In this document: one piece after another, positions 1 to 64,000 of the stretch
Position numbering within the stretch: position 1 is the stretch's first letter
How the letters are laid out: every line of letters starts with the position of its first letter
Assembly: GCF_003002925.1 (NCBI RefSeq)
Contig: NZ_PVTK01000004.1
Location: 124,001 to 188,000 of the forward strand
From: Vreelandella songnenensis
GTDB taxonomy: Bacteria > Pseudomonadota > Gammaproteobacteria > Pseudomonadales > Halomonadaceae
DNA: 64,000 nt
Direction of reading: 5' to 3'
The notes under the pieces: generated by a model
What the model was told of the DNA's origin: nothing
The model's input: only the letters and a program-made list of their open reading frames with translations
The model's database searches: none
Program-made: the position numbers and the translations under genes

Positions 1-580
1 GCAGGAACTCCCCCGCTTCACCCTCATCATTCCAGTGATTGATCAGCGTAATACGCTGGCCGTTCTCGAACCGAAATCCCGTGACATCCAGGGCTTCCGC
101 CGTGGCATGTTCACTGCGCCGTGCGTTCTCACGGTGATAGATATTGCGGCAGGCAAAGCTGCCCACGTGATCCACCTGACGCACCCGGCTGCCCATGATG
201 GCTTCGGCGGCGGGCTGCAATTCGTGACGCTCATACATCACCCAGGCAAGCGCCAGCGGGCAACTGGCCACGAAACTCTGGTTGAACTGCACGCTGCTGG
301 ACTGCATGCGCACGATATTGCTCAGCGGGCAGTTGGCGGTCGGCGAGTAATCGGCAAGCGGTGTGTAGCGCAGCTCGCTCTCGGGGACGGTATCCAGCGC
401 GGCCAGGCAGCCTTCCCGGTCGCCTTCCAGACGCTTGAGCTTGAGCTGCGTGACCGGGGTGACGGGGTCATCCACATGTAGCGGCGCCCAGGGGGCCCAC
501 TGGCGGGGAATCTCGATGATGCCTTTCTGCACCGCCACTCCCAAGCCAATCAACAGCAGTATCAACAGCGTGCTGCGCAT
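1..580 (-). CDS. Extensin-like C-terminal domain protein (partial, runs off left edge)
   Basis: The reading frame from the ATG at 578-580 stays open to base 1, so the C-terminus lies outside the window. A GGGAGG ribosome site precedes the start. The 193 visible residues begin with a short hydrophobic signal/anchor (residues 3-17). They then show the extensin-like C-terminal signature: SVQFNQSF, ASCPLALAW, and SEHATAEALDV at about 156-166. The His and Asp of that last motif resemble a zinc-peptidase (M15-type) metal site. Four cysteines (58, 84, 107, 144) could form disulfides. In bacteria this family is thought to act on the cell wall, but the exact substrate is not established. Family call firm, function inferred. 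Confidence 0.8.
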   Translation of the reverse strand, partial: MRSTLLILLLIGLGVAVQKGIIEIPRQWAPWAPLHVDDPVTPVTQLKLKRLEGDREGCLAALDTVPESELRYTPLADYSPTANCPLSNIVRMQSSSVQFNQSFVASCPLALAWVMYERHELQPAAEAIMGSRVRQVDHVGSFACRNIYHRENARRSEHATAEALDVTGFRFENGQRITLINHWNDEGEAGEFL

Positions 581-602
581 CCAACCTCCCTATATTGATA
601 CA

Positions 603-632
603 AACGCTGATATGAACGCTGACGCAAACGCT
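603..632. repeat. Three AACGCT units at 12-bp period
   Basis: AACGCT occurs at 603-608, 615-620 and 627-632, and the first two copies extend to AACGCTGA. The array lies just upstream of the extensin-like gene start on the minus strand, so it could be a protein-binding array in its promoter. No known motif is recognised. Confidence 0.5.
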
Positions 633-710
633 ACAGTCGGCGTGGTGGGTGTGCGATACTGCGCACCTTTAAGCTAGTCACTGTGCGGTCAACATCGCCG
701 ATTGTCCTTT

Positions 711-746
711 TAGTCACTATTTTTAGTCACTATCTTCAGTAACTAT
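711..746. repeat. Direct repeats of TAGTCACTAT before gmk
   Basis: TAGTCACTAT is at 711-720 and 724-733. A variant AGTAACTAT is at 738-746, and a partial copy TAGTCACT is at 675-682. The three close copies are spaced 13-14 bp apart and end about 38 bp before the gmk start, where a regulator or the promoter would sit. No known regulator motif is recognised. Confidence 0.5.
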
Positions 747-768
747 CTATCGCCAACTCTTTTGCTAA

Positions 769-1416
<648 letters not shown>

Positions 1417-1506
1417 TCTATCAGGTTCTATCACTATTCTTTTTCGCTGGGCCGGTGTCGTTATCCAACAACGTCGGCCCGGCGTCGTCATTACAGGAAG
1501 GCCCCC

Positions 1507-1767
1507 ATGGCTCGCGTAACCGTTGAAGATTGTCTGGAAAATGTCGAAAACCGCTTCAAGCTGGTGATGATTTCCACCCAGCGTGCCCGCCAGCTGGCCC
1601 GCGGTTCGCGCGATGCGCAACTGGCGTGGGAAAACGACAAGCCCACCGTGATGGCACTGCGCGAAATCGCCGCGGGTCTGGTTGATCACACGGTACTCGA
1701 CGAGCCGGTTGAAGCGCCCGTTCGCGCGCGCCCCGCCATGGCTCCCAGCGCCCAGATCGACGACTAA
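1507..1767 (+). CDS. rpoZ: RNA polymerase omega subunit
   Basis: Small RNA polymerase subunit that helps assembly of the beta-prime subunit and forms part of one ppGpp-binding site. It starts [17 protein letters not shown] and has the RARQL segment and the [15 protein letters not shown] region typical of omega. Length 86 aa is normal. A good AGGAAGG site precedes the start. It lies 90 bp after gmk and 23 bp before spoT, so rpoZ and spoT are probably co-transcribed. Confidence 0.96.
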
Positions 1768-1790
1768 GCAACCCGGCAGAGGCGCGGTAC

Positions 1791-3926
1791 ATGTTCACCA
1801 TCGATGACCTGGCCGATCGACTCGGCGGCTACTTACCCCCGGACGAGATCCAGCAGGTCAAACGCGCCTTCTACTACGCGGAACAGGCCCACGATGGCCA
1901 GCGCCGTCGCTCCGGCGAGCCCTACGTCACCCATCCGCTGGCGGTTGCCAATATTCTGGCCAACATGCACATGGACCATCAGAGCCTGATGGCCGCCATG
2001 CTGCACGATGTCATCGAAGATACCGGCGTTTCCAAGAAAGCCCTGGCCGCCCAGTTCGGCAAGCCGGTGGCGGAGCTGGTGGACGGCGTCTCCAAGCTGA
2101 CCCAGATCACCTTTGAAGACAAGGCCGTCGCCCAGGCGGAAAACTTCCAGAAGATGGTGCTGGCGATGTCGCGGGATATCCGCGTCATCATCGTCAAGCT
2201 GGCCGACCGCCTGCACAACATGCGCACCCTCGGTGCCCTGCGCCCGGATAAAAAACGCCGTATTGCTCGGGAAACCCTGGAAATCTACGCGCGTATTGCC
2301 GGGCGGCTGGGCATCAACACCATCCGCATCGAGCTTGAGGATCTGTCGTTTCAGGCGATCCACCCCATGCGCTCCGAGCGTATCAAGCGGGCCGTGGCCA
2401 GCGCTCGTGGGCATCGGCGCAGTGCCATGCGTGAAATTCAGGCCTCGCTTCAGCAGAGCCTGGATGACGAGGTGCTACAAGGCACGGTGGTGGGCCGTCA
2501 GAAGCATCTGCTCTCGATCTACAAGAAGATGCGCGACCAGCGCAAGCCGTTTGCCGAGATCATGGACGTGTTCGGGTTTCGTATCATTACCGAAGATGTG
2601 GCCAGCTGCTATCGCATCCTGGGCGTGGTGCACAATCTGTACAAGCCGGTGCCGGGGCGTTTCAAGGACTACATTGCCATCCCCAAGGCCAACGGCTATC
2701 AAAGCCTGCACACCACGCTGTTCGGCCCGCGTGGCATGCCCATCGAAGTGCAGATCCGCACTCGCGAGATGGAAGCCATGGCCAACAACGGCATTGCCGC
2801 TCACTGGCTCTACAAGGCGGGACAGACGAGCCACCCGATTGCCGAAGGCAGCCACGCCCGCGCTCGCGCCTGGGTGAAGGGACTGCTTGAAATGCAGCGC
2901 CATGCGGGTAATTCGCTGGAGTTCATCGAGCACGTCAAGAACGATCTTTTCCCCGACGATATCTACGTGTTCACCCCGAAAGGCGACATCATGGAGCTGC
3001 CACAAGGCGCCACGGTGATCGACTTTGCCTACACCGTGCACACCGATATCGGCAACAACTGCATCGCCTGTCGGATCGATCGTCATCTCGCCCCGCTTTC
3101 CACGCGCCTGGAAAGCGGCCAGACACTGGAAATCATCACCGCCCCTGGCGCCCGCCCCAACCTTGCCTGGCTCAGCTTTGTGTCCACCGCCAAGGCGCGC
3201 TCCGCCATTCGTCATGCCCTGAAGCACCAGCAGCAGACCGAAGCGGTCACGCTCGGCCGGCGGCTGCTCAACAAGGCGCTGGCGCCGTTTGAAACCAGCC
3301 TGGAAGAGCTGGATGCCGAGGTACTGAAACAGGCGGTCAAGGAGCTTGAAGTGGCTTCGGAAGAAGCGCTTCTGGAGTCGCTTGGGCTGGGTAATCGCAT
3401 GGCCCACGTGGTGGCTCGGCGGCTGGTGGATGTCGCCCACGGCGAGCGCTACGACGCCCAGCTGGCGGAGCTGGATAGCGACAAGGCGGTGCTGATCAGC
3501 GGCAGCGAAGGCATGGTGATCAACTTTGCCCGCTGCTGCCACCCGCTGCCCGGTGACCCGGTGCTGGGCCATCTTTCCATGGGCAAGGGGCTGGTGGTGC
3601 ATCGCGCCGAGTGCCGCAATCTGGTCGAGCACAAGAACGACCCGGAAAAGCTCTTCACGCTGGAGTGGTCGGACGCCATCGACGAAGATTTCCCGGTAGC
3701 GCTGCGCATCGAGATCGAGAGCCGCCGCGGCCTGGTGGCCGAGCTTGCCGGCCTGGTGACCGACGCCGACGCCAATATCGAACGTATCGGCATCGAAGAG
3801 CGCGACGCGCGGCTCTCGACGGTCAATCTGACCCTGTCGGTCAAGGGCCGCGTACACCTTGCACGTATCATCAAGCGCATCCGCAATCTGCCGAACGTGG
3901 GCAAGATCACGCGTATGACCAATTAA
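1791..3926 (+). CDS. spoT: Bifunctional (p)ppGpp synthetase/hydrolase
   Basis: Makes and degrades the stringent-response alarmone (p)ppGpp. The HD hydrolase domain is intact: H48, HD at 72-73 and ED at 76-77. This favours SpoT over a hydrolase-dead RelA. The synthetase domain shows DVFGFR near 259-264 and RFKDYIAIPKANGYQSLHT near 290-308. A TGS domain (DDIYVFTPKGDI onward) starts near 389 and an ACT domain fills roughly the last 80 residues. Length 711 aa fits SpoT. It follows rpoZ by 23 bp. Confidence 0.97.
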   Translation: MFTIDDLADRLGGYLPPDEIQQVKRAFYYAEQAHDGQRRRSGEPYVTHPLAVANILANMHMDHQSLMAAMLHDVIEDTGVSKKALAAQFGKPVAELVDGVSKLTQITFEDKAVAQAENFQKMVLAMSRDIRVIIVKLADRLHNMRTLGALRPDKKRRIARETLEIYARIAGRLGINTIRIELEDLSFQAIHPMRSERIKRAVASARGHRRSAMREIQASLQQSLDDEVLQGTVVGRQKHLLSIYKKMRDQRKPFAEIMDVFGFRIITEDVASCYRILGVVHNLYKPVPGRFKDYIAIPKANGYQSLHTTLFGPRGMPIEVQIRTREMEAMANNGIAAHWLYKAGQTSHPIAEGSHARARAWVKGLLEMQRHAGNSLEFIEHVKNDLFPDDIYVFTPKGDIMELPQGATVIDFAYTVHTDIGNNCIACRIDRHLAPLSTRLESGQTLEIITAPGARPNLAWLSFVSTAKARSAIRHALKHQQQTEAVTLGRRLLNKALAPFETSLEELDAEVLKQAVKELEVASEEALLESLGLGNRMAHVVARRLVDVAHGERYDAQLAELDSDKAVLISGSEGMVINFARCCHPLPGDPVLGHLSMGKGLVVHRAECRNLVEHKNDPEKLFTLEWSDAIDEDFPVALRIEIESRRGLVAELAGLVTDADANIERIGIEERDARLSTVNLTLSVKGRVHLARIIKRIRNLPNVGKITRMTN

Positions 3927-4033
3927 GCCATATCGCCTTGGGCCGGCCCGCTTTGGGTATCGGCCGCGTTGCGCTATGGCTCGCGTTAATCGATAACTCT
4001 TGTTAATCAATAATTAAAGGAGCGAGACATCGT

Positions 4034-4423
4034 ATGAGCAACAAAGCCGTTATCAATACCGACAAGGCCCCGGCCGCCATTGGCCCCTACTCGCAAGCCA
4101 TCAAGGCAGGCAATACGGTCTACCTTTCCGGCCAGATTCCGCTTGATCCAACGACCATGGAAATCGTGTCCGAGGATTTCGAAGCCCAGGCGCGCCAGGT
4201 ATTTACCAACCTGAAGGCGGTCTGTGAAGAAGCGGCGGGCTCGCTAAGTGACGTGGTAAAGCTCAATCTGTACCTGGTGGATCTGGACAACTTCGCCATT
4301 GTGAACAAGGTGATGGAAGAGTTCTTCGCCTCACCGTTCCCGGCCCGCGCCGCAGTAGGCGTCAAGGCGCTGCCCAAAGGCAGCCAGGTGGAAGCCGAAG
4401 CCGTCATGGTGATTGGCGATTGA
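4034..4423 (+). CDS. ridA: RidA family enamine/imine deaminase
   Basis: Cytoplasmic trimeric enzyme that hydrolyses reactive 2-aminoacrylate and other enamines formed by PLP enzymes. The 129-aa protein has the signature GPYSQAI near 18-24, [10 protein letters not shown], and [18 protein letters not shown] with the substrate-binding Arg and the C-terminal Glu. AAAGGAG precedes the start. It lies 107 bp after spoT, the usual neighbourhood. A strong hairpin closes the unit. Confidence 0.95.
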
Positions 4424-4460
4424 GGACTGGCCGACCCGCTATTGTCAGTTCAAGCACCAT

Positions 4461-4504
4461 AAAAAAACCGGCCCGCGCTTAGCGCCAGGGCCGGTGTTGT
4501 TTAT
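4461..4504. terminator. Bidirectional terminator between ridA and the epimerase gene
   Basis: ACCGGCCC (4467-4474) pairs with GGGCCGGT (4488-4495). An A7 run lies on one side and a T-rich run on the other, so it can end the convergent transcripts from both sides. Confidence 0.85.
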
Positions 4505-4526
4505 AGGGCTTCGTTGGTGGCGAGTC

Positions 4527-5417
4527 TTACGCCTTTTGAGGCTGCAGGAAACCGCCCTCCTTGAGAATCTGCGCGTACCCTTCCCGATAGCTTGGGTAGG
4601 TGAATGTGTAGCCGGTTTCCAGGATGCGCGCATTATCGCAGCGCTTGCTGGCCCGGCGGCGCAGCGGCGACTGCATGGTGTCGGTGGATTCCACCTTCAG
4701 CTGCTTGCCGATCCAGGCCATGACGTTGTGCAGGGTGACCGGCTCGCAGTCGCTGCCCAGGTACAGGTCGGCGATAGGCTGGCCGTTCTCCTGACAGCGC
4801 ATCAGGTGCGCCAGGATACCGGTGCAGTCGTCCCTGTGAATGCGGTTGGAGTAGATGACCGGGGTGACCGCGGCAATGCGGCCTTCCGCCACCTGGTGGA
4901 TCAAGCGATCGCGACCCGGGCCATAGATGCCGGAAAAACGCACCACGGTGCCCGGCAGCGGGTGATTGAGCAGTGCCTGTTCGGCTTCATACATCAGCTT
5001 GCCGGAAAAGCTTGTCGCGTCGATGGGGGTATCTTCATTGACCGCCTCGCCTTCCTGCTGGCCATAGACGCTGGTAGAAGAGACGAAAAATACCCGGCGC
5101 GGCGGTTTTTCATGCTGCTCCATCACGCTCAGCACGCGTTTCAGGCCGTCTGGATAGGCGCTCTGGTAGGCACTCTCCTCGAAACGGTCGGCGCTGACGC
5201 TGTAAATCACGTAGTCTGCCTGAGGAAGGGCCGAAGCGCCCGCCTCGTCAAGCGTATTGAGGTCGAGTTTCAATGGCTTGATGCCCGTATCTTTCAGAGC
5301 ATCGATGTTACGGCGTACGCCAATGACCTTGTGCCCCTCGTCGATCAGCTCGCGCCCCAGGGTAATGCCGATGTCCCCGCAGCCGATAATCAGTACCGTT
5401 AGCTTCACCTTATCCAC
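4527..5417 (-). CDS. NAD(P)-dependent epimerase/SDR-family protein
   Basis: Extended short-chain dehydrogenase/reductase fold of 296 aa. The N-terminal Rossmann motif is IGCGDIGITLG near residues 11-21. A later FFVSSTSVYG segment has the catalytic Ser and Tyr region of NAD-dependent epimerases, and VVRFSGIYGPGRDRL follows. It resembles the YeeZ-like group of putative nucleoside-diphosphate-sugar epimerases. The substrate is unknown. It is divergent from oxyR with a 107-bp shared promoter region. Confidence 0.8.
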   Translation of the reverse strand: MDKVKLTVLIIGCGDIGITLGRELIDEGHKVIGVRRNIDALKDTGIKPLKLDLNTLDEAGASALPQADYVIYSVSADRFEESAYQSAYPDGLKRVLSVMEQHEKPPRRVFFVSSTSVYGQQEGEAVNEDTPIDATSFSGKLMYEAEQALLNHPLPGTVVRFSGIYGPGRDRLIHQVAEGRIAAVTPVIYSNRIHRDDCTGILAHLMRCQENGQPIADLYLGSDCEPVTLHNVMAWIGKQLKVESTDTMQSPLRRRASKRCDNARILETGYTFTYPSYREGYAQILKEGGFLQPQKA

Positions 5418-5524
5418 TCCTTTTGATAAATATTCCCTATTAGATACAAAGTCCCTGCAAGATGTGACATGGTCAGCAGGGTTTGCCTGTCCCTTTCCGT
5501 GAGAGGATGCCCACTGGCGCCGCT

Positions 5525-6454
5525 ATGACTTTAACAGAACTACGCTACATCGTAACCCTTGCACAGGAACGTCACTTTGGCCGCGCGGCCGAGCGCTGCC
5601 ACGTTTCTCAACCTACGCTTTCGGTGGCGGTCAAGAAGCTCGAGGATGAGCTTGAGATACCGCTGTTCGAGCGCTCCAAATCGACCATTCAGGTGACGCC
5701 GCTGGGCGAGCAGATTATCGCCCAGGCCCAGCGGGTGCTGGAACAGAGTCGGCTGATCTACGAGATGGCCAGCGCCGGCAAGGACCAGCTCTCCAATACA
5801 CTGCGTATCGGCGCCATTTATACCATCGGTCCCTATCTGTTTCCGCATCTGATTCCCGCCCTTGCCGATATCGCGCCGCAAATGCCGCTGTATATCGAAG
5901 AGGGTATGACCGGAACGCTACGTGCTAAGCTTAAAAATGGTGAACTCGACGTCATCATCGTGGCGCTGCCGTTTACCGATACCGATATCGTGACCAAGCC
6001 CATTTACGAAGAGCAATTTGAAGTCCTGATGCCTGCCAACCACCGCTGGGTCGAGCGTACCGCGATCCATAAAGAGGATTTGCTCGAAGAGCGGCTTTTG
6101 CTGCTGGGTGAAGGCCACTGCTTCCGCGACCAGATTCTCGAGGCGTGCCCGGCGATTACCCAGAAGCTCAACAGCCCCAACAACACGCTGATTGCCGAAG
6201 GCGGCTCGCTCGAGACCATCCGCCACATGGTGGCCTCGAAGCTGGGGATTACCGTGTTGCCGCAGTCGGCGCTCGGCACGGACCAGTACGAGAACGCCAT
6301 GCTGGAAAGCCGCCCCTTCGTCGACCCGGCGCCCTCGCGCACGGTGGCCATTGCCTGGCGGGCGAGCTTTCCCCGACCCAAGGCCATTGATGCCCTGGTG
6401 GATGCGATCAGCCGCTGCCAGCAGCCCACCAAGTCGGTCAACACGGGCTCATGA
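5525..6454 (+). CDS. oxyR: Hydrogen-peroxide sensor OxyR (LysR family)
   Basis: LysR-type regulator of peroxide defence. I chose the ATG at 5525 (MTLTELRYIV), although a longer frame opens upstream. With this start, the redox cysteines in GEGHCF...EACP fall at residues 199 and 208, exactly the numbering of the E. coli OxyR disulfide pair. The N-terminal helix-turn-helix is HFGRAAERCHVSQPTLSVAVKKLE (about 17-40). Length 309 aa. Its TGA overlaps the recG ATG by 4 bp, so the two are co-translated, an arrangement also known in pseudomonads. Confidence 0.96.
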   Translation: MTLTELRYIVTLAQERHFGRAAERCHVSQPTLSVAVKKLEDELEIPLFERSKSTIQVTPLGEQIIAQAQRVLEQSRLIYEMASAGKDQLSNTLRIGAIYTIGPYLFPHLIPALADIAPQMPLYIEEGMTGTLRAKLKNGELDVIIVALPFTDTDIVTKPIYEEQFEVLMPANHRWVERTAIHKEDLLEERLLLLGEGHCFRDQILEACPAITQKLNSPNNTLIAEGGSLETIRHMVASKLGITVLPQSALGTDQYENAMLESRPFVDPAPSRTVAIAWRASFPRPKAIDALVDAISRCQQPTKSVNTGS

Positions 6455-8529
6455 GCGACCTGACCGGCCCCGTTACCGCGCTGAAAGGCGTGGGGGAAGC
6501 GCTGGCGCTGAAGCTTGCGCGGTTGGGAATCGAGCATGTCAGCGACCTGCTGTTCCACCTGCCGCTGCGCTATCAGGACCGTACTCGGCTCACCCCGATT
6601 GGCCTGCTGCGCGCCGGGCAGGAAGCCGTGGTCGAAGGCGACGTCACCGCCTGTGATGTGGTCAAGGGGCGCCGCCGCAGCCTGCTGGTGCGCCTGCGCG
6701 ACGGCAGCGGCATCCTGAGCCTGCGCTTTTTTCACTTCTCGCCCGCCCAACAGCAGCAGATGCGCCCCGGCGCCACGGTGCGCGCCTTTGGCGAGGCGCG
6801 GGCGGGGGCCACGGGGCTTGAGATCTATCATCCTGAATATCGTCTGAGCGGCAGTAGCGAGACGCCGGTAGATGAGTACTTCACGCCCATCTACCCCACC
6901 ACGGAAGGCTTGAATCAGGCGCGCCTGCGGGCGTTGACCCAGCAGGCCCTGGAGATGCTGGACAGTGCCCCGGAAGCGCTGCCCGATGTGATCCCCGAGC
7001 CGCTGCGTCAGCGCTTTCAACTGCCGGGGCTGCACGCCTGTTTACACCTGTTGCACCAGCCGCCGCCGGATGTGGATATCGACAAGCTGACCCTGGGCCA
7101 GCACCCCGCCACGCGGCGGCTGGCGCTGGAGGAGTTGCTGGCGCATCAGCTCAGCCTGCGCGAGGTGCGACTGCGTATCCAGGCCGATGGCGCGCCGGTA
7201 CTGCCTTCCGGGCGCAGCCTCCAGGCGCGCTTTCTGGCTCAGCTGCCCTTCGCCCTGACCGGTGCCCAGCGCCGGGTGCTTGAAGAGATTGCGCTGGACC
7301 TGGGCCGCCCGGCCCCCATGCTGCGCCTGGTGCAGGGCGATGTAGGCTCGGGTAAGACCGTGGTGGCTGCCATGGCGGCGCTGGCGGCCCTGGCCGGCGA
7401 CTGCCAGGCGGCAATCATGGCACCTACGGAAATCCTCGCCGAGCAGCACTACCGGGCGTTCAAGGCCTGGTTTGAACCGCTGGGGATTGAAGTAGCGTGG
7501 CTGGCGGGCAAACTCAAGGGGAAAACCCGGCTGGACGCCAAGGCGGCCATCGCCGATGGCCGGGCGCGCATGGTAGTGGGTACCCACGCCCTGTTTCAGA
7601 GTGACGTGCACTTCCAGTGCCTGGGGCTTGCAATCATCGACGAGCAGCACCGCTTCGGCGTTCATCAGCGTCTGGCGCTGCGTGAAAAGGGCGAAGCGGG
7701 CGGGCTGACCCCGCACCAACTGATCATGACCGCCACGCCCATTCCGCGCACGCTTGCCATGAGCGCCTACGCGGATCTGGATGTTTCGGTGATCGACGAG
7801 CTGCCGCCCGGGCGTACTCCGGTCAAGACCGTGGTGGTGTCTGACGAGCGCCGCCCGGAGGTGGTCGAGCGTATCCGCAAGGCATGTAGCGAAGGCCGCC
7901 AGGCCTATTGGGTATGTACGTTGATCGAAGAGTCCGAAGCCTTGCAGTGCCAGGCGGCGGAAGTCACCAGCCAGGAGCTGACCGAAGCGCTGCCTGAGCT
8001 TGCCATCGGGCTGATTCACGGGCGCATGAAGGCCGGTGAAAAGGCCGAGGTCATGGCTGCTTTCAAGGGAGGGGAGCTGGATCTGCTGGTCGCCACTACG
8101 GTGATCGAGGTAGGGGTGGATGTGCCCAACGCCAGCCTGATGATCATCGAGAATCCGGAGCGTCTCGGGCTTTCCCAGCTGCACCAGCTGCGCGGCCGGG
8201 TAGGGCGCGGCAGCACGGAAAGCTTCTGCGTGCTGCTTTACCATCCGCCGCTTTCCAAGACCTCCCGCCAGCGCCTGGGCGTGATGCGCGAAACCACCGA
8301 CGGCTTTCGTATCGCCGAGAAGGACCTGGAAATCCGCGGCCCTGGCGAAGTGCTTGGCACCCGCCAGACGGGGCTTGCGCAGATGAAGATCGCCGACCTC
8401 GAGCGCGATGCCGACCTGCTCGAACGCGTCACCTCCCTGGCCTCGGAGCTACAGCACGCCCCGCAGGTAACCGCCGTGCTGGTACGCCGCTGGCTGGGCG
8501 AGGCGGCCGGGCGCTACGGACAGGTCTAA
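6451..8529 (+). CDS. recG: ATP-dependent DNA helicase RecG
   Basis: Branch-migrating helicase that reverses stalled forks and processes Holliday junctions. The N-terminal wedge/OB region covers roughly 1-150. Walker A QGDVGSGKT is near 295-303, the DEQH box (IIDEQHRFG) near 398, TATPIPRT follows, and the C-terminal helicase domain has TTVIEVGVDVPNA and QLRGRVGRG. At 692 aa it is the normal length. The start codon overlaps the oxyR stop (ATGA). No clear terminator is visible in the 29 bp before the convergent neighbour. Confidence 0.97.
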   Translation: MSDLTGPVTALKGVGEALALKLARLGIEHVSDLLFHLPLRYQDRTRLTPIGLLRAGQEAVVEGDVTACDVVKGRRRSLLVRLRDGSGILSLRFFHFSPAQQQQMRPGATVRAFGEARAGATGLEIYHPEYRLSGSSETPVDEYFTPIYPTTEGLNQARLRALTQQALEMLDSAPEALPDVIPEPLRQRFQLPGLHACLHLLHQPPPDVDIDKLTLGQHPATRRLALEELLAHQLSLREVRLRIQADGAPVLPSGRSLQARFLAQLPFALTGAQRRVLEEIALDLGRPAPMLRLVQGDVGSGKTVVAAMAALAALAGDCQAAIMAPTEILAEQHYRAFKAWFEPLGIEVAWLAGKLKGKTRLDAKAAIADGRARMVVGTHALFQSDVHFQCLGLAIIDEQHRFGVHQRLALREKGEAGGLTPHQLIMTATPIPRTLAMSAYADLDVSVIDELPPGRTPVKTVVVSDERRPEVVERIRKACSEGRQAYWVCTLIEESEALQCQAAEVTSQELTEALPELAIGLIHGRMKAGEKAEVMAAFKGGELDLLVATTVIEVGVDVPNASLMIIENPERLGLSQLHQLRGRVGRGSTESFCVLLYHPPLSKTSRQRLGVMRETTDGFRIAEKDLEIRGPGEVLGTRQTGLAQMKIADLERDADLLERVTSLASELQHAPQVTAVLVRRWLGEAAGRYGQV

Positions 8530-8558
8530 CGTCCTGCCGCACACTCTTTTAGCATGTT

Positions 8559-10739
8559 TCAGCGCTTCACCGGGCTGATCAGCCGGTTGGCCGCTTCACC
8601 CAAGGGCGCCAGCTGTTCGCCAATCAGGCGCAGCTGGCTCTGGATCGGGCGGTACACCACGACCGCCTGCTCGTCAGCGCTGCCTTGCTCGTCCAACTGG
8701 GCTACCAGCGCGTCTGCCTGCTCGGCTAGCGTATCGGTCAACTGGCGCTTGTCGAGCCGTTCGGCCAGATGTTCCAGCATTTCGCTCATCTGCCGGGCTA
8801 CCGGCACCAGCGCGGTATCGTCTTCGTCTTCAGCCAGCTGATGGCGGTGGGCGCCCAGGGCGGAAAGGTGGCTCAGCAGGGTATTGGAGAGCACCAGAAA
8901 GCGCAGGCCGTTATCCGCATCCTGCTTACGGTAGTGCCCGGGCTCGTGGAGCATGTTGGTCAGCAGCGTGGAAAGCGCGGCGTCGGCGTTATGGGCATTG
9001 CGGCGCGCCAGGCGGTAGGCCAGGCCATCCTGCTTGCCCTGCTGGTACTGGCTAACAATCTCGTCCAGGTAGCGGCGGTGGCTGGTGAGCACCTTGGCCG
9101 CTTCGCGATAAAGCCTGCGCCCCTGCCAGTCCGGCAGAATGAAAAACACGGCAAGCCCCGCAATCAGCGAGCCGATCAGCGTATCAAACAGGCGCGGCCA
9201 GATCAGGTTGAAGCCATCGCCCACCTGGTTGAAGCTGCACAGCACCAGCAGGGTGATGGACGCGGTTGCGACCACGTAGCGCTTCTCCCGGTTGGCAAAG
9301 AAGGTCACGCCCGCCGCCACGGCAATCATGCTCTGTACGCTTGGCTGGGGAAACAGGCTGATCGACGCCCAGCCGACCACCAGGCCCAGCACCGTGCCCA
9401 TGATCCGCTGGGAAAGAAAGCGCCGCGTAGTGGCAAAGTTGGGCCGGCACACGAACAGCGTGGTCAGCAGAATCCAGAAGCCCTGCTCCGGGTCCAGCCA
9501 CTGAAGCAGCCCATAACCCACCACCAGCGCGGAGGAGAGGCGTATGGCGTGGCGAAAGGTGGGGGAGCCCAAGGTGAGGTTGAGGCGCACCCGCTTCCAG
9601 GCTTCCAGCAGGCTGGAGGGCGAACGGTCAAACAGCGCGCTGTCGCGCCGATCGTCGTCCATGTCCGGGTTATGGGCGCTGGCAATCTGACCTTCGAGAG
9701 TGGCCAGGTTGTCCGCCAGAGCGTTGAGCGGGCGCATCAGCGGGCGCCATTCGGGCTTGCCGCGGTCGCTCAGGTTATCGATCGAGGCGCGCAGATCGGC
9801 CAGGGCCTCTTCGCTCTGGCGGTGATCGAACGGGCGGTTGAGCAGCAGCGATTTGGCCAGCTGGCGGCAGGCGCGGCCCTGCTGGTCCAGCAGGCGCTGG
9901 CAGCGAAACAGCACGTCGTGATGAAAGAAGGCCTCGGTCAGCGCGCTGTAGGGGTAGTGGGTCGAGCTTGCCCGTTCATGGATGTCCTGGGCGATAAAGT
10001 AGATGCGCAGGTAGCGGTTCAGCTTGCGGTTACCGCGCTGGCCCTCGAGGCGCCGAAAGATCATCTCCTTGGCCTGGTTGAGCGCGTCCACCACCTTGCC
10101 GTTCTGGCGCGCCAGCGCCACCCGCCGCGCTTCCACATCCACGCCGCGCACCGGCTCGAACAGCGCCGACTTCAGAATCAGGAACTCGCCCAGCGTCTTG
10201 TACAGCCGCGCCATGCTCTGCTTGAGCGGCTGGCGTGAGAAAAACGCGCACCACAATACCGAGATAAGCCCGTACCAGGCGGCCCCGGCAATCAGCTGCA
10301 GCTGGCGAGTGGAGACTTCATGATCGACCCCGCCGTGCTGCTCGATATTGATCATCGAATAGATCGACAGAATCAGCGTGCCCGAGGCAATCGTGGCATA
10401 GCGCTGGCCGATGGCGCCGAGCATGATCAGGGTAAAGGTGGACACCGCGAGGCCCCCGGCGAACAGCCACGGCCAGGGAAACAGCCACTGAACCACAAAC
10501 GAGGCCAGGGTGAAGCATAGAAGGGTAACGACAAGTGCCTGAAGCCGCCCCTGCCAGCTATCGTCGGTTTCCGAGAGTGCGCAGGCAATAATGCCCAGAA
10601 ACAGGGGGATAACGAGGGCAATGTTGCCAGAGTAGATGCTGAACAGCAGCGCGCCACTGAACGCCAGAAAGACACGCAGGCTGTAGGCAAACTTGTCCAG
10701 CGTCCAAAGACGCCGCAGCGGCAGTGAAAAAGAGGGCAT
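8559..10739 (-). CDS. YccS/FUSC-family inner-membrane protein
   Basis: Large membrane protein of 726 aa with two hydrophobic blocks. One lies in the first ~170 residues and another around 390-520 (VVGYGLLQWLDPEQGFWILLT and following helices). Each is followed by a long charged cytoplasmic region. This is the layout of the YccS/YhfK group within the FUSC (fusaric-acid-resistance-like) superfamily, thought to be aromatic-acid exporters or related. The substrate is unknown. No membrane-fusion partner gene is adjacent. Single-gene unit, convergent with recG. Confidence 0.8.
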   Translation of the reverse strand: MPSFSLPLRRLWTLDKFAYSLRVFLAFSGALLFSIYSGNIALVIPLFLGIIACALSETDDSWQGRLQALVVTLLCFTLASFVVQWLFPWPWLFAGGLAVSTFTLIMLGAIGQRYATIASGTLILSIYSMINIEQHGGVDHEVSTRQLQLIAGAAWYGLISVLWCAFFSRQPLKQSMARLYKTLGEFLILKSALFEPVRGVDVEARRVALARQNGKVVDALNQAKEMIFRRLEGQRGNRKLNRYLRIYFIAQDIHERASSTHYPYSALTEAFFHHDVLFRCQRLLDQQGRACRQLAKSLLLNRPFDHRQSEEALADLRASIDNLSDRGKPEWRPLMRPLNALADNLATLEGQIASAHNPDMDDDRRDSALFDRSPSSLLEAWKRVRLNLTLGSPTFRHAIRLSSALVVGYGLLQWLDPEQGFWILLTTLFVCRPNFATTRRFLSQRIMGTVLGLVVGWASISLFPQPSVQSMIAVAAGVTFFANREKRYVVATASITLLVLCSFNQVGDGFNLIWPRLFDTLIGSLIAGLAVFFILPDWQGRRLYREAAKVLTSHRRYLDEIVSQYQQGKQDGLAYRLARRNAHNADAALSTLLTNMLHEPGHYRKQDADNGLRFLVLSNTLLSHLSALGAHRHQLAEDEDDTALVPVARQMSEMLEHLAERLDKRQLTDTLAEQADALVAQLDEQGSADEQAVVVYRPIQSQLRLIGEQLAPLGEAANRLISPVKR

Positions 10740-10883
10740 AGACGCTCTTATTGTGGGTCGTTGTTAGACTTTAGTATACCTATTGTAGGCAGCCCGTTGC
10801 TATGGCTTAAACCATTATATTGCAGGGCCTTTCAAGGCATTGTCACTACCCGCTTGCCCAGGTGGCGGCGGATAAAACGAAAA

Positions 10884-10915
10884 CAGCCAACCCGGATTTT
10901 AAAACGGGTTGGCTG
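10884..10915 (-). terminator. Terminator after the SCP2-like gene
   Basis: A perfect 11-bp stem, CAGCCAACCCG (10884-10894) with CGGGTTGGCTG (10905-10915), is followed in the minus direction by a T-rich run (TTTTCGTTTT). It ends the 12.9-to-10.9 kb minus-strand unit. Confidence 0.85.
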
Positions 10916-10945
10916 CATAAGAGCATTATCTAATCGGGACTGACG

Positions 10946-11302
10946 CTAAACGTACTTCAACAGCTTCTGCAGCTTGTTCATGTCGGCAGAGTCGCCCACC
11001 AGGCGAACTTCGCCGTTGACCATGCCGTCGAGAAACGCCTGTTGGGTAGGCTTTCTGAGGATACGCAGTGCCGCGTCTTGATCACGAAAACGCAGCTCGA
11101 GATCCAGGTCTATCGGCAGACCTTTTTCAGAAGTGATGCCTTTGGGCGTCATTCGATAATGCCGGGCAACGCTCAGATCTTCTGTCGCGATGCCCCAGTC
11201 AAGGCGACGCATGCGCTCGAGCTGTTCACGAAAGCGCGGCTTGCGGCGCAGGGCACGCTTGAGCAACACGCCCAGGAGCCACAGCGTCAGCTTGAGCTTC
11301 AT
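10946..11302 (-). CDS. Small SCP2-like protein with hydrophobic N-terminus
   Basis: A 118-aa protein. Residues 1-16 (MKLKLTLWLLGVLLKR) form a hydrophobic or amphipathic start. The remainder has the pattern of a short sterol-carrier-2/lipid-binding domain: DLDLELRFRDQDAALRIL, then FLDGMVNGEVRLVGDSADMNKLQKLL. That is the SCP2-like GDxxxMxKL end also seen in UbiJ/UbiT-type proteins. The ATG overlaps the HU stop by one base (TAATG), so the two are translationally coupled. Lipid or ubiquinone-intermediate binding is only an inference from the fold pattern and the nearby ubiCA. Confidence 0.55.
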   Translation of the reverse strand: MKLKLTLWLLGVLLKRALRRKPRFREQLERMRRLDWGIATEDLSVARHYRMTPKGITSEKGLPIDLDLELRFRDQDAALRILRKPTQQAFLDGMVNGEVRLVGDSADMNKLQKLLKYV

Positions 11303-11574
11303 TAGGAAACGGCATCCTTGAGCGCCTTGCCCGGCTTGAAGGCGACGTTTTTGCTGGCAGGAATCTGCAGCGGCGCGCCGGTTTGCGGGTTCTTGCCGGT
11401 ACGCGCTGCACGCTCGCGTACGGTAAAGGTGCCAAAGCCGATCAGTGCCACATCTTCGCCCTTGGCAACGCTGTTGGTGATCTCGTCCAGAATCACGTTC
11501 AGGACTTGACCAGCCTTGTCCTTGGACAGGTCGGCACTCTCAGCGATGGCAGCGGCGAGTTCAGGTTTGCGCAT
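11302..11574 (-). CDS. hupB: DNA-binding protein HU
   Basis: Nucleoid protein HU, 90 aa from MRKPELAAAIAE. The ATG at 11572-11574 is preceded by AGGGG. A 20-residue upstream extension is open but lacks HU homology. Characteristic stretches are ALIGFGTF, RERAARTGKNPQTG on the DNA-binding arm, and IPASKNVAFKPGKALKDAV at the end. In Pseudomonas an HU gene also lies beside a rubredoxin reductase gene near ubiCA-phoBR, the same order as here. Which HU paralogue this is cannot be settled from the window. Confidence 0.93.
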   Translation of the reverse strand: MRKPELAAAIAESADLSKDKAGQVLNVILDEITNSVAKGEDVALIGFGTFTVRERAARTGKNPQTGAPLQIPASKNVAFKPGKALKDAVS

Positions 11575-11680
11575 AAGGAATTCCCCTAGTGAAATAGTAA
11601 GCGTAAAGCATAACGGTGTTGTTAAAAGCGCCACCCAGGCTGGGTCAGCTTACCTAGCCTAGTCGTGAACGCGGTGAAAA

Positions 11681-12871
11681 TCAGCCTAGCAGTACAGGAG
11701 CTGCTCTGGAAAGCTCCACTTTCCGTCTCACGCAGCCCCCTGTCAACGCAAAACCGACTAAATTCCCGTGTTTATCTTCACCCAGGGCGCTCATGTCGCC
11801 GCCTTCCCCCTCGATTCGCCAGCGCTCGACGCTCGCGGCCGGTGGGTAGGCAACGACCGGCAGCAGCGGTGTCTTGACGATGATCGGCCAGGCCCCGAAG
11901 CTGACCTGAGTCGGCGTGCCGGCAAGTGTAGCGGCCAGCGCCTTGGCGCTGGCCTGCAGCGGCTGCACGTACATGGCGTTGACCCCGGCAACACAGGCCA
12001 CATCGCCAAGCGCGTAGATATGCGGGTCCGAGGTACGCAGGTAGCGGTCGACGTCGATACCGCGGCGGGATGCGTCAAGCCCTGCGGCGTCAGCCAGCGC
12101 AGTGCGGGGTGCCAAACCGGTAGCCAGCAGCACCAGGTCCACCTCAAAGGTAGTGTGATTATCCAGCGTAAGCTGAACGGCGCTGTTGCTGCCCGCGCTG
12201 ATGTCGGCAAGCGTGCGGCCAAGGGCAAGCTGGATACCGGCGTCCTGAAAGGCGTCGCCCAAGGCGTTGCCGAGTGGTTCGGGCAGAAGCCGCGCCAGCG
12301 GTGTGGCTTCCGGTGCCACCAGCGTTACCTGATGCCCGCCTGAATGCAGGTCATTGGCGAACTCGCAGCCAACCAGGCCCGCGCCGATAACGGCAACGCG
12401 GGCTGGGTGTTCATCAAGTGCCGCTCGAAACCGGCGGTAGTCATCCAGGTCGTTCACGCTGAAAAAGCGCTGGGAGACGCTCTCCGGAATCGCAAACGGC
12501 GCTTGAGGGGCGGCGCCGGTCGCCAGCACCAGGGCGTCGTAGCCAAGCCGCTGGCCATCGCTCAAACGGATGGTGCGCGTCTTGGGCGTCAGCTGCTCAA
12601 CGCGGGTATGCGTGATGACTCGGGCGTCCAGCTCATCGGCAAGCGCGGCTGCGCTGCGCTGGGCCAGCCGCTCGGGCGGCTGGCGCTTGGCAAGCCCTGT
12701 CGAGAGCAGGGGTTTACTGTAGTCATCGCCGCTGTCTGCGCTGATCAGGGTGATCGCGCGGTGGTCATCCAGGCGGCGCAGGGCGCGGGCAAGCCCGACG
12801 CCTGCCATCCCGGTGCCGATAATGACCAGCCCGGCGTGGTCAGTGGCATCAAGCGTGTGTGATACGGGCAT
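11681..12871 (-). CDS. FAD-dependent NAD(P)H oxidoreductase, rubredoxin-reductase-like
   Basis: Start taken as the ATG at 12869-12871 (MPVSHTLDATDHAGLVIIG), preceded by GAGG. An upstream extension is open but unlikely. It gives 396 aa, close to rubredoxin-NAD reductases. The FAD-binding motif is IIGTGMAGVGLARALR, the NAD-binding motif VAVIGAGLVGCEFAN, and the second FAD contact VYALGD-like (IYALGDVACVAG). These enzymes pass electrons from NADH to rubredoxin for alkane hydroxylase or superoxide reductase systems. In Pseudomonas the rubredoxin genes lie next to it, but none is found here, so the acceptor is unknown. Confidence 0.82.
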   Translation of the reverse strand: MPVSHTLDATDHAGLVIIGTGMAGVGLARALRRLDDHRAITLISADSGDDYSKPLLSTGLAKRQPPERLAQRSAAALADELDARVITHTRVEQLTPKTRTIRLSDGQRLGYDALVLATGAAPQAPFAIPESVSQRFFSVNDLDDYRRFRAALDEHPARVAVIGAGLVGCEFANDLHSGGHQVTLVAPEATPLARLLPEPLGNALGDAFQDAGIQLALGRTLADISAGSNSAVQLTLDNHTTFEVDLVLLATGLAPRTALADAAGLDASRRGIDVDRYLRTSDPHIYALGDVACVAGVNAMYVQPLQASAKALAATLAGTPTQVSFGAWPIIVKTPLLPVVAYPPAASVERWRIEGEGGDMSALGEDKHGNLVGFALTGGCVRRKVELSRAAPVLLG

Positions 12872-12956
12872 GCCATCCTCAAATAGTCGATGCAATAAAA
12901 GCCTGTCTGGCCACCATGTTACACTAGCCACCCCGTTTTTTGCCCAGGAGCATCCG

Positions 12957-13520
12957 GTGGCGACTTCCTCTTTTCGGCCCACTTACGCTTTTCCTATCTG
13001 GCAGCCCGTGGCGGCGGTGCGGCCGGCCATGAGCGCGCCCTGGTGGCAGTGGGTGGCCTCCACCGATTCGCTGACGGCCCGCCTGATCAACGCAGGAGGC
13101 GAGCGGCCGTTTCGCGTACGCCTGCTGCATCAGGGAGTGGGTACGCCTCGGCTGGATGAAGCGCTGGCGCTGGGCATTGCACCGCGCCGTTACGCCTGGC
13201 TGCGGGAAGTGGCGCTGTGCGTGGGGGGCTCGCCCTGGGTGGTGGCGCGTTCGGTGGCGCCGCTGGCCCAGCTGCAGGGCCAGCATCTCAAGGGGCTGGG
13301 GGAGCGTTCGCTGGGCAGCTGGCTGTTTCAACAGCCTGACCTGGTGCGTGGCCCGATAGAGGCCAGTACCTGCGCACCGCGCGTCAAGTATCCAGAGAGT
13401 GATCAGGCACGAAGCCTGTGGGGGCGGCGCTCGGTGTTCCAGCACGGCGGTCTTTCACTGCTGGTGCAGGAGCACTTTTTAACCACCATGGCTGATGATC
13501 TTCGCCTGCCTTCGCGTTAG
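12957..13520 (+). CDS. ubiC: Chorismate lyase (GTG start)
   Basis: Converts chorismate to 4-hydroxybenzoate plus pyruvate, the first step of ubiquinone synthesis. The reading frame has no fitting ATG. The GTG at 12957 gives [10 protein letters not shown] and is preceded at ideal distance by CCCAGGAG. The result is 187 aa. Conserved features are [32 protein letters not shown], and the C-terminal Glu in LLVQEHFL. The next gene, ubiA, uses its product. Confidence 0.92.
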
Positions 13521-13555
13521 GCTTGCTCGGCATCTCTTCTTTTCGTGAGGTAAGC

Positions 13556-14446
13556 ATGGATCGTTCTTTGTTGCGGCCGGCCGGCTGGGCGCGCGCCGCC
13601 GACTTCTTGCAGCTGATGCGCCTGGACCGGCCGATTGGCACCTGGCTTCTGATGTGGCCGACCCTGTGGGCGCTGTGGATTGCCACGCGAGGCGTGCCGG
13701 GCCGCAGCGTATTGCTGATTTTTGTGGCGGGCGTTTATGTGATGCGCGCTGCGGGCTGCGTGGTCAACGACTATGCGGACCGCCATTTCGATGGCCACGT
13801 AAAGCGCACCAAGACCCGCCCACTGGCCACGGGGCGTATCAGCGAGACGGAGGCGAAACTGCTGTTTGTCGGGTTGGTCGCGGTGGCCTTTGTTCTGGTA
13901 CTGCTGACTAACGGGTTCACGGTGATGCTATCGCTGGGCGGCGTGGTGCTGGCGTTTATCTACCCGTTCATGAAGCGCTATACCCACTTTCCCCAGGTGG
14001 TGCTGGGCGCGGCTTTCTCCTGGGCGATTCCCATGGCGTTTGGCGCGGTGCTGGGCCATGTGCCGCTGGAGGCGTGGGTGCTGTTTCTGGCCAACGTACT
14101 CTGGACCGTGGCCTACGACACCCAGTACGCCATGGTTGATCGCGATGACGACCTGAAAATCGGCATCAAGTCGACCGCCGTGCTGTTTGGCAGCGCTGAT
14201 CGGCTGATCATCGGCCTGCTGCAGCTGGCCACGCTTGTTCTGCTGGCCTGGGTGGGCCTGCGCGTGGGGCTGGGCGGCTTCTTCTGGCTGGGGCTTGGCG
14301 GCATGGCGGTAACGTTTATTCATCAGCAGCGGCTGATCAAGGGGCGTGAGCGTGACCCGTGCTTCCAGGCGTTTCTGAACAATCACTGGTCGGGCCTGCT
14401 GATCTTCGCCGGTATTGCGCTGAGCTGGTGGCCCGAGGCCGTGTAG
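13556..14446 (+). CDS. ubiA: 4-hydroxybenzoate polyprenyltransferase
   Basis: Integral membrane prenyltransferase that joins the polyprenyl tail to 4-hydroxybenzoate in ubiquinone synthesis. I chose the ATG at 13556 ([10 protein letters not shown]) with GAGG upstream. A TTG 33 bases earlier is open but poorer. Length 296 aa. The two Asp-rich Mg/diphosphate sites are visible: NDYADRHFD at 71-79 and [13 protein letters not shown] near 193-205. About eight or nine membrane helices are apparent. It follows ubiC by 35 bp. Confidence 0.95.
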
Positions 14447-14480
14447 TTGAAGTAGAGAGAAGGGCGGCCGATATTGGCAC

Positions 14481-14498
14481 TTGTCATGGAAGTGTCAT
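14481..14498 (+). promoter_or_regulatory. Pho box 1 upstream of phoB
   Basis: TTGTCAT-GGAA-GTGTCAT has the 7-4-7 spacing of PhoB direct repeats (consensus CTGTCAT-N4-CTGTCAC). It lies 70-87 bp before the phoB start, which suggests autoregulation. Confidence 0.8.
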
Positions 14499-14513
14499 CA
14501 AGCCATGGTGTTA

Positions 14514-14531
14514 TTGTCACAGATATGTCAT
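14514..14531 (+). promoter_or_regulatory. Pho box 2 upstream of phoB
   Basis: TTGTCAC-AGAT-ATGTCAT, again 7-4-7. It starts 33 bp after box 1, which is three 11-bp PhoB repeat units, so four PhoB subunits could line up on one face of the DNA. Confidence 0.78.
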
Positions 14532-14567
14532 TGAATCACCTTTCATTGAGCACCGTGAGGCCCTGGA

Positions 14568-15257
14568 ATGACCGCCAAGACCGTTTTGATTGTCGATGAT
14601 GAAGCGCCCATTCGCGAGATGATCGCCGTGGCGCTGGAAATGGCTGACTATCACGTGCTTGAAGCGGATAACGCCCAGGATGCCCACGCCATGGTGGTCG
14701 ACCATCAGCCCGACTTGCTGCTGCTTGACTGGATGATGCCCGGCACCAGCGGTATCGAGCTTGCCAGGCGCTTGAAACGCGAAGAGGCCACCGCTGAGCT
14801 TCCAATCATCATGCTCACTGCCAAGGGTGAGGAAGATAACAAGATCCAGGGCCTTGAATCAGGTGCGGATGACTATATTACCAAGCCCTTTTCCCCGCGT
14901 GAGCTGGTGGCGCGTCTGAAAGCGGTGCTGCGCCGGGCGACGCCGCGCGGCGTTGAAGACCCCATCGAGATCAACGGCCTGCTGCTTGACCCGGTCAGCC
15001 ATCGCGTAAGCGCCGACGGCAAGGCGCTTGAGATGGGGCCCACCGAATACCGCCTGCTGCAGTTCTTCATGACCCACCAGGAGCGCGCCTATACGCGCAG
15101 CCAACTGCTGGACCAGGTGTGGGGCGGCAACGTCTATGTCGAGGAGCGTACGGTGGATGTGCATATTCGCCGCTTGCGCAAGGCGCTGGGCGATGTGCAT
15201 CAGAACCTTATCCAGACGGTACGGGGTACCGGTTACCGCTTCTCCGCTCGGGTGTAA
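14568..15257 (+). CDS. phoB: Phosphate response regulator PhoB
   Basis: OmpR-family response regulator that switches on phosphate-starvation genes. The receiver domain has acidic residues D10/D11, the phosphorylated Asp in [10 protein letters not shown] (D54), T84 and K106 (ITKPFSP). The winged-helix domain from about 130 ends with the conserved [10 protein letters not shown]...VRGTGYRF. Length 229 aa is typical. phoR starts two bases after its stop. Two Pho boxes precede it. Confidence 0.97.
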
Positions 15258-15259
15258 GC

Positions 15260-16552
15260 ATGCGCCTGTGGAGTCGTGAGCTGTGGCGCATTGCCTGGTT
15301 GGCGACCATTGGGGTTTGTGTGGGCTGGCTGTTGGGATCCGCCGGGCTGGGGCTGGCGGCCGGACTGAGCGTATGCCTGTTCCATCATCTGCGCCAGCTG
15401 CGCGCCCTGTTTCAATGGTTGACGCTTAACCCTCACGAAGAGCCGCCGGCGGCCAGCGGCATGTGGGGCGAACTGCTCGACCGCCTCTACCGCTATCAGA
15501 AAAGCCAGCGCATTACTCAAGGCCGCCTACGCGCCACCCTGGCACGCATTCAGGAGTCTTCAGAGGCCATGCGTGACAGCGTGGTGATGCTGGACCGTCA
15601 CGGTGACCTTGAGTGGTGGAACAGCGCCGCGACGGACATGCTGGGCCTTCAAACCGCCCACGATCGCGGTCAGCATATTACCAACCTGCTGCGCGATCCG
15701 CGTTTTATCAGCTACTTCAATGCGCGCGAGTACGGCGAGCCGCTTACCTTGCCCTCACCGATCGACGAGCGCAGCGTCCTTCAGTATCAGATTACCCTTT
15801 ACGGTGACGACGAGCGCCTGGTCATGGCGCGGGATATCACACGCCTGCACCGCCTGGAGCAGATGCGGCGTGATTTCGTGGCCAACGTTTCTCATGAATT
15901 GCGCACGCCGCTGACGGTGCTTTCCGGCTATCTGGAAACCTATGGCGACCTGGCCGAGCAGCTTCCACCCCGGTTAGGGCGTGGCATCGAACAGATGCAG
16001 GATCAGACCCAGCGAATGCAGAATCTGGTCAACGATCTGCTCCTTCTGTCTCGTCTGGAGATCGACCAGGGGGGGCAGGATCATCAGCCGCTCTCGGTTG
16101 AGCCGTTGCTGAATAGCGTCTGTCAGGATGCACTGGCCCTGTCGCATCGCAAGCATGCTGTCCGCGTGGTCATCGAAAGCGATGCCAGACTGCTTGGCAG
16201 CGAGCAGGAGATACGCAGCGCCATTTCCAACCTGGCCTTCAATGCCGTGCGCTATACCCCGGCGGGTAGTCAGATCACCTTGCGCTGGGCCGCGATGGGC
16301 AATGGTGGCGCCTGCATCGAGGTAGAAGATGATGGTGAAGGGATCGACCCGGTACATATCCCGCGTTTGACCGAGCGTTTTTATCGCGTCGATAAAGGGC
16401 GCAGCACCGCCACCGGCGGCACGGGGCTCGGGCTTGCTATCGTCAAGCACGTGCTGCTGCGCCACGATGCTCAGCTTCATGTCGAATCGCACCCCAATGA
16501 AGGTGCGCTATTCCGTTGTATCTTTCCTGCCAACCGGCTAATTCAGGCCTGA
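15260..16552 (+). CDS. phoR: Phosphate sensor histidine kinase PhoR
   Basis: Start at 15260 (MRLWSRELW), two bases after the phoB stop; the open frame extends upstream only inside phoB. The 430-aa protein has two N-terminal membrane segments (about 11-50) with almost no periplasmic loop, as in PhoR. A PAS-like region follows. The H box is DFVANVSHELRTP (His212), the N box NLAFNAVRYTP, and the G boxes DDGEGIDP and GTGLGLAIVKH. PhoR senses the state of the Pst transporter through PhoU, and both are encoded about 3 kb downstream. Confidence 0.96.
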   Translation: MRLWSRELWRIAWLATIGVCVGWLLGSAGLGLAAGLSVCLFHHLRQLRALFQWLTLNPHEEPPAASGMWGELLDRLYRYQKSQRITQGRLRATLARIQESSEAMRDSVVMLDRHGDLEWWNSAATDMLGLQTAHDRGQHITNLLRDPRFISYFNAREYGEPLTLPSPIDERSVLQYQITLYGDDERLVMARDITRLHRLEQMRRDFVANVSHELRTPLTVLSGYLETYGDLAEQLPPRLGRGIEQMQDQTQRMQNLVNDLLLLSRLEIDQGGQDHQPLSVEPLLNSVCQDALALSHRKHAVRVVIESDARLLGSEQEIRSAISNLAFNAVRYTPAGSQITLRWAAMGNGGACIEVEDDGEGIDPVHIPRLTERFYRVDKGRSTATGGTGLGLAIVKHVLLRHDAQLHVESHPNEGALFRCIFPANRLIQA

Positions 16553-16741
16553 ACCGCTGCGCCCTTCAATAGGCTTTGTACAAGTGTGCCAGGGTGACAG
16601 TCAATTATGGTCAAAGGTTGCTCATGTGCCATTTTTAACCAGTCAAACCGCGTCTTAACATCCTTGAAACCTGATTAATGCCAAATCTAGTTTTATATAA
16701 GTTGCTGTATTTTATTGATTTTATAATAATATGGCGTTTTC

Positions 16742-16757
16742 TGGCATCGCCTGTGCA
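16742..16757 (+). promoter_or_regulatory. Sigma-54-type promoter for the first small exported protein gene
   Basis: TGGCATCGCCTGTGCA contains the invariant GG-N10-GC of RpoN promoters (-24/-12). A start near 16767 would give a leader of about 86 nt. The 301 bp between phoR and the gene hold this promoter and its AT-rich upstream region. No recognised activator site was found. Confidence 0.65.
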
Positions 16758-16770
16758 ATAACCTAGACAA

Positions 16771-16845
16771 GGAAGACTACCGCAGGAAATGGTAAGCCAG
16801 GAAGGCACTTCCTTAAATTTAAGCGGTATTCACAGCGATCTAGGA
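16771..16845 (+). promoter_or_regulatory. GGA-containing leader, possible CsrA/RsmA target
   Basis: Four GGA motifs lie at 16771, 16785, 16800 and 16843. The second sits in the loop of a small hairpin with stem TACC (16778-16781)/GGTA (16791-16794). The last overlaps the ribosome site (TAGGAGACGG). The third is inside an AGGAAG/CTTCCT stem. This layout suits translational control by a CsrA-type protein. It is an inference from pattern only. Confidence 0.4.
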
Positions 16846-16853
16846 GACGGAAC

Positions 16854-17222
16854 ATGATGTCCAAGGAACTACTCAAGAAAGCTGGTATTTTAGGCGTAAC
16901 CTTTGGTCTTATGGCAAGCCCCTTTGCTTTTGCCCAAGAGCCAGCCAACCCGAGTGGCAACATCACTGCAGATGATGAGCCGATGCAAACTCAATCAACT
17001 GATGCTGGCGCAAACTCTGCCACTTATGATCAGGATGACCTGATTCATGAAGAAGGCGATGCGGCAACGGCGACAGATGGCATGGACTCTTCGCACTCCT
17101 CTACCCACACCGACAATGATCCGATGGGTTCAGGACCGACAGGCGAAACATCAGGCGGTGATACTACTTTCGAATCTGATGACCTGCCGAAAGAAAATAG
17201 TTCAGTTACCACTGATCAGTAA
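16854..17222 (+). CDS. Small acidic exported protein, paralogue A
   Basis: Unrecognised 122-aa protein. Residues 1-27 form a clear signal peptide (KK, then a hydrophobic core, then ASPFAFA before Q28). The mature part is acidic, rich in Ser, Thr and Asp, with no cysteine and probably disordered. Two copies of a short motif of the form [YF]-x-x-[DS]-[DE]-L-x-x-[DE] are visible: YDQDDLIHEEGD (58-69) and FESDDLPKENS (106-116). A second ATG at 16857 is possible. It is clearly paralogous to the gene at 17799 in signal peptide and motifs. It has a sigma-54-type promoter and a GGA-rich leader. Function unknown. Confidence 0.75.
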   Translation: MMSKELLKKAGILGVTFGLMASPFAFAQEPANPSGNITADDEPMQTQSTDAGANSATYDQDDLIHEEGDAATATDGMDSSHSSTHTDNDPMGSGPTGETSGGDTTFESDDLPKENSSVTTDQ

Positions 17223-17230
17223 TTGTTAGT

Positions 17231-17452
17231 TAAAAATTATTGAAGCCCTTCGCTCAGGAGCGAGCGAAAGCGGGATAGGGATGTCCCACTGTAAGGATGC
17301 TTATCGATTCAAGGATTGAATCAAGTGACAGTCACAACGTTAGTCAGGGTAAATTCCAAGGTTGGAGTCCCGCAAAAGGATAGGAAGCTAGCGTTAGATA
17401 TTGTCCAGTAGTAAAGCGATCAAGACCCTGCCACGGCGGGGTCTGATTTTTT
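17231..17452 (+). ncRNA. Candidate CsrA/RsmA-binding RNA (GGA-hairpin array)
   Basis: Between the two small-protein genes there are eight GGA motifs in about 130 nt (17257, 17273, 17279, 17295, 17313, 17364, 17378, 17383). Several sit in hairpin loops. A 7-bp stem TTCGCTC/GAGCGAA (17249-17268) has loop AGGAGC. Stem GGGA/TCCC (17272-17287) has a loop containing GGGA. Stem GATTC/GAATC (17306-17322) has loop AAGGATT. The array ends in a strong intrinsic terminator. This is the architecture of RsmY/RsmZ/CsrB-type sponges. No terminator separates it from the upstream gene, so it may be a 3'-UTR-derived RNA. The 5' end is uncertain. Confidence 0.5.
17423..17452 (+). terminator. Intrinsic terminator of the GGA-array RNA
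   Basis: AGACCCTGC pairs with GCGGGGTCT (one T-G wobble) around a 4-nt loop, and the stem is followed by six Ts. It closes the transcript that carries the GGA array. Confidence 0.88.
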
Positions 17453-17697
17453 GTGCGTGATTTTTTTATGTTGTCATGCCCGGCTATCTTCGTCTGCTGA
17501 GTAGATAGCGGCCAGGTGCTCAATGGAACAAGCAGCAACCTATCTGCTGTGTGTCACTTTTAAACATATACTTTTGGCGCATGTGTTATATTTGCACAAT
17601 AAATTAGCTGGCTATCTATTTGCGCGGCAGTTTTTAGTACACGCTGAAAATAAATAAGTCTATGAAATTAATGATATTTTATGAATTGACGTCATGC
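17453..17697. other. AT-rich intergenic stretch without a gene
   Basis: No coding frame is supported. A hairpin GCTATC/GATAGC lies near 17483-17510. TGTG...CACA dyads lie near 17582-17598, a possible activator region upstream of the second sigma-54-type promoter. Otherwise nothing is recognised. Confidence 0.4.
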
Positions 17698-17713
17698 TGG
17701 CATTGATAGTGCA
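17698..17713 (+). promoter_or_regulatory. Sigma-54-type promoter for the second small exported protein gene
   Basis: TGGCATTGATAGTGCA again shows GG-N10-GC. It shares TGGCAT, GTGCA and the following ATAA with the promoter at 16742. The start would be near 17723, giving a leader of about 75 nt. Confidence 0.65.
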
Positions 17714-17798
17714 ATAATTATTGTGAAAGATAGCCGCCAAGCTGTATATGAATTGTAGAGTTTATTTCAGGCGGTTTTAATACATTCAGGAGCAAGTC

Positions 17799-18137
17799 AT
17801 GTTATCTAAAGTATTGGTAAAAAAAGCAGGTATTCTGGGCGTTGCCTTTGGTCTGATCGCAAGCCCCATGGCATTTGCGCATACATCCATCGAACTCAAC
17901 AAGGATCGCGGCGTAGGTGAAGTTCAAGACAAGCCGCAGTCTACCAACGAATCCGGCGCTGCCAGCTATTCGTCAACCGAACTCAACCATGGCGAACGCG
18001 ATCGCATGAACTCCAACTACACGCCGTCTAGCCAACATGAGCGTGGCGAGCATGGTTCACGCGCCCATAGCGGCAACAGCAATACGTACAATACCTCTGA
18101 CCTGACCCGCGACGAAGGTGATAGCACCGAGTGGTAA
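17799..18137 (+). CDS. Small exported protein, paralogue B
   Basis: Unrecognised 112-aa protein. Its signal peptide (residues 1-27, MLSKVLVKKAGILGVAFGLI... ending MAFA) is nearly identical to that of the gene at 16854. The mature part is hydrophilic and has three related short motifs: SIELNKDRG (30-38), YSSTELNHGERD (57-68) and YNTSDLTRDEGD (97-108). There are no cysteines. TCAGGAG precedes the ATG. Its own sigma-54-type promoter and a strong terminator make it a single-gene unit. A periplasmic or secreted role is likely; anything more specific is unknown. Confidence 0.75.
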   Translation: MLSKVLVKKAGILGVAFGLIASPMAFAHTSIELNKDRGVGEVQDKPQSTNESGAASYSSTELNHGERDRMNSNYTPSSQHERGEHGSRAHSGNSNTYNTSDLTRDEGDSTEW

Positions 18138-18164
18138 GTTGAACGTTTTACACAGGTCAGTATG

Positions 18165-18190
18165 AAAGACCCCGCTACGGCGGGGTCTTT
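18165..18190. terminator. Bidirectional terminator between paralogue B and cysZ
   Basis: A perfect 11-bp stem, AAAGACCCCGC (18165-18175) with GCGGGGTCTTT (18180-18190), encloses loop TACG. A and T runs on the two sides allow termination of both convergent genes. Confidence 0.9.
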
Positions 18191-18210
18191 GCGTTAATGC
18201 TCGGCCGTTG

Positions 18211-18951
18211 TTAAACCGTGCCTTGTACCGTCAGCTCGCGAGCTGTGCGATAGTGCTGATCCCACATCAATACCGCTCCCGCCACGGCACCTGGAATCAG
18301 AAACAGGTTGGCAAGCGGTATCCAGGTAATCAACGTTACCAACCCGCCATAGCTCAAACTTTGCCACCAGTGGTTGGAAAGGCGTTTTCGCATATCGCCA
18401 AAGGCCACCTTGTTGTTATCCATCGGATAATCCAGGTAGGTGATCGCCATCACCCAGGCGGAAAAAAGCCCCCATAGCAGTGGAGCGAACAGGTTCAGGC
18501 CGGGAATCCAGCTAATGACGAACAGCGCAGCGGCCCGTGGCGCGATATAGGCCAGCTTGACCATTTCTCGGCCAAGCGCATCGATAGCGGTCTTTGCAAG
18601 GTTTCGGTCATCCAGTGGAATGCGTCCAGTGGCCTGCACTTCCACCTTGGCGGCAAGAAATCCGTAAAAGGGGGCGGCAATGAGGTGGGTAATCAGGGTA
18701 AAGGTAAAAAACACCACGGCCAGCAGGCTGACCACGAACAGCGGCCAGATCAGCCAGGAGAGCCAATCAAGCCAGGTGGGGACCAGGCTCATCCAGTGAT
18801 TCAGCCAGCCGGAAAAGCGGTTGACGACGACGCTCAGCATGGTGGCGTAAACGATGACATTGACGAGGATGGGCAGAAATATATACCGACGCAACCCCTT
18901 CCGATACACCAGGCGCGTGCCCTGGCCAAGCGCTGTCATGGCATTCAACAT
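18211..18951 (-). CDS. cysZ: Sulfate permease CysZ
   Basis: Inner-membrane sulfate/sulfite uptake protein feeding cysteine synthesis, 246 aa. Family features are the opening MTALGQGTRLVYRKGLRRYIFLPILVN, the segment LITHLIAAPFYGFLAAKVE, and the PGLNLFAPLLWGLFSAWVMAITYLDYPMDN region followed by the WIPLANLFLIPGAVAGAVLMW helix. AGGAAA precedes the start. It lies downstream of phoU but beyond a terminator hairpin, so it is probably independent. Confidence 0.9.
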   Translation of the reverse strand: MLNAMTALGQGTRLVYRKGLRRYIFLPILVNVIVYATMLSVVVNRFSGWLNHWMSLVPTWLDWLSWLIWPLFVVSLLAVVFFTFTLITHLIAAPFYGFLAAKVEVQATGRIPLDDRNLAKTAIDALGREMVKLAYIAPRAAALFVISWIPGLNLFAPLLWGLFSAWVMAITYLDYPMDNNKVAFGDMRKRLSNHWWQSLSYGGLVTLITWIPLANLFLIPGAVAGAVLMWDQHYRTARELTVQGTV

Positions 18952-18956
18952 AGCAC

Positions 18957-19014
18957 TATTTCCTCATAAACAGACGTCCGGGCTGGTATCAGCCCGGACG
19001 TATTGCATGAGGAA
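18957..19014 (-). terminator. Nested inverted repeat downstream of phoU
   Basis: An inner perfect 11-bp stem, ACGTCCGGGCT (18974-18984) with AGCCCGGACGT (18991-19001), lies within outer arms TTCCTCAT (18959-18966) and ATGAGGAA (19007-19014). It follows the phoU stop and probably ends the pst-phoU transcript, although its T run is weak. The outer arm also overlaps the cysZ ribosome site. Confidence 0.65.
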
Positions 19015-19026
19015 TTGCCGGATGGG

Positions 19027-19752
19027 TCAAGGCTTTTTCAGTACCTTTTGATCCAGTGTGCCCGGGTCGCTATGGCGAATATCCAGCCCTTTCACCAGAT
19101 ACACCACGTACTCGGCGAGGTTGTTGGCGTGGTCGCCCACTCGCTCCAGCGCACGCAGTACCCACATGATGCTGAGTACCGAGCTGATGGCGCGGGAATC
19201 TTCCATCATGAAGGTCATCAGCGAACGCATGGCGCTGCCATACTCGTCATCCACCAGCTCGTCTTCGTGTACCACCTGCATGGCCAGTTCGGTATCAAAG
19301 CGGGCAAACGCGGTCAGCGCATCGCGCAACATCTTGCGTACGTGCTCGCTGATATGGCGAACTTCGATCAAGCCTCGCACGGTGCTGGTGTTTTCGCTTA
19401 ACAGCAGGGCGTTGCGGGCAATCTTGCTGGCCTCATCGCCGATACGCTCGAGATCCGAGGTGGCGCGAATGACCGCCAGTACCAGGCGCAGGTCGGATGC
19501 CGCCGGCTGGCGGCGCGCCAATATGCGGGTACACTCGTCATCGATCTGTAGCTGCAGGTCGTTCACCTGGCGGTCGTTGTCGCGCACCTTCTCGGCCAGA
19601 CGGGTGTCACCTTCCAGCAAGGCGTGCACGGCGTCCTGCACCTGTTTTTCCACCAGGCCGCCCATGGCCATCAGGTGGGTTTTCAGCTCTTCCAGCTCCT
19701 GATTGAACTGGCGCGAGATATGCTGGCTGTGGGTATTGCTCGTAATATCCAT
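19027..19752 (-). CDS. phoU: Phosphate signalling regulator PhoU
   Basis: Cytoplasmic helical protein linking the Pst transporter to PhoR and keeping the Pho regulon off when phosphate is plentiful. At 241 aa it shows two PhoU domains with the metal-binding signatures DLERIGDEASKIA and ALERVGDHANNLAEYVVY. AGGAGCG precedes the ATG. It is the last gene of the pst unit, 41 bp after pstB. Confidence 0.96.
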   Translation of the reverse strand: MDITSNTHSQHISRQFNQELEELKTHLMAMGGLVEKQVQDAVHALLEGDTRLAEKVRDNDRQVNDLQLQIDDECTRILARRQPAASDLRLVLAVIRATSDLERIGDEASKIARNALLLSENTSTVRGLIEVRHISEHVRKMLRDALTAFARFDTELAMQVVHEDELVDDEYGSAMRSLMTFMMEDSRAISSVLSIMWVLRALERVGDHANNLAEYVVYLVKGLDIRHSDPGTLDQKVLKKP

Positions 19753-19793
19753 TGAGCGCTCCTGATGTCTTGTTGGTTAGGCCTGGGGGTGTT

Positions 19794-20609
19794 TCACGTC
19801 ATGCGGCCGGTGATGTAGTTTTCGGTGCGCTGCAAGCGCGGGTTGGTAAAGACCTGATCCGTCGTCCCGTATTCGACCAGCTCGCCGCTGTGCATGAAGG
19901 CGGTATAGTCGGATACGCGAGCGGCCTGCTGCATGTTGTGCGTCACAAGGATCAGCGTCAGCTGCGACTTGAGATTGCGGATCAGCTCTTCAATTTTCAG
20001 GGTTGAAATAGGGTCCAGCGCCGATGCCGGCTCGTCCAGCAGCAGCACACCGGGCTGTACGGCAAGCGTACGGGCGATGACCAGACGCTGCTGCTGCCCG
20101 CCAGAGAGCTGCCAGGCAGAGCGATGCAGGCGATCCTTTACCTCATCCCACAGCGCCGCCGAGGTCAGCGCCCACTCGATGATGTCGTCGCGCTGGCGCT
20201 TGGGCAGGCGGTGTTGCAAGCGCAGGCCAAAGGCGACGTTTTCATAAATCGACATGGGAAACGGGTTGGGCGTCTGAAATACCATGCCCACACGGCGGCG
20301 AAGTTCGGTCACGTTGGTCTTGGGGGCGTAGATATCCTGGCCCTCAAGCTCGATCTGGCCGCTGTGCTCCACGCTCTCATTAAGATCGTGCAGACGATTG
20401 ATGGCGCGCAGCAGCGTCGATTTTCCACAGCCCGATGGGCCGATGAACGCCGTCACCCGATGGCGCGGCACGCTGAGGGTAAGCTCGCGCAGCGCCGGTT
20501 TTCCCGCATAGGCGAGGCTGAAGCCTTCGATGCTCAGGGCGCGCTGTTCGGCTGCAAAGTGCGTCACCGGCGCCTGTGAGGCGTTGGCTGAGTCTAATGA
20601 CGCTAGCAT
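19794..20609 (-). CDS. pstB: Phosphate ABC transporter ATP-binding protein
   Basis: ATPase of the high-affinity phosphate importer, 271 aa. Walker A is GPSGCGKST, the signature LSGGQQQRL, and Walker [14 protein letters not shown], with the PstB-type [19 protein letters not shown]-loop region. An N-terminal extension of about 30 residues precedes the ABC core. It overlaps the pstA stop by 7 bp. Confidence 0.97.
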
Positions 20610-22012
20610 TCGTTTCCCCGTTGGCGCCTGAAATAATGACGCAGAAATATGGCAGTTAGATTAAGCATCAGCACGATCAGCACTAAAAGAAGCGCCGTGG
20701 CATACACCAGTGGCATGGCGGCCTGAACATCTTCGCCGTGAAAGGCGGTATCAAACAGATGATAGCCAAGATGCATGAACTTGCGTTCCAGGTGCAGGTA
20801 GGGAAATTCGCCGTCGACCGGCATCTGCGGGGCAAGCTTGGCCACGCCCACCAGCATGAGCGGCGCCACCTCGCCGGCGGCGCGGGCTACGGCCAGAATC
20901 ACCCCGGTCAGCATGGCGGGTACGGCCATGGGCAGCACGATCCGCACCAGCATTTCCAGGCGCGTCGCACCCAGGGCCACCGCACCTTCACGCTGGGCGT
21001 CGGGGATTCGCGCCAGGCCCTCTTCGGTGGCCACGATCACCACCGGAAGCGTCAGCAGGGCCAGCGTCAGTGACGCCCACAGCAGCCCGCCCGTGCCGAA
21101 CGTAGGCGAGGGCAGGGTATCGCTGAAGAACCAGCTATCCAGTGAACCGCCGATACCGTAGACGAACACGCCAAGGCCAAACACGCCGTAAACGATGGAG
21201 GGCACGCCCGCAAGGTTGCGTACGCCAATACGTACCAGACGCGTGAGACGGTTCTGGTGGGCGATCTCGTTAAGGTAGATGGCCGCCAGTACACCAAAGG
21301 GGGTCACGATGACCGACATCAAAATCACCATCAGCACGGTGCCGAAGATGGCCGGCCACACCCCGCCGCGGGTGTTGGCTGCCCGCGGGCCCTGGCTCAA
21401 GAACTGCCAGACGCGCTCGCCCCAGGTATGCGTTTTCTGCCACCACGCCATGGCATTGGGGGCCGTTGCGCCACTGATATTGGTCAGTGGTTGGCGCAGG
21501 GTCTGGCCGTCGGCGGTAGCCAGCAACAGCGCTCCGGCCGGGCGCTGGTTGGCAGGTAGCGCCAGGGCGGCAGTCAGGTAATCCCAGGCCGGCTGACCCT
21601 CGAGCCGCTCGCCGTCGCTTTCCACGCTTACCAGCCGGCCGATAAAGTCGCCCCAGGGCGTGCGCGTAAGGCGAACAAGATCCTCAGGCGTGGTGCGCTG
21701 GGCAATATCGTCCACCGGCACCCAGCGCCAGCTGGCACCCGCTACATCGCGATTGCCCGTAAAATAGAGCCTTTCATCGCCCGCCTGTTGAGGGAGCGGC
21801 GTCTCGCGAATGGCTTCGCCTGCCACCACTTCGCCGGAGCGCAGGGTGACCTCTTCAAGCGTAGCGGGCCAGAAGTGCCCCAATCCGCGTACCAGCAGCA
21901 GGGAGAGCAGCGCCGTCAGCATGAGCAGCGAAAGGGCAACGCTTGCCGCACAAAGCCAGGGCCATAGCCTGTCGAGCAGGCGCTGGGGGGCGGCAGTTAA
22001 CCGGCGGGGCAT
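20603..22012 (-). CDS. pstA: Phosphate ABC transporter permease PstA (long form)
   Basis: At 469 aa this is the long pseudomonad-type PstA. A first membrane helix (about 20-42) is followed by an extra periplasmic region of roughly 150 residues (the DUF3333-like insertion, with GEVVAGEAI and [18 protein letters not shown]). The usual permease core then starts near [22 protein letters not shown]. The EAA-type loop that contacts PstB lies near [18 protein letters not shown]. It overlaps the neighbours on both sides. Confidence 0.95.
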
Positions 22013-23127
22013 CAGTGGCGCCCCGCTTTCTGGTAACGCCTGCGCATGCGCAGGCGGACCATTTCGGCCAAGGTATTGACCAGAAACGTGAAGACAAACA
22101 GTACCAGCGCGGCGAGTATCAGATAGCGATAGGTCAGCCCGCCCGGCGAGGCTTCGGGCAGCTCGATGGCGATGGCCGCCGCCATCGAGCGCATTCCCTC
22201 GAAAGGGCTTGCGCTGAGCAGCGCAGTATTGCCGCTGGCCATCAGCACTATCATGGTTTCACCCACGGCCCGGCCCGCGCCGATCATCACTGCCGAAAAA
22301 ATGCCGGGCCCGGCCGCGGGTAGCGCCACTTTCCAGAGCGCCTGCCAACGGCTGGCGCCCAGCGCATGCGCGCCCTCCATCAGCGTGTCTGGCACATCGG
22401 CAAGTGCATCTTCGGCGAGCGCATAAATGCTGGGAATGACGGCAAACCCCATGGCGATGCCCACGATCAGCGCATTGCGCGTGGCGTAGTCCAGCCCCCA
22501 GCGCTGTTCCAGCAGCTGGCGAAGATCGCCGCCGGGCAGCAGGGTTTCCAGCAGCGGGGCGAACCAGAGTGCCAGCAGCAACATGCCGGCAATCCAGGGC
22601 ACCAGCCACAAGCCTGCCCAGGAGAGCGGTAAAGCCTGACGCAGGCGTGAGGAGAGCAGATGCCAGAGTACGCCGGCCAACCCCGCACTTAGCGGCAGCC
22701 ACACAAGCACCATCAGCGTGCTGGCCAGATTACGCTCCACCCAGGGCGCCAGCACCAGGCCGGCGATAAACCCGATCACCACGCCGGGAATGGCTTCCAT
22801 CATCTCAAGCGCGGGTTTGATGCGGCTGCGCAGGCGTGCCGACATGAACAGGGCCGAATACATGGCGGCCCCCAGCGCAATCGGTAGAGCGAACAGCATG
22901 GCGGCGAGGGCGGCCTTCAAGGTGCCCCAGGCCAGCGGTGAAAGCTTGGTCAGTGCAAACGTCTCATCAAGGCTCAGCAGTGGCAGAGTTTCCCAGATGA
23001 GAAACACGCCAATGGCGAGAATGGCCAACAGTACGCCGATACCGCCAGCGGTAATCAGGCTGGTGGCGATGCGGTTTTTAAGCTGGCGTAGCGGTTGATG
23101 AGACACCGGCGCGCGTGGTGGGATCAT
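22012..23127 (-). CDS. pstC: Phosphate ABC transporter permease PstC (short form)
   Basis: Permease partner of PstA, 371 aa. One N-terminal helix (about 23-47) is followed by the transport core, with MMEAIPGVVIGFIAGLVLAPWVE and the coupling loop LMEGAHALGASRWQALWKVALPAAGPGI. It lacks the very large periplasmic insertion found in long pseudomonad PstC proteins but is somewhat longer than E. coli PstC, so PstA is long and PstC short here. Its stop/start overlaps pstA by one base. A Pho box lies about 110 bp upstream. Confidence 0.93.
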   Translation of the reverse strand: MIPPRAPVSHQPLRQLKNRIATSLITAGGIGVLLAILAIGVFLIWETLPLLSLDETFALTKLSPLAWGTLKAALAAMLFALPIALGAAMYSALFMSARLRSRIKPALEMMEAIPGVVIGFIAGLVLAPWVERNLASTLMVLVWLPLSAGLAGVLWHLLSSRLRQALPLSWAGLWLVPWIAGMLLLALWFAPLLETLLPGGDLRQLLEQRWGLDYATRNALIVGIAMGFAVIPSIYALAEDALADVPDTLMEGAHALGASRWQALWKVALPAAGPGIFSAVMIGAGRAVGETMIVLMASGNTALLSASPFEGMRSMAAAIAIELPEASPGGLTYRYLILAALVLFVFTFLVNTLAEMVRLRMRRRYQKAGRH

Positions 23128-23235
23128 GGCAACTTCATAGCGGGGTCACAGGCGTTACAGCTATCATCTTCATAAGCATTATCGTTTGCATAAAAACTAT
23201 CTGCACGAGAACTCTCCTTACTCTACGTCACTTTT

Positions 23236-23253
23236 ATGACAGTTAGATGATAG
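23236..23253 (-). promoter_or_regulatory. Pho box in the pstS-pstC gap
   Basis: On the minus strand this reads CTATCAT-CTAA-CTGTCAT, a 7-4-7 PhoB site with one perfect half. It lies just after the pstS stop and 109-126 bp before the pstC start, so pstCAB-phoU can be induced separately from pstS. Confidence 0.72.
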
Positions 23254-23257
23254 TGAT

Positions 23258-24208
23258 TTACCAGGCACGCTGGGTGATAAGCTCGCTTTCAGGCAGCGGC
23301 ACGAAACCGGCCGCGCGCGCAATCTGCTGGCCCTCTTCAGACAGGATGAGCGCTAGAAACGCCTGATCGGCAGGCGGCAGCGACTCACCCGGCGGCAAGT
23401 TCACATAAAGGTAGAGGTTGCGCGCCAGCGGATATTCGTTGCGCTGTATGGTCTGCTCGGTAGGGGCGATTTCCGTTCCATCCTGAGTGATCAGGCGTAG
23501 CGCATGCACCATGGGCGTCAGGTGGTTGTAACCGGCATAGCCCATGGCATTGGGTGATTCGCCAACGGCTGCCACTACCGCCGACGAGCCCGGATGTTCG
23601 CTGATATCCGGCCGGAAACGGCCGCCGCACAGCACCTCGGCCTGAAACAGCCCGTGAGTGCCCGAGGCCAGGTTACGCCCGTGAAGGGCAATGTGCCCGT
23701 AAGACCAGTCGTGCGTAGCGGGGAGTTCACTCCAGCGGCGGATGGGCGATGGTGCGCCGCAGGCCTGATCGGTGGAAAAAATGGCATCGGCCTGCTGGCG
23801 AGTAATGGCGTTTAGCGGATTATGGCGATGCACCACCAGCACCAGTGCATCCTTGGCGACTCTCAGCGCCAGCGGCGGATAGCCGTAGCGGTCGATAAAC
23901 GCCTGGCGCTCCTCTGCGCTCATGGGGCGCGACATGGGGCCCAGGCGGGTAGTACCGGCGGTCAGTGCAGGCGGGACGCTTGCCGAGCCTGTCGCCTGGA
24001 ACTGTACGCTGATACCAGGATAGCGGTTGGTCAGTGCCTCAGCCCAGCGCAGCGTCAGGCCCGCCATGGTGTCCGAGCCGATCGCGCTCAGGGTGCCGCT
24101 GATGGGTTGTGGTTGCCCAAAGGCCATGGATGCGCATAGCATGAGCGCCACGACGAGGACAGCGCGCAGGCGACAGCCCCGGTTGCGTGATAAATCGATA
24201 CGCTTCAA
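23258..24208 (-). CDS. pstS: Phosphate-binding protein PstS
   Basis: Periplasmic phosphate receptor of the Pst importer, 316 aa. The signal peptide ends near MAFG (about residue 31). The phosphate-contact motifs GSDTM and GPMSRPMS are visible, followed by LHGRNLASGTHGLF and later MGYAGY. This is the long-branch PstS-like group rather than the E. coli type. A 130-bp gap with its own Pho box separates it from pstC. I see no clear Pho box directly upstream of pstS itself; only a weak half-match (GTGTCAT) lies on the minus strand around 24298. Confidence 0.9.
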   Translation of the reverse strand: MKRIDLSRNRGCRLRAVLVVALMLCASMAFGQPQPISGTLSAIGSDTMAGLTLRWAEALTNRYPGISVQFQATGSASVPPALTAGTTRLGPMSRPMSAEERQAFIDRYGYPPLALRVAKDALVLVVHRHNPLNAITRQQADAIFSTDQACGAPSPIRRWSELPATHDWSYGHIALHGRNLASGTHGLFQAEVLCGGRFRPDISEHPGSSAVVAAVGESPNAMGYAGYNHLTPMVHALRLITQDGTEIAPTEQTIQRNEYPLARNLYLYVNLPPGESLPPADQAFLALILSEEGQQIARAAGFVPLPESELITQRAW

Positions 24209-24292
24209 ACGTCTCTCCTCGTATGCTTAACTAACGCCTTTATATTGCGATGCAGCAGTGCCACAACAATAATCCTTTTAAGCGACCGACTC

Positions 24293-24706
24293 ATGACACT
24301 CTTGGAAACCGATTTGGACGATGCCCCGGCACCTCAAGGCCAGCTCACCTTAAAGCTGCTGGCGTCTCGACAGGATACCAATCTTTACGGCGATATTCCG
24401 GGCGGTTGGCTGGTCAATCACATGGATCAGGCAGCGGAGCTTGCTGCCGGGCGTGAAGCCGGTGGTCGAACGGCGACCGTGGCCATCGAATCGATGGATT
24501 TCCTGAGTCCGGTGCGCGTGGGCTCGATGGTGAGTGTCTATACCCAGGTACAGGAGATCGGTCACAGTTCGATCAGGATTATCGTGGAGGTGTGGGTACG
24601 CCCACCCCACGGCCGGCGCCTTGAAGAGCGCCAGAAAGTGACCGAAGCGCGATTCGTGAGGGTGGCGCTGGACGACAATGGCCGCATTCGCGCCGTTCAC
24701 GACTGA
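24293..24706 (+). CDS. Hotdog-fold acyl-CoA thioesterase
   Basis: Start at 24293 (MTLLETDLDD); the open frame extends upstream without homology. The 137-aa protein has the YciA/ACOT hotdog pattern: NLYGDIPGGWLVNHMDQAAELAAGREAGG with the catalytic Asp, then VAIESMDFLSPVRVGSMVSVYTQVQEIG. It likely hydrolyses acyl-CoA esters. The substrate range is unknown. Confidence 0.85.
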   Translation: MTLLETDLDDAPAPQGQLTLKLLASRQDTNLYGDIPGGWLVNHMDQAAELAAGREAGGRTATVAIESMDFLSPVRVGSMVSVYTQVQEIGHSSIRIIVEVWVRPPHGRRLEERQKVTEARFVRVALDDNGRIRAVHD

Positions 24707-24726
24707 TGCTTCACGCTATCCAGAAA

Positions 24727-24758
24727 AGCAGCAGGGGCGCCTAGGCGCCCCTGCTGCT
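24727..24758. terminator. Bidirectional hairpin between thioesterase and TRAP gene
   Basis: A perfect 15-bp inverted repeat, AGCAGCAGGGGCGCC (24727-24741) with GGCGCCCCTGCTGCT (24744-24758), lies between convergent genes. It is the strongest hairpin in this part of the window. Confidence 0.85.
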
Positions 24759-24781
24759 TAGCCTGTCGTCTAACATCTGCT

Positions 24782-25879
24782 CTATGCAGATTGACCGCCG
24801 ACCTGCTCGCGACCCTTGAAGTACGCATACTCGCCGATATCGCTGAATGGACGCATCACCTGCTGGAACGCCGAGTAGGACTCATACACGCGGCGGGAGT
24901 CATCATCGCTCTCCACCTGGCGCTGAATCACGGTCTGAGACGACTCGTAAAGCGCCTGAATCACGTCTTCGGGAAGCTCGCGCAGCTGCACGCCGTGTTC
25001 GTCAACCAGCGTTTCGAGCGCCTGGGCATTGCGGTAGGCGAACTCGGTGAACATGGCCAGGTTGGAAGCACGCGCCGCTTCGCGGATGACGTCCTGCAGA
25101 TCTTCCGGCAGCTCGTTCCAGGCATCCAGGTTGATCATGGTCTCGACGGTAGCGGTCGGCTCGTTCCACACCGTGGTGTAGTAATAGTCGGCCACCTGAT
25201 GCAGACCAAACGCCATGTCATTGTAGGGGCCTACCCAGTCGGCCGCGTCCAGCACGCCGGTTTGCAGCGAGGTGAAGATCTCGGATCCCGGCAGGTTGAC
25301 GGTGCTGACCCCGATGCCATTCATGGCTTCACCGGCAAGTCCCGGCAAGCGCAGTTTCAGGCCCTGCATGTCGGCAAGCGAGTTGATCTCTTTCTTGAAC
25401 CAGCCGGCCATCTGCGGGCCGGTATTGCCCACCGCAAACGGTTTGAGGTTGTGCTTGGCGTATATCTCGTCCCACAGCTCCTGGCCACCGCCGTGATACA
25501 GCCACGCGTTCATCTCGGTGGTGGTCATGCCGAAAGGCACGGCGGTGAAGAACTGCGAGGCGGCCAGCTTGCCGCGCCAGTAATAAGGCGTGGAGTGACC
25601 CATTTCAGCGGTACCGGCGGCAACGGCGTCAAAGACTTCCAGGGCCGGTACCAGCTCGCCTGCACCGTGTACGCGGATGGTCATCCGGCCATTCGAGAGC
25701 TGCTCGACGCGCTTGGCAAAGTCGTTGGCGCCGGTGCCCAGCGCCGGGAAGTTTTTCGGCCATGACGTGACCATGTCCCAGGTATAGGTTTCTTGCGCGT
25801 GGGCGCTGCTGACGAAAGGCGCGGCGGCGACACCGGCGGCACCTAGGCCGGCGGTTTTCAAAAATTGGCGGCGTTGCAT
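24782..25879 (-). CDS. TRAP transporter solute-binding protein (orphan)
   Basis: DctP-family periplasmic binding protein, 365 aa. The N-terminus MQRRQFLKTAGLGAAGVAAAP is a twin-arginine signal ending near SSAHA. Family features are VPFGMTTTEMNAWLYHGGG, the LKLRLPGLAGEAMNGIGVSTVNLPGSEIFTSLQTGVLDAADWVGPYNDM block, and the Arg that binds carboxylates. This group includes 2-oxoacid binders such as TakP. No TRAP membrane genes (dctQ or dctM) are adjacent, so its permease is elsewhere. Carboxylate uptake is inferred. Confidence 0.88.
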   Translation of the reverse strand: MQRRQFLKTAGLGAAGVAAAPFVSSAHAQETYTWDMVTSWPKNFPALGTGANDFAKRVEQLSNGRMTIRVHGAGELVPALEVFDAVAAGTAEMGHSTPYYWRGKLAASQFFTAVPFGMTTTEMNAWLYHGGGQELWDEIYAKHNLKPFAVGNTGPQMAGWFKKEINSLADMQGLKLRLPGLAGEAMNGIGVSTVNLPGSEIFTSLQTGVLDAADWVGPYNDMAFGLHQVADYYYTTVWNEPTATVETMINLDAWNELPEDLQDVIREAARASNLAMFTEFAYRNAQALETLVDEHGVQLRELPEDVIQALYESSQTVIQRQVESDDDSRRVYESYSAFQQVMRPFSDIGEYAYFKGREQVGGQSA

Positions 25880-26002
25880 GGCGGCATGACTCCGAGAAAG
25901 TATGATTTTTGTTTAATTGCACGTGAGCGCAAGTGTCCGCCCGTCAGTATGCGCTAATCACGTTTTATTGAGCAAGCTGCCCGCCGCTCCCGCAAGGCGG
26001 CG

Positions 26003-28201
26003 CTATAGCGGCGTCAGCTTGGCAAACCCCAGCACCAGCCACTTGACCCCGTCGCCTTCGAAACTCACCTGCACGCGGGCACGGGGGCCTTCACCTTCGG
26101 CGTTGAGAATCACCCCTTCGCCAAACACCGGGTGATCCACGCGCTGGCCCACGTGCAGTGCCGGCAGGTCGCCATCGCTCTCGACGCTTTGCTGGGCGAA
26201 GCTGGTTCGCGCGGCCGTTACCGGACGCGAGATATGTCCGCGCAGACGCACCTCTTCAAGCAGGTGCGGCGGCAGCTCGCGCAGAAAGCGCGACGGCCGG
26301 GGGAAGACTTCCTTGCCGTGCATGCGGCGAGTTTCCGCGTGGGTCAGGTAGAGCTTCTGCATGGCGCGGGTCACGCCCACGTAACAAAGCCGGCGCTCCT
26401 CTTCGAGCCGTCCCGGCTCTTCGATCGACATCTTGTGCGGGAACAGACCTTCTTCCACGCCGGCGATAAACACCACCGGAAACTCCAGGCCCTTGGCGGA
26501 GTGAAGCGTCATCAGCTGTACGCTGTCCTCGAACTCTTCGGCTTCGTGGTCGCCGGCGTTGAGCGCCGCTTCGGAAAGAAATGCCTCCAGCGCGGTCATG
26601 CCTTCCCCGGCTTCCGGGGTTTCGAAAGCGTCGCCCTGGGTAAAGGCCCGCGCGGCGGTGACCAGTTCTTCCAGGTTTTCCACCCGCGCCTGGCCCTTCT
26701 CGCCGCGCTCGCTCTTGTGATGCTCGATCAGTCCGGTGTGCTCGGTGACGTGATCGATGATTTCATAAAGCGTCAGGCCCGCGGCGTCGTTGTCGAGCTG
26801 CTCGATCAGATTGGCGAAGTTCTGCACGGCGTTACCCGCGCGGCCTTTCAGCGTGCCGTCGCCCAGCGCATCGTGCAGCGCCTGCCACAGGGAGATGCTC
26901 TCGAGCCGGGCGCGGTGGCGCAGAATTTCCACGGTGCGGGTGCCGATGCCACGGGTGGGCACGTTGATCACCCGCTCGAGAGAGGCGTCGTCGTCGCGGT
27001 TGAGCAGCAGGCGCAGGTAAGCCAGGGCGTTCTTGATCTCCAGGCGCTCGTAGAAGCGGTGCCCGCCGTAAATACGGTAAGGCATCCCCTGGCGGATCAA
27101 GGTCTCTTCCAGCAGCCGCGACTGGGCGTTGGAGCGGTAGAGAATGGCGATATCGCGCCGGTTGAAGCCTTCGTCGACGCGCTCCTTGATGGTATCGACG
27201 ATATAGCGCGCCTCTTCCAGGTCGTTGAACCCGGCATAGACCGAAATCGGCTCGCCCTCGATGCCGTCGGTCCACAGGTTCTTGCCCATGCGCTCGCTGT
27301 TGTGGCTGATCAGGGCGTTGGCCGCATCCAGAATGGCGCTGGTCGAGCGGTAGTTCTGCTCCAGGCGCACGGTATGGGTCTGCGGAAACTCCTCCTCGAA
27401 GCGGCGGATGTTCTCGATCTTCGCCCCGCGCCAGCCGTAGATCGACTGATCGTCGTCGCCCACCGCGGTCATCGGCGTCTGCATCCCGGTCAGAAGCTTC
27501 AGCCAGGCGTACTGCAGGGTATTGGTATCCTGAAACTCATCCACCAGCACGTGGCCGAAGCGCTCGCGGTAGTGGTCCAGAAGCGGCGGGTTGTCGCGCA
27601 GAAGCTCCAGGCTTCTGAGCAGCAGCTCGCCGAAGTCCACCAGGCCGCCGCGCTCGCAGGTAAGCTGGTAGCGCTCGTAAAGCTCGACCATCTGCGCCAT
27701 GTAGCCATCGCCATCCACGTTGACCTGATGAGGGCGCAGACCCTCTTCCTTGCAGCCGCCGATAAAGCCCTGCACCTGGCGTGGCGGGTAGCGCTCATCG
27801 TCGATCGAGTAGTCTTTCAGCAGCCGTTTGATCAGCCGCAGCTGGTCGTCGGAATCGATGATCTGGAAATTCTGCGGCAGGCGCGCGTCCTGCCAGTGGG
27901 TGCGCAACAGGCGGTGGGCAATCGAGTGGAAGGTACCCACCCAGACGTTGCGCAGCGAATGCCCCAGCAGCGCTTCAAGGCGCGTGCGCATTTCGCGGGC
28001 GGCCTTGTTGGTGAAGGTGACTGCCAGCAGCGCATAGGGCGAGAGGCCTTCGGCGTGCATCAGCCAGGCGATGCGGTGTACCAGCACCCGGGTTTTACCC
28101 GAACCGGCACCGGCCAGCACGAGAAGGTTGCCCTGAGGGGCGCTGACCGCCTCGCGCTGAGCGGTGTTGAGCTGATCGAGTATCGCCGTGACGTCGTCCA
28201 T
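26003..28201 (-). CDS. uvrD: DNA helicase II UvrD
   Basis: Superfamily-1 3'-5' helicase for nucleotide excision and mismatch repair, 732 aa. Walker A is LAGAGSGKT near 30-38, followed by ALLAVTFTNKAAREM, LVDEFQDTNTLQY, and VGDDDQSIYGWRGA. The 2B region and motifs V/VI (LMTLHSAKGLEF, EERRLCYVGVTRA) follow. The C-terminus (HPVFGEGVILNAEGEG...LVLGFAKLTPL) is the UvrD-type beta domain. A LexA-type box lies about 55 bp upstream. Confidence 0.96.
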   Translation of the reverse strand: MDDVTAILDQLNTAQREAVSAPQGNLLVLAGAGSGKTRVLVHRIAWLMHAEGLSPYALLAVTFTNKAAREMRTRLEALLGHSLRNVWVGTFHSIAHRLLRTHWQDARLPQNFQIIDSDDQLRLIKRLLKDYSIDDERYPPRQVQGFIGGCKEEGLRPHQVNVDGDGYMAQMVELYERYQLTCERGGLVDFGELLLRSLELLRDNPPLLDHYRERFGHVLVDEFQDTNTLQYAWLKLLTGMQTPMTAVGDDDQSIYGWRGAKIENIRRFEEEFPQTHTVRLEQNYRSTSAILDAANALISHNSERMGKNLWTDGIEGEPISVYAGFNDLEEARYIVDTIKERVDEGFNRRDIAILYRSNAQSRLLEETLIRQGMPYRIYGGHRFYERLEIKNALAYLRLLLNRDDDASLERVINVPTRGIGTRTVEILRHRARLESISLWQALHDALGDGTLKGRAGNAVQNFANLIEQLDNDAAGLTLYEIIDHVTEHTGLIEHHKSERGEKGQARVENLEELVTAARAFTQGDAFETPEAGEGMTALEAFLSEAALNAGDHEAEEFEDSVQLMTLHSAKGLEFPVVFIAGVEEGLFPHKMSIEEPGRLEEERRLCYVGVTRAMQKLYLTHAETRRMHGKEVFPRPSRFLRELPPHLLEEVRLRGHISRPVTAARTSFAQQSVESDGDLPALHVGQRVDHPVFGEGVILNAEGEGPRARVQVSFEGDGVKWLVLGFAKLTPL

Positions 28202-28253
28202 AAAAGCCGCTGCCGGATCGAAAATGGGCGCCTAGTCTAGCACAGCAAGCACA

Positions 28254-28269
28254 CTGGCTGTGTATACAG
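28254..28269 (-). promoter_or_regulatory. LexA (SOS) box upstream of uvrD
   Basis: The minus strand reads CTGTATACACAGCCAG, fitting CTG-N10-CAG and close to the E. coli uvrD SOS box as I recall it. It lies 53-68 bp before the uvrD start. Confidence 0.7.
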
Positions 28270-28302
28270 GCGTTTACTTTGAGCGGCGCTTTTTTACGAT
28301 GA

Positions 28303-29157
28303 TCAGTTCTCTTCCGGGTAACGCAGCGTGTTGAGGCTCTTTTTCACCGCCTTGAGCTGTTCGGCAAGCTTTGGCCCGCGGGTCTTGGCGACACCCACGG
28401 CCAGAACGTCGATCAGCACCAGATGGGCAATGCGTGAACTGAGCGGTGTGTAGATCTCGGTGTCTTCGTGAACATCGATATACAGCGGCAGGCTGACCTC
28501 TTCAGCCAGCGGCGAGCCGCTGGGGCACAGGCCGATGACCGTGGCGCCCGCTTCACGGGCCAGGCGTACGCTGGCCACCAGCGCCTTGGTGCGCCCGGTC
28601 TGGGAGATGGCCACGACCACATCGCCCTCTTTAAGGGTCACCGCCGACATGTTCTGCATGTGCGGGTCAGCGTAGGCGGAGGTGGAAATCTGCAGGCGAA
28701 AGAACTTGTGCTGGGCATCAAAAGCGACGGCCCCCGAGGCCCCGAAGCCGTAGAACTCCACCCGGTTGGCCATGGCCAGGGCATTTACCGCCCGGCCGAG
28801 TGCATCGTTGTCGAGCCGGTCGCGTACGGACAGCAGGGTGCCCACGGTGGAGTCGAAGATGCTGTGCGAAAACTCGGCGACCGAGTCGCTATCGTTCATC
28901 GAGAACTGGGCGAACTGACTGCCGGATGCCAGCATCTGCGCCAGCTGCAGCTTGAAATCCTGAAAGCCGTTACAGCCCAGAGCGCGGCAGAATCGCACCA
29001 CCGTGGGTTCGCTGACGCCTGCTTCGGTGGCCAGGTCCACGATCCGCATGTGGATAACTTCATCGGGGTTGCGCAGTACAAACCGCGCAACCTTCTGTTC
29101 GGAGCGGCGAAAGTGCTCCATGCGGCGTCTCATTTCATCGAACAGGGCGCGACTCAC
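28303..29157 (-). CDS. hexR: HexR-like regulator (MurR/RpiR family)
   Basis: Regulator with an N-terminal helix-turn-helix (about 1-77; ATEAGVSEPTVVRFCRALGCNGFQDFKLQL) and a C-terminal sugar-phosphate isomerase (SIS) domain (about 120-260; FYGFGASGAVAFDAQHKFFR, ISQTGRTKALV). The sequence closely follows HexR of pseudomonads, which responds to 2-keto-3-deoxy-6-phosphogluconate and represses zwf/edd/gap genes. None of those targets is adjacent, so the HexR name rests on similarity alone. Confidence 0.75.
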   Translation of the reverse strand: MSRALFDEMRRRMEHFRRSEQKVARFVLRNPDEVIHMRIVDLATEAGVSEPTVVRFCRALGCNGFQDFKLQLAQMLASGSQFAQFSMNDSDSVAEFSHSIFDSTVGTLLSVRDRLDNDALGRAVNALAMANRVEFYGFGASGAVAFDAQHKFFRLQISTSAYADPHMQNMSAVTLKEGDVVVAISQTGRTKALVASVRLAREAGATVIGLCPSGSPLAEEVSLPLYIDVHEDTEIYTPLSSRIAHLVLIDVLAVGVAKTRGPKLAEQLKAVKKSLNTLRYPEEN

Positions 29158-29401
29158 GGTAAGCTCCTCGTTTATTCTGCCGCTACCACGGCGTTTTCCT
29201 CAGTATGCCTGAGAGATGGCAAATATGGACAACGAAACCCACGCCGCTCAAGCGTTTAAAGCGCGTTTAGGTATTTCTTCCCGTTTCGTCATCATTTTGT
29301 CAAGTAGGTTATAGTAAGAAGTGAAGTGCCGCACTGCATCATTTAACAGTCGTCACGGATGCAGGTGGACAAAGGCATATTCACCTGGAGGCACGTCGAT
29401 C

Positions 29402-29617
29402 ATGAGAAACGTCGAACGAATCACCTCGGTAAAAAGCGAGCTTTTGGACATCTTCATGAGCATGGAAGTGGTTGAGCATGTTCAGCGCCAGCGTAGCGCC
29501 GCCCAGCGCAACTTGAGAGCGCGGAGGGGAATAGAACTGCATCGCGAGTTTCAGAAGCTGTCGCGGGATATCGCTCCCTTGCCCGAAGAAGAGCAGCAAG
29601 AGAGCGAATTACACTAG
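29402..29617 (+). CDS. Small charged protein of unknown function
   Basis: Start taken at the ATG at 29402 (MRNVERITSVKSELLD) with GGAGG about 10 nt upstream. A GTG at 29321 would add 27 residues of poor quality. The 71-aa product is highly charged and helical, with an Arg-rich middle (RQRSAAQRNLRARRG). No signal peptide or cysteine is present. It faintly recalls short PA3496-like proteins, but I do not claim membership. Confidence 0.55.
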   Translation: MRNVERITSVKSELLDIFMSMEVVEHVQRQRSAAQRNLRARRGIELHREFQKLSRDIAPLPEEEQQESELH

Positions 29618-29682
29618 TCTGGCACGTTGCTGATTATACTTGCCCGACCATTGCCCCGCCGTTTGGCAGGGCAAGGTGCGGC

Positions 29683-31026
29683 TTAGATCAAGCCGGTTAA
29701 AAAGACCACAATGACGCCCAGTGGAGCGACATACTTCGCGAGCAGATTCCACAGAGTGAAGTCATAGATATCCAGGCGGAGTTCCTTGCGCGCTTCTTCC
29801 TTATCCAGGCAGAGCGAGAAGAAGATGATCGCGCCAAGCCCCGTCAACGGCAGCAAGATCTTGCTGGTGAAGGTATCCAGGAAGTCAAAGATATTGAGGC
29901 CGAAGAACAGCACATCGGACCAGACATTGAATGACAGTAGTGCCGCCACCCCGAGTAGCCACACGGCGATAGCGCTTACCAGCGTTGCGCCAATTCGGCT
30001 CAAGGACGTGCGCTCTTCCAGCGTTTCAACAACTGGCTCCAGCAGTGAAATAGCGGAAGTCAGTGCCGCAAAGGTCAGCAGCAAGAAGAACATCAGACCG
30101 AGAATCGTACCGCCGGACATATTGCCAAACGCCAGAGGCAGGGTAATGAAGATCAAGCCTGGACCTTCACTTGCACTTAGCCCGTTGGCGAATACGATCG
30201 GGAAGATCGCAAGGCCCGCCAGCAGGGCAATCGCCGTATCCAGAATGATAACGGTACGCGCGGTGCTGATCAGATTGACGTCTTCACCCAGGTAGGAGCC
30301 ATACGCCATCATGATGCCCATCCCCAGAGAGAGGGTAAAGAAGGCCTGACCCATGGCAGCAAGGACCACACCACCATCCAGCGCGCCCCAGTCAGGGCTG
30401 AACATGAAGCTCAGTGCTTCACCAAAGTAGCCGCTTGCCATACCGTAGCCAACCAGCACCAGCAGAAGCACCACCAGCGCCGGCATCAGGATACGTGAAG
30501 CTGCTTCAAGCCCCTTGGTTACGCCACGTGCCACGATTCCAATGACCAGCAGCATGAAAGCGGTATGCCAGATGAGCAGCGCTTTGGGGTTACCCAGCAG
30601 CTCGCTGAACATGGCGCCCACCGTGTCGGCATCCTGACCGTCGAATGTGCCGATCACCGAGCCCAGCGTATAGTTGAGCGACCAGCCGCCAATCACGCTA
30701 TAAAACGAAAGGATCAGAAAGGCGGCCAAGACGCCGCTGATACCAATCGATGCCCACGCACGCGAGCGACCGTGGCTGCTGGCCAGCTCTGCCATGGTGT
30801 TAATCGGGTTTTTCTGCCCGCGGCGGCCAATCATCCACTCCGCTACCAGAATCGGCAGACCAACCAGCGTTACACACGCCAGATAGACCAGCACGAAAGC
30901 AGCCCCACCGCTTTCGCCCGTCATGTACGAGAAGCGCCAGATATTTCCCAAGCCTACTGCCGATCCCGCAGCAGCCAGCACAAAGCCCATCTTCGATGAC
31001 CATTGTGCATGTGCAAGCTTTGCCAT
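29683..31026 (-). CDS. Sodium-dependent transporter, NSS/SNF family
   Basis: A 447-aa membrane protein of the neurotransmitter:sodium symporter family (LeuT fold). The opening helix WSSKMGFVLAAAGSAVGLGNIWRFSYMTGESGGAAFVLVYL carries the sodium and substrate site. The GMASGYFGEALSFMFSPDWGAL region and AMGQAFFTLSLGMGIMMAYGSYL (helix 6 region) follow. About eleven or twelve helices are expected. It probably takes up an amino acid or related amine; substrate unknown. A long perfect inverted repeat lies upstream. Confidence 0.9.
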   Translation of the reverse strand: MAKLAHAQWSSKMGFVLAAAGSAVGLGNIWRFSYMTGESGGAAFVLVYLACVTLVGLPILVAEWMIGRRGQKNPINTMAELASSHGRSRAWASIGISGVLAAFLILSFYSVIGGWSLNYTLGSVIGTFDGQDADTVGAMFSELLGNPKALLIWHTAFMLLVIGIVARGVTKGLEAASRILMPALVVLLLVLVGYGMASGYFGEALSFMFSPDWGALDGGVVLAAMGQAFFTLSLGMGIMMAYGSYLGEDVNLISTARTVIILDTAIALLAGLAIFPIVFANGLSASEGPGLIFITLPLAFGNMSGGTILGLMFFLLLTFAALTSAISLLEPVVETLEERTSLSRIGATLVSAIAVWLLGVAALLSFNVWSDVLFFGLNIFDFLDTFTSKILLPLTGLGAIIFFSLCLDKEEARKELRLDIYDFTLWNLLAKYVAPLGVIVVFLTGLI

Positions 31027-31084
31027 ACATCACCTACAAGTTAGTTAGATTGTAATAAGTCGCTATGCGCCCCATTTACGCATG

Positions 31085-31117
31085 TTCGATAAACACAGAT
31101 AGCCTGCGTTTATCGAA
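31085..31117. promoter_or_regulatory. Perfect 10-bp inverted repeat upstream of the NSS transporter
   Basis: TTCGATAAAC (31085-31094) is repeated inverted as GTTTATCGAA (31108-31117), with further outer pairing CGCAT/ATGCG. It lies 59-91 bp before the transporter start and downstream of the DUF72 gene. There is no T run, so an operator is more likely than a terminator. Confidence 0.5.
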
Positions 31118-31177
31118 AGTATGCGCAATTTATCCGATCAGGCGGGCCCGTGCCAGTCAGGTGCTAATAACGTTAGG

Positions 31178-32032
31178 CTAAAACAGCTGGTTTTGTGTCT
31201 CGCCGGGAAAGGCGGATAGCGGCGGCAGGCAGGTGGTTTCGCCAAGGGTGTTGTAGAGCGTACGGGCCATGTCAGGGGATTCGCGATTATCCGCAGTATG
31301 CACAAATAAGAAAGGGGTTTTCCCCTGACTTATCCACAGGTTTAGCTGGGCTTTCCACGGTTCGAAGTAGTGCCTGTTGATGGCTTTGTCAATATGCCCG
31401 ATAAAGCGGATGACCGGAAAATTTCCTGTGGAAAGCACGTGTAGCGGGAGTTTCGGCTTTTCCTGCTGGGCGTGGGCAAGCCCTGGGTGGCCATCGGCAG
31501 GCGTTGAAAACACCGGACGTACGTCCAGCATCACGCGGTTGGCGCAATAAGTTATCAACAATTGGTTCAGGGCTTTTTCAGCCGCTCCCTTGTGAAAAAA
31601 GGCAGGATGGCGAACCTCGACGGCGCAAGCTAAATGCGCAGGCCAGCGAGCCAGCAGGGCCTCCAGGTGCGGCAGTTCGTCAGGGCCGAAATCGCGCGGC
31701 AGCTGAACCATGGTCGGGCCAAGGCGATCATGCAGCGGGGCGAGGGCATCCAGGAATGCCCAGGCAGCGTCCAGATCGGTCAGGCGCTGGTCGTGGGTGA
31801 CGCTTGCCGGCAGCTTGAAGCAGAAGCGAAAGTGAGGCGGCGCCTGGCGTGACCAGGCGGCAATCGTCTCGGCCTTGGGCGCGCCGCTATAAAAGGTGGT
31901 GTTGCCTTCCACACTCGAGAACACGCGGCCATAGTCGCTGAGCAGGTCGGTTCTGGCGTGGCGGGCATACAGGCTGCCCTGCCAGTCCTGGTTGGCCCAC
32001 ATGGGCAGGCCTAGGTAGAGGGGGAGGGTCAT
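31178..32032 (-). CDS. DUF72 family protein
   Basis: TIM-barrel-like DUF72 protein of 284 aa from the ATG at 32030-32032 (MTLPLYLGLPMW). An ATG seven codons earlier lacks a ribosome site. Family features are WQGSLYARHARTDLLSDYGRVFSSVEGNTTFYS, FCFKLPASVTHDQRL, and the FRFIGH-like VIRFIGH with FLFVHTADN near the end. Function of the family is unknown. Confidence 0.85.
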   Translation of the reverse strand: MTLPLYLGLPMWANQDWQGSLYARHARTDLLSDYGRVFSSVEGNTTFYSGAPKAETIAAWSRQAPPHFRFCFKLPASVTHDQRLTDLDAAWAFLDALAPLHDRLGPTMVQLPRDFGPDELPHLEALLARWPAHLACAVEVRHPAFFHKGAAEKALNQLLITYCANRVMLDVRPVFSTPADGHPGLAHAQQEKPKLPLHVLSTGNFPVIRFIGHIDKAINRHYFEPWKAQLNLWISQGKTPFLFVHTADNRESPDMARTLYNTLGETTCLPPLSAFPGETQNQLF

Positions 32033-32141
32033 GGGGCAACTAACCTGCTGCATTTCTAAAGCGTACTAATGTAGCATGAAGCTATTAAAGCGTTGGTGAA
32101 TAACTGACCGCCAGACCCGATAGACAGACAAGGAAATACGC

Positions 32142-32591
32142 ATGCCGACTACGCCACGTGTTCTGGTACTCCACGGTCCCAATCTCAACTTGCTGGGTAC
32201 TCGGCAGCCGGAAATCTATGGGGCTGAGACGTTGGACGACGTGAACAGCCTGCTACGTGAAAAGGCGATAGCCGCCGGGTGGGACATCGAGTGCCTGCAG
32301 AGTAATCATGAAGGCGTGCTGATCGATGCCATCCATAGCGCAAGACGTGATGGAACTCAGGCGATCATCATCAACCCGGCGGCCTATACGCACACGTCGG
32401 TTGCCATTCTGGATGCGCTCAACGCTTTTGATGGTCGGGTGATCGAAGTGCATATTTCCAACGTGCATAAACGCGAAAGCTTTCGCCACCACTCCTATAT
32501 TTCGCTGCGCGCCGAGGGTGTCATTGCCGGACTAGGCATACAGGGGTACTTGGCGGCGCTAGAGGCAATCATCAAGGCTAATAACAAGTAG
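32142..32591 (+). CDS. aroQ: Type II 3-dehydroquinate dehydratase
   Basis: Dehydrates 3-dehydroquinate to 3-dehydroshikimate in the shikimate pathway; dodecameric cytoplasmic enzyme. The 149-aa sequence has [19 protein letters not shown] with catalytic Arg21 and Tyr26, [20 protein letters not shown], and [20 protein letters not shown] with the catalytic His. In many gammaproteobacteria aroQ is followed by accB-accC, but here an IclR regulator gene follows in the opposite direction. Confidence 0.96.
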
Positions 32592-32635
32592 ATGGCGGTT
32601 TAGCCTTCAAGGCCTGAAAGGTATCTTCTCCAGGG

Positions 32636-33415
32636 TCAATTGATGTTCAGCCTGATCTGGGCGGCCTTTTTCTGCATGATCGGCAAGTAGCGACCCAGCA
32701 GCGTATCCAGATCTACCCTGGCTGCATTCGTGCTGACATTGATGGCGCCGATCAGGTGGCCTTTGGCATCAAAGGCAGGCACGGCCAAGGAGCGTAATCC
32801 AGGATCAAGTTCCTGATCAGCGATGGCATACCCTTGCTGGCGTGCGGTAATGATTTGATGCCTCAACTTATCTATATCGGTAATGGTTTTTTCCGTATGC
32901 TTTTCCAGCTTGAGATTGGCCAGGTAATTATCCAGTTCAGCGCCATCGAGCTGGGCGAGAAGCACCCGCCCCAAGGACGTATGCGCAGCAGGTAAGCGAG
33001 TACCCACGGATAGTGTAATGGCCATCAAGCGATGCTTGGCGGCTGAGCGTGCGACGTAAATGACGTCTTCGCCATCCAGCACCCCCAAAGAGGAGGACTC
33101 GCCGATTTCCAGCGTGATGTCTTCCAGATATTGCTGAATGACGCCGCGGTAGTTGTTGGCCGACAAAAAGGCATAGCCCAGCTGAAGCACCCGTGGAGCA
33201 AGCTCAAAATAGCGCTGCTGTTTACGCACATAGCCCAAGGAGTGCAGTGTCAGCAGAAAGCGCCTCGCCTTTGCTCTATTCATGCCTGTACGTGTGGCCA
33301 CTTCGCTGAGCGTCATCCGTGGGTGCTCAGAGTCGAATGCGCGTATGACTTCCAGGCCGCTGGCAAGCGCTGTCACAAAGTCCCGGCTTTCAGGGTCGAG
33401 AATATCTTCAAGCAT
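32636..33415 (-). CDS. IclR-family regulator, PcaR/PcaU type
   Basis: A 259-aa regulator. The winged helix covers about 15-75 (LASGLEVIRAF, LSEVATRTGMNRAKARRFLLTLHSLGYV), followed by the IclR effector domain. Sequences such as VIYVARSAAKHRLMAITLSVGTRLPAAHTSLGRVLLA and QGYAIADQELDPGLRSLAVPAFD match the PcaR/PcaU/PobR subgroup that controls beta-ketoadipate genes. AGGGAAAAC precedes the ATG. A palindrome of its likely recognition type lies 70-84 bp upstream, suggesting autoregulation. Related sites precede three nearby catabolic and transport operons. Confidence 0.88.
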   Translation of the reverse strand: MLEDILDPESRDFVTALASGLEVIRAFDSEHPRMTLSEVATRTGMNRAKARRFLLTLHSLGYVRKQQRYFELAPRVLQLGYAFLSANNYRGVIQQYLEDITLEIGESSSLGVLDGEDVIYVARSAAKHRLMAITLSVGTRLPAAHTSLGRVLLAQLDGAELDNYLANLKLEKHTEKTITDIDKLRHQIITARQQGYAIADQELDPGLRSLAVPAFDAKGHLIGAINVSTNAARVDLDTLLGRYLPIMQKKAAQIRLNIN

Positions 33416-33484
33416 GTTTTCCCTGCCTAGGTGTATCGATTTCGCTAATCAAATAAGCGTAATACGCGATTCTATCGGATAATA

Positions 33485-33499
33485 GTTCGTTATGCGAAC
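33485..33499. promoter_or_regulatory. IclR-type operator, autoregulatory
   Basis: GTTCGTTATGCGAAC, arms GTTCG/CGAAC around 5 bp. It lies upstream of the IclR gene (start 33415, minus) and also upstream of the TTT operon on the other side. A second palindrome, GCGTAATACGC, is at 33457-33467. Confidence 0.6.
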
Positions 33500-33609
33500 A
33501 TATGGTTTTCTGATTTTCTCCCTCTCTTGTTTCTGGCGAATGGAAACGCGATGAGCAGATGCTACTAAAGTTGTGTTTTGTAGAGTGGCTATAACGCAGT
33601 AGTCTGCGT

Positions 33610-33643
33610 GTGTGTAATGCGAATACATGTACGTATTGCGAAC
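33610..33643. promoter_or_regulatory. Paired IclR-type operator before the TTT operon
   Basis: GTGTGTAATGCGAAT (33610-33624) and GTACGTATTGCGAAC (33629-33643), offset 19 bp. The pair lies 33 bp before the binding-protein gene. Confidence 0.6.
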
Positions 33644-33675
33644 AAATAGCCAGCTACGCACAGGAAGTTAATACA

Positions 33676-34662
33676 ATGAAAAAACTCATCAGCGCCACTT
33701 GTATAGCTGCCTGCGGCAGCGCCTTGCTTATTTCTGCCTCCCTTTCAACCGCCCACGCTGCGGATTGGCCTACAGGCGACGTTCGCCTGGTAGTGCCCTA
33801 CGCGCCGGGCGGCACCACTGACGTGCTGTCACGTCGCGTGGCCGACCTGCTCAAAGATGCGCTGGATACCAACGTCATCGTCGAGAACCGCCCGGGTGCC
33901 GGTTCCACCGTGGGTACCGGCCGCCTGGCACGTGGCGGTCGCGATGCTGACCATACGCTCTTGATGGCATCGCCGGGCCACACGATCGGCGCCGCCATTT
34001 ACCCGGACCTTGCTTACGACCCTGTCGAAGACTTCGTTTTCATCCAGAACGTGATCGATATACCCAACGTGATGGTGGTGCCCGCCAGCAGCCCTTACAA
34101 CTCGGTTGTTGAGTTTATTGAAGCCGCCCAGGATCAGAACATGGCGTTCAGCCATAGCGGCGTGGGTAGCTCCATCCATATGTCCGGCGAGCTGTTCAAG
34201 ACGCTGACCGGCTCCAACATGACCGCCGTGCCTTTCGCGGGAAGCGGTGCGGCCCTGCCGGCGCTGCTGGGTGGCGATGTAGACGTCTCCTTTGAAAATA
34301 TGCCGACCGTCTATTCGCATATCAAATCCGGCGACCTGCGTGCCCTGGCCGTCACCTCGGCAGAGCGCTCACCTTACCTGCCCGACGTACCCACGCTCTC
34401 GGAAATCGGTGAATACAACCTTGACCAGTTCGTGACCACGGCCTGGTTCGGACTCATCGCGCACAACTCGTTCCCGGAAGAAGGCTATGAAGCCATGCAG
34501 CAAGCGCTGGACGAAGTGATGGAGCGTGAAGAGTTCCTGGATTTCGCCAAGCAGCTAGGCGCGCAACCGGGCCAGGTAGAGGGTGAAGAGTTCAAGCAGT
34601 TCGTGATCGATGATCTGGCACGCTGGCAGGAAGTGGCCGAACAGGCCGGCATCAGTCAGTAA
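33676..34662 (+). CDS. TTT transporter solute-binding protein (TctC-like)
   Basis: Start at 33676 (MKKLISATCIAAC) with CAGGAAG upstream. The 328-aa product has a signal peptide ending near STAHA|ADWP, then the Bug/TctC pattern: VRLVVPYAPGGTTDVLSRRVADLL, VIVENRPGAGSTVGTGRLARG, and FAGSGAALPALLGGDVDVSFENMPTVYSHIKSGDLRALAVTS. It captures a carboxylate in the periplasm for the TctBA-like permease encoded next. The ligand is not predictable, but the cluster suggests a dicarboxylate or lactone related to muconolactone. Confidence 0.92.
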   Translation: MKKLISATCIAACGSALLISASLSTAHAADWPTGDVRLVVPYAPGGTTDVLSRRVADLLKDALDTNVIVENRPGAGSTVGTGRLARGGRDADHTLLMASPGHTIGAAIYPDLAYDPVEDFVFIQNVIDIPNVMVVPASSPYNSVVEFIEAAQDQNMAFSHSGVGSSIHMSGELFKTLTGSNMTAVPFAGSGAALPALLGGDVDVSFENMPTVYSHIKSGDLRALAVTSAERSPYLPDVPTLSEIGEYNLDQFVTTAWFGLIAHNSFPEEGYEAMQQALDEVMEREEFLDFAKQLGAQPGQVEGEEFKQFVIDDLARWQEVAEQAGISQ

Positions 34663-34678
34663 ACAGCACTAGAGATGG

Positions 34679-34705
34679 AGGCGGAGGTTGTCATGACCTT
34701 CGCCT
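34679..34705 (+). promoter_or_regulatory. Hairpin between binding-protein and permease genes
   Basis: A 10-bp stem AGGCGGAGGT/ACCTTCGCCT (one G-U pair) with a 7-nt loop and no T run, in the 82-bp gap. It probably stabilises the upstream mRNA or partly attenuates, raising binding protein over permease. Confidence 0.5.
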
Positions 34706-34744
34706 TCACTGCTTTCTTTAGCTTGTCCCTTTGGAGAGGCTCTC

Positions 34745-35245
34745 ATGTCATCCTCTGATTACCGTGCCGTGAACAGAATCAAAGATATCCTGGATTTCAC
34801 TACCGGCATCATTTTGCTGGTGGTTTCGTTAGTGCTGGCGCTATATCTCGTGCCCAATCATATCGGTGAGCCGCCCATCATGCAGAACCCCATGATGTCG
34901 CCGCGCTGGCTACCCAATATCGTCAGTTGGCTGATGCTGGCCTTTTCAGTCTTGCTGATTCTTCAAGGGTTGCTGGTAGCCGATAAAAATGAAAGCGATG
35001 AACGCAAGTTCATCAAGGGCTCTCTGCGCCGCTTCGTCATCATGGTGATCGCCTTTCTGGTTTACGTACTGTTTTTCGAAACCCTGGGCGCCATCCTGAC
35101 CGGCATCCTGGCCACCGTCCTTCTCTTTCTGGCACACCCTGTCAGGACCTGGTGGGTCTACGGGTTTGCCGTGGCTTTTCCTGTGGGCGTGACGCTGCTG
35201 TTTGTCAATGTGATGAATGTTCCACTTCCGCTAATGCCCTATTAA
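34745..35245 (+). CDS. TTT transporter small permease subunit (TctB-like)
   Basis: A 166-aa membrane protein with four hydrophobic segments, as expected for the small TctB subunit: ILDFTTGIILLVVSLVLALYLV, a second after 58, FVIMVIAFLVYVLFF, and VYGFAVAFPVGVTLLFVNVM. GGAGAGG precedes the start. It lies between the binding protein and large permease genes of the same unit. Confidence 0.85.
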   Translation: MSSSDYRAVNRIKDILDFTTGIILLVVSLVLALYLVPNHIGEPPIMQNPMMSPRWLPNIVSWLMLAFSVLLILQGLLVADKNESDERKFIKGSLRRFVIMVIAFLVYVLFFETLGAILTGILATVLLFLAHPVRTWWVYGFAVAFPVGVTLLFVNVMNVPLPLMPY

Positions 35246-35276
35246 CAACTTCTTGGCGGCGCTGCCCGGGTGATAT

Positions 35277-36779
35277 ATGGAAAACCTTAACGAAGTCCTG
35301 CAACTTTTCTTGAGTATCGACAACTTCATAGCCATTGCACTTGGCGTGGTCATCGGCGTTACCGTAGGCTCCATTCCGGGGTTGACGGCCACCATGGCGG
35401 TCGCGCTGGCCCTGCCATTTACCTTCTCGATGCAGCCGGTTGCCGCGATTCTTCTGCTGGTGGGTATCTACAAAGGCGGCATGTACGGCGGCTCGATTAC
35501 CGCTATCCTGATCCGTACGCCGGGCTCGCCTGCCTCTGCCTGTACGCTGCTGGACGGTTATCCCATGGCGCAGCAGGGCCATGCCAAAAAGGCGCTGAAA
35601 ACAGCCCTGTTCTCTTCGGTCATCGCGGACTTCATTTCCAATATCGCCCTGATATTCTTTGCCGCTTATCTTGCCAAGATAGCGCTCAACTTTGGCGCGC
35701 CGGAGTTCTTCTGGCTGATCTGCTTCTCGCTGACCATCATCATTTCTCTGGCCAGTGGTTCCATGGTGAAGGGCCTTCTGGCGGCGCTGATGGGGATACT
35801 GCTGTCATTGGTCGGACTCGATTCGGTATTCGGGTCGCAGCGCCTTACCTTTGGCAACTACAACCTGATGGATTCGATCTCCTTCATTCCGCTGCTGATC
35901 GGTCTGTTTGCCATCCCCGAAATCATCGAGTTCTATAGAAAAAAAGTGGTGCCTCACATCAAGGCAAAGGCAAGCGGCGCAGGCATGACCCTGGCCGAGC
36001 TCAAGCGCTGCATGAAAAGTATCGTCCGCGGCAGCCTGATCGGCGTGATCATCGGCGCCATTCCCGGTACCGGGGCGACGGCGGCAGCCTTTATCTCCTA
36101 TAGCGATGCCCGCCGTCGCTCGCCCAACAGGGATAATTTCGGCAAGGGTGAAGTCGAGGGTGTCGCGGCGGCCGAGGCGGGCAATAACGGGGTGGCAGGC
36201 GCTACGCTGATACCGCTGCTTTCGCTGGGGATTCCAGGCGACGTGATCACCGCCATCATTCTGGGAGCGTTCATGGTGCATGGCCTGACCCCTGGCCCCA
36301 TCATGTTCCAGGAAAACCTTTCGCTCATCTATGCGCTGTTTCTAGGCATCATGCTCAGCTCATTGATATTGCTGGTGGTCGGTAACGCGGCGATCAAGTA
36401 TTTCTCGCTGATCGCGGATATTCCCAAGTCGATCCTCTTTCCTATCGTCTTGATGTTCTGCATCTACGGCGCCTATGCGGTCAACAACGCCACGTTTGAT
36501 ATCTGGCTGATGCTGGCCTTTGGCGTGGTGGGCTATCTGTTCAATCGGACGGGTATTCCCGCCGCACCGTTTTTGATCGGCTTTATTCTTGGGCCCATGT
36601 TCGAAGACAACCTCAGGCGTTCTCTGCTGATCGGCAATGGGGATCTCTCCATCTTTGTACGTGGACCCATTACCTGGTTCTTTATCGCCATCACCTTTGG
36701 CTCGATTGCCTTTGCCCTGTACAGGTTTTTCCAAGCGCGCAAGCAAGCCAGTAACGCCAGGCAACTCAATAACGGCTAG
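35277..36779 (+). CDS. TTT transporter large permease subunit (TctA-like)
   Basis: A 500-aa permease with about twelve helices. Signature segments are VIGVTVGSIPGLTATMAVALALPFTFSM, YGGSITAILIRTPGSPAS, and the internal repeat GVIIGAIPGTGATAAAFISYSDARR. LSLGIPGDVITAIILGAFMVHGLTPGP follows. It forms the sodium-dependent channel of the tripartite tricarboxylate transporter with the TctB-like and binding proteins. Last gene of the transporter set, 54 bp before the CoA-transferase gene. Confidence 0.93.
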   Translation: MENLNEVLQLFLSIDNFIAIALGVVIGVTVGSIPGLTATMAVALALPFTFSMQPVAAILLLVGIYKGGMYGGSITAILIRTPGSPASACTLLDGYPMAQQGHAKKALKTALFSSVIADFISNIALIFFAAYLAKIALNFGAPEFFWLICFSLTIIISLASGSMVKGLLAALMGILLSLVGLDSVFGSQRLTFGNYNLMDSISFIPLLIGLFAIPEIIEFYRKKVVPHIKAKASGAGMTLAELKRCMKSIVRGSLIGVIIGAIPGTGATAAAFISYSDARRRSPNRDNFGKGEVEGVAAAEAGNNGVAGATLIPLLSLGIPGDVITAIILGAFMVHGLTPGPIMFQENLSLIYALFLGIMLSSLILLVVGNAAIKYFSLIADIPKSILFPIVLMFCIYGAYAVNNATFDIWLMLAFGVVGYLFNRTGIPAAPFLIGFILGPMFEDNLRRSLLIGNGDLSIFVRGPITWFFIAITFGSIAFALYRFFQARKQASNARQLNNG

Positions 36780-36833
36780 GCAAGGCGATGGGAATTTACG
36801 GTGGCGAGTGTCTAAACGCGTGGGAGAGTGTGT

Positions 36834-38054
36834 ATGTCAGGGCCTTTGAACGGATTACGCGTACTCGATTTGAGCAGGGTAATGGCAGGTCCCTGGTGTA
36901 CGCAGATACTCGCCGACATGGGGGCGGAGGTCATCAAGATAGAGCGCCCGGGCCTTGGCGACGATACGCGTCACTGGGGGCCGCCCTGGTGGCAGGGGGA
37001 GGGCGAGCAGGCACCTCAATCGGCTTACTATCTTTCCGCCAACCGTGGCAAGCACTCGGTGACCGTCGATATCGCACGCCCCGAGGGCCAGGCGCTACTG
37101 CATGAGCTGGCGGCCCAGTGCGATATCGTCGTGGAGAACTTCAAGACCGGCGGGCTGGTCGACAAGCGGCTCGACTATGTCAGCCTCTCGGCGATCAACC
37201 CCGCCCTTATCTACTGCTCCGTTACGGGGTTCGGCCAGACCGGGCCCATGGCCAGGATGGCGGGCTACGACTACCTGATTCAGGCCCAGGCGGGGCTGAT
37301 GAGCATCACCGGCGTGCCGGATGGCTTGCCCGGTGCCGGGCCGCAGCGGGTAGGCATGGCCGTGGCGGATCTGACCACGGGAATGAATGCCGCGGTGGCC
37401 ATTCTGGGCGCCCTGCATCATCGCCACCAGACCGGCGAAGGGCAGCATATCGACATGGCGCTGCTGGATGTGCAGGTAAGCTGGCTGGCCAATCAGGCGC
37501 TCAACTACTTCTGCAGCGACACGCCCCCCAAGCGCACCGGTGAATACCACCCCAATCTCGTGCCCTACCAGCCGTTTCCGACCGCGAACGGGGAAAAGGT
37601 GATCATTGCCATCGGCAATGACGGCCAGTTCCGGCGTTTCTGTAACGCGGTAGGCATTGCTCCTGTGGCGGATGATCCACGCTTTGTCACCAATCCTCAG
37701 CGCGTCAAGCATCGCGAAGCGCTGGTCGCGTTGATCAGTGACGTAACACGCGGTTTTGAAAGCACGGCACTCACCACGCTGCTGCAATCCATCAGCGTTC
37801 CCTGTGGCCCGATTCAGGATATCGCCCAGGTCTTCGAGGATGAGCAGGTAAAGGCTCGCGGCATGAAGATCGATGTACCTGGCAAGGCGGGCAGCGTGCC
37901 CGGCGTCGCCAACCCCATCAAGTACTCCAAAACGGCCTTGAGCTACACCAAGGCACCGCCGGCGCTGGGTGAAGACACCCGGGACGTGTTGACCCGGCTG
38001 CTGGGTAAAAGCGACGAAGCGGTTCGCCGCTTGCAGGAAAAGGGCGTGGTCTAG
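36834..38054 (+). CDS. CaiB/BaiF-type (class III) CoA-transferase
   Basis: Start at the ATG at 36834 (MSGPLNGLRVLDLSRVMAGPW); a GTG two codons upstream is less likely. The 406-aa protein has the class III hallmarks VIKIERPGLGDDTR, YYLSANRGKHSVTVD, NPALIYCSVTGFGQTGPMARMAGYDYLIQAQ and GEGQHIDMALLDVQ with the catalytic Asp. It transfers CoA between acids, and its place behind a carboxylate transporter suggests activation of the imported acid. The substrate is unknown. Its stop lies 4 bp from the stop of the convergent SDR gene. Confidence 0.9.
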   Translation: MSGPLNGLRVLDLSRVMAGPWCTQILADMGAEVIKIERPGLGDDTRHWGPPWWQGEGEQAPQSAYYLSANRGKHSVTVDIARPEGQALLHELAAQCDIVVENFKTGGLVDKRLDYVSLSAINPALIYCSVTGFGQTGPMARMAGYDYLIQAQAGLMSITGVPDGLPGAGPQRVGMAVADLTTGMNAAVAILGALHHRHQTGEGQHIDMALLDVQVSWLANQALNYFCSDTPPKRTGEYHPNLVPYQPFPTANGEKVIIAIGNDGQFRRFCNAVGIAPVADDPRFVTNPQRVKHREALVALISDVTRGFESTALTTLLQSISVPCGPIQDIAQVFEDEQVKARGMKIDVPGKAGSVPGVANPIKYSKTALSYTKAPPALGEDTRDVLTRLLGKSDEAVRRLQEKGVV

Positions 38055-38058
38055 CGGC

Positions 38059-38772
38059 TCAGCCGACGGTGACGCCACCGCAGACGAACAGGGTCTGGCC
38101 AGTGATGAACCCGCTGCGCTGATCGCAGAAGAAGCTGACCGCGTGGGCGACCTCTTCAGGCTGGCCCATGCGCCCTACCGGCACGTTATCGATGATGCGC
38201 CGCGCGCGCTCGGAGTCCGGCGGGTTGTTCGCCCAGAACGCCGTGGTGGCAATCGGACCCGGGGCAACGCAGTTGACGGTAATGCCATCCTGTGCGAGCT
38301 CCAGTGCCCAGGTGCGCGCCATGGCCTGTACGGCGCCCTTGGTAGCGCTGTAGAGCGTTCTTGCCTCCTTGCCCAATACAACGCGGCTGGCGTTGAAGAC
38401 AATCCGCCCGTTGCCGCTTTCGCGAAGCTTGGACAGCAGCGCCTTGGTGCACACCAATGCCGCGCGCACGTTCAGGTGCATCAACGTATCGAAATCATCG
38501 ATGTCGGTATCATCAAGCAGCGCGGGCGCCACAATGCCGACGTTGTTGACCAGGCAGGCGACGGGCAGGCCCTCGGTGACTTTCAACAGAAGCTGCTGGG
38601 TGGCGGCGACGTCCGAGAGGTCGACCTGATAGGCGTGCTCCTTCAGCGAAGGCGCTTCAGGTTCGACGATGTCGAGCACGATGACGCGGTAGCCATCCTG
38701 CTGCAGACGCAGGGCGATTGCCTGACCGATATTACGGGCGCCGCCGGTAACGACAGCGAAGGGAGTCGTCAT
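38059..38772 (-). CDS. Short-chain dehydrogenase/reductase
   Basis: Classical SDR of 237 aa: cofactor motif VTGGARNIGQAIA, LVNNVGIVAP, catalytic Ser in FNASRVV and YSATKGA with the Tyr/Lys pair, then PGPIATTAFWANNP and the C-terminal VSFFCDQRSGFITGQTLFVCGG. Probably oxidises or reduces a hydroxyacyl or oxoacyl intermediate of the pathway. CAGGAGC precedes the ATG. Last gene of the minus-strand unit that begins with the AtoE-like transporter. Confidence 0.85.
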   Translation of the reverse strand: MTTPFAVVTGGARNIGQAIALRLQQDGYRVIVLDIVEPEAPSLKEHAYQVDLSDVAATQQLLLKVTEGLPVACLVNNVGIVAPALLDDTDIDDFDTLMHLNVRAALVCTKALLSKLRESGNGRIVFNASRVVLGKEARTLYSATKGAVQAMARTWALELAQDGITVNCVAPGPIATTAFWANNPPDSERARRIIDNVPVGRMGQPEEVAHAVSFFCDQRSGFITGQTLFVCGGVTVG

Positions 38773-38810
38773 GAGTGCTCCTGGTAGGTAATGAGGCCGA
38801 GACGGGTCGC

Positions 38811-39101
38811 TCAGCTATCGTCGTCGCGAATGGACGAGGGGTGACGGCACAGCGGCCTCACCGTAATGTCCATGTAGGGAAAGAGTGGCAGGTTCGAGAG
38901 GAGCTCATGCAGTTCGCTATTGCTCTCTACATCAAAGATGCTGACGTTGGCGTAGCTGCCGGCGATGCGCCACAGATGGCGCCACTTGCCCTGAGCCTGA
39001 AGGTCCTGAGCATACTGCCGCTCTTGCGTCTTGATCTCGTTGGCCACGTCCTTGGACATGTCATGGGGCAGATTGACCACCATCTCCACGTGAAATAGCA
39101 T
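38811..39101 (-). CDS. catC: Muconolactone delta-isomerase
   Basis: Converts muconolactone to 3-oxoadipate enol-lactone in the catechol branch of the beta-ketoadipate pathway. The 96-aa sequence is nearly diagnostic: MLFHVEMVVNLPHDM, LQAQGKWRHLWRIAGSYANVSIFDV, and LPLFPYMDITVRPLCRHPSSI. GAGGAGAAA precedes the start. No catA or catB is nearby, so the source of muconolactone is not visible. PcaD, encoded about 7 kb downstream, takes the product. Confidence 0.95.
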   Translation of the reverse strand: MLFHVEMVVNLPHDMSKDVANEIKTQERQYAQDLQAQGKWRHLWRIAGSYANVSIFDVESNSELHELLSNLPLFPYMDITVRPLCRHPSSIRDDDS

Positions 39102-39135
39102 CGCAATTTCTCCTCTTTGTGTGTTTCAAAAGGCG

Positions 39136-39438
39136 TTACAAGTAGCCAATACCATCCAGATAAGCCTTGCGCCAGCGACAGATGACGACACGCTCGAACA
39201 GGTCGGCCTGGCTGAACGGGTCAGCGTCGATGAAGGCCTGCGCCGCTTCGCGCGTTTCACAGTCGAGCAGGTAAAGTCCCCCGGAAGCGGTCTTGCCATC
39301 GTCGGAGAGCTTGGCACCGCAGGCCAGCAGACGCTCCTTGTGTGCGTCCAGATAGGCCAGGTGAACATCCCGGACCTCAAGGCGCAGCGCTTGGTGGTCG
39401 GGCTTGTCGAAGGTTTCGATCATGTACGGCACTGTCAT
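39136..39438 (-). CDS. YciI-like protein
   Basis: Start at the ATG at 39436-39438 (MTVPYMIETFDKPDH) with AGGAG upstream; an upstream extension is open but overlaps the previous gene. The 100-aa protein shows the YciI/DGPF fold pattern: R-x-VR..HLAYLDAHKERLLACGA, GGLYLLDCETREAAQAFIDADPFSQADLF. YciI relatives include the dehydrochlorinase TftG and resemble muconolactone isomerase in fold. An isomerase or lyase step on a lactone is a reasonable guess, but unproven. Confidence 0.8.
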   Translation of the reverse strand: MTVPYMIETFDKPDHQALRLEVRDVHLAYLDAHKERLLACGAKLSDDGKTASGGLYLLDCETREAAQAFIDADPFSQADLFERVVICRWRKAYLDGIGYL

Positions 39439-39455
39439 CGCTCCTATGGTCAGAA

Positions 39456-40790
39456 TTACGCGCCCAGATAGCCCCAGAGCCACACGGCGCCAGCGAAAAT
39501 GACGCCCAGGTACATCAGGATCAACACCATGTAGCCCATCACGTCACGCAGTTTCAGGCCTGAAATGGCGAGTACGGGAAGTATCCAGAAGGGCTGAACC
39601 ATATTGGTCCACTGATCGCCGATCTGTACTGCCAGCGCCGTCGCTGCATGAGAGGCGCCAAGCTCCGTGGCTGCCTCGATCATGACCGGCCCCTGAACGG
39701 CCCATTGGCCACCCCCGGAAGGCGCCAGAATGTTGATGACGCCGCCGCTGATAAACGACCAGATAGGCAGGGTCGCCGCACTCGAGATATCCACGAACAG
39801 GTTGGCAAAGCTGACCATCAGCCCAGAGCCTACGAGGATACCCATGATGCCGGCGTAGAAGGGGTACTGAATGATGATGCCCGATACGATGCGCACGCCG
39901 TCGTTCAAGGCGGCAAGATACTGGGCGGGCGATGCGAACAGCAGAATGCCGAGAAATACGAAAGTGAAGTTGACCGTATTGAGATTCAGCGATCCGCCGT
40001 TGAGGCTGTAGAGTGCTACATAGAGCATGCCCAGCAGGCCAATGCCGATGCCGATGAAACGACTATGATTGAGCCGCTCGGCCAGGGTGGCGCTCTGGAT
40101 GTCACCCGGCGCTGGTGCCGCTGGCCTGTCTACGGTAGCGGGGTCGATTTCGACGATATCCTCGGGGCGCCTGGGGTGAAGCCAGGCGTTGAAAAGTGGC
40201 AGCGTGGCAATAATGAGGCCACTTGTAATAAGCAGAACCGGGGAGAAGATCGTTTCGGAAAGCGGGATCAGCCCCATCTCACCCTGCAGGAAATGTCCCT
40301 CGGTCGCGATCAGGAGCGGGACGCTTCCGGAAAGGCCAATACCGTAAAGCGCAAAGCCGGAATACGCCGCCGCGATGACCAACGGGTAATGCAGGCCCTT
40401 GACCTTCAAGGCCAGTTTCTGCGCCACGATACCACCGATCACCAGGCCAAACCCCCAGTTGAGCCAACTGCCGATACCCCCGATCAGCGTGGCAACCACG
40501 ATGGCGGCAAAAGGCGTTCTGACGCAACCCGCGATGCGATCGAGAAGCCGGTCGACCAACGGCGTCTTGGCCAGAATGTAGCCCGCCAGCAGGATGACGG
40601 TCATCTGCATGCTGAAGGCGAGAAGCCCCCAGAAACCGTCTCCCCAGAAGCGGGTAGCGGCGAATACCGAGGTGCCTTCCACCAGCATGGCGAGCACGAT
40701 AGTGACGGCGGTCAGCAGAATGGCGATGACCAGCGGATCAGGCATGTAGCGACTGACCAAGCGAGTAAAGAAATTGGCCATAGCCTGCAT
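39456..40790 (-). CDS. Short-chain fatty acid transporter family (AtoE-like)
   Basis: A 444-aa membrane protein matching the AtoE/SCFA-transporter family. Visible are SRYMPDPLVIAILLTAVTIVLAM, the NWGFGLVIGGIVAQKLA segment, and the conserved NILAPSGGGQWAVQGPVMIEAA and IGDQWTNMVQPFWILP motifs near the C-terminus. It likely takes up small carboxylates such as acetoacetate-like or pathway acids. First gene of the minus unit with the YciI-like gene, catC and the SDR gene, downstream of a paired IclR-type operator. Confidence 0.9.
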   Translation of the reverse strand: MQAMANFFTRLVSRYMPDPLVIAILLTAVTIVLAMLVEGTSVFAATRFWGDGFWGLLAFSMQMTVILLAGYILAKTPLVDRLLDRIAGCVRTPFAAIVVATLIGGIGSWLNWGFGLVIGGIVAQKLALKVKGLHYPLVIAAAYSGFALYGIGLSGSVPLLIATEGHFLQGEMGLIPLSETIFSPVLLITSGLIIATLPLFNAWLHPRRPEDIVEIDPATVDRPAAPAPGDIQSATLAERLNHSRFIGIGIGLLGMLYVALYSLNGGSLNLNTVNFTFVFLGILLFASPAQYLAALNDGVRIVSGIIIQYPFYAGIMGILVGSGLMVSFANLFVDISSAATLPIWSFISGGVINILAPSGGGQWAVQGPVMIEAATELGASHAATALAVQIGDQWTNMVQPFWILPVLAISGLKLRDVMGYMVLILMYLGVIFAGAVWLWGYLGA

Positions 40791-40822
40791 GGCGATTCTC
40801 CTGGAGTTGAAGTACTTTAATT

Positions 40823-40856
40823 GTACGTATGGCGTACTAGTGTTCGCATTGTGGTG
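40823..40856. promoter_or_regulatory. Paired IclR-type operator between the AtoE-like and dehydrogenase operons
   Basis: GTACGTATGGCGTAC (40823-40837) and GTTCGCATTGTGGTG (40842-40856), offset 19 bp. The divergent gap means it could control both operons. Confidence 0.55.
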
Positions 40857-40938
40857 ATGATTGAGCTTATTGAGCGGGCTAACAATGCGACGTTAGTCGC
40901 AGCTTGTTCCATATGGCATCAAAGGAGAGACAGAGAGC

Positions 40939-41874
40939 ATGACACAACCCATTGAGCGCGTCGTGATCGTGGGGGCTGGCACCATGGGTGTCACGCTTGC
41001 CAAGCTGATGCTGGCGCATCGGCTACCGGTGCGCATGATCGATAAGCAGGCGACCGCGCTTGAGGCGTGCCGCCGTGAGATCGAGCGGACGTTCTCTGAA
41101 CATCTTGCGGCGGCAGGCGAGTTCGATGTCCAGACACACTGGTCCCAGGAGGGTGAAACCAGCATTATCATCGAGAGCGTAACGGAAAACCTGGCTATCA
41201 AGCGCGCGGTGATCGCCGAGGCCGAAGCGCACTGCGCCGCTACCACGCTGATCGTCACCAATACCTCCGGGCTTTCCATCGATGCGATTGGCCAGGGTAT
41301 GCGTCATCCCGAACGCCTGGCCGGCGCGCACTTCTTTAACCCGGCGGATCTGATTCCCGCCGTGGAAGTCATTCCCGGCGCAGCCACTACGAAAGCGACG
41401 ATTCACCATACCTGCACTTTCTTGACGGGGCTTGGCAAACGCCCTGCCGTACTCAATCAGAGCGTTCCGGGCTTTGTCGCCAACCGCATCCAGCACGCCA
41501 TCATGCGCGAATGTCTCTCCCTCTTGGAGAAGGGCGTGGTCGATGCTGAGGCGCTGGATGAGATCGTCCAGTTCTCTATCGGCGTTCGGCTGGCGCTTAA
41601 CGGGCCGCTGATGCAGCGCGACCTCAACGGACTTGATACACACCTCAATATTGCCCGCTACCTGTACGAGGATCTCGAAGACACTCACACGCCGTCCCGT
41701 CTGCTTGAAGAGTACGTGGCACAAGGGCGGCTGGGTGCCAAGACCGGGCAAGGGTTCTACTCATGGGATGACGCGCGTATCAAACGCCAGGAGCACCAGA
41801 CCCGCGATAGCCTGGAGCGCATTATCGCGGTGGCAATGGAAGAAAAGAGGAGCGGTAACGATGGCGAACGCTAG
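40939..41874 (+). CDS. 3-hydroxyacyl-CoA dehydrogenase (NAD-dependent)
   Basis: A 311-aa protein with NAD-binding VVIVGAGTMGVTLAKLML (8-25), the IIESVTENLAIKRAV segment, the catalytic AGAHFFNPADLIPAVEVI region (His near 131), and the C-terminal domain with PGFVANRIQHAIMRECLSLLEKG and RLGAKTGQGFYSW. It resembles 3-hydroxybutyryl-CoA and carnitine dehydrogenases. It may oxidise a hydroxyacyl intermediate (for example, a hydroxyadipyl-type acid); the substrate is inferred from context only. AAGGAG precedes the ATG. Confidence 0.88.
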   Translation: MTQPIERVVIVGAGTMGVTLAKLMLAHRLPVRMIDKQATALEACRREIERTFSEHLAAAGEFDVQTHWSQEGETSIIIESVTENLAIKRAVIAEAEAHCAATTLIVTNTSGLSIDAIGQGMRHPERLAGAHFFNPADLIPAVEVIPGAATTKATIHHTCTFLTGLGKRPAVLNQSVPGFVANRIQHAIMRECLSLLEKGVVDAEALDEIVQFSIGVRLALNGPLMQRDLNGLDTHLNIARYLYEDLEDTHTPSRLLEEYVAQGRLGAKTGQGFYSWDDARIKRQEHQTRDSLERIIAVAMEEKRSGNDGER

Positions 41875-42898
41875 CCAAGACCCACGTTGGCAACAGCGCC
41901 CGGAAGGGGCTAACTGGGGGGATTTCGGCCCCGATGACCAGCTGGGCAGAGTCAATCTGCTGGGACCCGAGCAGGTGCTGAAGGGGGCCCGCGAGGTCGT
42001 AACGGGAAACGTCTTCAGCCTGTCGCTGCCGCTGGATTTGCCGGGCGGCAATGCGCTCAATCCGCGGCGCTTTCCACCGCGTCTTGCGCCGACAAGCCTT
42101 GGCCAGAACGACTACCTCAACTTTCCGCTTGCCAACCTGCACCCGGGCCTCGTCGATGTCATCAGCGACGATCAGGTCGTGCTGTCGCTTCAGTACTCCT
42201 CCCAGTGGGATTCCCTGGCCCATGTAGGAGCGCTTTTCGACGCCGATGGTGATGGCCACGCCGAGCGGTGCTACTACAACGGCTATCGGGCTGAAACCGA
42301 TATCCAGCGCCTGGACGGTGAAGAGGCATTGGGCCACTCTCGCGCCCAGCGTCTTGGGGTGGAAAACATGGCGGTGCACGGCATGCAGGGCCGAGGCGTA
42401 TTGGTGGATCTGGTCCGTGTATACGGTCATGGACGCACGCTTGTCGGCTACAAGGAGCTGATGCGCGCCCTGGATGAGCTGAACGTCACCATTGAACCCG
42501 GCGACATGCTGGTGCTGCGCACGGGCTTTGCTGATGCAATCTTGGAGATGGCGGGTCAGCCGGATGTCGAAAAGCTAAAGCGGACCGGGGCGGTTCTGGA
42601 CGGTACGGATGCGTCGCTGCTGCAATGGATAAGCGACAGCGGCATCGTTGCCATTTGCGCCGATAACTATGCCGTCGAGAATGCGGACAAGGCTATCGCG
42701 CCGGAGGATTGCTGCAAGCTGCCGTTACACCACCACTGCCTTTTCAAGCTGGGTCTGCCGCTTGCAGAGCTCTGGTATCTCACGCCCCTGGCCGATTGGC
42801 TGCACGAGCATCAGCGCTCACGTTTCTTGCTGACCGCGCCCCCTCTGAGATTACCCGGTGCTATCGGGTCACCGGTGACGCCTATTGCCACCGTCTGA
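41861..42898 (+). CDS. Cyclase-family (kynurenine formamidase-like) metal hydrolase
   Basis: Start at 41861 (MANASQDPRWQQRPEGANWG) with GAGGAG upstream, overlapping the dehydrogenase gene by 14 bp. The 345-aa product is a long member of the cyclase family (kynurenine formamidase, isatin hydrolase). The metal-site region reads QWDSLAHVGALFDADGDG, a variant of the usual HxGTHxD motif with Ala-Leu replacing Thr-His, and the later GDMLVLRTGFAD and CADNYAVEN segments are typical. It could hydrolyse an amide or lactone. The role in this pathway is unknown. Confidence 0.8.
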   Translation: MANASQDPRWQQRPEGANWGDFGPDDQLGRVNLLGPEQVLKGAREVVTGNVFSLSLPLDLPGGNALNPRRFPPRLAPTSLGQNDYLNFPLANLHPGLVDVISDDQVVLSLQYSSQWDSLAHVGALFDADGDGHAERCYYNGYRAETDIQRLDGEEALGHSRAQRLGVENMAVHGMQGRGVLVDLVRVYGHGRTLVGYKELMRALDELNVTIEPGDMLVLRTGFADAILEMAGQPDVEKLKRTGAVLDGTDASLLQWISDSGIVAICADNYAVENADKAIAPEDCCKLPLHHHCLFKLGLPLAELWYLTPLADWLHEHQRSRFLLTAPPLRLPGAIGSPVTPIATV

Positions 42899-43024
42899 TA
42901 CTACCCCTTCGGGGGGCACTGCTTCTCATACTTTTGTCGTGTGATGCTCGCTTCATGTCAGCGCTCTACGGTTCAACTTTTAGCTATGTGCATGTTTTAA
43001 ATGGCTATTTTTTTAAGCTAAACG

Positions 43025-43049
43025 AAGGGAGGCCTGGCCTCCCTTTTTT
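43025..43049 (+). terminator. Intrinsic terminator after the dehydrogenase-cyclase unit
   Basis: AAGGGAGG/CCTCCCTT stem with loop CCTGG and a T6 run. It separates this unit from the catIJ operon. Confidence 0.88.
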
Positions 43050-43084
43050 AGTGGTTTGACGTAGCGCCAAGGCCTCTTTATTTT

Positions 43085-43118
43085 GTTCGTATTGCAAATC
43101 AATGTTCGTTTTACGAAC
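43085..43118. promoter_or_regulatory. Paired IclR-type operator before catIJ-pcaFD
   Basis: GTTCGTATTGCAAAT (43085-43099) and the full palindrome GTTCGTTTTACGAAC (43104-43118), offset 19 bp, ending 42 bp before catI. The best-matched pair of the set. Confidence 0.65.
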
Positions 43119-43160
43119 AAATCTATTATGACGGCAATAAAATAGCTAAGAGGCAATTCA

Positions 43161-43982
43161 ATGGCCGAGTTTCTCAGCTTGCATGACGCGGTAGCCCGCT
43201 ACGTCGAAGACGGCGCTACCGTGGCCATGGAAGGTTTTACCCATCTCATTCCGTTCGCGGCGGGTCATGAAGTGATTCGTCAGCAAAAGCGCGACCTGAC
43301 GCTGATCCGCATGACGCCGGACATCATCTACGATCAGTTGATCGGTGCCGGCTGCGCCAGGAAGGTAATCTTCTCCTGGGGCGGCAACCCGGGAGTGGGG
43401 TCACTGCACCGTTTGCGCGACGCCGTCGAGAAGGGCTGGCCGCACAAGGTCGAGATTCTCGAGCACAGCCACGCCGCCATGGCCTGCGCGTTCGAAGCCG
43501 GCGCGGCGGGCCTGCCGCTGGCGGTTTTCCGCGGCTATATCGGCAGCGAGTTGCCCAGCGTCAACGACCAGATCAAGTTCATCGAGTGCCCGTTTACCGG
43601 GGAACGCCTGGCCGCCGTGCCTTCGGTGCGCCCGGATGTGTCGATCATTCATGCCCAGCGGGCGGATCGCCAGGGCAACGTGCTGGTGGAAGGCATCGTC
43701 GGCGTGCAGAAGGAAGCCGTGCTGGCGGCCAAACACAGCATCGTCACCGTCGAGGAGGTCGTCGATGATCTTGACGCCCACCCCAACGCCTGCGTGATTC
43801 CCGGCTGGGCCATCAGCGCCGTGGCGGTTGCCGAGAAAGGAGCGCTGCCTTCCTATACCCACGGCTACTACGGGCGCAGCAACCGTTTCTACAAGGAGTG
43901 GGACGCCATTGCCCGCGACCGAGATACCTTCACTCAGTGGCTTGACGAAAACGTCTACCGTACACAGGAGAGCGCCCAATGA
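43161..43982 (+). CDS. catI: 3-oxoadipate CoA-transferase subunit A
   Basis: Alpha subunit of the family I CoA-transferase that moves CoA from succinyl-CoA to 3-oxoadipate. The 273-aa sequence (VAMEGFTHLIPFAAGHEVIRQQKRDL, IRMTPDIIYDQLIGAGCARK, FSWGGNPGVGSLHRLRDAVEKGWP) follows CatI of chloroaromatic-degrading Pseudomonas closely, and less the shorter PcaI type. The assignment rests on remembered sequence similarity. ATGA overlap with the B subunit gene gives coupled translation. Confidence 0.9.
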   Translation: MAEFLSLHDAVARYVEDGATVAMEGFTHLIPFAAGHEVIRQQKRDLTLIRMTPDIIYDQLIGAGCARKVIFSWGGNPGVGSLHRLRDAVEKGWPHKVEILEHSHAAMACAFEAGAAGLPLAVFRGYIGSELPSVNDQIKFIECPFTGERLAAVPSVRPDVSIIHAQRADRQGNVLVEGIVGVQKEAVLAAKHSIVTVEEVVDDLDAHPNACVIPGWAISAVAVAEKGALPSYTHGYYGRSNRFYKEWDAIARDRDTFTQWLDENVYRTQESAQ

Positions 43983-44752
43983 GCCTGGAGTATTCCGCTT
44001 CTGAAATGATGTCGGTGACCGCCGCCCGCGCGCTGGAAAACGGCTCGACCTGCTTTGTCGGTATCGGCCTGCCCTCAGAAGCCGCCAACCTGGCGCGCCT
44101 GACCCACGCCCCTGATGTGGTGCTGATCTACGAGTCCGGCACGCTGCAGACCAAACCCAACGTACTGCCGCTTTCCATCGGCGATGGCGAGCTTGCCGAA
44201 ACCGCGCTGACCACGGTGGGCGTGCCGGAGATGTTCCGCTACTGGCTGCAGGGCGGCAAGATCGACGTCGGCTTCCTGGGCACCGCGCAGATCGACAAGT
44301 ACTGCAATCTCAATACCACGCTGATCGGCGACTACCGCGAACCCAAGGTGCGCCTGCCCGGCGGTGGCGGGGCGCCCGAGATTGCCACCAATGCCGGTGA
44401 GGTATTCATCACGCTCAGGCATTCCCGGCGGGCGTTCGTCAAAAACGTCGATTTTGTCACTACGCTTGGCTTTGGTCGTGACGGCAAGGGGCGCGACAAC
44501 GTACCCAATATCGGTAAAGGGCCGACCCGCGTGATTACCGACCTGTGTGTGATGAAGCCCGACCCGGACACCAAGGAGCTGGTCGTGGTATCGCTGCACC
44601 CCGGGGTCACTCGCGAAGAGGTCATGGACGCCACCGGCTGGGAAGTACGCTTTGCCGAGCGGCTTGAAAGTACGCCCGAACCAAGCGAAAACGAACTGAC
44701 CATTCTGCGCGAGCTGAAAGCACGCACCGAGCAGGCCCACGCGGGCGCCTGA
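43979..44752 (+). CDS. catJ: 3-oxoadipate CoA-transferase subunit B
   Basis: Beta subunit, 257 aa, carrying the catalytic glutamate in IYESG (Glu52). Features [65 protein letters not shown] and [11 protein letters not shown]-type [22 protein letters not shown] match CatJ. It overlaps catI by 4 bp and is followed by the thiolase gene at once, so product 3-oxoadipyl-CoA passes to PcaF. Confidence 0.9.
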
Positions 44753-44762
44753 GGAGTTGATG

Positions 44763-45965
<1,203 letters not shown>

Positions 45966-45975
45966 CGGAGGTTGC

Positions 45976-46767
45976 ATGACGTTTCTGGAGATCAATGGCC
46001 GCAGCGTGGCTTACCGGCTGCTCGGCGCGCACACCAGCCCGCTGGTGGTGCTGGCGCACCCGCTGGGCATGAGCCAGGCGGTGTGGGACGACGTCATCCC
46101 GGCACTCTTGCCGCGCTATCGTGTGCTGACCTGGGATCTGCCCGGTCACGGCGCAAGCCAGGGCGTGAGCGGCGAGCGCGTCACGCCGGCGGATCTCGCC
46201 AATGAGGCGCTGGCGCTGGTGGCTCAGGCCGGCGACGCACACTTTCACTTTGTGGGCACGTCCATCGGCGGAGTGATCGGTCAGCAGTTGATCGAGGCGC
46301 ACAACGACCGGCTACTGTCGGCCACGCTCACCAATACCGGCGCGGTCATCGGCAATCCCGAGCTCTGGAATACCCGCGCTGCGCGGGTGCGCCAGGAAGG
46401 CCTTGCGGCGATGTCCCAGGAGATCGTGCCGCGCTGGTTTGCCCCCGCTACCTTTGAGGCGAACCCGGCGCTGAAGGCGGGGTGGTGCGTGCAGATGGGC
46501 CGCGGCGACGACGAATCCTACGCCCAGCTGTGCGAGATGCTCGGCCGCGATACCTTCACCGGGAAGCTTTCCGGCAAGGGCGTCAAGGTGCAGCTGATCG
46601 GCGGCAGTGAGGACCTCGCCACGCCGCCCGCGACGCTGAAAGCGCTGTCGGATGAGCTTGGCGGTGCGTCACTGGAGGTGCTTGATGGCGTGGGGCATGT
46701 GCCATCAGTAGAATCGCCAGAACAAATGGTGAAACATCTGAAGGAGGTGCTGGGCGCCTGGCGTTAG
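45976..46767 (+). CDS. pcaD: 3-oxoadipate enol-lactonase
   Basis: Alpha/beta hydrolase that opens 3-oxoadipate enol-lactone to 3-oxoadipate. The 263-aa protein has the nucleophile elbow GTSIGG (Ser96), the acid in GGSEDLATPP, and the His in DGVGHVPSVE. The oxyanion region HPLGMS and WDLPGHGAS are typical of PcaD. CGGAGG precedes the ATG, 10 bp after pcaF. With catC, catIJ and pcaF it completes the lower beta-ketoadipate route. Confidence 0.93.
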   Translation: MTFLEINGRSVAYRLLGAHTSPLVVLAHPLGMSQAVWDDVIPALLPRYRVLTWDLPGHGASQGVSGERVTPADLANEALALVAQAGDAHFHFVGTSIGGVIGQQLIEAHNDRLLSATLTNTGAVIGNPELWNTRAARVRQEGLAAMSQEIVPRWFAPATFEANPALKAGWCVQMGRGDDESYAQLCEMLGRDTFTGKLSGKGVKVQLIGGSEDLATPPATLKALSDELGGASLEVLDGVGHVPSVESPEQMVKHLKEVLGAWR

Positions 46768-46791
46768 CCCTGACCCTATAGGGGCCAGGGC
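46767..46791 (+). terminator. Hairpin after pcaD
   Basis: GCCCTG...CAGGGC with inner CCC/GGG pairs around TATA. It follows the pcaD stop directly. The T run is weak, so the terminator call is moderate. Confidence 0.5.
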
Positions 46792-46828
46792 GGATAAAGC
46801 CAGCGTTGCCCAGGTTTAAAAGCCCAGG

Positions 46829-47530
46829 TTAAAAATAGGGCGCGAGCCTTGCACGCAGCTGCTCACGATAGCCAGAGCCATCGATTCGACTGTTGGTCAG
46901 CATGTTGTCCAGAAGCGCCTGACGTTTCTTGGCGGACGCAGGGAGCGCCTTGACGTGGGTGTCGATCCAGATGAGACGCTGCTGATGGTCCACCAGCAGG
47001 TTATCCAGGTGCAGGTCGCGGTGGTAGTAGCCGGCCTGGGCCAGTTCGGTCACCTGCGCGCTCAGGGTGTCGATGAACGTTGAACGACGCGCTTCATCCA
47101 GCCTTTCAAAATAGGTATGACCCGTCACGCAGTTATCCAGCCGCTCCATCGCATAAAGCGACCCTAGCGGGTTCAAAAAATTGAGTGCCACGCCGTAGCA
47201 GCGCACCGCTACGGTATTTTGCCCCAGTCCTTCGAGGATACGGCGGCTGGTGAACTCTTTATACGCATCATAGGAACCCGTCAGGCGCTTGGAGATGATA
47301 TCGCGTCCCAGCCAGCGCCAGAAATCCTCTCTGGGCGAGTACTTGTCGCGTACCAGTTTAAAAAGGGTGCTGGTTTGCGCCTGGAAGTAGAAGTGGCTGC
47401 TGCTTTGACGATCAAGCTCGGGCAGCGGCTCCAGTTCTTCCAGGCTTAAAGACGGGGCAGCCGGGCCACCATGCACCAGGTACCAGCAAGGCTGTTGAGA
47501 GAAGCGAAAGCGCTGTAGCTTTTTTAACAT
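46829..47530 (-). CDS. Lipopolysaccharide-kinase-like (InaA/WaaP family) protein
   Basis: A 233-aa small protein-kinase-fold protein. The catalytic loop is visible as YYHRDLHLDNLLVD and the metal-binding Asp in LIWIDTH. The AMERLD-type hinge segment (YAMERLDNCV) and a short glycine-poor N-lobe with LFKLVRDKY are also seen. Family members phosphorylate Kdo or heptose in LPS or act as stress proteins (InaA). No LPS genes are adjacent, so the substrate is unknown. Single-gene unit. Confidence 0.75.
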   Translation of the reverse strand: MLKKLQRFRFSQQPCWYLVHGGPAAPSLSLEELEPLPELDRQSSSHFYFQAQTSTLFKLVRDKYSPREDFWRWLGRDIISKRLTGSYDAYKEFTSRRILEGLGQNTVAVRCYGVALNFLNPLGSLYAMERLDNCVTGHTYFERLDEARRSTFIDTLSAQVTELAQAGYYHRDLHLDNLLVDHQQRLIWIDTHVKALPASAKKRQALLDNMLTNSRIDGSGYREQLRARLAPYF

Positions 47531-47732
47531 GGGGAAACCTTACGAGTCACCTTATGGTGCTGGCCCTTGGCAGCATCGACGTCGATACGTCAATGCGTTG
47601 CCACAGTGTCAATGTGGGTTTCAAAAGGCGGGGAATTCACAAATACTGACACCATAGCGTAATAGTTATACTGCTAATATCAAGAATTTTCACCAGCGGC
47701 CCGGCGGCTTGTCTGTGTAAAACGCCAGCAGC

Positions 47733-47761
47733 AAAAAGCCCAGGCAAGGCCTGGGCTTTTT
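47733..47761. terminator. Strong hairpin after sdaA
   Basis: A 13-bp perfect stem, AAAAAGCCCAGGC with GCCTGGGCTTTTT, encloses a 3-nt loop. It ends the minus-strand sdaA transcript. Confidence 0.9.
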
Positions 47762-47788
47762 GTAGAAAGGCGGTACTCGGTTCTTGCC

Positions 47789-49171
<1,383 letters not shown>

Positions 49172-49314
49172 GGAAGACCTCTGAACTGGAAATAAAAAGC
49201 CGGCTCACCGGACGTTGGACAGGATAAACGCGGATTGATGCCGCCCGTCGCGCCAGACAGTGAGCAGACTTGATTATTGTTCTGCTGATAGTGGGTATAC
49301 GTTAACCCGCAAGG

Positions 49315-50181
49315 CTAGTTGCCGAACACCACCGTGCGACCGTTGTGCAAGAACACGCGACGCTCGAGATGATAGCCAATGGCCCGGGCGAGCGTCAGGC
49401 ACTCGATATCGCGCCCCTTGGCCACCAGATCTTCCGGGTAGTGGGCGTGATCGACCGGCTCGACCCCCTGGGCGATGATCGGCCCTTCGTCGAGGTCGTT
49501 GTTGATGTAGTGCGCCGTGGCACCCACGAGCTTCACGCCTTTCTCGTAGGCCTGGTGATAGGGTTTTGCGCCCTTGAAACCGGGCAGCAGCGAGTGGTGA
49601 ATATTGATCGCCCGCCCGTCCAGAAGCTCGCACATGCGCGGCGACAGTACCTGCATGTAGCGCGCCAGGATCACCAGCTCCGCCCCGGTTTCCTCGATGA
49701 TATCGAGCACCTGGGCTTCCTGCTCGGCCTTGGTATCGGGGGTGATCGGTAGATGATGGTAAGGCAGATCGTGCCAGCTCGCCAGGGATTCAAGGTCCGG
49801 ATGGTTGGAGATGATCGCCTTGATATCCAGCGGCAGCTGCCCGGTGCGGTAGCGGTAGAGCAGATCGTTCAGACAGTGATCCGCCTTGGAGACGAGAATC
49901 ACCGCCCCCGTGCGCTTGGCCGGCGCGGTCAGCTCGAAGGTCATGTCGAACTCGTCCGCCCGCGGCTGAAAATCGTTCTGAAACGCCTGCTCGTCGAACG
50001 CCTCGCGCTCGGGGCGGAACTCCGCCCGGATGAAGAAGCGCTCGCCCAGCCGGTCATCGAACGAGCTGAGTTCGGTAATGTAGCAGTGCTGCTCTTTCAA
50101 GAAGCGAGTCACCACATCCACCGTGCCCAGAATGCTGGGGCATTGGGCGGCAAGTATCCAGGTATCCGTCATTCGGCTCAT
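49315..50181 (-). CDS. purU: Formyltetrahydrofolate deformylase
   Basis: Hydrolyses 10-formyl-THF to formate and THF, keeping free THF available. The 288-aa protein has an N-terminal ACT domain (about 8-85; CPSILGTVDVVTRFL) and a formyltransferase domain with INIHHSLLPGFKGAKPYHQAYEKGVKLVGATAHYI and DEGPIIAQ. Its presence beside sox genes fits the load of one-carbon units released by sarcosine oxidation. A second in-frame ATG three codons later is possible. Confidence 0.95.
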   Translation of the reverse strand: MSRMTDTWILAAQCPSILGTVDVVTRFLKEQHCYITELSSFDDRLGERFFIRAEFRPEREAFDEQAFQNDFQPRADEFDMTFELTAPAKRTGAVILVSKADHCLNDLLYRYRTGQLPLDIKAIISNHPDLESLASWHDLPYHHLPITPDTKAEQEAQVLDIIEETGAELVILARYMQVLSPRMCELLDGRAINIHHSLLPGFKGAKPYHQAYEKGVKLVGATAHYINNDLDEGPIIAQGVEPVDHAHYPEDLVAKGRDIECLTLARAIGYHLERRVFLHNGRTVVFGN

Positions 50182-50244
50182 GGCGCGTCTCTTTCATCGG
50201 CTGGGTCAGCAGTCAGGGCAGGCCGGCCGTACCGGCCTGTGGGT

Positions 50245-50883
50245 TTATTGTTGTAGATCGACGCCGTACTCGCTTGATGCGTCGAGCAGCCAGCGGTAGC
50301 AGTAGTCGGCGAAGCTGCGGCGCACGACCAGCTCCCACTCGGCCTCGGACGGGCGGCGCAGAACCACACTGGCCTTGGCGAACACCGTGGTCACCCCCTT
50401 GCCTACCGGGAAGGCGCTGGGGTGCACGTCGTAGGAGATCGACTTCATCAGCACCTCGCGGGCGTTCTCGCCGCTCAAGCTGAGCACGGTCTGACCGCCG
50501 CTGGCGTTGACGATGCTGAAGTGAGCGTCACCAAGCGCCTCGCGCAGCGCGTGCTCGAGCGTGCACTCCTCGCCACCGGGCACGATGAGGAGCCACTCGT
50601 CCGGGGAGAGCCATTGAATCGAGCGCTCGCCGCTGTCATCGAAGACAAGCGCGTTGGGCTTGGCCGGCAGGTTCATGTCCAGCACCTGGCGCACCGCTTC
50701 ATCCAGCACGATCGCCCCGCCGCGCAGTACCAGATGGCCCAGCAGGGCCTTTTCACGCAGGGTGACGCCGGCGCGCTGGCTGCCAGCACCCGGTACCGGG
50801 TGCTGGCGATAGCTCCACGCCAGGGGGGATTCGACCTGCGGATTGCCCTCAGGCACGGTGTTGAACTCTCGCACGTTAGACAT
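50245..50883 (-). CDS. soxG: Sarcosine oxidase gamma subunit
   Basis: Smallest enzyme subunit after delta of heterotetrameric sarcosine oxidase, 212 aa. It shows the SoxG pattern REKALLGHLVLRGGAIVLDEAVRQVLDMNLPAKPNALV, RSIQWLSPDEWLLIVPGGEE and the SGGQTVLSLSGENAREVLMKSISYDVHPSAFPVGKGVTTVFAKASVVLRRP-like stretch. It overlaps soxA by 8 bp, so it is co-translated. Confidence 0.92.
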   Translation of the reverse strand: MSNVREFNTVPEGNPQVESPLAWSYRQHPVPGAGSQRAGVTLREKALLGHLVLRGGAIVLDEAVRQVLDMNLPAKPNALVFDDSGERSIQWLSPDEWLLIVPGGEECTLEHALREALGDAHFSIVNASGGQTVLSLSGENAREVLMKSISYDVHPSAFPVGKGVTTVFAKASVVLRRPSEAEWELVVRRSFADYCYRWLLDASSEYGVDLQQ

Positions 50884-53800
50884 GCTGGCGCTCTCCTTTC
50901 GGGTCGATGAAGACGGGGCTTACGATTTCGGCCTCGTAGACCGTGCCATCGGTCATGGGGATGTAGACGGTCTGGCCCATCCGGTCGCGGCCCCCCATGA
51001 CCACCGCCAGCGCAAAGCCGTGCTTGAGTGATGCGCTGTAGTAGCTCGAGGTCACGTGGCCCTTCATGTCCATGGGAATCGACTGCTTGCCGTCGAAGAC
51101 GATCTGCGCGCCCTCTTCCAGCACGACATTCGGGTCTTTCGGCTTCAGGCCGACGAACTGCTTGCGGTCGCCGCGCAGCGTATCCGGGCGGCTGAGGGCG
51201 CGCTTGCCGATCCAGGGGAAGGGCTTGTCGTAGCCGATCGCCCACTGCATGCCGAGATCTTCCGGTGTCACCGAACCGTCGGTGTCCTGGCCGACGATGA
51301 TCAGGCCCTTTTCGGCACGCAGCACGTGCATGGTTTCGGTGCCGTAGGGCGTGAGGTTGTACTTCTCGCCGTGCTCGAAGAGCTTCTTCCAGACGTGCAG
51401 GGCGTAGTTGGCCTGCACGTTAATCTCGAAGGCCAGCTCGCCGGTGAACGAGATACGGAAGATGCGTGCCGGCACCTCGGCGACGGTCGCGTCGCGCCAG
51501 TCCATGAACTTGAAGCTCTCGCGATCGAGGTCCATGTCGGTCAGCTCGGACAACAGCTTGCGCGCGTCCGGGCCGGTGACGGTCATGGTTGCCCAGTGGT
51601 CGGTCACGGAGTTGAAGTAGACCTGAAGCTCCGGCCACTCGGTCTGGTGCCAAAGCTCCAGCCACTCGAGCACGCCTGCCGCGCCGCCGGTGGTGGTGGT
51701 CATCAAAAAGTGGTTATCACCCAGGCAGCTGGTAGTGCCGTCGTCCATCAGCATGCCGTCGTCTTTACACATCAGCCCGTAGCGTACGCGCCCGGGCGCC
51801 AGCTGGGCCCACTTGTTGGTGTAGACACGGCCCAGGAACTCGCGGGCGTCCGGACCCTGAATGTCGATCTTGCCAAGTGTCGAGGCATCGAGAATGCCCA
51901 CGCCTTCGCGTACCGCCAGGCACTCGCGGTTGACCGCTTCATGCAGGGTCTCTTTCTTGCCGTTCACCGTCCGGGGAAAATACCAGGGACGCTTCCACTG
52001 GCCCACGTCCTCGAATTCGGCGCCGTTTTCCACATGCCACTGATGCAGCGCGGTGTAGCGTTTCGGGTCGAACAACTCGCCACAGTGGCGGCCGACTATG
52101 GCGCCGAAGGTGACCGGCGTGTAGTTGGGGCGAAAGACCGTGGTGCCGACTTCGGGAATCGAGCGGTCCAGGCAGCGCGCGGCGATGGCCATGCCGTTGA
52201 TGTTGCCAAGCTTGCCCTGGTCGGTTCCAAAGCCAAGCGCGGTGTAGCGCTTGACGTGCTCGATGGACTCGAAGCCTTCCCGCGTGGCGACTTCGATGCC
52301 CGCGGCGGTCACATCGTTTTGCAGATCGACGAACTGCTTGGGCGCACGCAGGGCGCTCTTTTCATGAGGCACCTGGTAGAGCGCACAGGCCGGAGATTCA
52401 CGCCGCGTGCGAGTGGCGGGCAGGGCGATATCCTGCGCGCCGGAAAAGCCGCGTTCCTGTGCGGCCTGACGGCCCGCACGGGCGCCGTCAGCGAGCGTTT
52501 CACCCAGATCAAACTGGCCGGCCACCCCGCCCGCCGAGATCATGCCCTTGACCTTGCCGGGCACGAAGCCCAAAAGCGCTTCATCCCACTGCGGGCGTGT
52601 GCCGGTGTGCGATGAGAGGTGCACCACCGGGCTGTAGCCGCCGGAGGTGGCGATGGTGTCGCACTCGAGCTCATCAACCTTGCCGGTGACCACGAAGCGC
52701 TCGAGGTCGACGGCGGAGACGCGGGCGCCGGTGACGCGCTGATGGCCGCGTGCCTCGATGACGGCGCTATTGGTAATCACGCGAATGCCGCTGTCACGGG
52801 CCTGACGCACCAGGTCGCCGTCCGGGTTGGCGCGCGCATCGACGATCGCCACCACCTTGCGTCCGGCTTCCTGCCAGTCAAGCGCGGCGCGGTAGGCGTG
52901 GTCGTTGCTGGTAGAGAGCACCAGGCGGTTACCGGGCACCACTGCATAACGGCGGATGTAGTTGGAGACGGCACCGGCGAGCATATTGCCGGGCAGGTCG
53001 TTATTGGCGTAAACGAGCGGGCGCTCGTGGGTGCCGCTGGCAAGTACCACCTGGCCTGCGCGTACGCGGTGCAGCCGCGCCCGGGACTGCCCCGAAAAGC
53101 CCGCCGCGCGGGCGGTATCGGCCAGGTGTTCGGTGCGCCGCTCGTGCAGGGTGACGAAATTGTGGTCGTGATAGCCGTTGGCGGTGGTGCGCGGCAGCAG
53201 TGTGACATTGGCAAGGCCCGCAAGCTCCTTGAGCGTCTGCTCGACCCAGCGCGTGGCGGCAACGCCGTCCAGGGTCTCGCGGCTATCAAGAAGCGAGCCG
53301 CCCATCTCTTCCTGCTCGTCGCAGAGAATCACCCGCGCCCCGGCACGCGCTGCGGCCAGCGCTGCGGCAAGTCCTGCCGGGCCTGCGCCAATCACCATCA
53401 CATCGCAGTGGTGGTGCATGTGATCGTAGATATCCGGGTCGGACTCGGTCGGGGCGCGGCCAAGGCCCGCGCCCATGCGGATGTACTTTTCATAGGTCAT
53501 CCACATCGAGGCCGGCGCCATGAAGGTCTTGTAGTAGAACCCCGGCGGCATGAAGCCACCCCCCAGGCGGCCCACCCAGCTCATCACATCGCGCTGGACG
53601 TTGGGCCAGCCGTTGGTGCTGCGCGCGACCAGGCCGTTGTAAAGCCCCTGCTGGGTCGCGCGGACGTTGGGCACCTGGGTGTCGGCGCGGGCACCCAGCT
53701 GCACCACGGCATTGGGCTCTTCGGCCCCGGCGGCGACGATGCCGCGGGCGCGTGAGTACTTGAAGCTACGGTTGACGATGTTCACGCCGTTGGCGAGCAG

Positions 53801-53917
53801 CGCCGAGGCCAGGGTATCGCCCTTGAAGCCCTGATAGCGCTGGCCGTTGAAGGTGAACTCGAGCACCTGCGAGCGATCGACACGCCCGCCGGCATCAATA
53901 CGATTGGACTGGGTCAT
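50876..53917 (-). CDS. soxA: Sarcosine oxidase alpha subunit
   Basis: I chose the ATG at 53915-53917 (MTQSNRIDAGGRVDRSQ), which overlaps the soxD stop as ATGA; a longer frame runs upstream inside soxD. Length 1013 aa. The N-terminal 2Fe-2S-like small domain (FTFNGQRYQGFKGDTLASALLANG) is followed by a dinucleotide fold VMVIGAGPAGLAAALAAARAG, and then an aminomethyltransferase-like THF domain over the last ~400 residues. The enzyme oxidises sarcosine to glycine, H2O2 and 5,10-methylene-THF. Confidence 0.95.
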   Translation of the reverse strand: MTQSNRIDAGGRVDRSQVLEFTFNGQRYQGFKGDTLASALLANGVNIVNRSFKYSRARGIVAAGAEEPNAVVQLGARADTQVPNVRATQQGLYNGLVARSTNGWPNVQRDVMSWVGRLGGGFMPPGFYYKTFMAPASMWMTYEKYIRMGAGLGRAPTESDPDIYDHMHHHCDVMVIGAGPAGLAAALAAARAGARVILCDEQEEMGGSLLDSRETLDGVAATRWVEQTLKELAGLANVTLLPRTTANGYHDHNFVTLHERRTEHLADTARAAGFSGQSRARLHRVRAGQVVLASGTHERPLVYANNDLPGNMLAGAVSNYIRRYAVVPGNRLVLSTSNDHAYRAALDWQEAGRKVVAIVDARANPDGDLVRQARDSGIRVITNSAVIEARGHQRVTGARVSAVDLERFVVTGKVDELECDTIATSGGYSPVVHLSSHTGTRPQWDEALLGFVPGKVKGMISAGGVAGQFDLGETLADGARAGRQAAQERGFSGAQDIALPATRTRRESPACALYQVPHEKSALRAPKQFVDLQNDVTAAGIEVATREGFESIEHVKRYTALGFGTDQGKLGNINGMAIAARCLDRSIPEVGTTVFRPNYTPVTFGAIVGRHCGELFDPKRYTALHQWHVENGAEFEDVGQWKRPWYFPRTVNGKKETLHEAVNRECLAVREGVGILDASTLGKIDIQGPDAREFLGRVYTNKWAQLAPGRVRYGLMCKDDGMLMDDGTTSCLGDNHFLMTTTTGGAAGVLEWLELWHQTEWPELQVYFNSVTDHWATMTVTGPDARKLLSELTDMDLDRESFKFMDWRDATVAEVPARIFRISFTGELAFEINVQANYALHVWKKLFEHGEKYNLTPYGTETMHVLRAEKGLIIVGQDTDGSVTPEDLGMQWAIGYDKPFPWIGKRALSRPDTLRGDRKQFVGLKPKDPNVVLEEGAQIVFDGKQSIPMDMKGHVTSSYYSASLKHGFALAVVMGGRDRMGQTVYIPMTDGTVYEAEIVSPVFIDPKGERQHV

Positions 53918-54303
53918 GACGAGGTCTCCTCGTTCAGTGCCTTGGATTCGGGCTGGGCGCCCACGGTCTGCCAGCCGCCGTCGGCGGTTTGTACGCCTTG
54001 CTCCTTGCGTAGCTTTTCCGAGTCGGCCGTGATGGTCGGCTGCTCTCCCATGGGGTAGGTCTCGAGAATGTCGTAGGTCACCGTGTTGCGGGTGATGTTG
54101 AAAAACTTGCGACAGCCCACCGAATGAACCCACATCTCGTGGTGAATACCGCGCGGGTTGTTGCGAAAGAACAGGTAGTCGCCCCACTCCTCGTCGCTGG
54201 TATTGTCCGGGTCAGCAGGGCGCATCAGGTGGGCCTGGCCGCGAGCGTGAAATTCCTCTTCCTCGCGGTGCTCCTGGCAGTAGGGGCAGAAGATATGAAA
54301 CAT
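53914..54303 (-). CDS. soxD: Sarcosine oxidase delta subunit
   Basis: Zinc-binding structural subunit. The zinc ligands are visible as C6, C9 (IFCPYC), H60 and C64 (MWVHSVGCRKFF), the SoxD pattern. At 129 aa it is about 30 residues longer than usual because of a C-terminal tail (TITADSEKLRKEQG and beyond). Its stop overlaps the soxA start. Confidence 0.94.
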   Translation of the reverse strand: MFHIFCPYCQEHREEEEFHARGQAHLMRPADPDNTSDEEWGDYLFFRNNPRGIHHEMWVHSVGCRKFFNITRNTVTYDILETYPMGEQPTITADSEKLRKEQGVQTADGGWQTVGAQPESKALNEETSS

Positions 54304-54315
54304 GTCGGGCTCTCC

Positions 54316-55566
54316 TCAGTGCGCTACGCCAGCGGCGCCGTGTTCATCGATCAGCGCGCCGGTATGGAAACGGTCGATGGAAAAAGGCGCAGCGATGGGA
54401 TGCATTTCACCCTTGGCAAGGCTTGCGGCAAACACGTGGCCGGAACCGGGGGTGGCCTTGAAGCCACCGGTGCCCCAGCCGCAGTTGAAATAAAGGCCCT
54501 TGACCTTCGTCTTCGAAAGAATCGGGCAGGCGTCCGGGCAGGTATCCACGATGCCGCCCCACTGGCGGTTCATGCGCACCCGCGAGAACATCGGGAACAT
54601 TTCGACGATGGCCTGAAGGGTGTGTTCGATGGTCGGGTAGCTGCCGCGCTGGCCGTAGCCGACGTAGCCATCGATACCGGCGCCGATGACCAGGTCGCCC
54701 TTGTCGGACTGGCTCACGTAGCCGTGCACGTGGTTGGACATGGTGACGGTGTTGAGCACCGGCTTGAGCGGCTCGGACACCAGCGCCTGCAGCGGGTGAG
54801 ATTCCAGCGGAAGCCGGATGCCAGCCATGTTGGCAAGCACCCCGGAGTTGCCTGCGGCCACGCAGCCCACGGTGTTGGCTTCGATATCGCCGCGGTTGGT
54901 GTGCACACCCAGCACCTTGCCGTCGAGGATCTTGAAGCCGGTGACCTCGGTATTCTGCAGAAGGTCGACGCCGAGGGCGTCGGCGCCACGGGCATAGCCC
55001 CAGGCCACCGCGTCGTGGCGGGCCACACCGGCACTCTTCTGCCAGGAAGCGCCCATGATCGGATAGCGCGCGCGGCTTGAGATATCAAGCTCGGGCTCGA
55101 TCTCCTTGATCTGCCCCGGGGTGACCACTTCACTGTCGATGCCGTTCAAGCGGTTGGCGTGAACGCGGCGCTGAATATCGCGCATGTCCTGCAGGGTGTG
55201 GCCAAGGTTCAGCACGCCGCGCTGGGAGAACATGACGTTGTAGTTCAAATCCTGGGAAAGACCCTTCCACAGATCCAGCGAGTGGTTGTAGAGCCTGGCG
55301 GCCTCGTCCCACAGGTAGTTGGAGCGCACGATGGTGGTGTTACGCGCGGTGTTGCCGCCGCCCAGCCAGCCCTTTTCGACCACGGCGACGTTCTTGACGC
55401 CGAACTCCTTGGCCAGATAGTAGGCGGTGGCCAAGCCGTGGCCGCCGCCGCCCACGATGATGACGTCGTAGCGCTTCTTGGGGGTGGGATTGCGCCACTG
55501 GCGCTCCCAGTTCTCGTGGTGACCGAGCGCATGTTTGACCAGTCCGAAGCCGGAATAACGTTGCAT
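54316..55566 (-). CDS. soxB: Sarcosine oxidase beta subunit
   Basis: FAD/FMN-binding catalytic subunit, 416 aa. FAD motif [23 protein letters not shown] near 33-55, the covalent-flavin region, and C-terminal [29 protein letters not shown] are typical of SoxB. Starts [24 protein letters not shown] with CAGGAGAGA upstream. First of the soxBDAG set, 48 bp after glyA, so glyA-soxBDAG is likely one operon. Confidence 0.96.
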
Positions 55567-55614
55567 GAAATCTCTCCTGAATCGACTCCGAGGGAGCCCG
55601 GTAGCGGCTGATCG

Positions 55615-56946
<1,332 letters not shown>

Positions 56947-57386
56947 CGGGTGCTCCGGGCTAGTCGCTTTGTTCGGTCTGAGAGTCTGTTAGCGTCGGTC
57001 ATTGCAACACCGGTAAACGCTATCCTGCCGCGATAGTATCGCCGGGGCTTCCCCCCAAGATGCTTGCCGACGTCACCGCTCGGCGTATTTGCGACATCGG
57101 CGTCGATTTTTTCACGGGGTTCAACAAGGCGTCGCCCAGCTGTTGTTCGACGTCGTTTATGAGTAATTGCGCCCTCTCCGGGTGGGCCATGCTGCGGCAA
57201 CAGGTTGATGTCTTTAGTTGGCCTGCGGATCAACAGGCGTCTCTTGCAGACGTTTCAAATACGCCAGCTCGATTCAAACGCGATTCAATAATAACGACGC
57301 TGTCGCCGTGATCGAGACGCTCTTCGAAGCCACTTCTCAAGAGCGCTTTTCGAGACGGCGCCCGCGCCCGGAAGAGAGGATTCTGC
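56947..57386. other. 440-bp divergent control region between glyA and fdhA
   Basis: No supported gene. Promoters for both directions must lie here. I looked for a glycine riboswitch core and did not find one. A CTATC...GATAG dyad lies near 57021-57041. No recognised regulator site. Confidence 0.4.
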
Positions 57387-58574
57387 ATGTCCAACAATCG
57401 TGGTGTTGTTTATATCGGCGACGGTAAGGTCGAAGTTCAGGATATCGCCTACCCGAAAATGGAAACGCCCAATGGCAAGCCCATTGATCACGGCGTCATT
57501 CTCAAGGTGGTCTCTACCAACATCTGCGGCTCCGACCAGCACATGGTGCGCGGCCGCACCACGGCGCCTACCGGCATGGTGCTGGGTCACGAGATCACCG
57601 GTGAAGTGATCGAGAAGGGCAAGGGTGTCGAGTTTCTGAGTATCGGCGACATCGTCTCCGTGCCGTTCAACGTGGCCTGCGGGCGCTGCCGTACCTGCAA
57701 GGAGGGGCATACCGGCCTTTGCCTGCACGTCAACGACGACCGCGCCGGCGGCGCCTACGGTTACGTGGACATGGGCGGCTGGGTGGGCGGGCAGGCGCAC
57801 TACGTGATGGTGCCCTACGCCGACTTCAACCTGCTGAAGTTTCCGGACCGCGATCAGGCCATGACTCAGATCCGCGATCTGACCATGCTCAGCGATATCC
57901 TCCCGACCGGCTTCCACGGCGCGCTGAAGGCTGGCGTGGGTGCAGGTTCCACCGTGTACGTAGCAGGCGCGGGACCAGTAGGCCTGGCAGCGGCTGCTTC
58001 CGCACGTCTTCTGGGCGCGGCGGTGGTCATGATCGGCGACTTCAATCAGGCGCGCCTGGAGCACGCCCGCAAGATGGGCTTCGTGCCGATCGATCTGAGC
58101 AAGCACGACCGCCTGGGCGAAATGATTGCCGCGGTGGTGGGTGAGCCGAGCGTGGACAGCGCCATCGATGCGGTCGGTTTTGAAGCAATCGGTCATGGCG
58201 GCAAGGAGCAGCCGGCGGTGGTGCTCAACCAGATGATGGAAGTGACCCGCGAAGGCGGCTCCATCGGCATTCCGGGGCTTTATGTGACCGAAGATCCGGG
58301 CGCGACGGAAAAAGCCGCGCAAACCGGAAGCCTGAGCCTGCGTTTTGGCCAGGGCTGGGCCAAGGGACTCTCCTTCCATACCGGCCAGACGCCGGTGGTG
58401 CAGTACAATCGCCAGCTGATGCAGGCCATTCTGCACGGGCGCCTGAACATCGCCGAGATCGTCAATGCCCAGGTGATCTCGCTGGAAGACGCGCCCAAGG
58501 GCTACGAGCAGTTCGATGCGGGCGTGGCGAGCAAGTTCGTGCTCGATCCGCATGGACTTCTCGGCGCCGCCTGA
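57387..58574 (+). CDS. fdhA: Glutathione-independent formaldehyde dehydrogenase
   Basis: Zinc alcohol-dehydrogenase-family enzyme oxidising formaldehyde to formate with NAD. The 395-aa protein has catalytic zinc ligands Cys47 and His68-Glu69 (VLGHEI) and structural Cys98, 101, 104 and 112 (CGRCRTCKEGHTGLC), in the same spacing as the Pseudomonas enzyme. The NAD motif is VYVAGAGPVGLAAAASARLLGA. It deals with formaldehyde from betaine and methylglycine demethylation, in keeping with its neighbours. Confidence 0.95.
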   Translation: MSNNRGVVYIGDGKVEVQDIAYPKMETPNGKPIDHGVILKVVSTNICGSDQHMVRGRTTAPTGMVLGHEITGEVIEKGKGVEFLSIGDIVSVPFNVACGRCRTCKEGHTGLCLHVNDDRAGGAYGYVDMGGWVGGQAHYVMVPYADFNLLKFPDRDQAMTQIRDLTMLSDILPTGFHGALKAGVGAGSTVYVAGAGPVGLAAAASARLLGAAVVMIGDFNQARLEHARKMGFVPIDLSKHDRLGEMIAAVVGEPSVDSAIDAVGFEAIGHGGKEQPAVVLNQMMEVTREGGSIGIPGLYVTEDPGATEKAAQTGSLSLRFGQGWAKGLSFHTGQTPVVQYNRQLMQAILHGRLNIAEIVNAQVISLEDAPKGYEQFDAGVASKFVLDPHGLLGAA

Positions 58575-58595
58575 TCAGCCGCGCAGACGATCCGA

Positions 58596-58630
58596 AACGC
58601 TCATGGCGCAGGCCATGGGCGTTTTTTTTG
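58596..58630 (+). terminator. fdhA terminator
   Basis: AACGCTCATGGC pairs with GCCATGGGCGTT (one T-G pair) with loop GCAG, followed by a T8 run. Confidence 0.9.
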
Positions 58631-58634
58631 TGTC

Positions 58635-58675
58635 CAAAAAAGACGGCGACCGGGGCAGACCGGTCGCCGTCTTTC
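58635..58675 (-). terminator. gbcB terminator
   Basis: AAAGACGGCGACCGG (58639-58653) with CCGGTCGCCGTCTTT (58660-58674), a 15-bp perfect stem. In the minus direction a T6 run follows. It stands back to back with the fdhA terminator. Confidence 0.9.
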
Positions 58676-58702
58676 GTCGCGCCAGTGGTGGTGGTTGTCG
58701 GG

Positions 58703-59809
58703 CTAGAAATCTACCACCAGATTGCCTTTCGGGCGGCTGCAGCAGGAAAGAATGTACCCCTCTTCGATATCTTCCTCGGTGATACCGCCGTTGTGCTCCA
58801 TTTCTACCTCGCCGGATTTAAGCTCTACCCGGCAGGTGCCGCAGATGCCCATGCCGCAGGCCTTGGGAATATGCAGGCCAAGCTTCGCCGCTGCGGCGTG
58901 CACCGTTTCACCGGGCTGGATGCGCACACTCTTGTTGGATTGGGCGAACTCGATGTTGATCAACTCTTCGGGTTCGGCCTGTTCGGCTTCCACTTCGGCC
59001 TGCTCGGCAAGCTCCAGGACATCTTCCTGAACGTCCATCGGCGTCGCGCCAAACGACTCTTCATGGTAATGATCCATGTCGTAGTTGTTGGCGCGCAAAA
59101 TTGCCTTGATGGCGTTCATGTAAGGTGTCGGACCACAGCAGAATATTTCCCGTTCAAGGAAGTCCGGCGCCATCAGCTCAAGCATGGGCTGGGTCAGATA
59201 ACCGCGATAGCCCGCCCACGCTTCCCCGATATCGTCTTTCTTTTCACACACGATATGCAGCTTGAACTCGGGGATACGCGAGAACATGTGCACAAGCTCG
59301 CGGTGATAGATCACATCGCGCGGCGCACGGGCGCTGTGGATGAATTCGACGTCCACGTTGGCGTTGGTATCAAAGAACCAGCGCGTCATCGACATCAGCG
59401 GCGTAATGCCCACGCCGCCGGAGAGAAACAGTACCTTCTCGGCGGGAAAGTCGATGGAGTTGAAGTTGCCCACCGGCCCGTGAACCACCAGCTCGTCGCC
59501 CACCTTGAGGTTGGCATGCAGCCAATTGGAAACCTGGCCGCCCGGCACCTGCTTGACCGTGATGGAAAAGCTGTAAGGCACGGAGGGGGAGCTTGAAATC
59601 GTATAGGAGCGCATGATCGGCTGGCCGTCGATCTCGAGCTCCAGGGTCACGAACTGGCCCGGCTTGAAGAAGAACATTACCGGCTGTTCAGCCATGAAAC
59701 AGAAGGTGCGAACGTCCCAGGTTTCCTGAATGATCTTGACGCACCGCACATGGTGACGGCCGTTGGTCCAGGTCTGGGTCGTGACGGGGTTGAAGAAGTT
59801 CATTGTCAT
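58703..59809 (-). CDS. gbcB: Glycine betaine demethylase reductase component
   Basis: Ferredoxin-NAD(P)H reductase partner of the Rieske oxygenase GbcA, 368 aa. FAD site RSYTISSSP (about 68-76), NAD site LSGGVGITPLMSM, and C-terminal plant-type 2Fe-2S site ACGMGICGTC...LSCC. An acidic Ala/Glu linker (LELAEQAEVEAEQAEPEE) joins reductase and ferredoxin parts, which is longer and more acidic than usual, a halophile-like feature. Divergent from gbcA. Confidence 0.92.
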   Translation of the reverse strand: MTMNFFNPVTTQTWTNGRHHVRCVKIIQETWDVRTFCFMAEQPVMFFFKPGQFVTLELEIDGQPIMRSYTISSSPSVPYSFSITVKQVPGGQVSNWLHANLKVGDELVVHGPVGNFNSIDFPAEKVLFLSGGVGITPLMSMTRWFFDTNANVDVEFIHSARAPRDVIYHRELVHMFSRIPEFKLHIVCEKKDDIGEAWAGYRGYLTQPMLELMAPDFLEREIFCCGPTPYMNAIKAILRANNYDMDHYHEESFGATPMDVQEDVLELAEQAEVEAEQAEPEELINIEFAQSNKSVRIQPGETVHAAAAKLGLHIPKACGMGICGTCRVELKSGEVEMEHNGGITEEDIEEGYILSCCSRPKGNLVVDF

Positions 59810-60176
59810 GATTGTCTCGATATGGCCGTGCTATCGCGTTGCCTTCACCGGCCCGTCCTTCTGCACGGTCCAGCACCATTAACCTGCATTCTGGGTACGC
59901 GCTTTAGGGCCAGCTTGCCTGTCAGCGACACGCACTTACCTTGCTTCACCGTCGACGCCGCGAAAATCTCGTTTCTCGTCGTCGCCACGCTACATAGTGT
60001 CGTGGGTAGATAATTGACCCTAAAAGCCCTGCACCACAATCCAACAACCAGTAGCAAGCGCTGCGCGTCCTAGACAATCGCCAGGTTACGCAACTCAACA
60101 ACAAGACAATCACGTTTGGTTAACGACTCTGTCGCCACCCTGGATAAGGGCGGCGGCGTTTAAAAGGATATCTGGT
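59810..60176. other. 367-bp divergent control region between gbcB and gbcA
   Basis: No supported gene. It must hold promoters and activator sites (GbdR-type control is expected from other bacteria), but I cannot assign a specific site. ORFs in it are short and lack coding character. Confidence 0.4.
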
Positions 60177-61463
60177 ATGAACAAGACAATGGATTACACG
60201 CTCAACGACCCCCTGGCCGCCATGCGTGAAGCGACGGTCGAAATGCTTGAGTCCCGGGCGCGCACCTATTCTCTGCCTCAGCCGTTCTACAACGATGCAC
60301 GGCTTTTCGCGCTGGATATGCAGGAAATCTTCGAAAAGGAGTGGCTCTTTGCGGGCATGAGCTGCGAGATACCCGCCAAGGGCAACTTCATGACCCTGGA
60401 GATTGGCGACAACCCCATCGTGATCGTGCGTGGCGGTGAAGGCCAGATCCACGCCTTCCATAACGTCTGCCGCCACCGCGGTTCACGGCTTTGCACTACC
60501 CACAAGGGCAAGGTGGCCAAGCTCGTGTGCCCCTACCACCAGTGGACCTACGAGCTCGACGGGCGTCTGCTGTTTGCCGGCAGCGACATGGGCACCAGTT
60601 TCGATCTCGACCAGTTCGGCCTGAAGCCGGTGAGTGTGCGCACTGCCGGTGGTTTCATGTTCATCAACCTGAGCGAGAACCCGCCAGCCATCGACGACTT
60701 CCTGGTCACGCTCGAGCACTACCTCGAGCCCTACCAGATGGATAACGTCAAGGTGGCCGTGGAGTCGAGCATCGTCGAGCAGGCCAACTGGAAGCTGGTC
60801 ATCGAGAACAACCGCGAGTGCTACCACTGCAACGGCTCGCACCCGGAGCTTCTCAACTCGCTGATGGAGTTCGATGACACCGAAGATCCGCGCGCAACGG
60901 ACAAGTACAAGGACCTGGTGGCCCGCAAGCAGTCGGACTGGAACGGTGAACAGGTGCCCTGGCAGCTCAAGCGCTTCGGCAAGCGTAACCGTATTACCCG
61001 CACCCCGCTGCTGGATGGCGTGGTCTCGATGACCATGGACGGAAAGCCCGCCTGCAACAAGTTGATGGGCCGGTTGACCAGCCCGGACATGGGCTCGCTG
61101 CGCATTCTGCACCTGCCCAATTCCTGGAACCACTTCATGGGCGACCACTCCATCGTGTTCCGCGTGCTGCCGCTTGGTCCGCAGCAGACCATGGTCACCA
61201 CCAAGTGGCTGGTGCACAAGGACGCGGTCGAAGGCGTGGATTACGATCCGGAAAACATGCGCCGGGTGTGGGATGCCACCAACGATCAGGATCGAAAGCT
61301 TGCCGAAGAGAACCAGCGCGGCATCAACTCCAAGGCCTACCAGCCCGGCCCTTACTCGGAAACCTACGAGTTCGGTGTGATCGACTTCATCGACTGGTAC
61401 GCCGAGCGCATGCTGCAAAACCTGAGCGGCGACAGCGTCTCGCTGCAGCTGGCAAAAGGCTAG
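60177..61463 (+). CDS. gbcA: Glycine betaine demethylase oxygenase (Rieske) component
   Basis: Removes one methyl group from glycine betaine to give dimethylglycine and formaldehyde. The 428-aa protein has Rieske ligands Cys98, His100, Cys118, His121 (CRHRGSRLC and CPYHQW). The mononuclear iron region is ENNRECYHCNGSHPELL. AAGGATATC lies before the ATG; a second ATG four codons on is possible. Strongly like GbcA of Pseudomonas. With the BCCT gene downstream it makes an uptake-and-demethylate pair. Confidence 0.94.
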   Translation: MNKTMDYTLNDPLAAMREATVEMLESRARTYSLPQPFYNDARLFALDMQEIFEKEWLFAGMSCEIPAKGNFMTLEIGDNPIVIVRGGEGQIHAFHNVCRHRGSRLCTTHKGKVAKLVCPYHQWTYELDGRLLFAGSDMGTSFDLDQFGLKPVSVRTAGGFMFINLSENPPAIDDFLVTLEHYLEPYQMDNVKVAVESSIVEQANWKLVIENNRECYHCNGSHPELLNSLMEFDDTEDPRATDKYKDLVARKQSDWNGEQVPWQLKRFGKRNRITRTPLLDGVVSMTMDGKPACNKLMGRLTSPDMGSLRILHLPNSWNHFMGDHSIVFRVLPLGPQQTMVTTKWLVHKDAVEGVDYDPENMRRVWDATNDQDRKLAEENQRGINSKAYQPGPYSETYEFGVIDFIDWYAERMLQNLSGDSVSLQLAKG

Positions 61464-61473
61464 GCACGCAAAA

Positions 61474-61504
61474 GGCTGGCTGGCCCTGCCTGGGCCAGCC
61501 AGCC
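61474..61504. terminator. Bidirectional hairpin after gbcA
   Basis: GGCTGGCTGGCCC (61474-61486) with GGGCCAGCCAGCC (61492-61504), a 13-bp perfect stem between convergent genes. Flanking T runs are short. Confidence 0.75.
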
Positions 61505-61526
61505 GCCTTGTAAAGGTGGTTGACGG

Positions 61527-61760
61527 TTACTCCACGGGCAGAAAGCGCTCGATCGCCTGACGTACGGCAGGCAGCAGAATATCCCTTTGATTCATCAGCT
61601 CGCGCACCGTTTCCGGCAGCCCTTCCACGGCCTGCACCCGGTGGGTCTCGGCGGCGATTCTCGCACTCGTTTCGGGGTCGGCATCTTCTGGAATATCGAC
61701 ACCCAGTGCGCTCAGCCGCGCCCGGAAATCATCACCATCAATCAGCTCGACAATCATCAT
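61527..61760 (-). CDS. Small hypothetical protein
   Basis: Unrecognised 77-aa protein, acidic, with no signal or membrane segment. It starts MMIVELIDGDDFRARLSALGVDIPEDADPETSARIAAET, with a second ATG at once. The sequence is predicted mostly helical. GGAGAG is near the start. It sits between gbcA and the BCCT gene, in the opposite orientation. Coding is likely from length, ribosome site and terminator, but the function is unknown. Confidence 0.6.
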   Translation of the reverse strand: MMIVELIDGDDFRARLSALGVDIPEDADPETSARIAAETHRVQAVEGLPETVRELMNQRDILLPAVRQAIERFLPVE

Positions 61761-61779
61761 GACGGCACTCTCCTTACAG

Positions 61780-61811
61780 AGTCGTTGAGTGATCTAGTCG
61801 TTGAACGTTCA
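61780..61811. promoter_or_regulatory. Palindrome and direct repeat upstream of the BCCT gene
   Basis: TGAACGTTCA (61802-61811) is a perfect palindrome. AGTCGTTGA is repeated at 61780-61788 and 61796-61804. It recalls TGAACG half-sites of BetI operators as I remember them; unverified. Confidence 0.4.
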
Positions 61812-61972
61812 GTGTACCTGTCGCGCGTTAAAAACAGAGCGGCTTAAGCGGCTTTAGCTATGTGAAGGTCGGTTTTAAACAACTGCACAGTGGCGTCTCG
61901 TCCAAGAATTCCAAGGGCCGTATCCGCCGCCCTGGCGCACCGCGGCCAATAAAAAAACAATGAGGACAACCT

Positions 61973-63550
61973 ATGGACCACGAGGATCCTATCCTGACCC
62001 CCGGTCAGGATAACAAGCAGGTCATGGGGCTGGATTTTCATAACCCCGTCTTTCCACTCTCCGCACTCGCCATTCTGCTGTTCATTCTCTATGCGCTGGT
62101 CTACCCGGATGCGGCCAATACGCAGCTGGGCCTGGCCAAGAACTGGTCGATCGAGCACTTCGACTGGCTGTTCATGATCGCCGGCAATATCTTCGTGGTG
62201 TTCTGCCTGGCGCTGATCTGCCTGCCGGTCGGGCGGATACGCCTGGGTGGAAGCACGGCCAGGCCCGAGTACTCGCGCACCTCCTGGTTTGCCATGCTGT
62301 TTGCCGCCGGTATGGGCATCGGGCTGATGTTCTGGAGCGTGGCGGAGCCAGTGGCCTACTACACCGACTGGTACGGCACGCCCCTGAACACGCCCGCCAA
62401 TACGCCGGAAGGCGCGAGCGCGGCGATGGGCGCGACCATGTTCCACTGGGGGCTGCACCCCTGGGCGATCTACGCCGTGGTCGGGCTGTCGCTGGCGTTT
62501 TTTGCCTATAACCGGGGGCTGCCGCTGACGCTACGCTCGGCGTTCTACCCGATTCTGGGCGAGCGTACCCGCGGCTGGGCGGGGCACATCATCGATATTC
62601 TCGCGGTGCTGGCGACCATCTTCGGCTTGGCGACGTCGCTTGGCTTCGGCGCCACCCAGGCGGCCAGCGGCATGGCGTACCTGTTCGGCACGCCCAATAC
62701 CATCGGCACGCAGCTCGCCATCATCGTGGTGGTCACGGTGATCGCGCTGATTTCGGTCTGGCGCGGGCTCGATGGCGGGGTGAAGCTTTTCTCGAACATC
62801 AACATGGTAATCGCCGCCATCCTTTTGATCTTCGTGATCGCCGCCGGCCCGACGCTTGCGATCCTGACGGGCATCGGCACCACGGCGGTCGACTACGCCA
62901 GCCACCTGCTGCCGCTGTCGAACTGGGTCGGCCGCGATGACGACACCTGGTATCACGGCTGGACCATCTTCTACTGGGCGTGGTGGATCTCCTGGTCGCC
63001 CTTCGTGGGCATGTTCATTGCCCGCGTATCCCGGGGGCGCACGGTGCGCGAGTTCCTGATCGCGGTGCTGCTGGTGCCCACTCTGGTCACCCTGGTATGG
63101 ATGAGCGCGTTTGGCGGCACGGCGCTGTTCCAGGCGGAAAACGGCGTGGGAGAGCTTGCCAACGGCATTTCTGATGTTTCGCTTGCCATGTTCCACATGC
63201 TCGAACAGCTGCCCTTGACCGGTATCACCTCGACGCTTGCCATCGTGCTGGTGCTGGTATTCTTCATTACCTCCTCGGACTCCGGGTCGCTGGTAATCGA
63301 CAGCATTACCGCCGGCGGCAAGACCGACGCGCCCAAGGGCCAGCGGGTGTTCTGGGCGGCGCTTGAAGGGGTGATTGCCGGTGTACTGCTTTACGGCGGG
63401 GGCAGTACCGCGTTAAGCGCCTTGCAGGCCGGAGCTGTGGCCACGGGGCTGCCCTTCACGCTGGTGCTGCTGCTGATGTGCTTCAGCCTTTACAAGGGGC
63501 TTCACCGGGAGTGGCGCGAACAAAACGCGCTGCCCAGAATGGCCCGATAA
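61973..63550 (+). CDS. BCCT-family betaine/choline/carnitine transporter
   Basis: A 525-aa sodium- or proton-coupled transporter with about twelve helices. The family signature is AGMGIGLMFWSVAEPVAYY near 108-126 and the tryptophan-rich motif WTIFYWAWWISWSPFVGMFIARVSRGRTVREF, followed by FFITSSDSGSLVIDSITAGG. The C-terminal tail is short (about 20 residues), unlike osmosensing BetT/BetP with long tails. It suggests catabolic uptake rather than osmotic gating. Betaine is the likely substrate from the adjacent gbcA. Confidence 0.9.
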   Translation: MDHEDPILTPGQDNKQVMGLDFHNPVFPLSALAILLFILYALVYPDAANTQLGLAKNWSIEHFDWLFMIAGNIFVVFCLALICLPVGRIRLGGSTARPEYSRTSWFAMLFAAGMGIGLMFWSVAEPVAYYTDWYGTPLNTPANTPEGASAAMGATMFHWGLHPWAIYAVVGLSLAFFAYNRGLPLTLRSAFYPILGERTRGWAGHIIDILAVLATIFGLATSLGFGATQAASGMAYLFGTPNTIGTQLAIIVVVTVIALISVWRGLDGGVKLFSNINMVIAAILLIFVIAAGPTLAILTGIGTTAVDYASHLLPLSNWVGRDDDTWYHGWTIFYWAWWISWSPFVGMFIARVSRGRTVREFLIAVLLVPTLVTLVWMSAFGGTALFQAENGVGELANGISDVSLAMFHMLEQLPLTGITSTLAIVLVLVFFITSSDSGSLVIDSITAGGKTDAPKGQRVFWAALEGVIAGVLLYGGGSTALSALQAGAVATGLPFTLVLLLMCFSLYKGLHREWREQNALPRMAR

Positions 63551-63571
63551 ACCAGGCTTGGGGATTCAAGG

Positions 63572-63598
63572 AGGGCGCCACTGAAGGGCGCCCTTTTG
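63572..63598 (+). terminator. BCCT terminator
   Basis: AGGGCGCC (63572-63579) with GGCGCCCT (63587-63594), 7-nt loop, then TTTT. Confidence 0.8.
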
Positions 63599-63741
63599 AG
63601 TTTATGGATGCCGTGTCGTAATTTCCGCCATTTCTGGCGCTAACAGCAATGAGTGTACTGTTAAAGCGCTGCACGATACCTACATACGATGGCTATACAC
63701 CATCATGGCTACATAACATCAATAACTTCACGGCTATTTCA

Positions 63742-64000
63742 ATGATTTACACCATCGCAATACTGCTGAGCCTGATTGGCTACTTCGTTATCGGGCATCT
63801 GGCCGGGCGGCGCGTCAAGGGGCTGGACGACTATCTGGTGGCCGGGCGCAATGCGCCCACCTTCTTCATTCTGGGCACGCTGGTAGCGAGTTACCTGAGC
63901 ACCAGCGCCTTTCTCGGCGAAACCGGCTTTGCCTATCAGGGGTATCCATTCGTGATGCTGATTTTTGCTGCGGTCAGCACCTCGGGCTGTCTGCTGGGGG
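63742..64000 (+). CDS. Sodium:solute symporter family protein (partial, runs off right edge)
   Basis: Open from the ATG at 63742 to the window end, 86 residues. MIYTIAILLSLIGYFVIGHL (helix 1), DDYLVAGRNAPTFFILGTLVASYLSTSAFLGETGFAYQG and a third helix match the N-terminus of SSS-family symporters (sialic acid, proline, pantothenate group). The substrate is unknown. Confidence 0.8.
   Translation, partial: MIYTIAILLSLIGYFVIGHLAGRRVKGLDDYLVAGRNAPTFFILGTLVASYLSTSAFLGETGFAYQGYPFVMLIFAAVSTSGCLLG

Follow-up and report, generated by a model that had tools for sequence, protein, structure and literature searches.

The CsrA/RsmA-titrating RNAs CsrB/CsrC and RsmX/Y/Z (Rfam RF00018, RF00195 and relatives) are arrays of GGA hairpins with a terminator, and the GacA/UvrY box is TGTAAGN6CTTACA. 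Other regulatory RNAs are linked to sigma-54. CrcZ and CrcY are decoys for an RNA-binding protein (Hfq/Crc, not CsrA), and in enterobacteria the sRNAs GlmY and GlmZ are controlled by a two-component regulator, one of them being a protein decoy with RapZ as the partner. According to the available part of one source (PMC6296734), CrcZ/CrcY of Pseudomonas are transcribed from a sigma-54 promoter under the NtrC-family protein CbrB, the CbrB sites are non-palindromic triplets, and CbrAB is exclusive to Pseudomonads. RNAs that bind CsrA/RsmA have also been traced to 3' UTRs: RsmW of Pseudomonas aeruginosa belongs to the 3' UTR of PA4570 (PMC4950607, in part), and RsmU of Xanthomonas campestris, which binds RsmA, is processed from the 3' UTR of a comEA-like mRNA (PMC7694677, in part). 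Both 3'-UTR RNAs of this kind and sigma-54-controlled decoy RNAs are therefore already known. For Halomonas, the table of a 2020 review, seen as an extract, gives the sRNA partner of CsrA as unknown (PMC7366521).

The locus described here lies in a 64-kb window (the whole stretch of DNA that was analysed) from a halophilic marine bacterium. We estimate a probability of roughly 0.6 that the region specifies a CsrA-titrating RNA under sigma-54 and two-component control, usually co-transcribed with a small exported protein. Sequence comparison reveals a structured RNA, its GGA motifs, a promoter and an upstream element, a constant linkage and the co-occurrence of a regulator; from these we infer transcription, CsrA binding and titration, binding of the regulator to the element, and processing. 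The result would be a candidate RNA family, regulator and element for a biotechnologically used genus.

The hairpin array and its neighbouring genes

The RNA and the genes and control sites around it comprise the following features, as read from the window.

16623..16641, + strand: putative site for an upstream activator, CATGTGCCATTTTTAACCA, which precedes the -24 element by 119 bp
16742..16757, + strand: sigma-54-type -24/-12 promoter TGGCATCGCCTGTGCA, GG-N10-GC
16768..16853, + strand: predicted mRNA 5' leader (start inferred), GGA-rich, with one GGA in the ribosome-binding site
16854..17222, + strand: SEP1, open reading frame for a small acidic exported protein of 122 aa with a signal-peptide-like start
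17249..17268, + strand: hairpin H1 of the MFE fold; loop AGGAGC with GGA 17257, stem TTCGCTC/GAGCGAA
17272..17287, + strand: hairpin H2; loop GGGA with GGA 17279, GGGA/TCCC inside; covariation
17290..17301, + strand: hairpin H3; loop AGGA with GGA 17295; covariation
17306..17322, + strand: hairpin H4; stem GATTC/GAATC, GGA 17313 in the loop
17327..17405, + strand: hyperconserved 3' core; covariation and invariant loop GGAs
17327-17332/17400-17405 and 17338-17344/17387-17393, + strand: outer stems of the 3' core; covariation
17347-17349/17369-17371 (GGG/CCC) and hairpin 17355-17366, + strand: inner parts of the 3' core
17372-17386, + strand: internal loop of the 3' core, containing GGA 17378 and 17383
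17423..17451, + strand: intrinsic terminator (hairpin 17423-17444) and T run, from a terminator scan; present in the aligned copies
17580..17713, + strand: second element CATGTGTTA at 17580 and sigma-54-type promoter 17698-17713, spaced by 118 bp, before SEP2
17799..18137, + strand: SEP2, open reading frame for a paralogous small exported protein of 112 aa; a terminator follows, but no RNA

The initial annotation had reported eight GGA motifs in about 130 nt, and the count agrees, with GGA at 17257, 17273, 17279, 17295, 17313, 17364, 17378 and 17383 (a span of 129 nt). All three GGA-loop stems that it named recur in the predicted fold, which adds a fourth GGA hairpin at 17290-17301 and places two of the eight motifs, 17273 and 17364, in stems rather than loops. 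The terminator proposed for the end of the array is also found there (17423-17444 and the T run). The fold energy of the RNA stretch is -75.6 kcal/mol versus -59.5 (sd 4.7) for 200 shuffles, a z of -3.4. Of all 222-base stretches on the plus strand of the window, the RNA stretch itself included, 0.96% contain at least eight GGA; GGA density alone is thus not unique, and conservation has to decide.

A consensus scan of the window detects no terminator-like site between the stop of SEP1 (17222) and the RNA terminator, and no promoter-like one between gene and RNA, which agrees with the earlier statement that no terminator separates the small exported protein gene from the RNA. Relatives of SEP1, 32-92% identical, were recognized in 23 loci, and the family has no Pfam or NCBIfam match. 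The terminator repeat that follows SEP2 is situated at 18168.

Distribution and conservation of the RNA

Among 275 genomes of the family searched at the DNA level, 115 have some match to the promoter, leader, gene or RNA. A covariance model built from 39 distinct RNA copies (R1) detects the RNA in 69 of the 275, all of them among the 82 members of the window's genus (Vreelandella/Halomonas), the named relatives that bear it being Vreelandella and Halomonas. A search with R1 over 293 genomes of the order, under stricter filters that may miss weak relatives, gave five matches, every one within the genus. The window's genome has a single copy, and 21 loci have two, which brings the total to 90 copies in 69 genomes. 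The RNA is located downstream of phoR in 69/69 loci, with phoB and phoR directly upstream in all, and convergent cysZ follows in 66 (it is missing from the stretches examined of L123, L131 and L150). The genus members in which R1 finds no RNA have a phoR match in 12/13 cases; in eight of these 12, cysZ or phoU begins 25-89 bp after phoR, in L215 it begins 551 bp after phoR with another reading frame between, and in L209, L217 and L218 neither gene is present in the phoR flank examined. R1 finds the RNA in none of 30 genomes of other genera, many of which have phoR closely followed by cysZ or phoU. A second model, R2, run on 35 loci (among them that of the GacA-box RNA, small-protein loci of other genera and RNA-negative loci), gave one weak match, with an E-value of 0.67 in L173, a locus of another genus; it covers a GGA-rich, terminator-ended stretch (2240-2335, minus strand) before a cold-shock-like gene.

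The small-protein gene is present in 56 of the 69 RNA loci and absent from 13, and in 12 of these 13 the promoter is situated 70-164 nt before the start of the RNA model. The proposal that the RNA might be a 3'-UTR product therefore fits most lineages, the window included, where the RNA is co-directional behind SEP1 with no terminator between as in RsmW and RsmU; it does not fit the RNA itself, which stands alone in the remaining 13/69. Mapped on a PhoR tree of 85 rows, the state 'no RNA' takes three changes and 'RNA without gene' five. L165, which branches deepest among the RNA-bearing loci, lacks the small-protein gene; the gene may therefore have been inserted later. The same RNA as a 3' UTR in some loci and stand-alone in others provides a natural comparison, and the evolution of a 3'-UTR sponge becomes testable.

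Compensatory changes in the stems of relatives, which had been suggested as a check, were indeed found. In an alignment of 40 copies (A2), chosen to span the diversity of the 89 distinct ones, 88.4% of cells are paired, and 19 pairs and 105 cells are changed on both sides, for a structure derived partly from the same sequences. None of 500 shuffles, a control that ignores relatedness, was as high on the pairing and double-change measures. Sliding the pairing partners, which keeps relatedness, gave at most 44% paired, 13 pairs and 39 double-change cells. An alignment of 39 copies (A1) shows two-sided changes in 14 pairs and 55 cells; its +1 slide reaches 15 pairs, above the 14 real ones, but only 39 cells and 39% paired. 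The weaker helices are H2, with covariation in 4/6 pairs and 72% of cells paired, and H3 (3/4 pairs, 77%). In relatives H2 reads GGGGCA-AGGA-TGTCCC. H4 is paired in 95% of cells, and the outer stems of the 3' core covary in 5/6 and 4/7 pairs. By these comparisons the RNA is conserved and structured.

The expectation of conserved loop GGAs was likewise confirmed, at four sites in 89-90 of the 90 copies. Both loop sites of the core have GGA in 90/90 copies, H3 in 89/90 and H4 in 89/90. Only 57 copies have the H4 motif in the same alignment column, indicating that it survives a shift of loop register. H2 retains GGA in 66/90 copies (lost in 24), and a GGA near the H1 place occurs in 52 (absent in 38). 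In predicted folds, hairpin-loop GGAs number 2.23 per copy versus 0.49 in dinucleotide shuffles, and unpaired GGAs 4.18 versus 1.37, with a moderate rise in total GGA (6.8 versus 4.6, minimum 3). The sequence CARGGATG, which we take to resemble the core of the CsrA consensus, occurs in 58/90 copies versus 0.009 per shuffled copy.

Likeness to known RNAs and the question of the partner

The initial annotation made the absence of a csrA gene an argument against a sponge; csrA is present in 19/19 genomes tested and in one copy in the window's genome, with L4 and R44, presumably RNA-binding residues of CsrA. Roles of these residues in RNA binding are named for RsmE in the available part of PMC4950607. 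Several GGAs lie in hairpin loops or unpaired, as in the CsrA/RsmA-titrating class. The RNA has the anatomy of a CsrA/RsmA sponge, and it would be expected to bind CsrA.

A likeness to the CsrB/RsmY/RsmZ architecture had been proposed, and it stands as far as the GGA hairpins and the following terminator go. Membership of those families does not: the Rfam search suggested earlier returned no match in the window at the gathering score, and the best lax match was RsmY with 13.1 bits versus a cut-off of 57. Matches at lax E-values yielded no convincing family and were discarded, the RsmY ones being weak and mostly at other terminators. The CsrB model, which does give a match in E. coli, has none in the window's whole genome. 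CsrB/CsrC and RsmX/Y/Z are further distinguished by the GacA box, which is lacking here.

As far as the accessible portions of the two papers describe them, RsmW and RsmU are closer in arrangement. RsmW shares with the new RNA the binding of RsmA/CsrA (here predicted), the GGA loops and the position behind a small ORF without a terminator between, and it is raised in gacA mutants and not driven by GacA, just as the new RNA is without a GacA box (PMC4950607). The two differ in sequence, upstream gene and promoter, the new RNA having sigma-54 with its element, the core and stand-alone loci. RsmU is similarly genus-limited, belongs to the 3' UTR of a periplasmic-protein mRNA and is outside known sRNA families; in contrast, its host gene is unrelated, its binding partly survives loss of GGA, and no sigma-54 link is reported in that portion (PMC7694677). 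CrcZ/CrcY, in the part of PMC6296734 available, resemble the new RNA as regulatory RNAs with a sigma-54 promoter and an NtrC-family response regulator (here a candidate). GlmY/GlmZ are unrelated to it in sequence and structure as far as Rfam shows. Among open-licence PMC papers we came across neither this RNA nor any CsrA sponge driven by sigma-54, and the RNA is apparently undescribed.

The notion of a simple GGA array, as in a plain sponge, covers the hairpins, but much of the conservation lies beyond the array, in the structured 3' core, which is the most conserved part and would be superfluous in a plain sponge. The core may serve a second partner. Taken further, this gives a tentative two-module picture in which 5' GGA hairpins titrate CsrA and the 3' core serves a second factor, under dedicated sigma-54 two-component control together with exported acidic proteins. 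A signal from the envelope or from osmotic change would then reach the CsrA pool without GacS/GacA, and protein and sponge would come from one transcript.

The same observations can be turned against CsrA as the main partner. The core (GTCAGGG...CCAnGGTTGG...CCCGCAnAnGGAnnGGAAGC) might bind another protein or RNA, with CsrA contact via the GGA hairpins being secondary, for instance in controlling RNA stability. Hairpins aside, it is the core that has the longest invariant stretches, and the 4-nt hairpin of the core has AGGT-like loops with GGA in 0/90 copies and is yet nearly invariant. We nevertheless regard this reading as unlikely, given that the unpaired trinucleotides that hardly vary are GGA itself or, overlapping it, GAT, GAA, AAG and AGC, and that the 5' hairpins retain GGA too. 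Less probable still is a purely cis-acting 3' UTR, whereby CsrA or some other protein would attach to the leader and the 3' UTR and so govern how stable the small-protein mRNA is or how well it is translated, with no titration in trans. The co-directional arrangement in the window, without a terminator or promoter-like site between gene and RNA, and the likewise GGA-rich leader would suit it, whereas the RNA occurs without the gene in 13/69 loci and as two copies in 21. That the RNA is an Hfq-type base-pairing sRNA seems very improbable, as its conserved unpaired sequence is centred on GGA, even though an intrinsic terminator with a T run and conserved single-stranded stretches are present. 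Conservation and covariation in 69 genomes refute, as far as the sequence conservation goes, a chance cluster of GGAs at an ordinary intergenic terminator, for which the 0.96% of window stretches of such density might speak.

Promoter, upstream element and a candidate activator

The sigma-54-type promoter assigned earlier to the upstream gene holds up well (16742-16757, kept in 67/69 loci). CATGTGYCA is found in 68/69 RNA loci, and a GG-N10-GC promoter follows 108-121 bp downstream in 67 of the 69 (117-121 bp in 64); such a distal element at fixed spacing is what a sigma-54-dependent sRNA would be expected to have. T-G-G and T-G-C are invariant in 67/67 loci with a promoter at that spacing. 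The exceptions by pattern are L136, which has the element without a promoter, and L147, with a variant element; the -24 sequence is weak (TGGAAT) in L132 and L135. Spacing between element and promoter is alike with and without the small-protein gene. On both strands of the window only two such pairs exist, those of SEP1 and SEP2, and the sole exact genome match of the 19-mer element is the window site 16623..16641.

GacA was rejected as the driver: a genome scan allowing up to two mismatches has no GacA box near C4:140,600-141,460 among the matches listed, C4 included. Elsewhere in the genome, a perfect GacA box at L094 (G000:C3, about 84,780-84,980) precedes a GGA-rich, terminator-ended stretch that looks like a conventional Rsm-type RNA and is unmatched in Rfam. 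By eye, two further perfect boxes (L093 and L096; G000:C2:411853 and C6:200743) precede type VI secretion-like frames.

The element also occurs with one mismatch at C1:699445, 99 bp before a GG-N10-GC promoter in front of a gene for a small acidic lipoprotein. This gene adjoins those of an NtrC-family response regulator, with receiver, sigma-54 activation and Fis-type HTH parts, and of a histidine kinase (HAMP, HisKA; a weak CusS-type sensor). There are six other element-like places in the genome, one of them the window's and another, C5:132062, inside an ORF. Of the 69 RNA-positive genomes, 67 have the response regulator (partial in G223), the two without it (G213 and G266) being assemblies that are 80% and 74% complete. 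In the RNA-negative genomes it is found in 2/13 (G231 and G273), as partial matches only; these begin at residue 131 or 135, that is, without the receiver part. In a chosen set the regulator occurs in 16/16 RNA-positive, 0/8 RNA-negative and 6/6 other-genus genomes. The element and promoter stand beside the regulator gene in 9/22 loci (4/16 in the genus and 5/6 in other genera); they were not found there in 12 of the 16 genus loci, and the sixth other-genus genome has them in another stretch. No NCBIfam name applies at the curated cut-off, and the regulator is therefore left without a name; CbrB was considered and rejected, as CbrAB is called exclusive to Pseudomonads in the part of PMC6296734 available. 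On the PhoR tree, absence of the RNA and absence of the regulator coincide in about three lineages only, so that a formal P for their co-occurrence overstates the case. The element is thus tied to the regulator by association, across about three independent losses.

On the CsrA-titration reading, a signal read by the kinase would activate the NtrC-family response regulator, which would bind the CATGTGYCA element, and sigma-54 RNA polymerase would start a transcript at about 16768. In 56/69 loci, including the window's, the transcript would pass through the small-protein gene into the RNA and end at the RNA terminator, so that one signal would give both protein and RNA; the small acidic protein would be exported and the RNA would act as a 3' UTR or once processed. 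The 13 geneless loci would make the RNA alone from the same promoter. Predicted folding gives the RNA three to four hairpins with GGA in the loop, besides a core of several helices where two further GGAs are left unpaired; the RNA may bind several CsrA dimers, relieving CsrA control of other mRNAs. If this is true, CsrA titration is under sigma-54 here instead of GacA. In the 54 leaders recognized, GGA averages 3.7 versus 2.1 in mononucleotide shuffles; with so GGA-rich a leader, CsrA may also hold back translation of the small protein, which would tie protein output to the sponge.

The leader (16768-16853) is conserved and contains a possible long-range pair, TAAGGAAGA/TCTTCCTTA. A pseudoknot in which this pair crosses CCGC/GCGG was noticed by eye and rejected, the second helix being lost in L110 and L118. 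In other genera, 8/11 small-protein loci carry the pair of element and promoter, and in L170 and L174 the pair precedes a neighbouring lipoprotein gene. L227 encodes a small acidic lipoprotein (3416-3856, minus strand) with the same element and sigma-54-type promoter, beside two-component genes and followed by proVW-like transporter genes.
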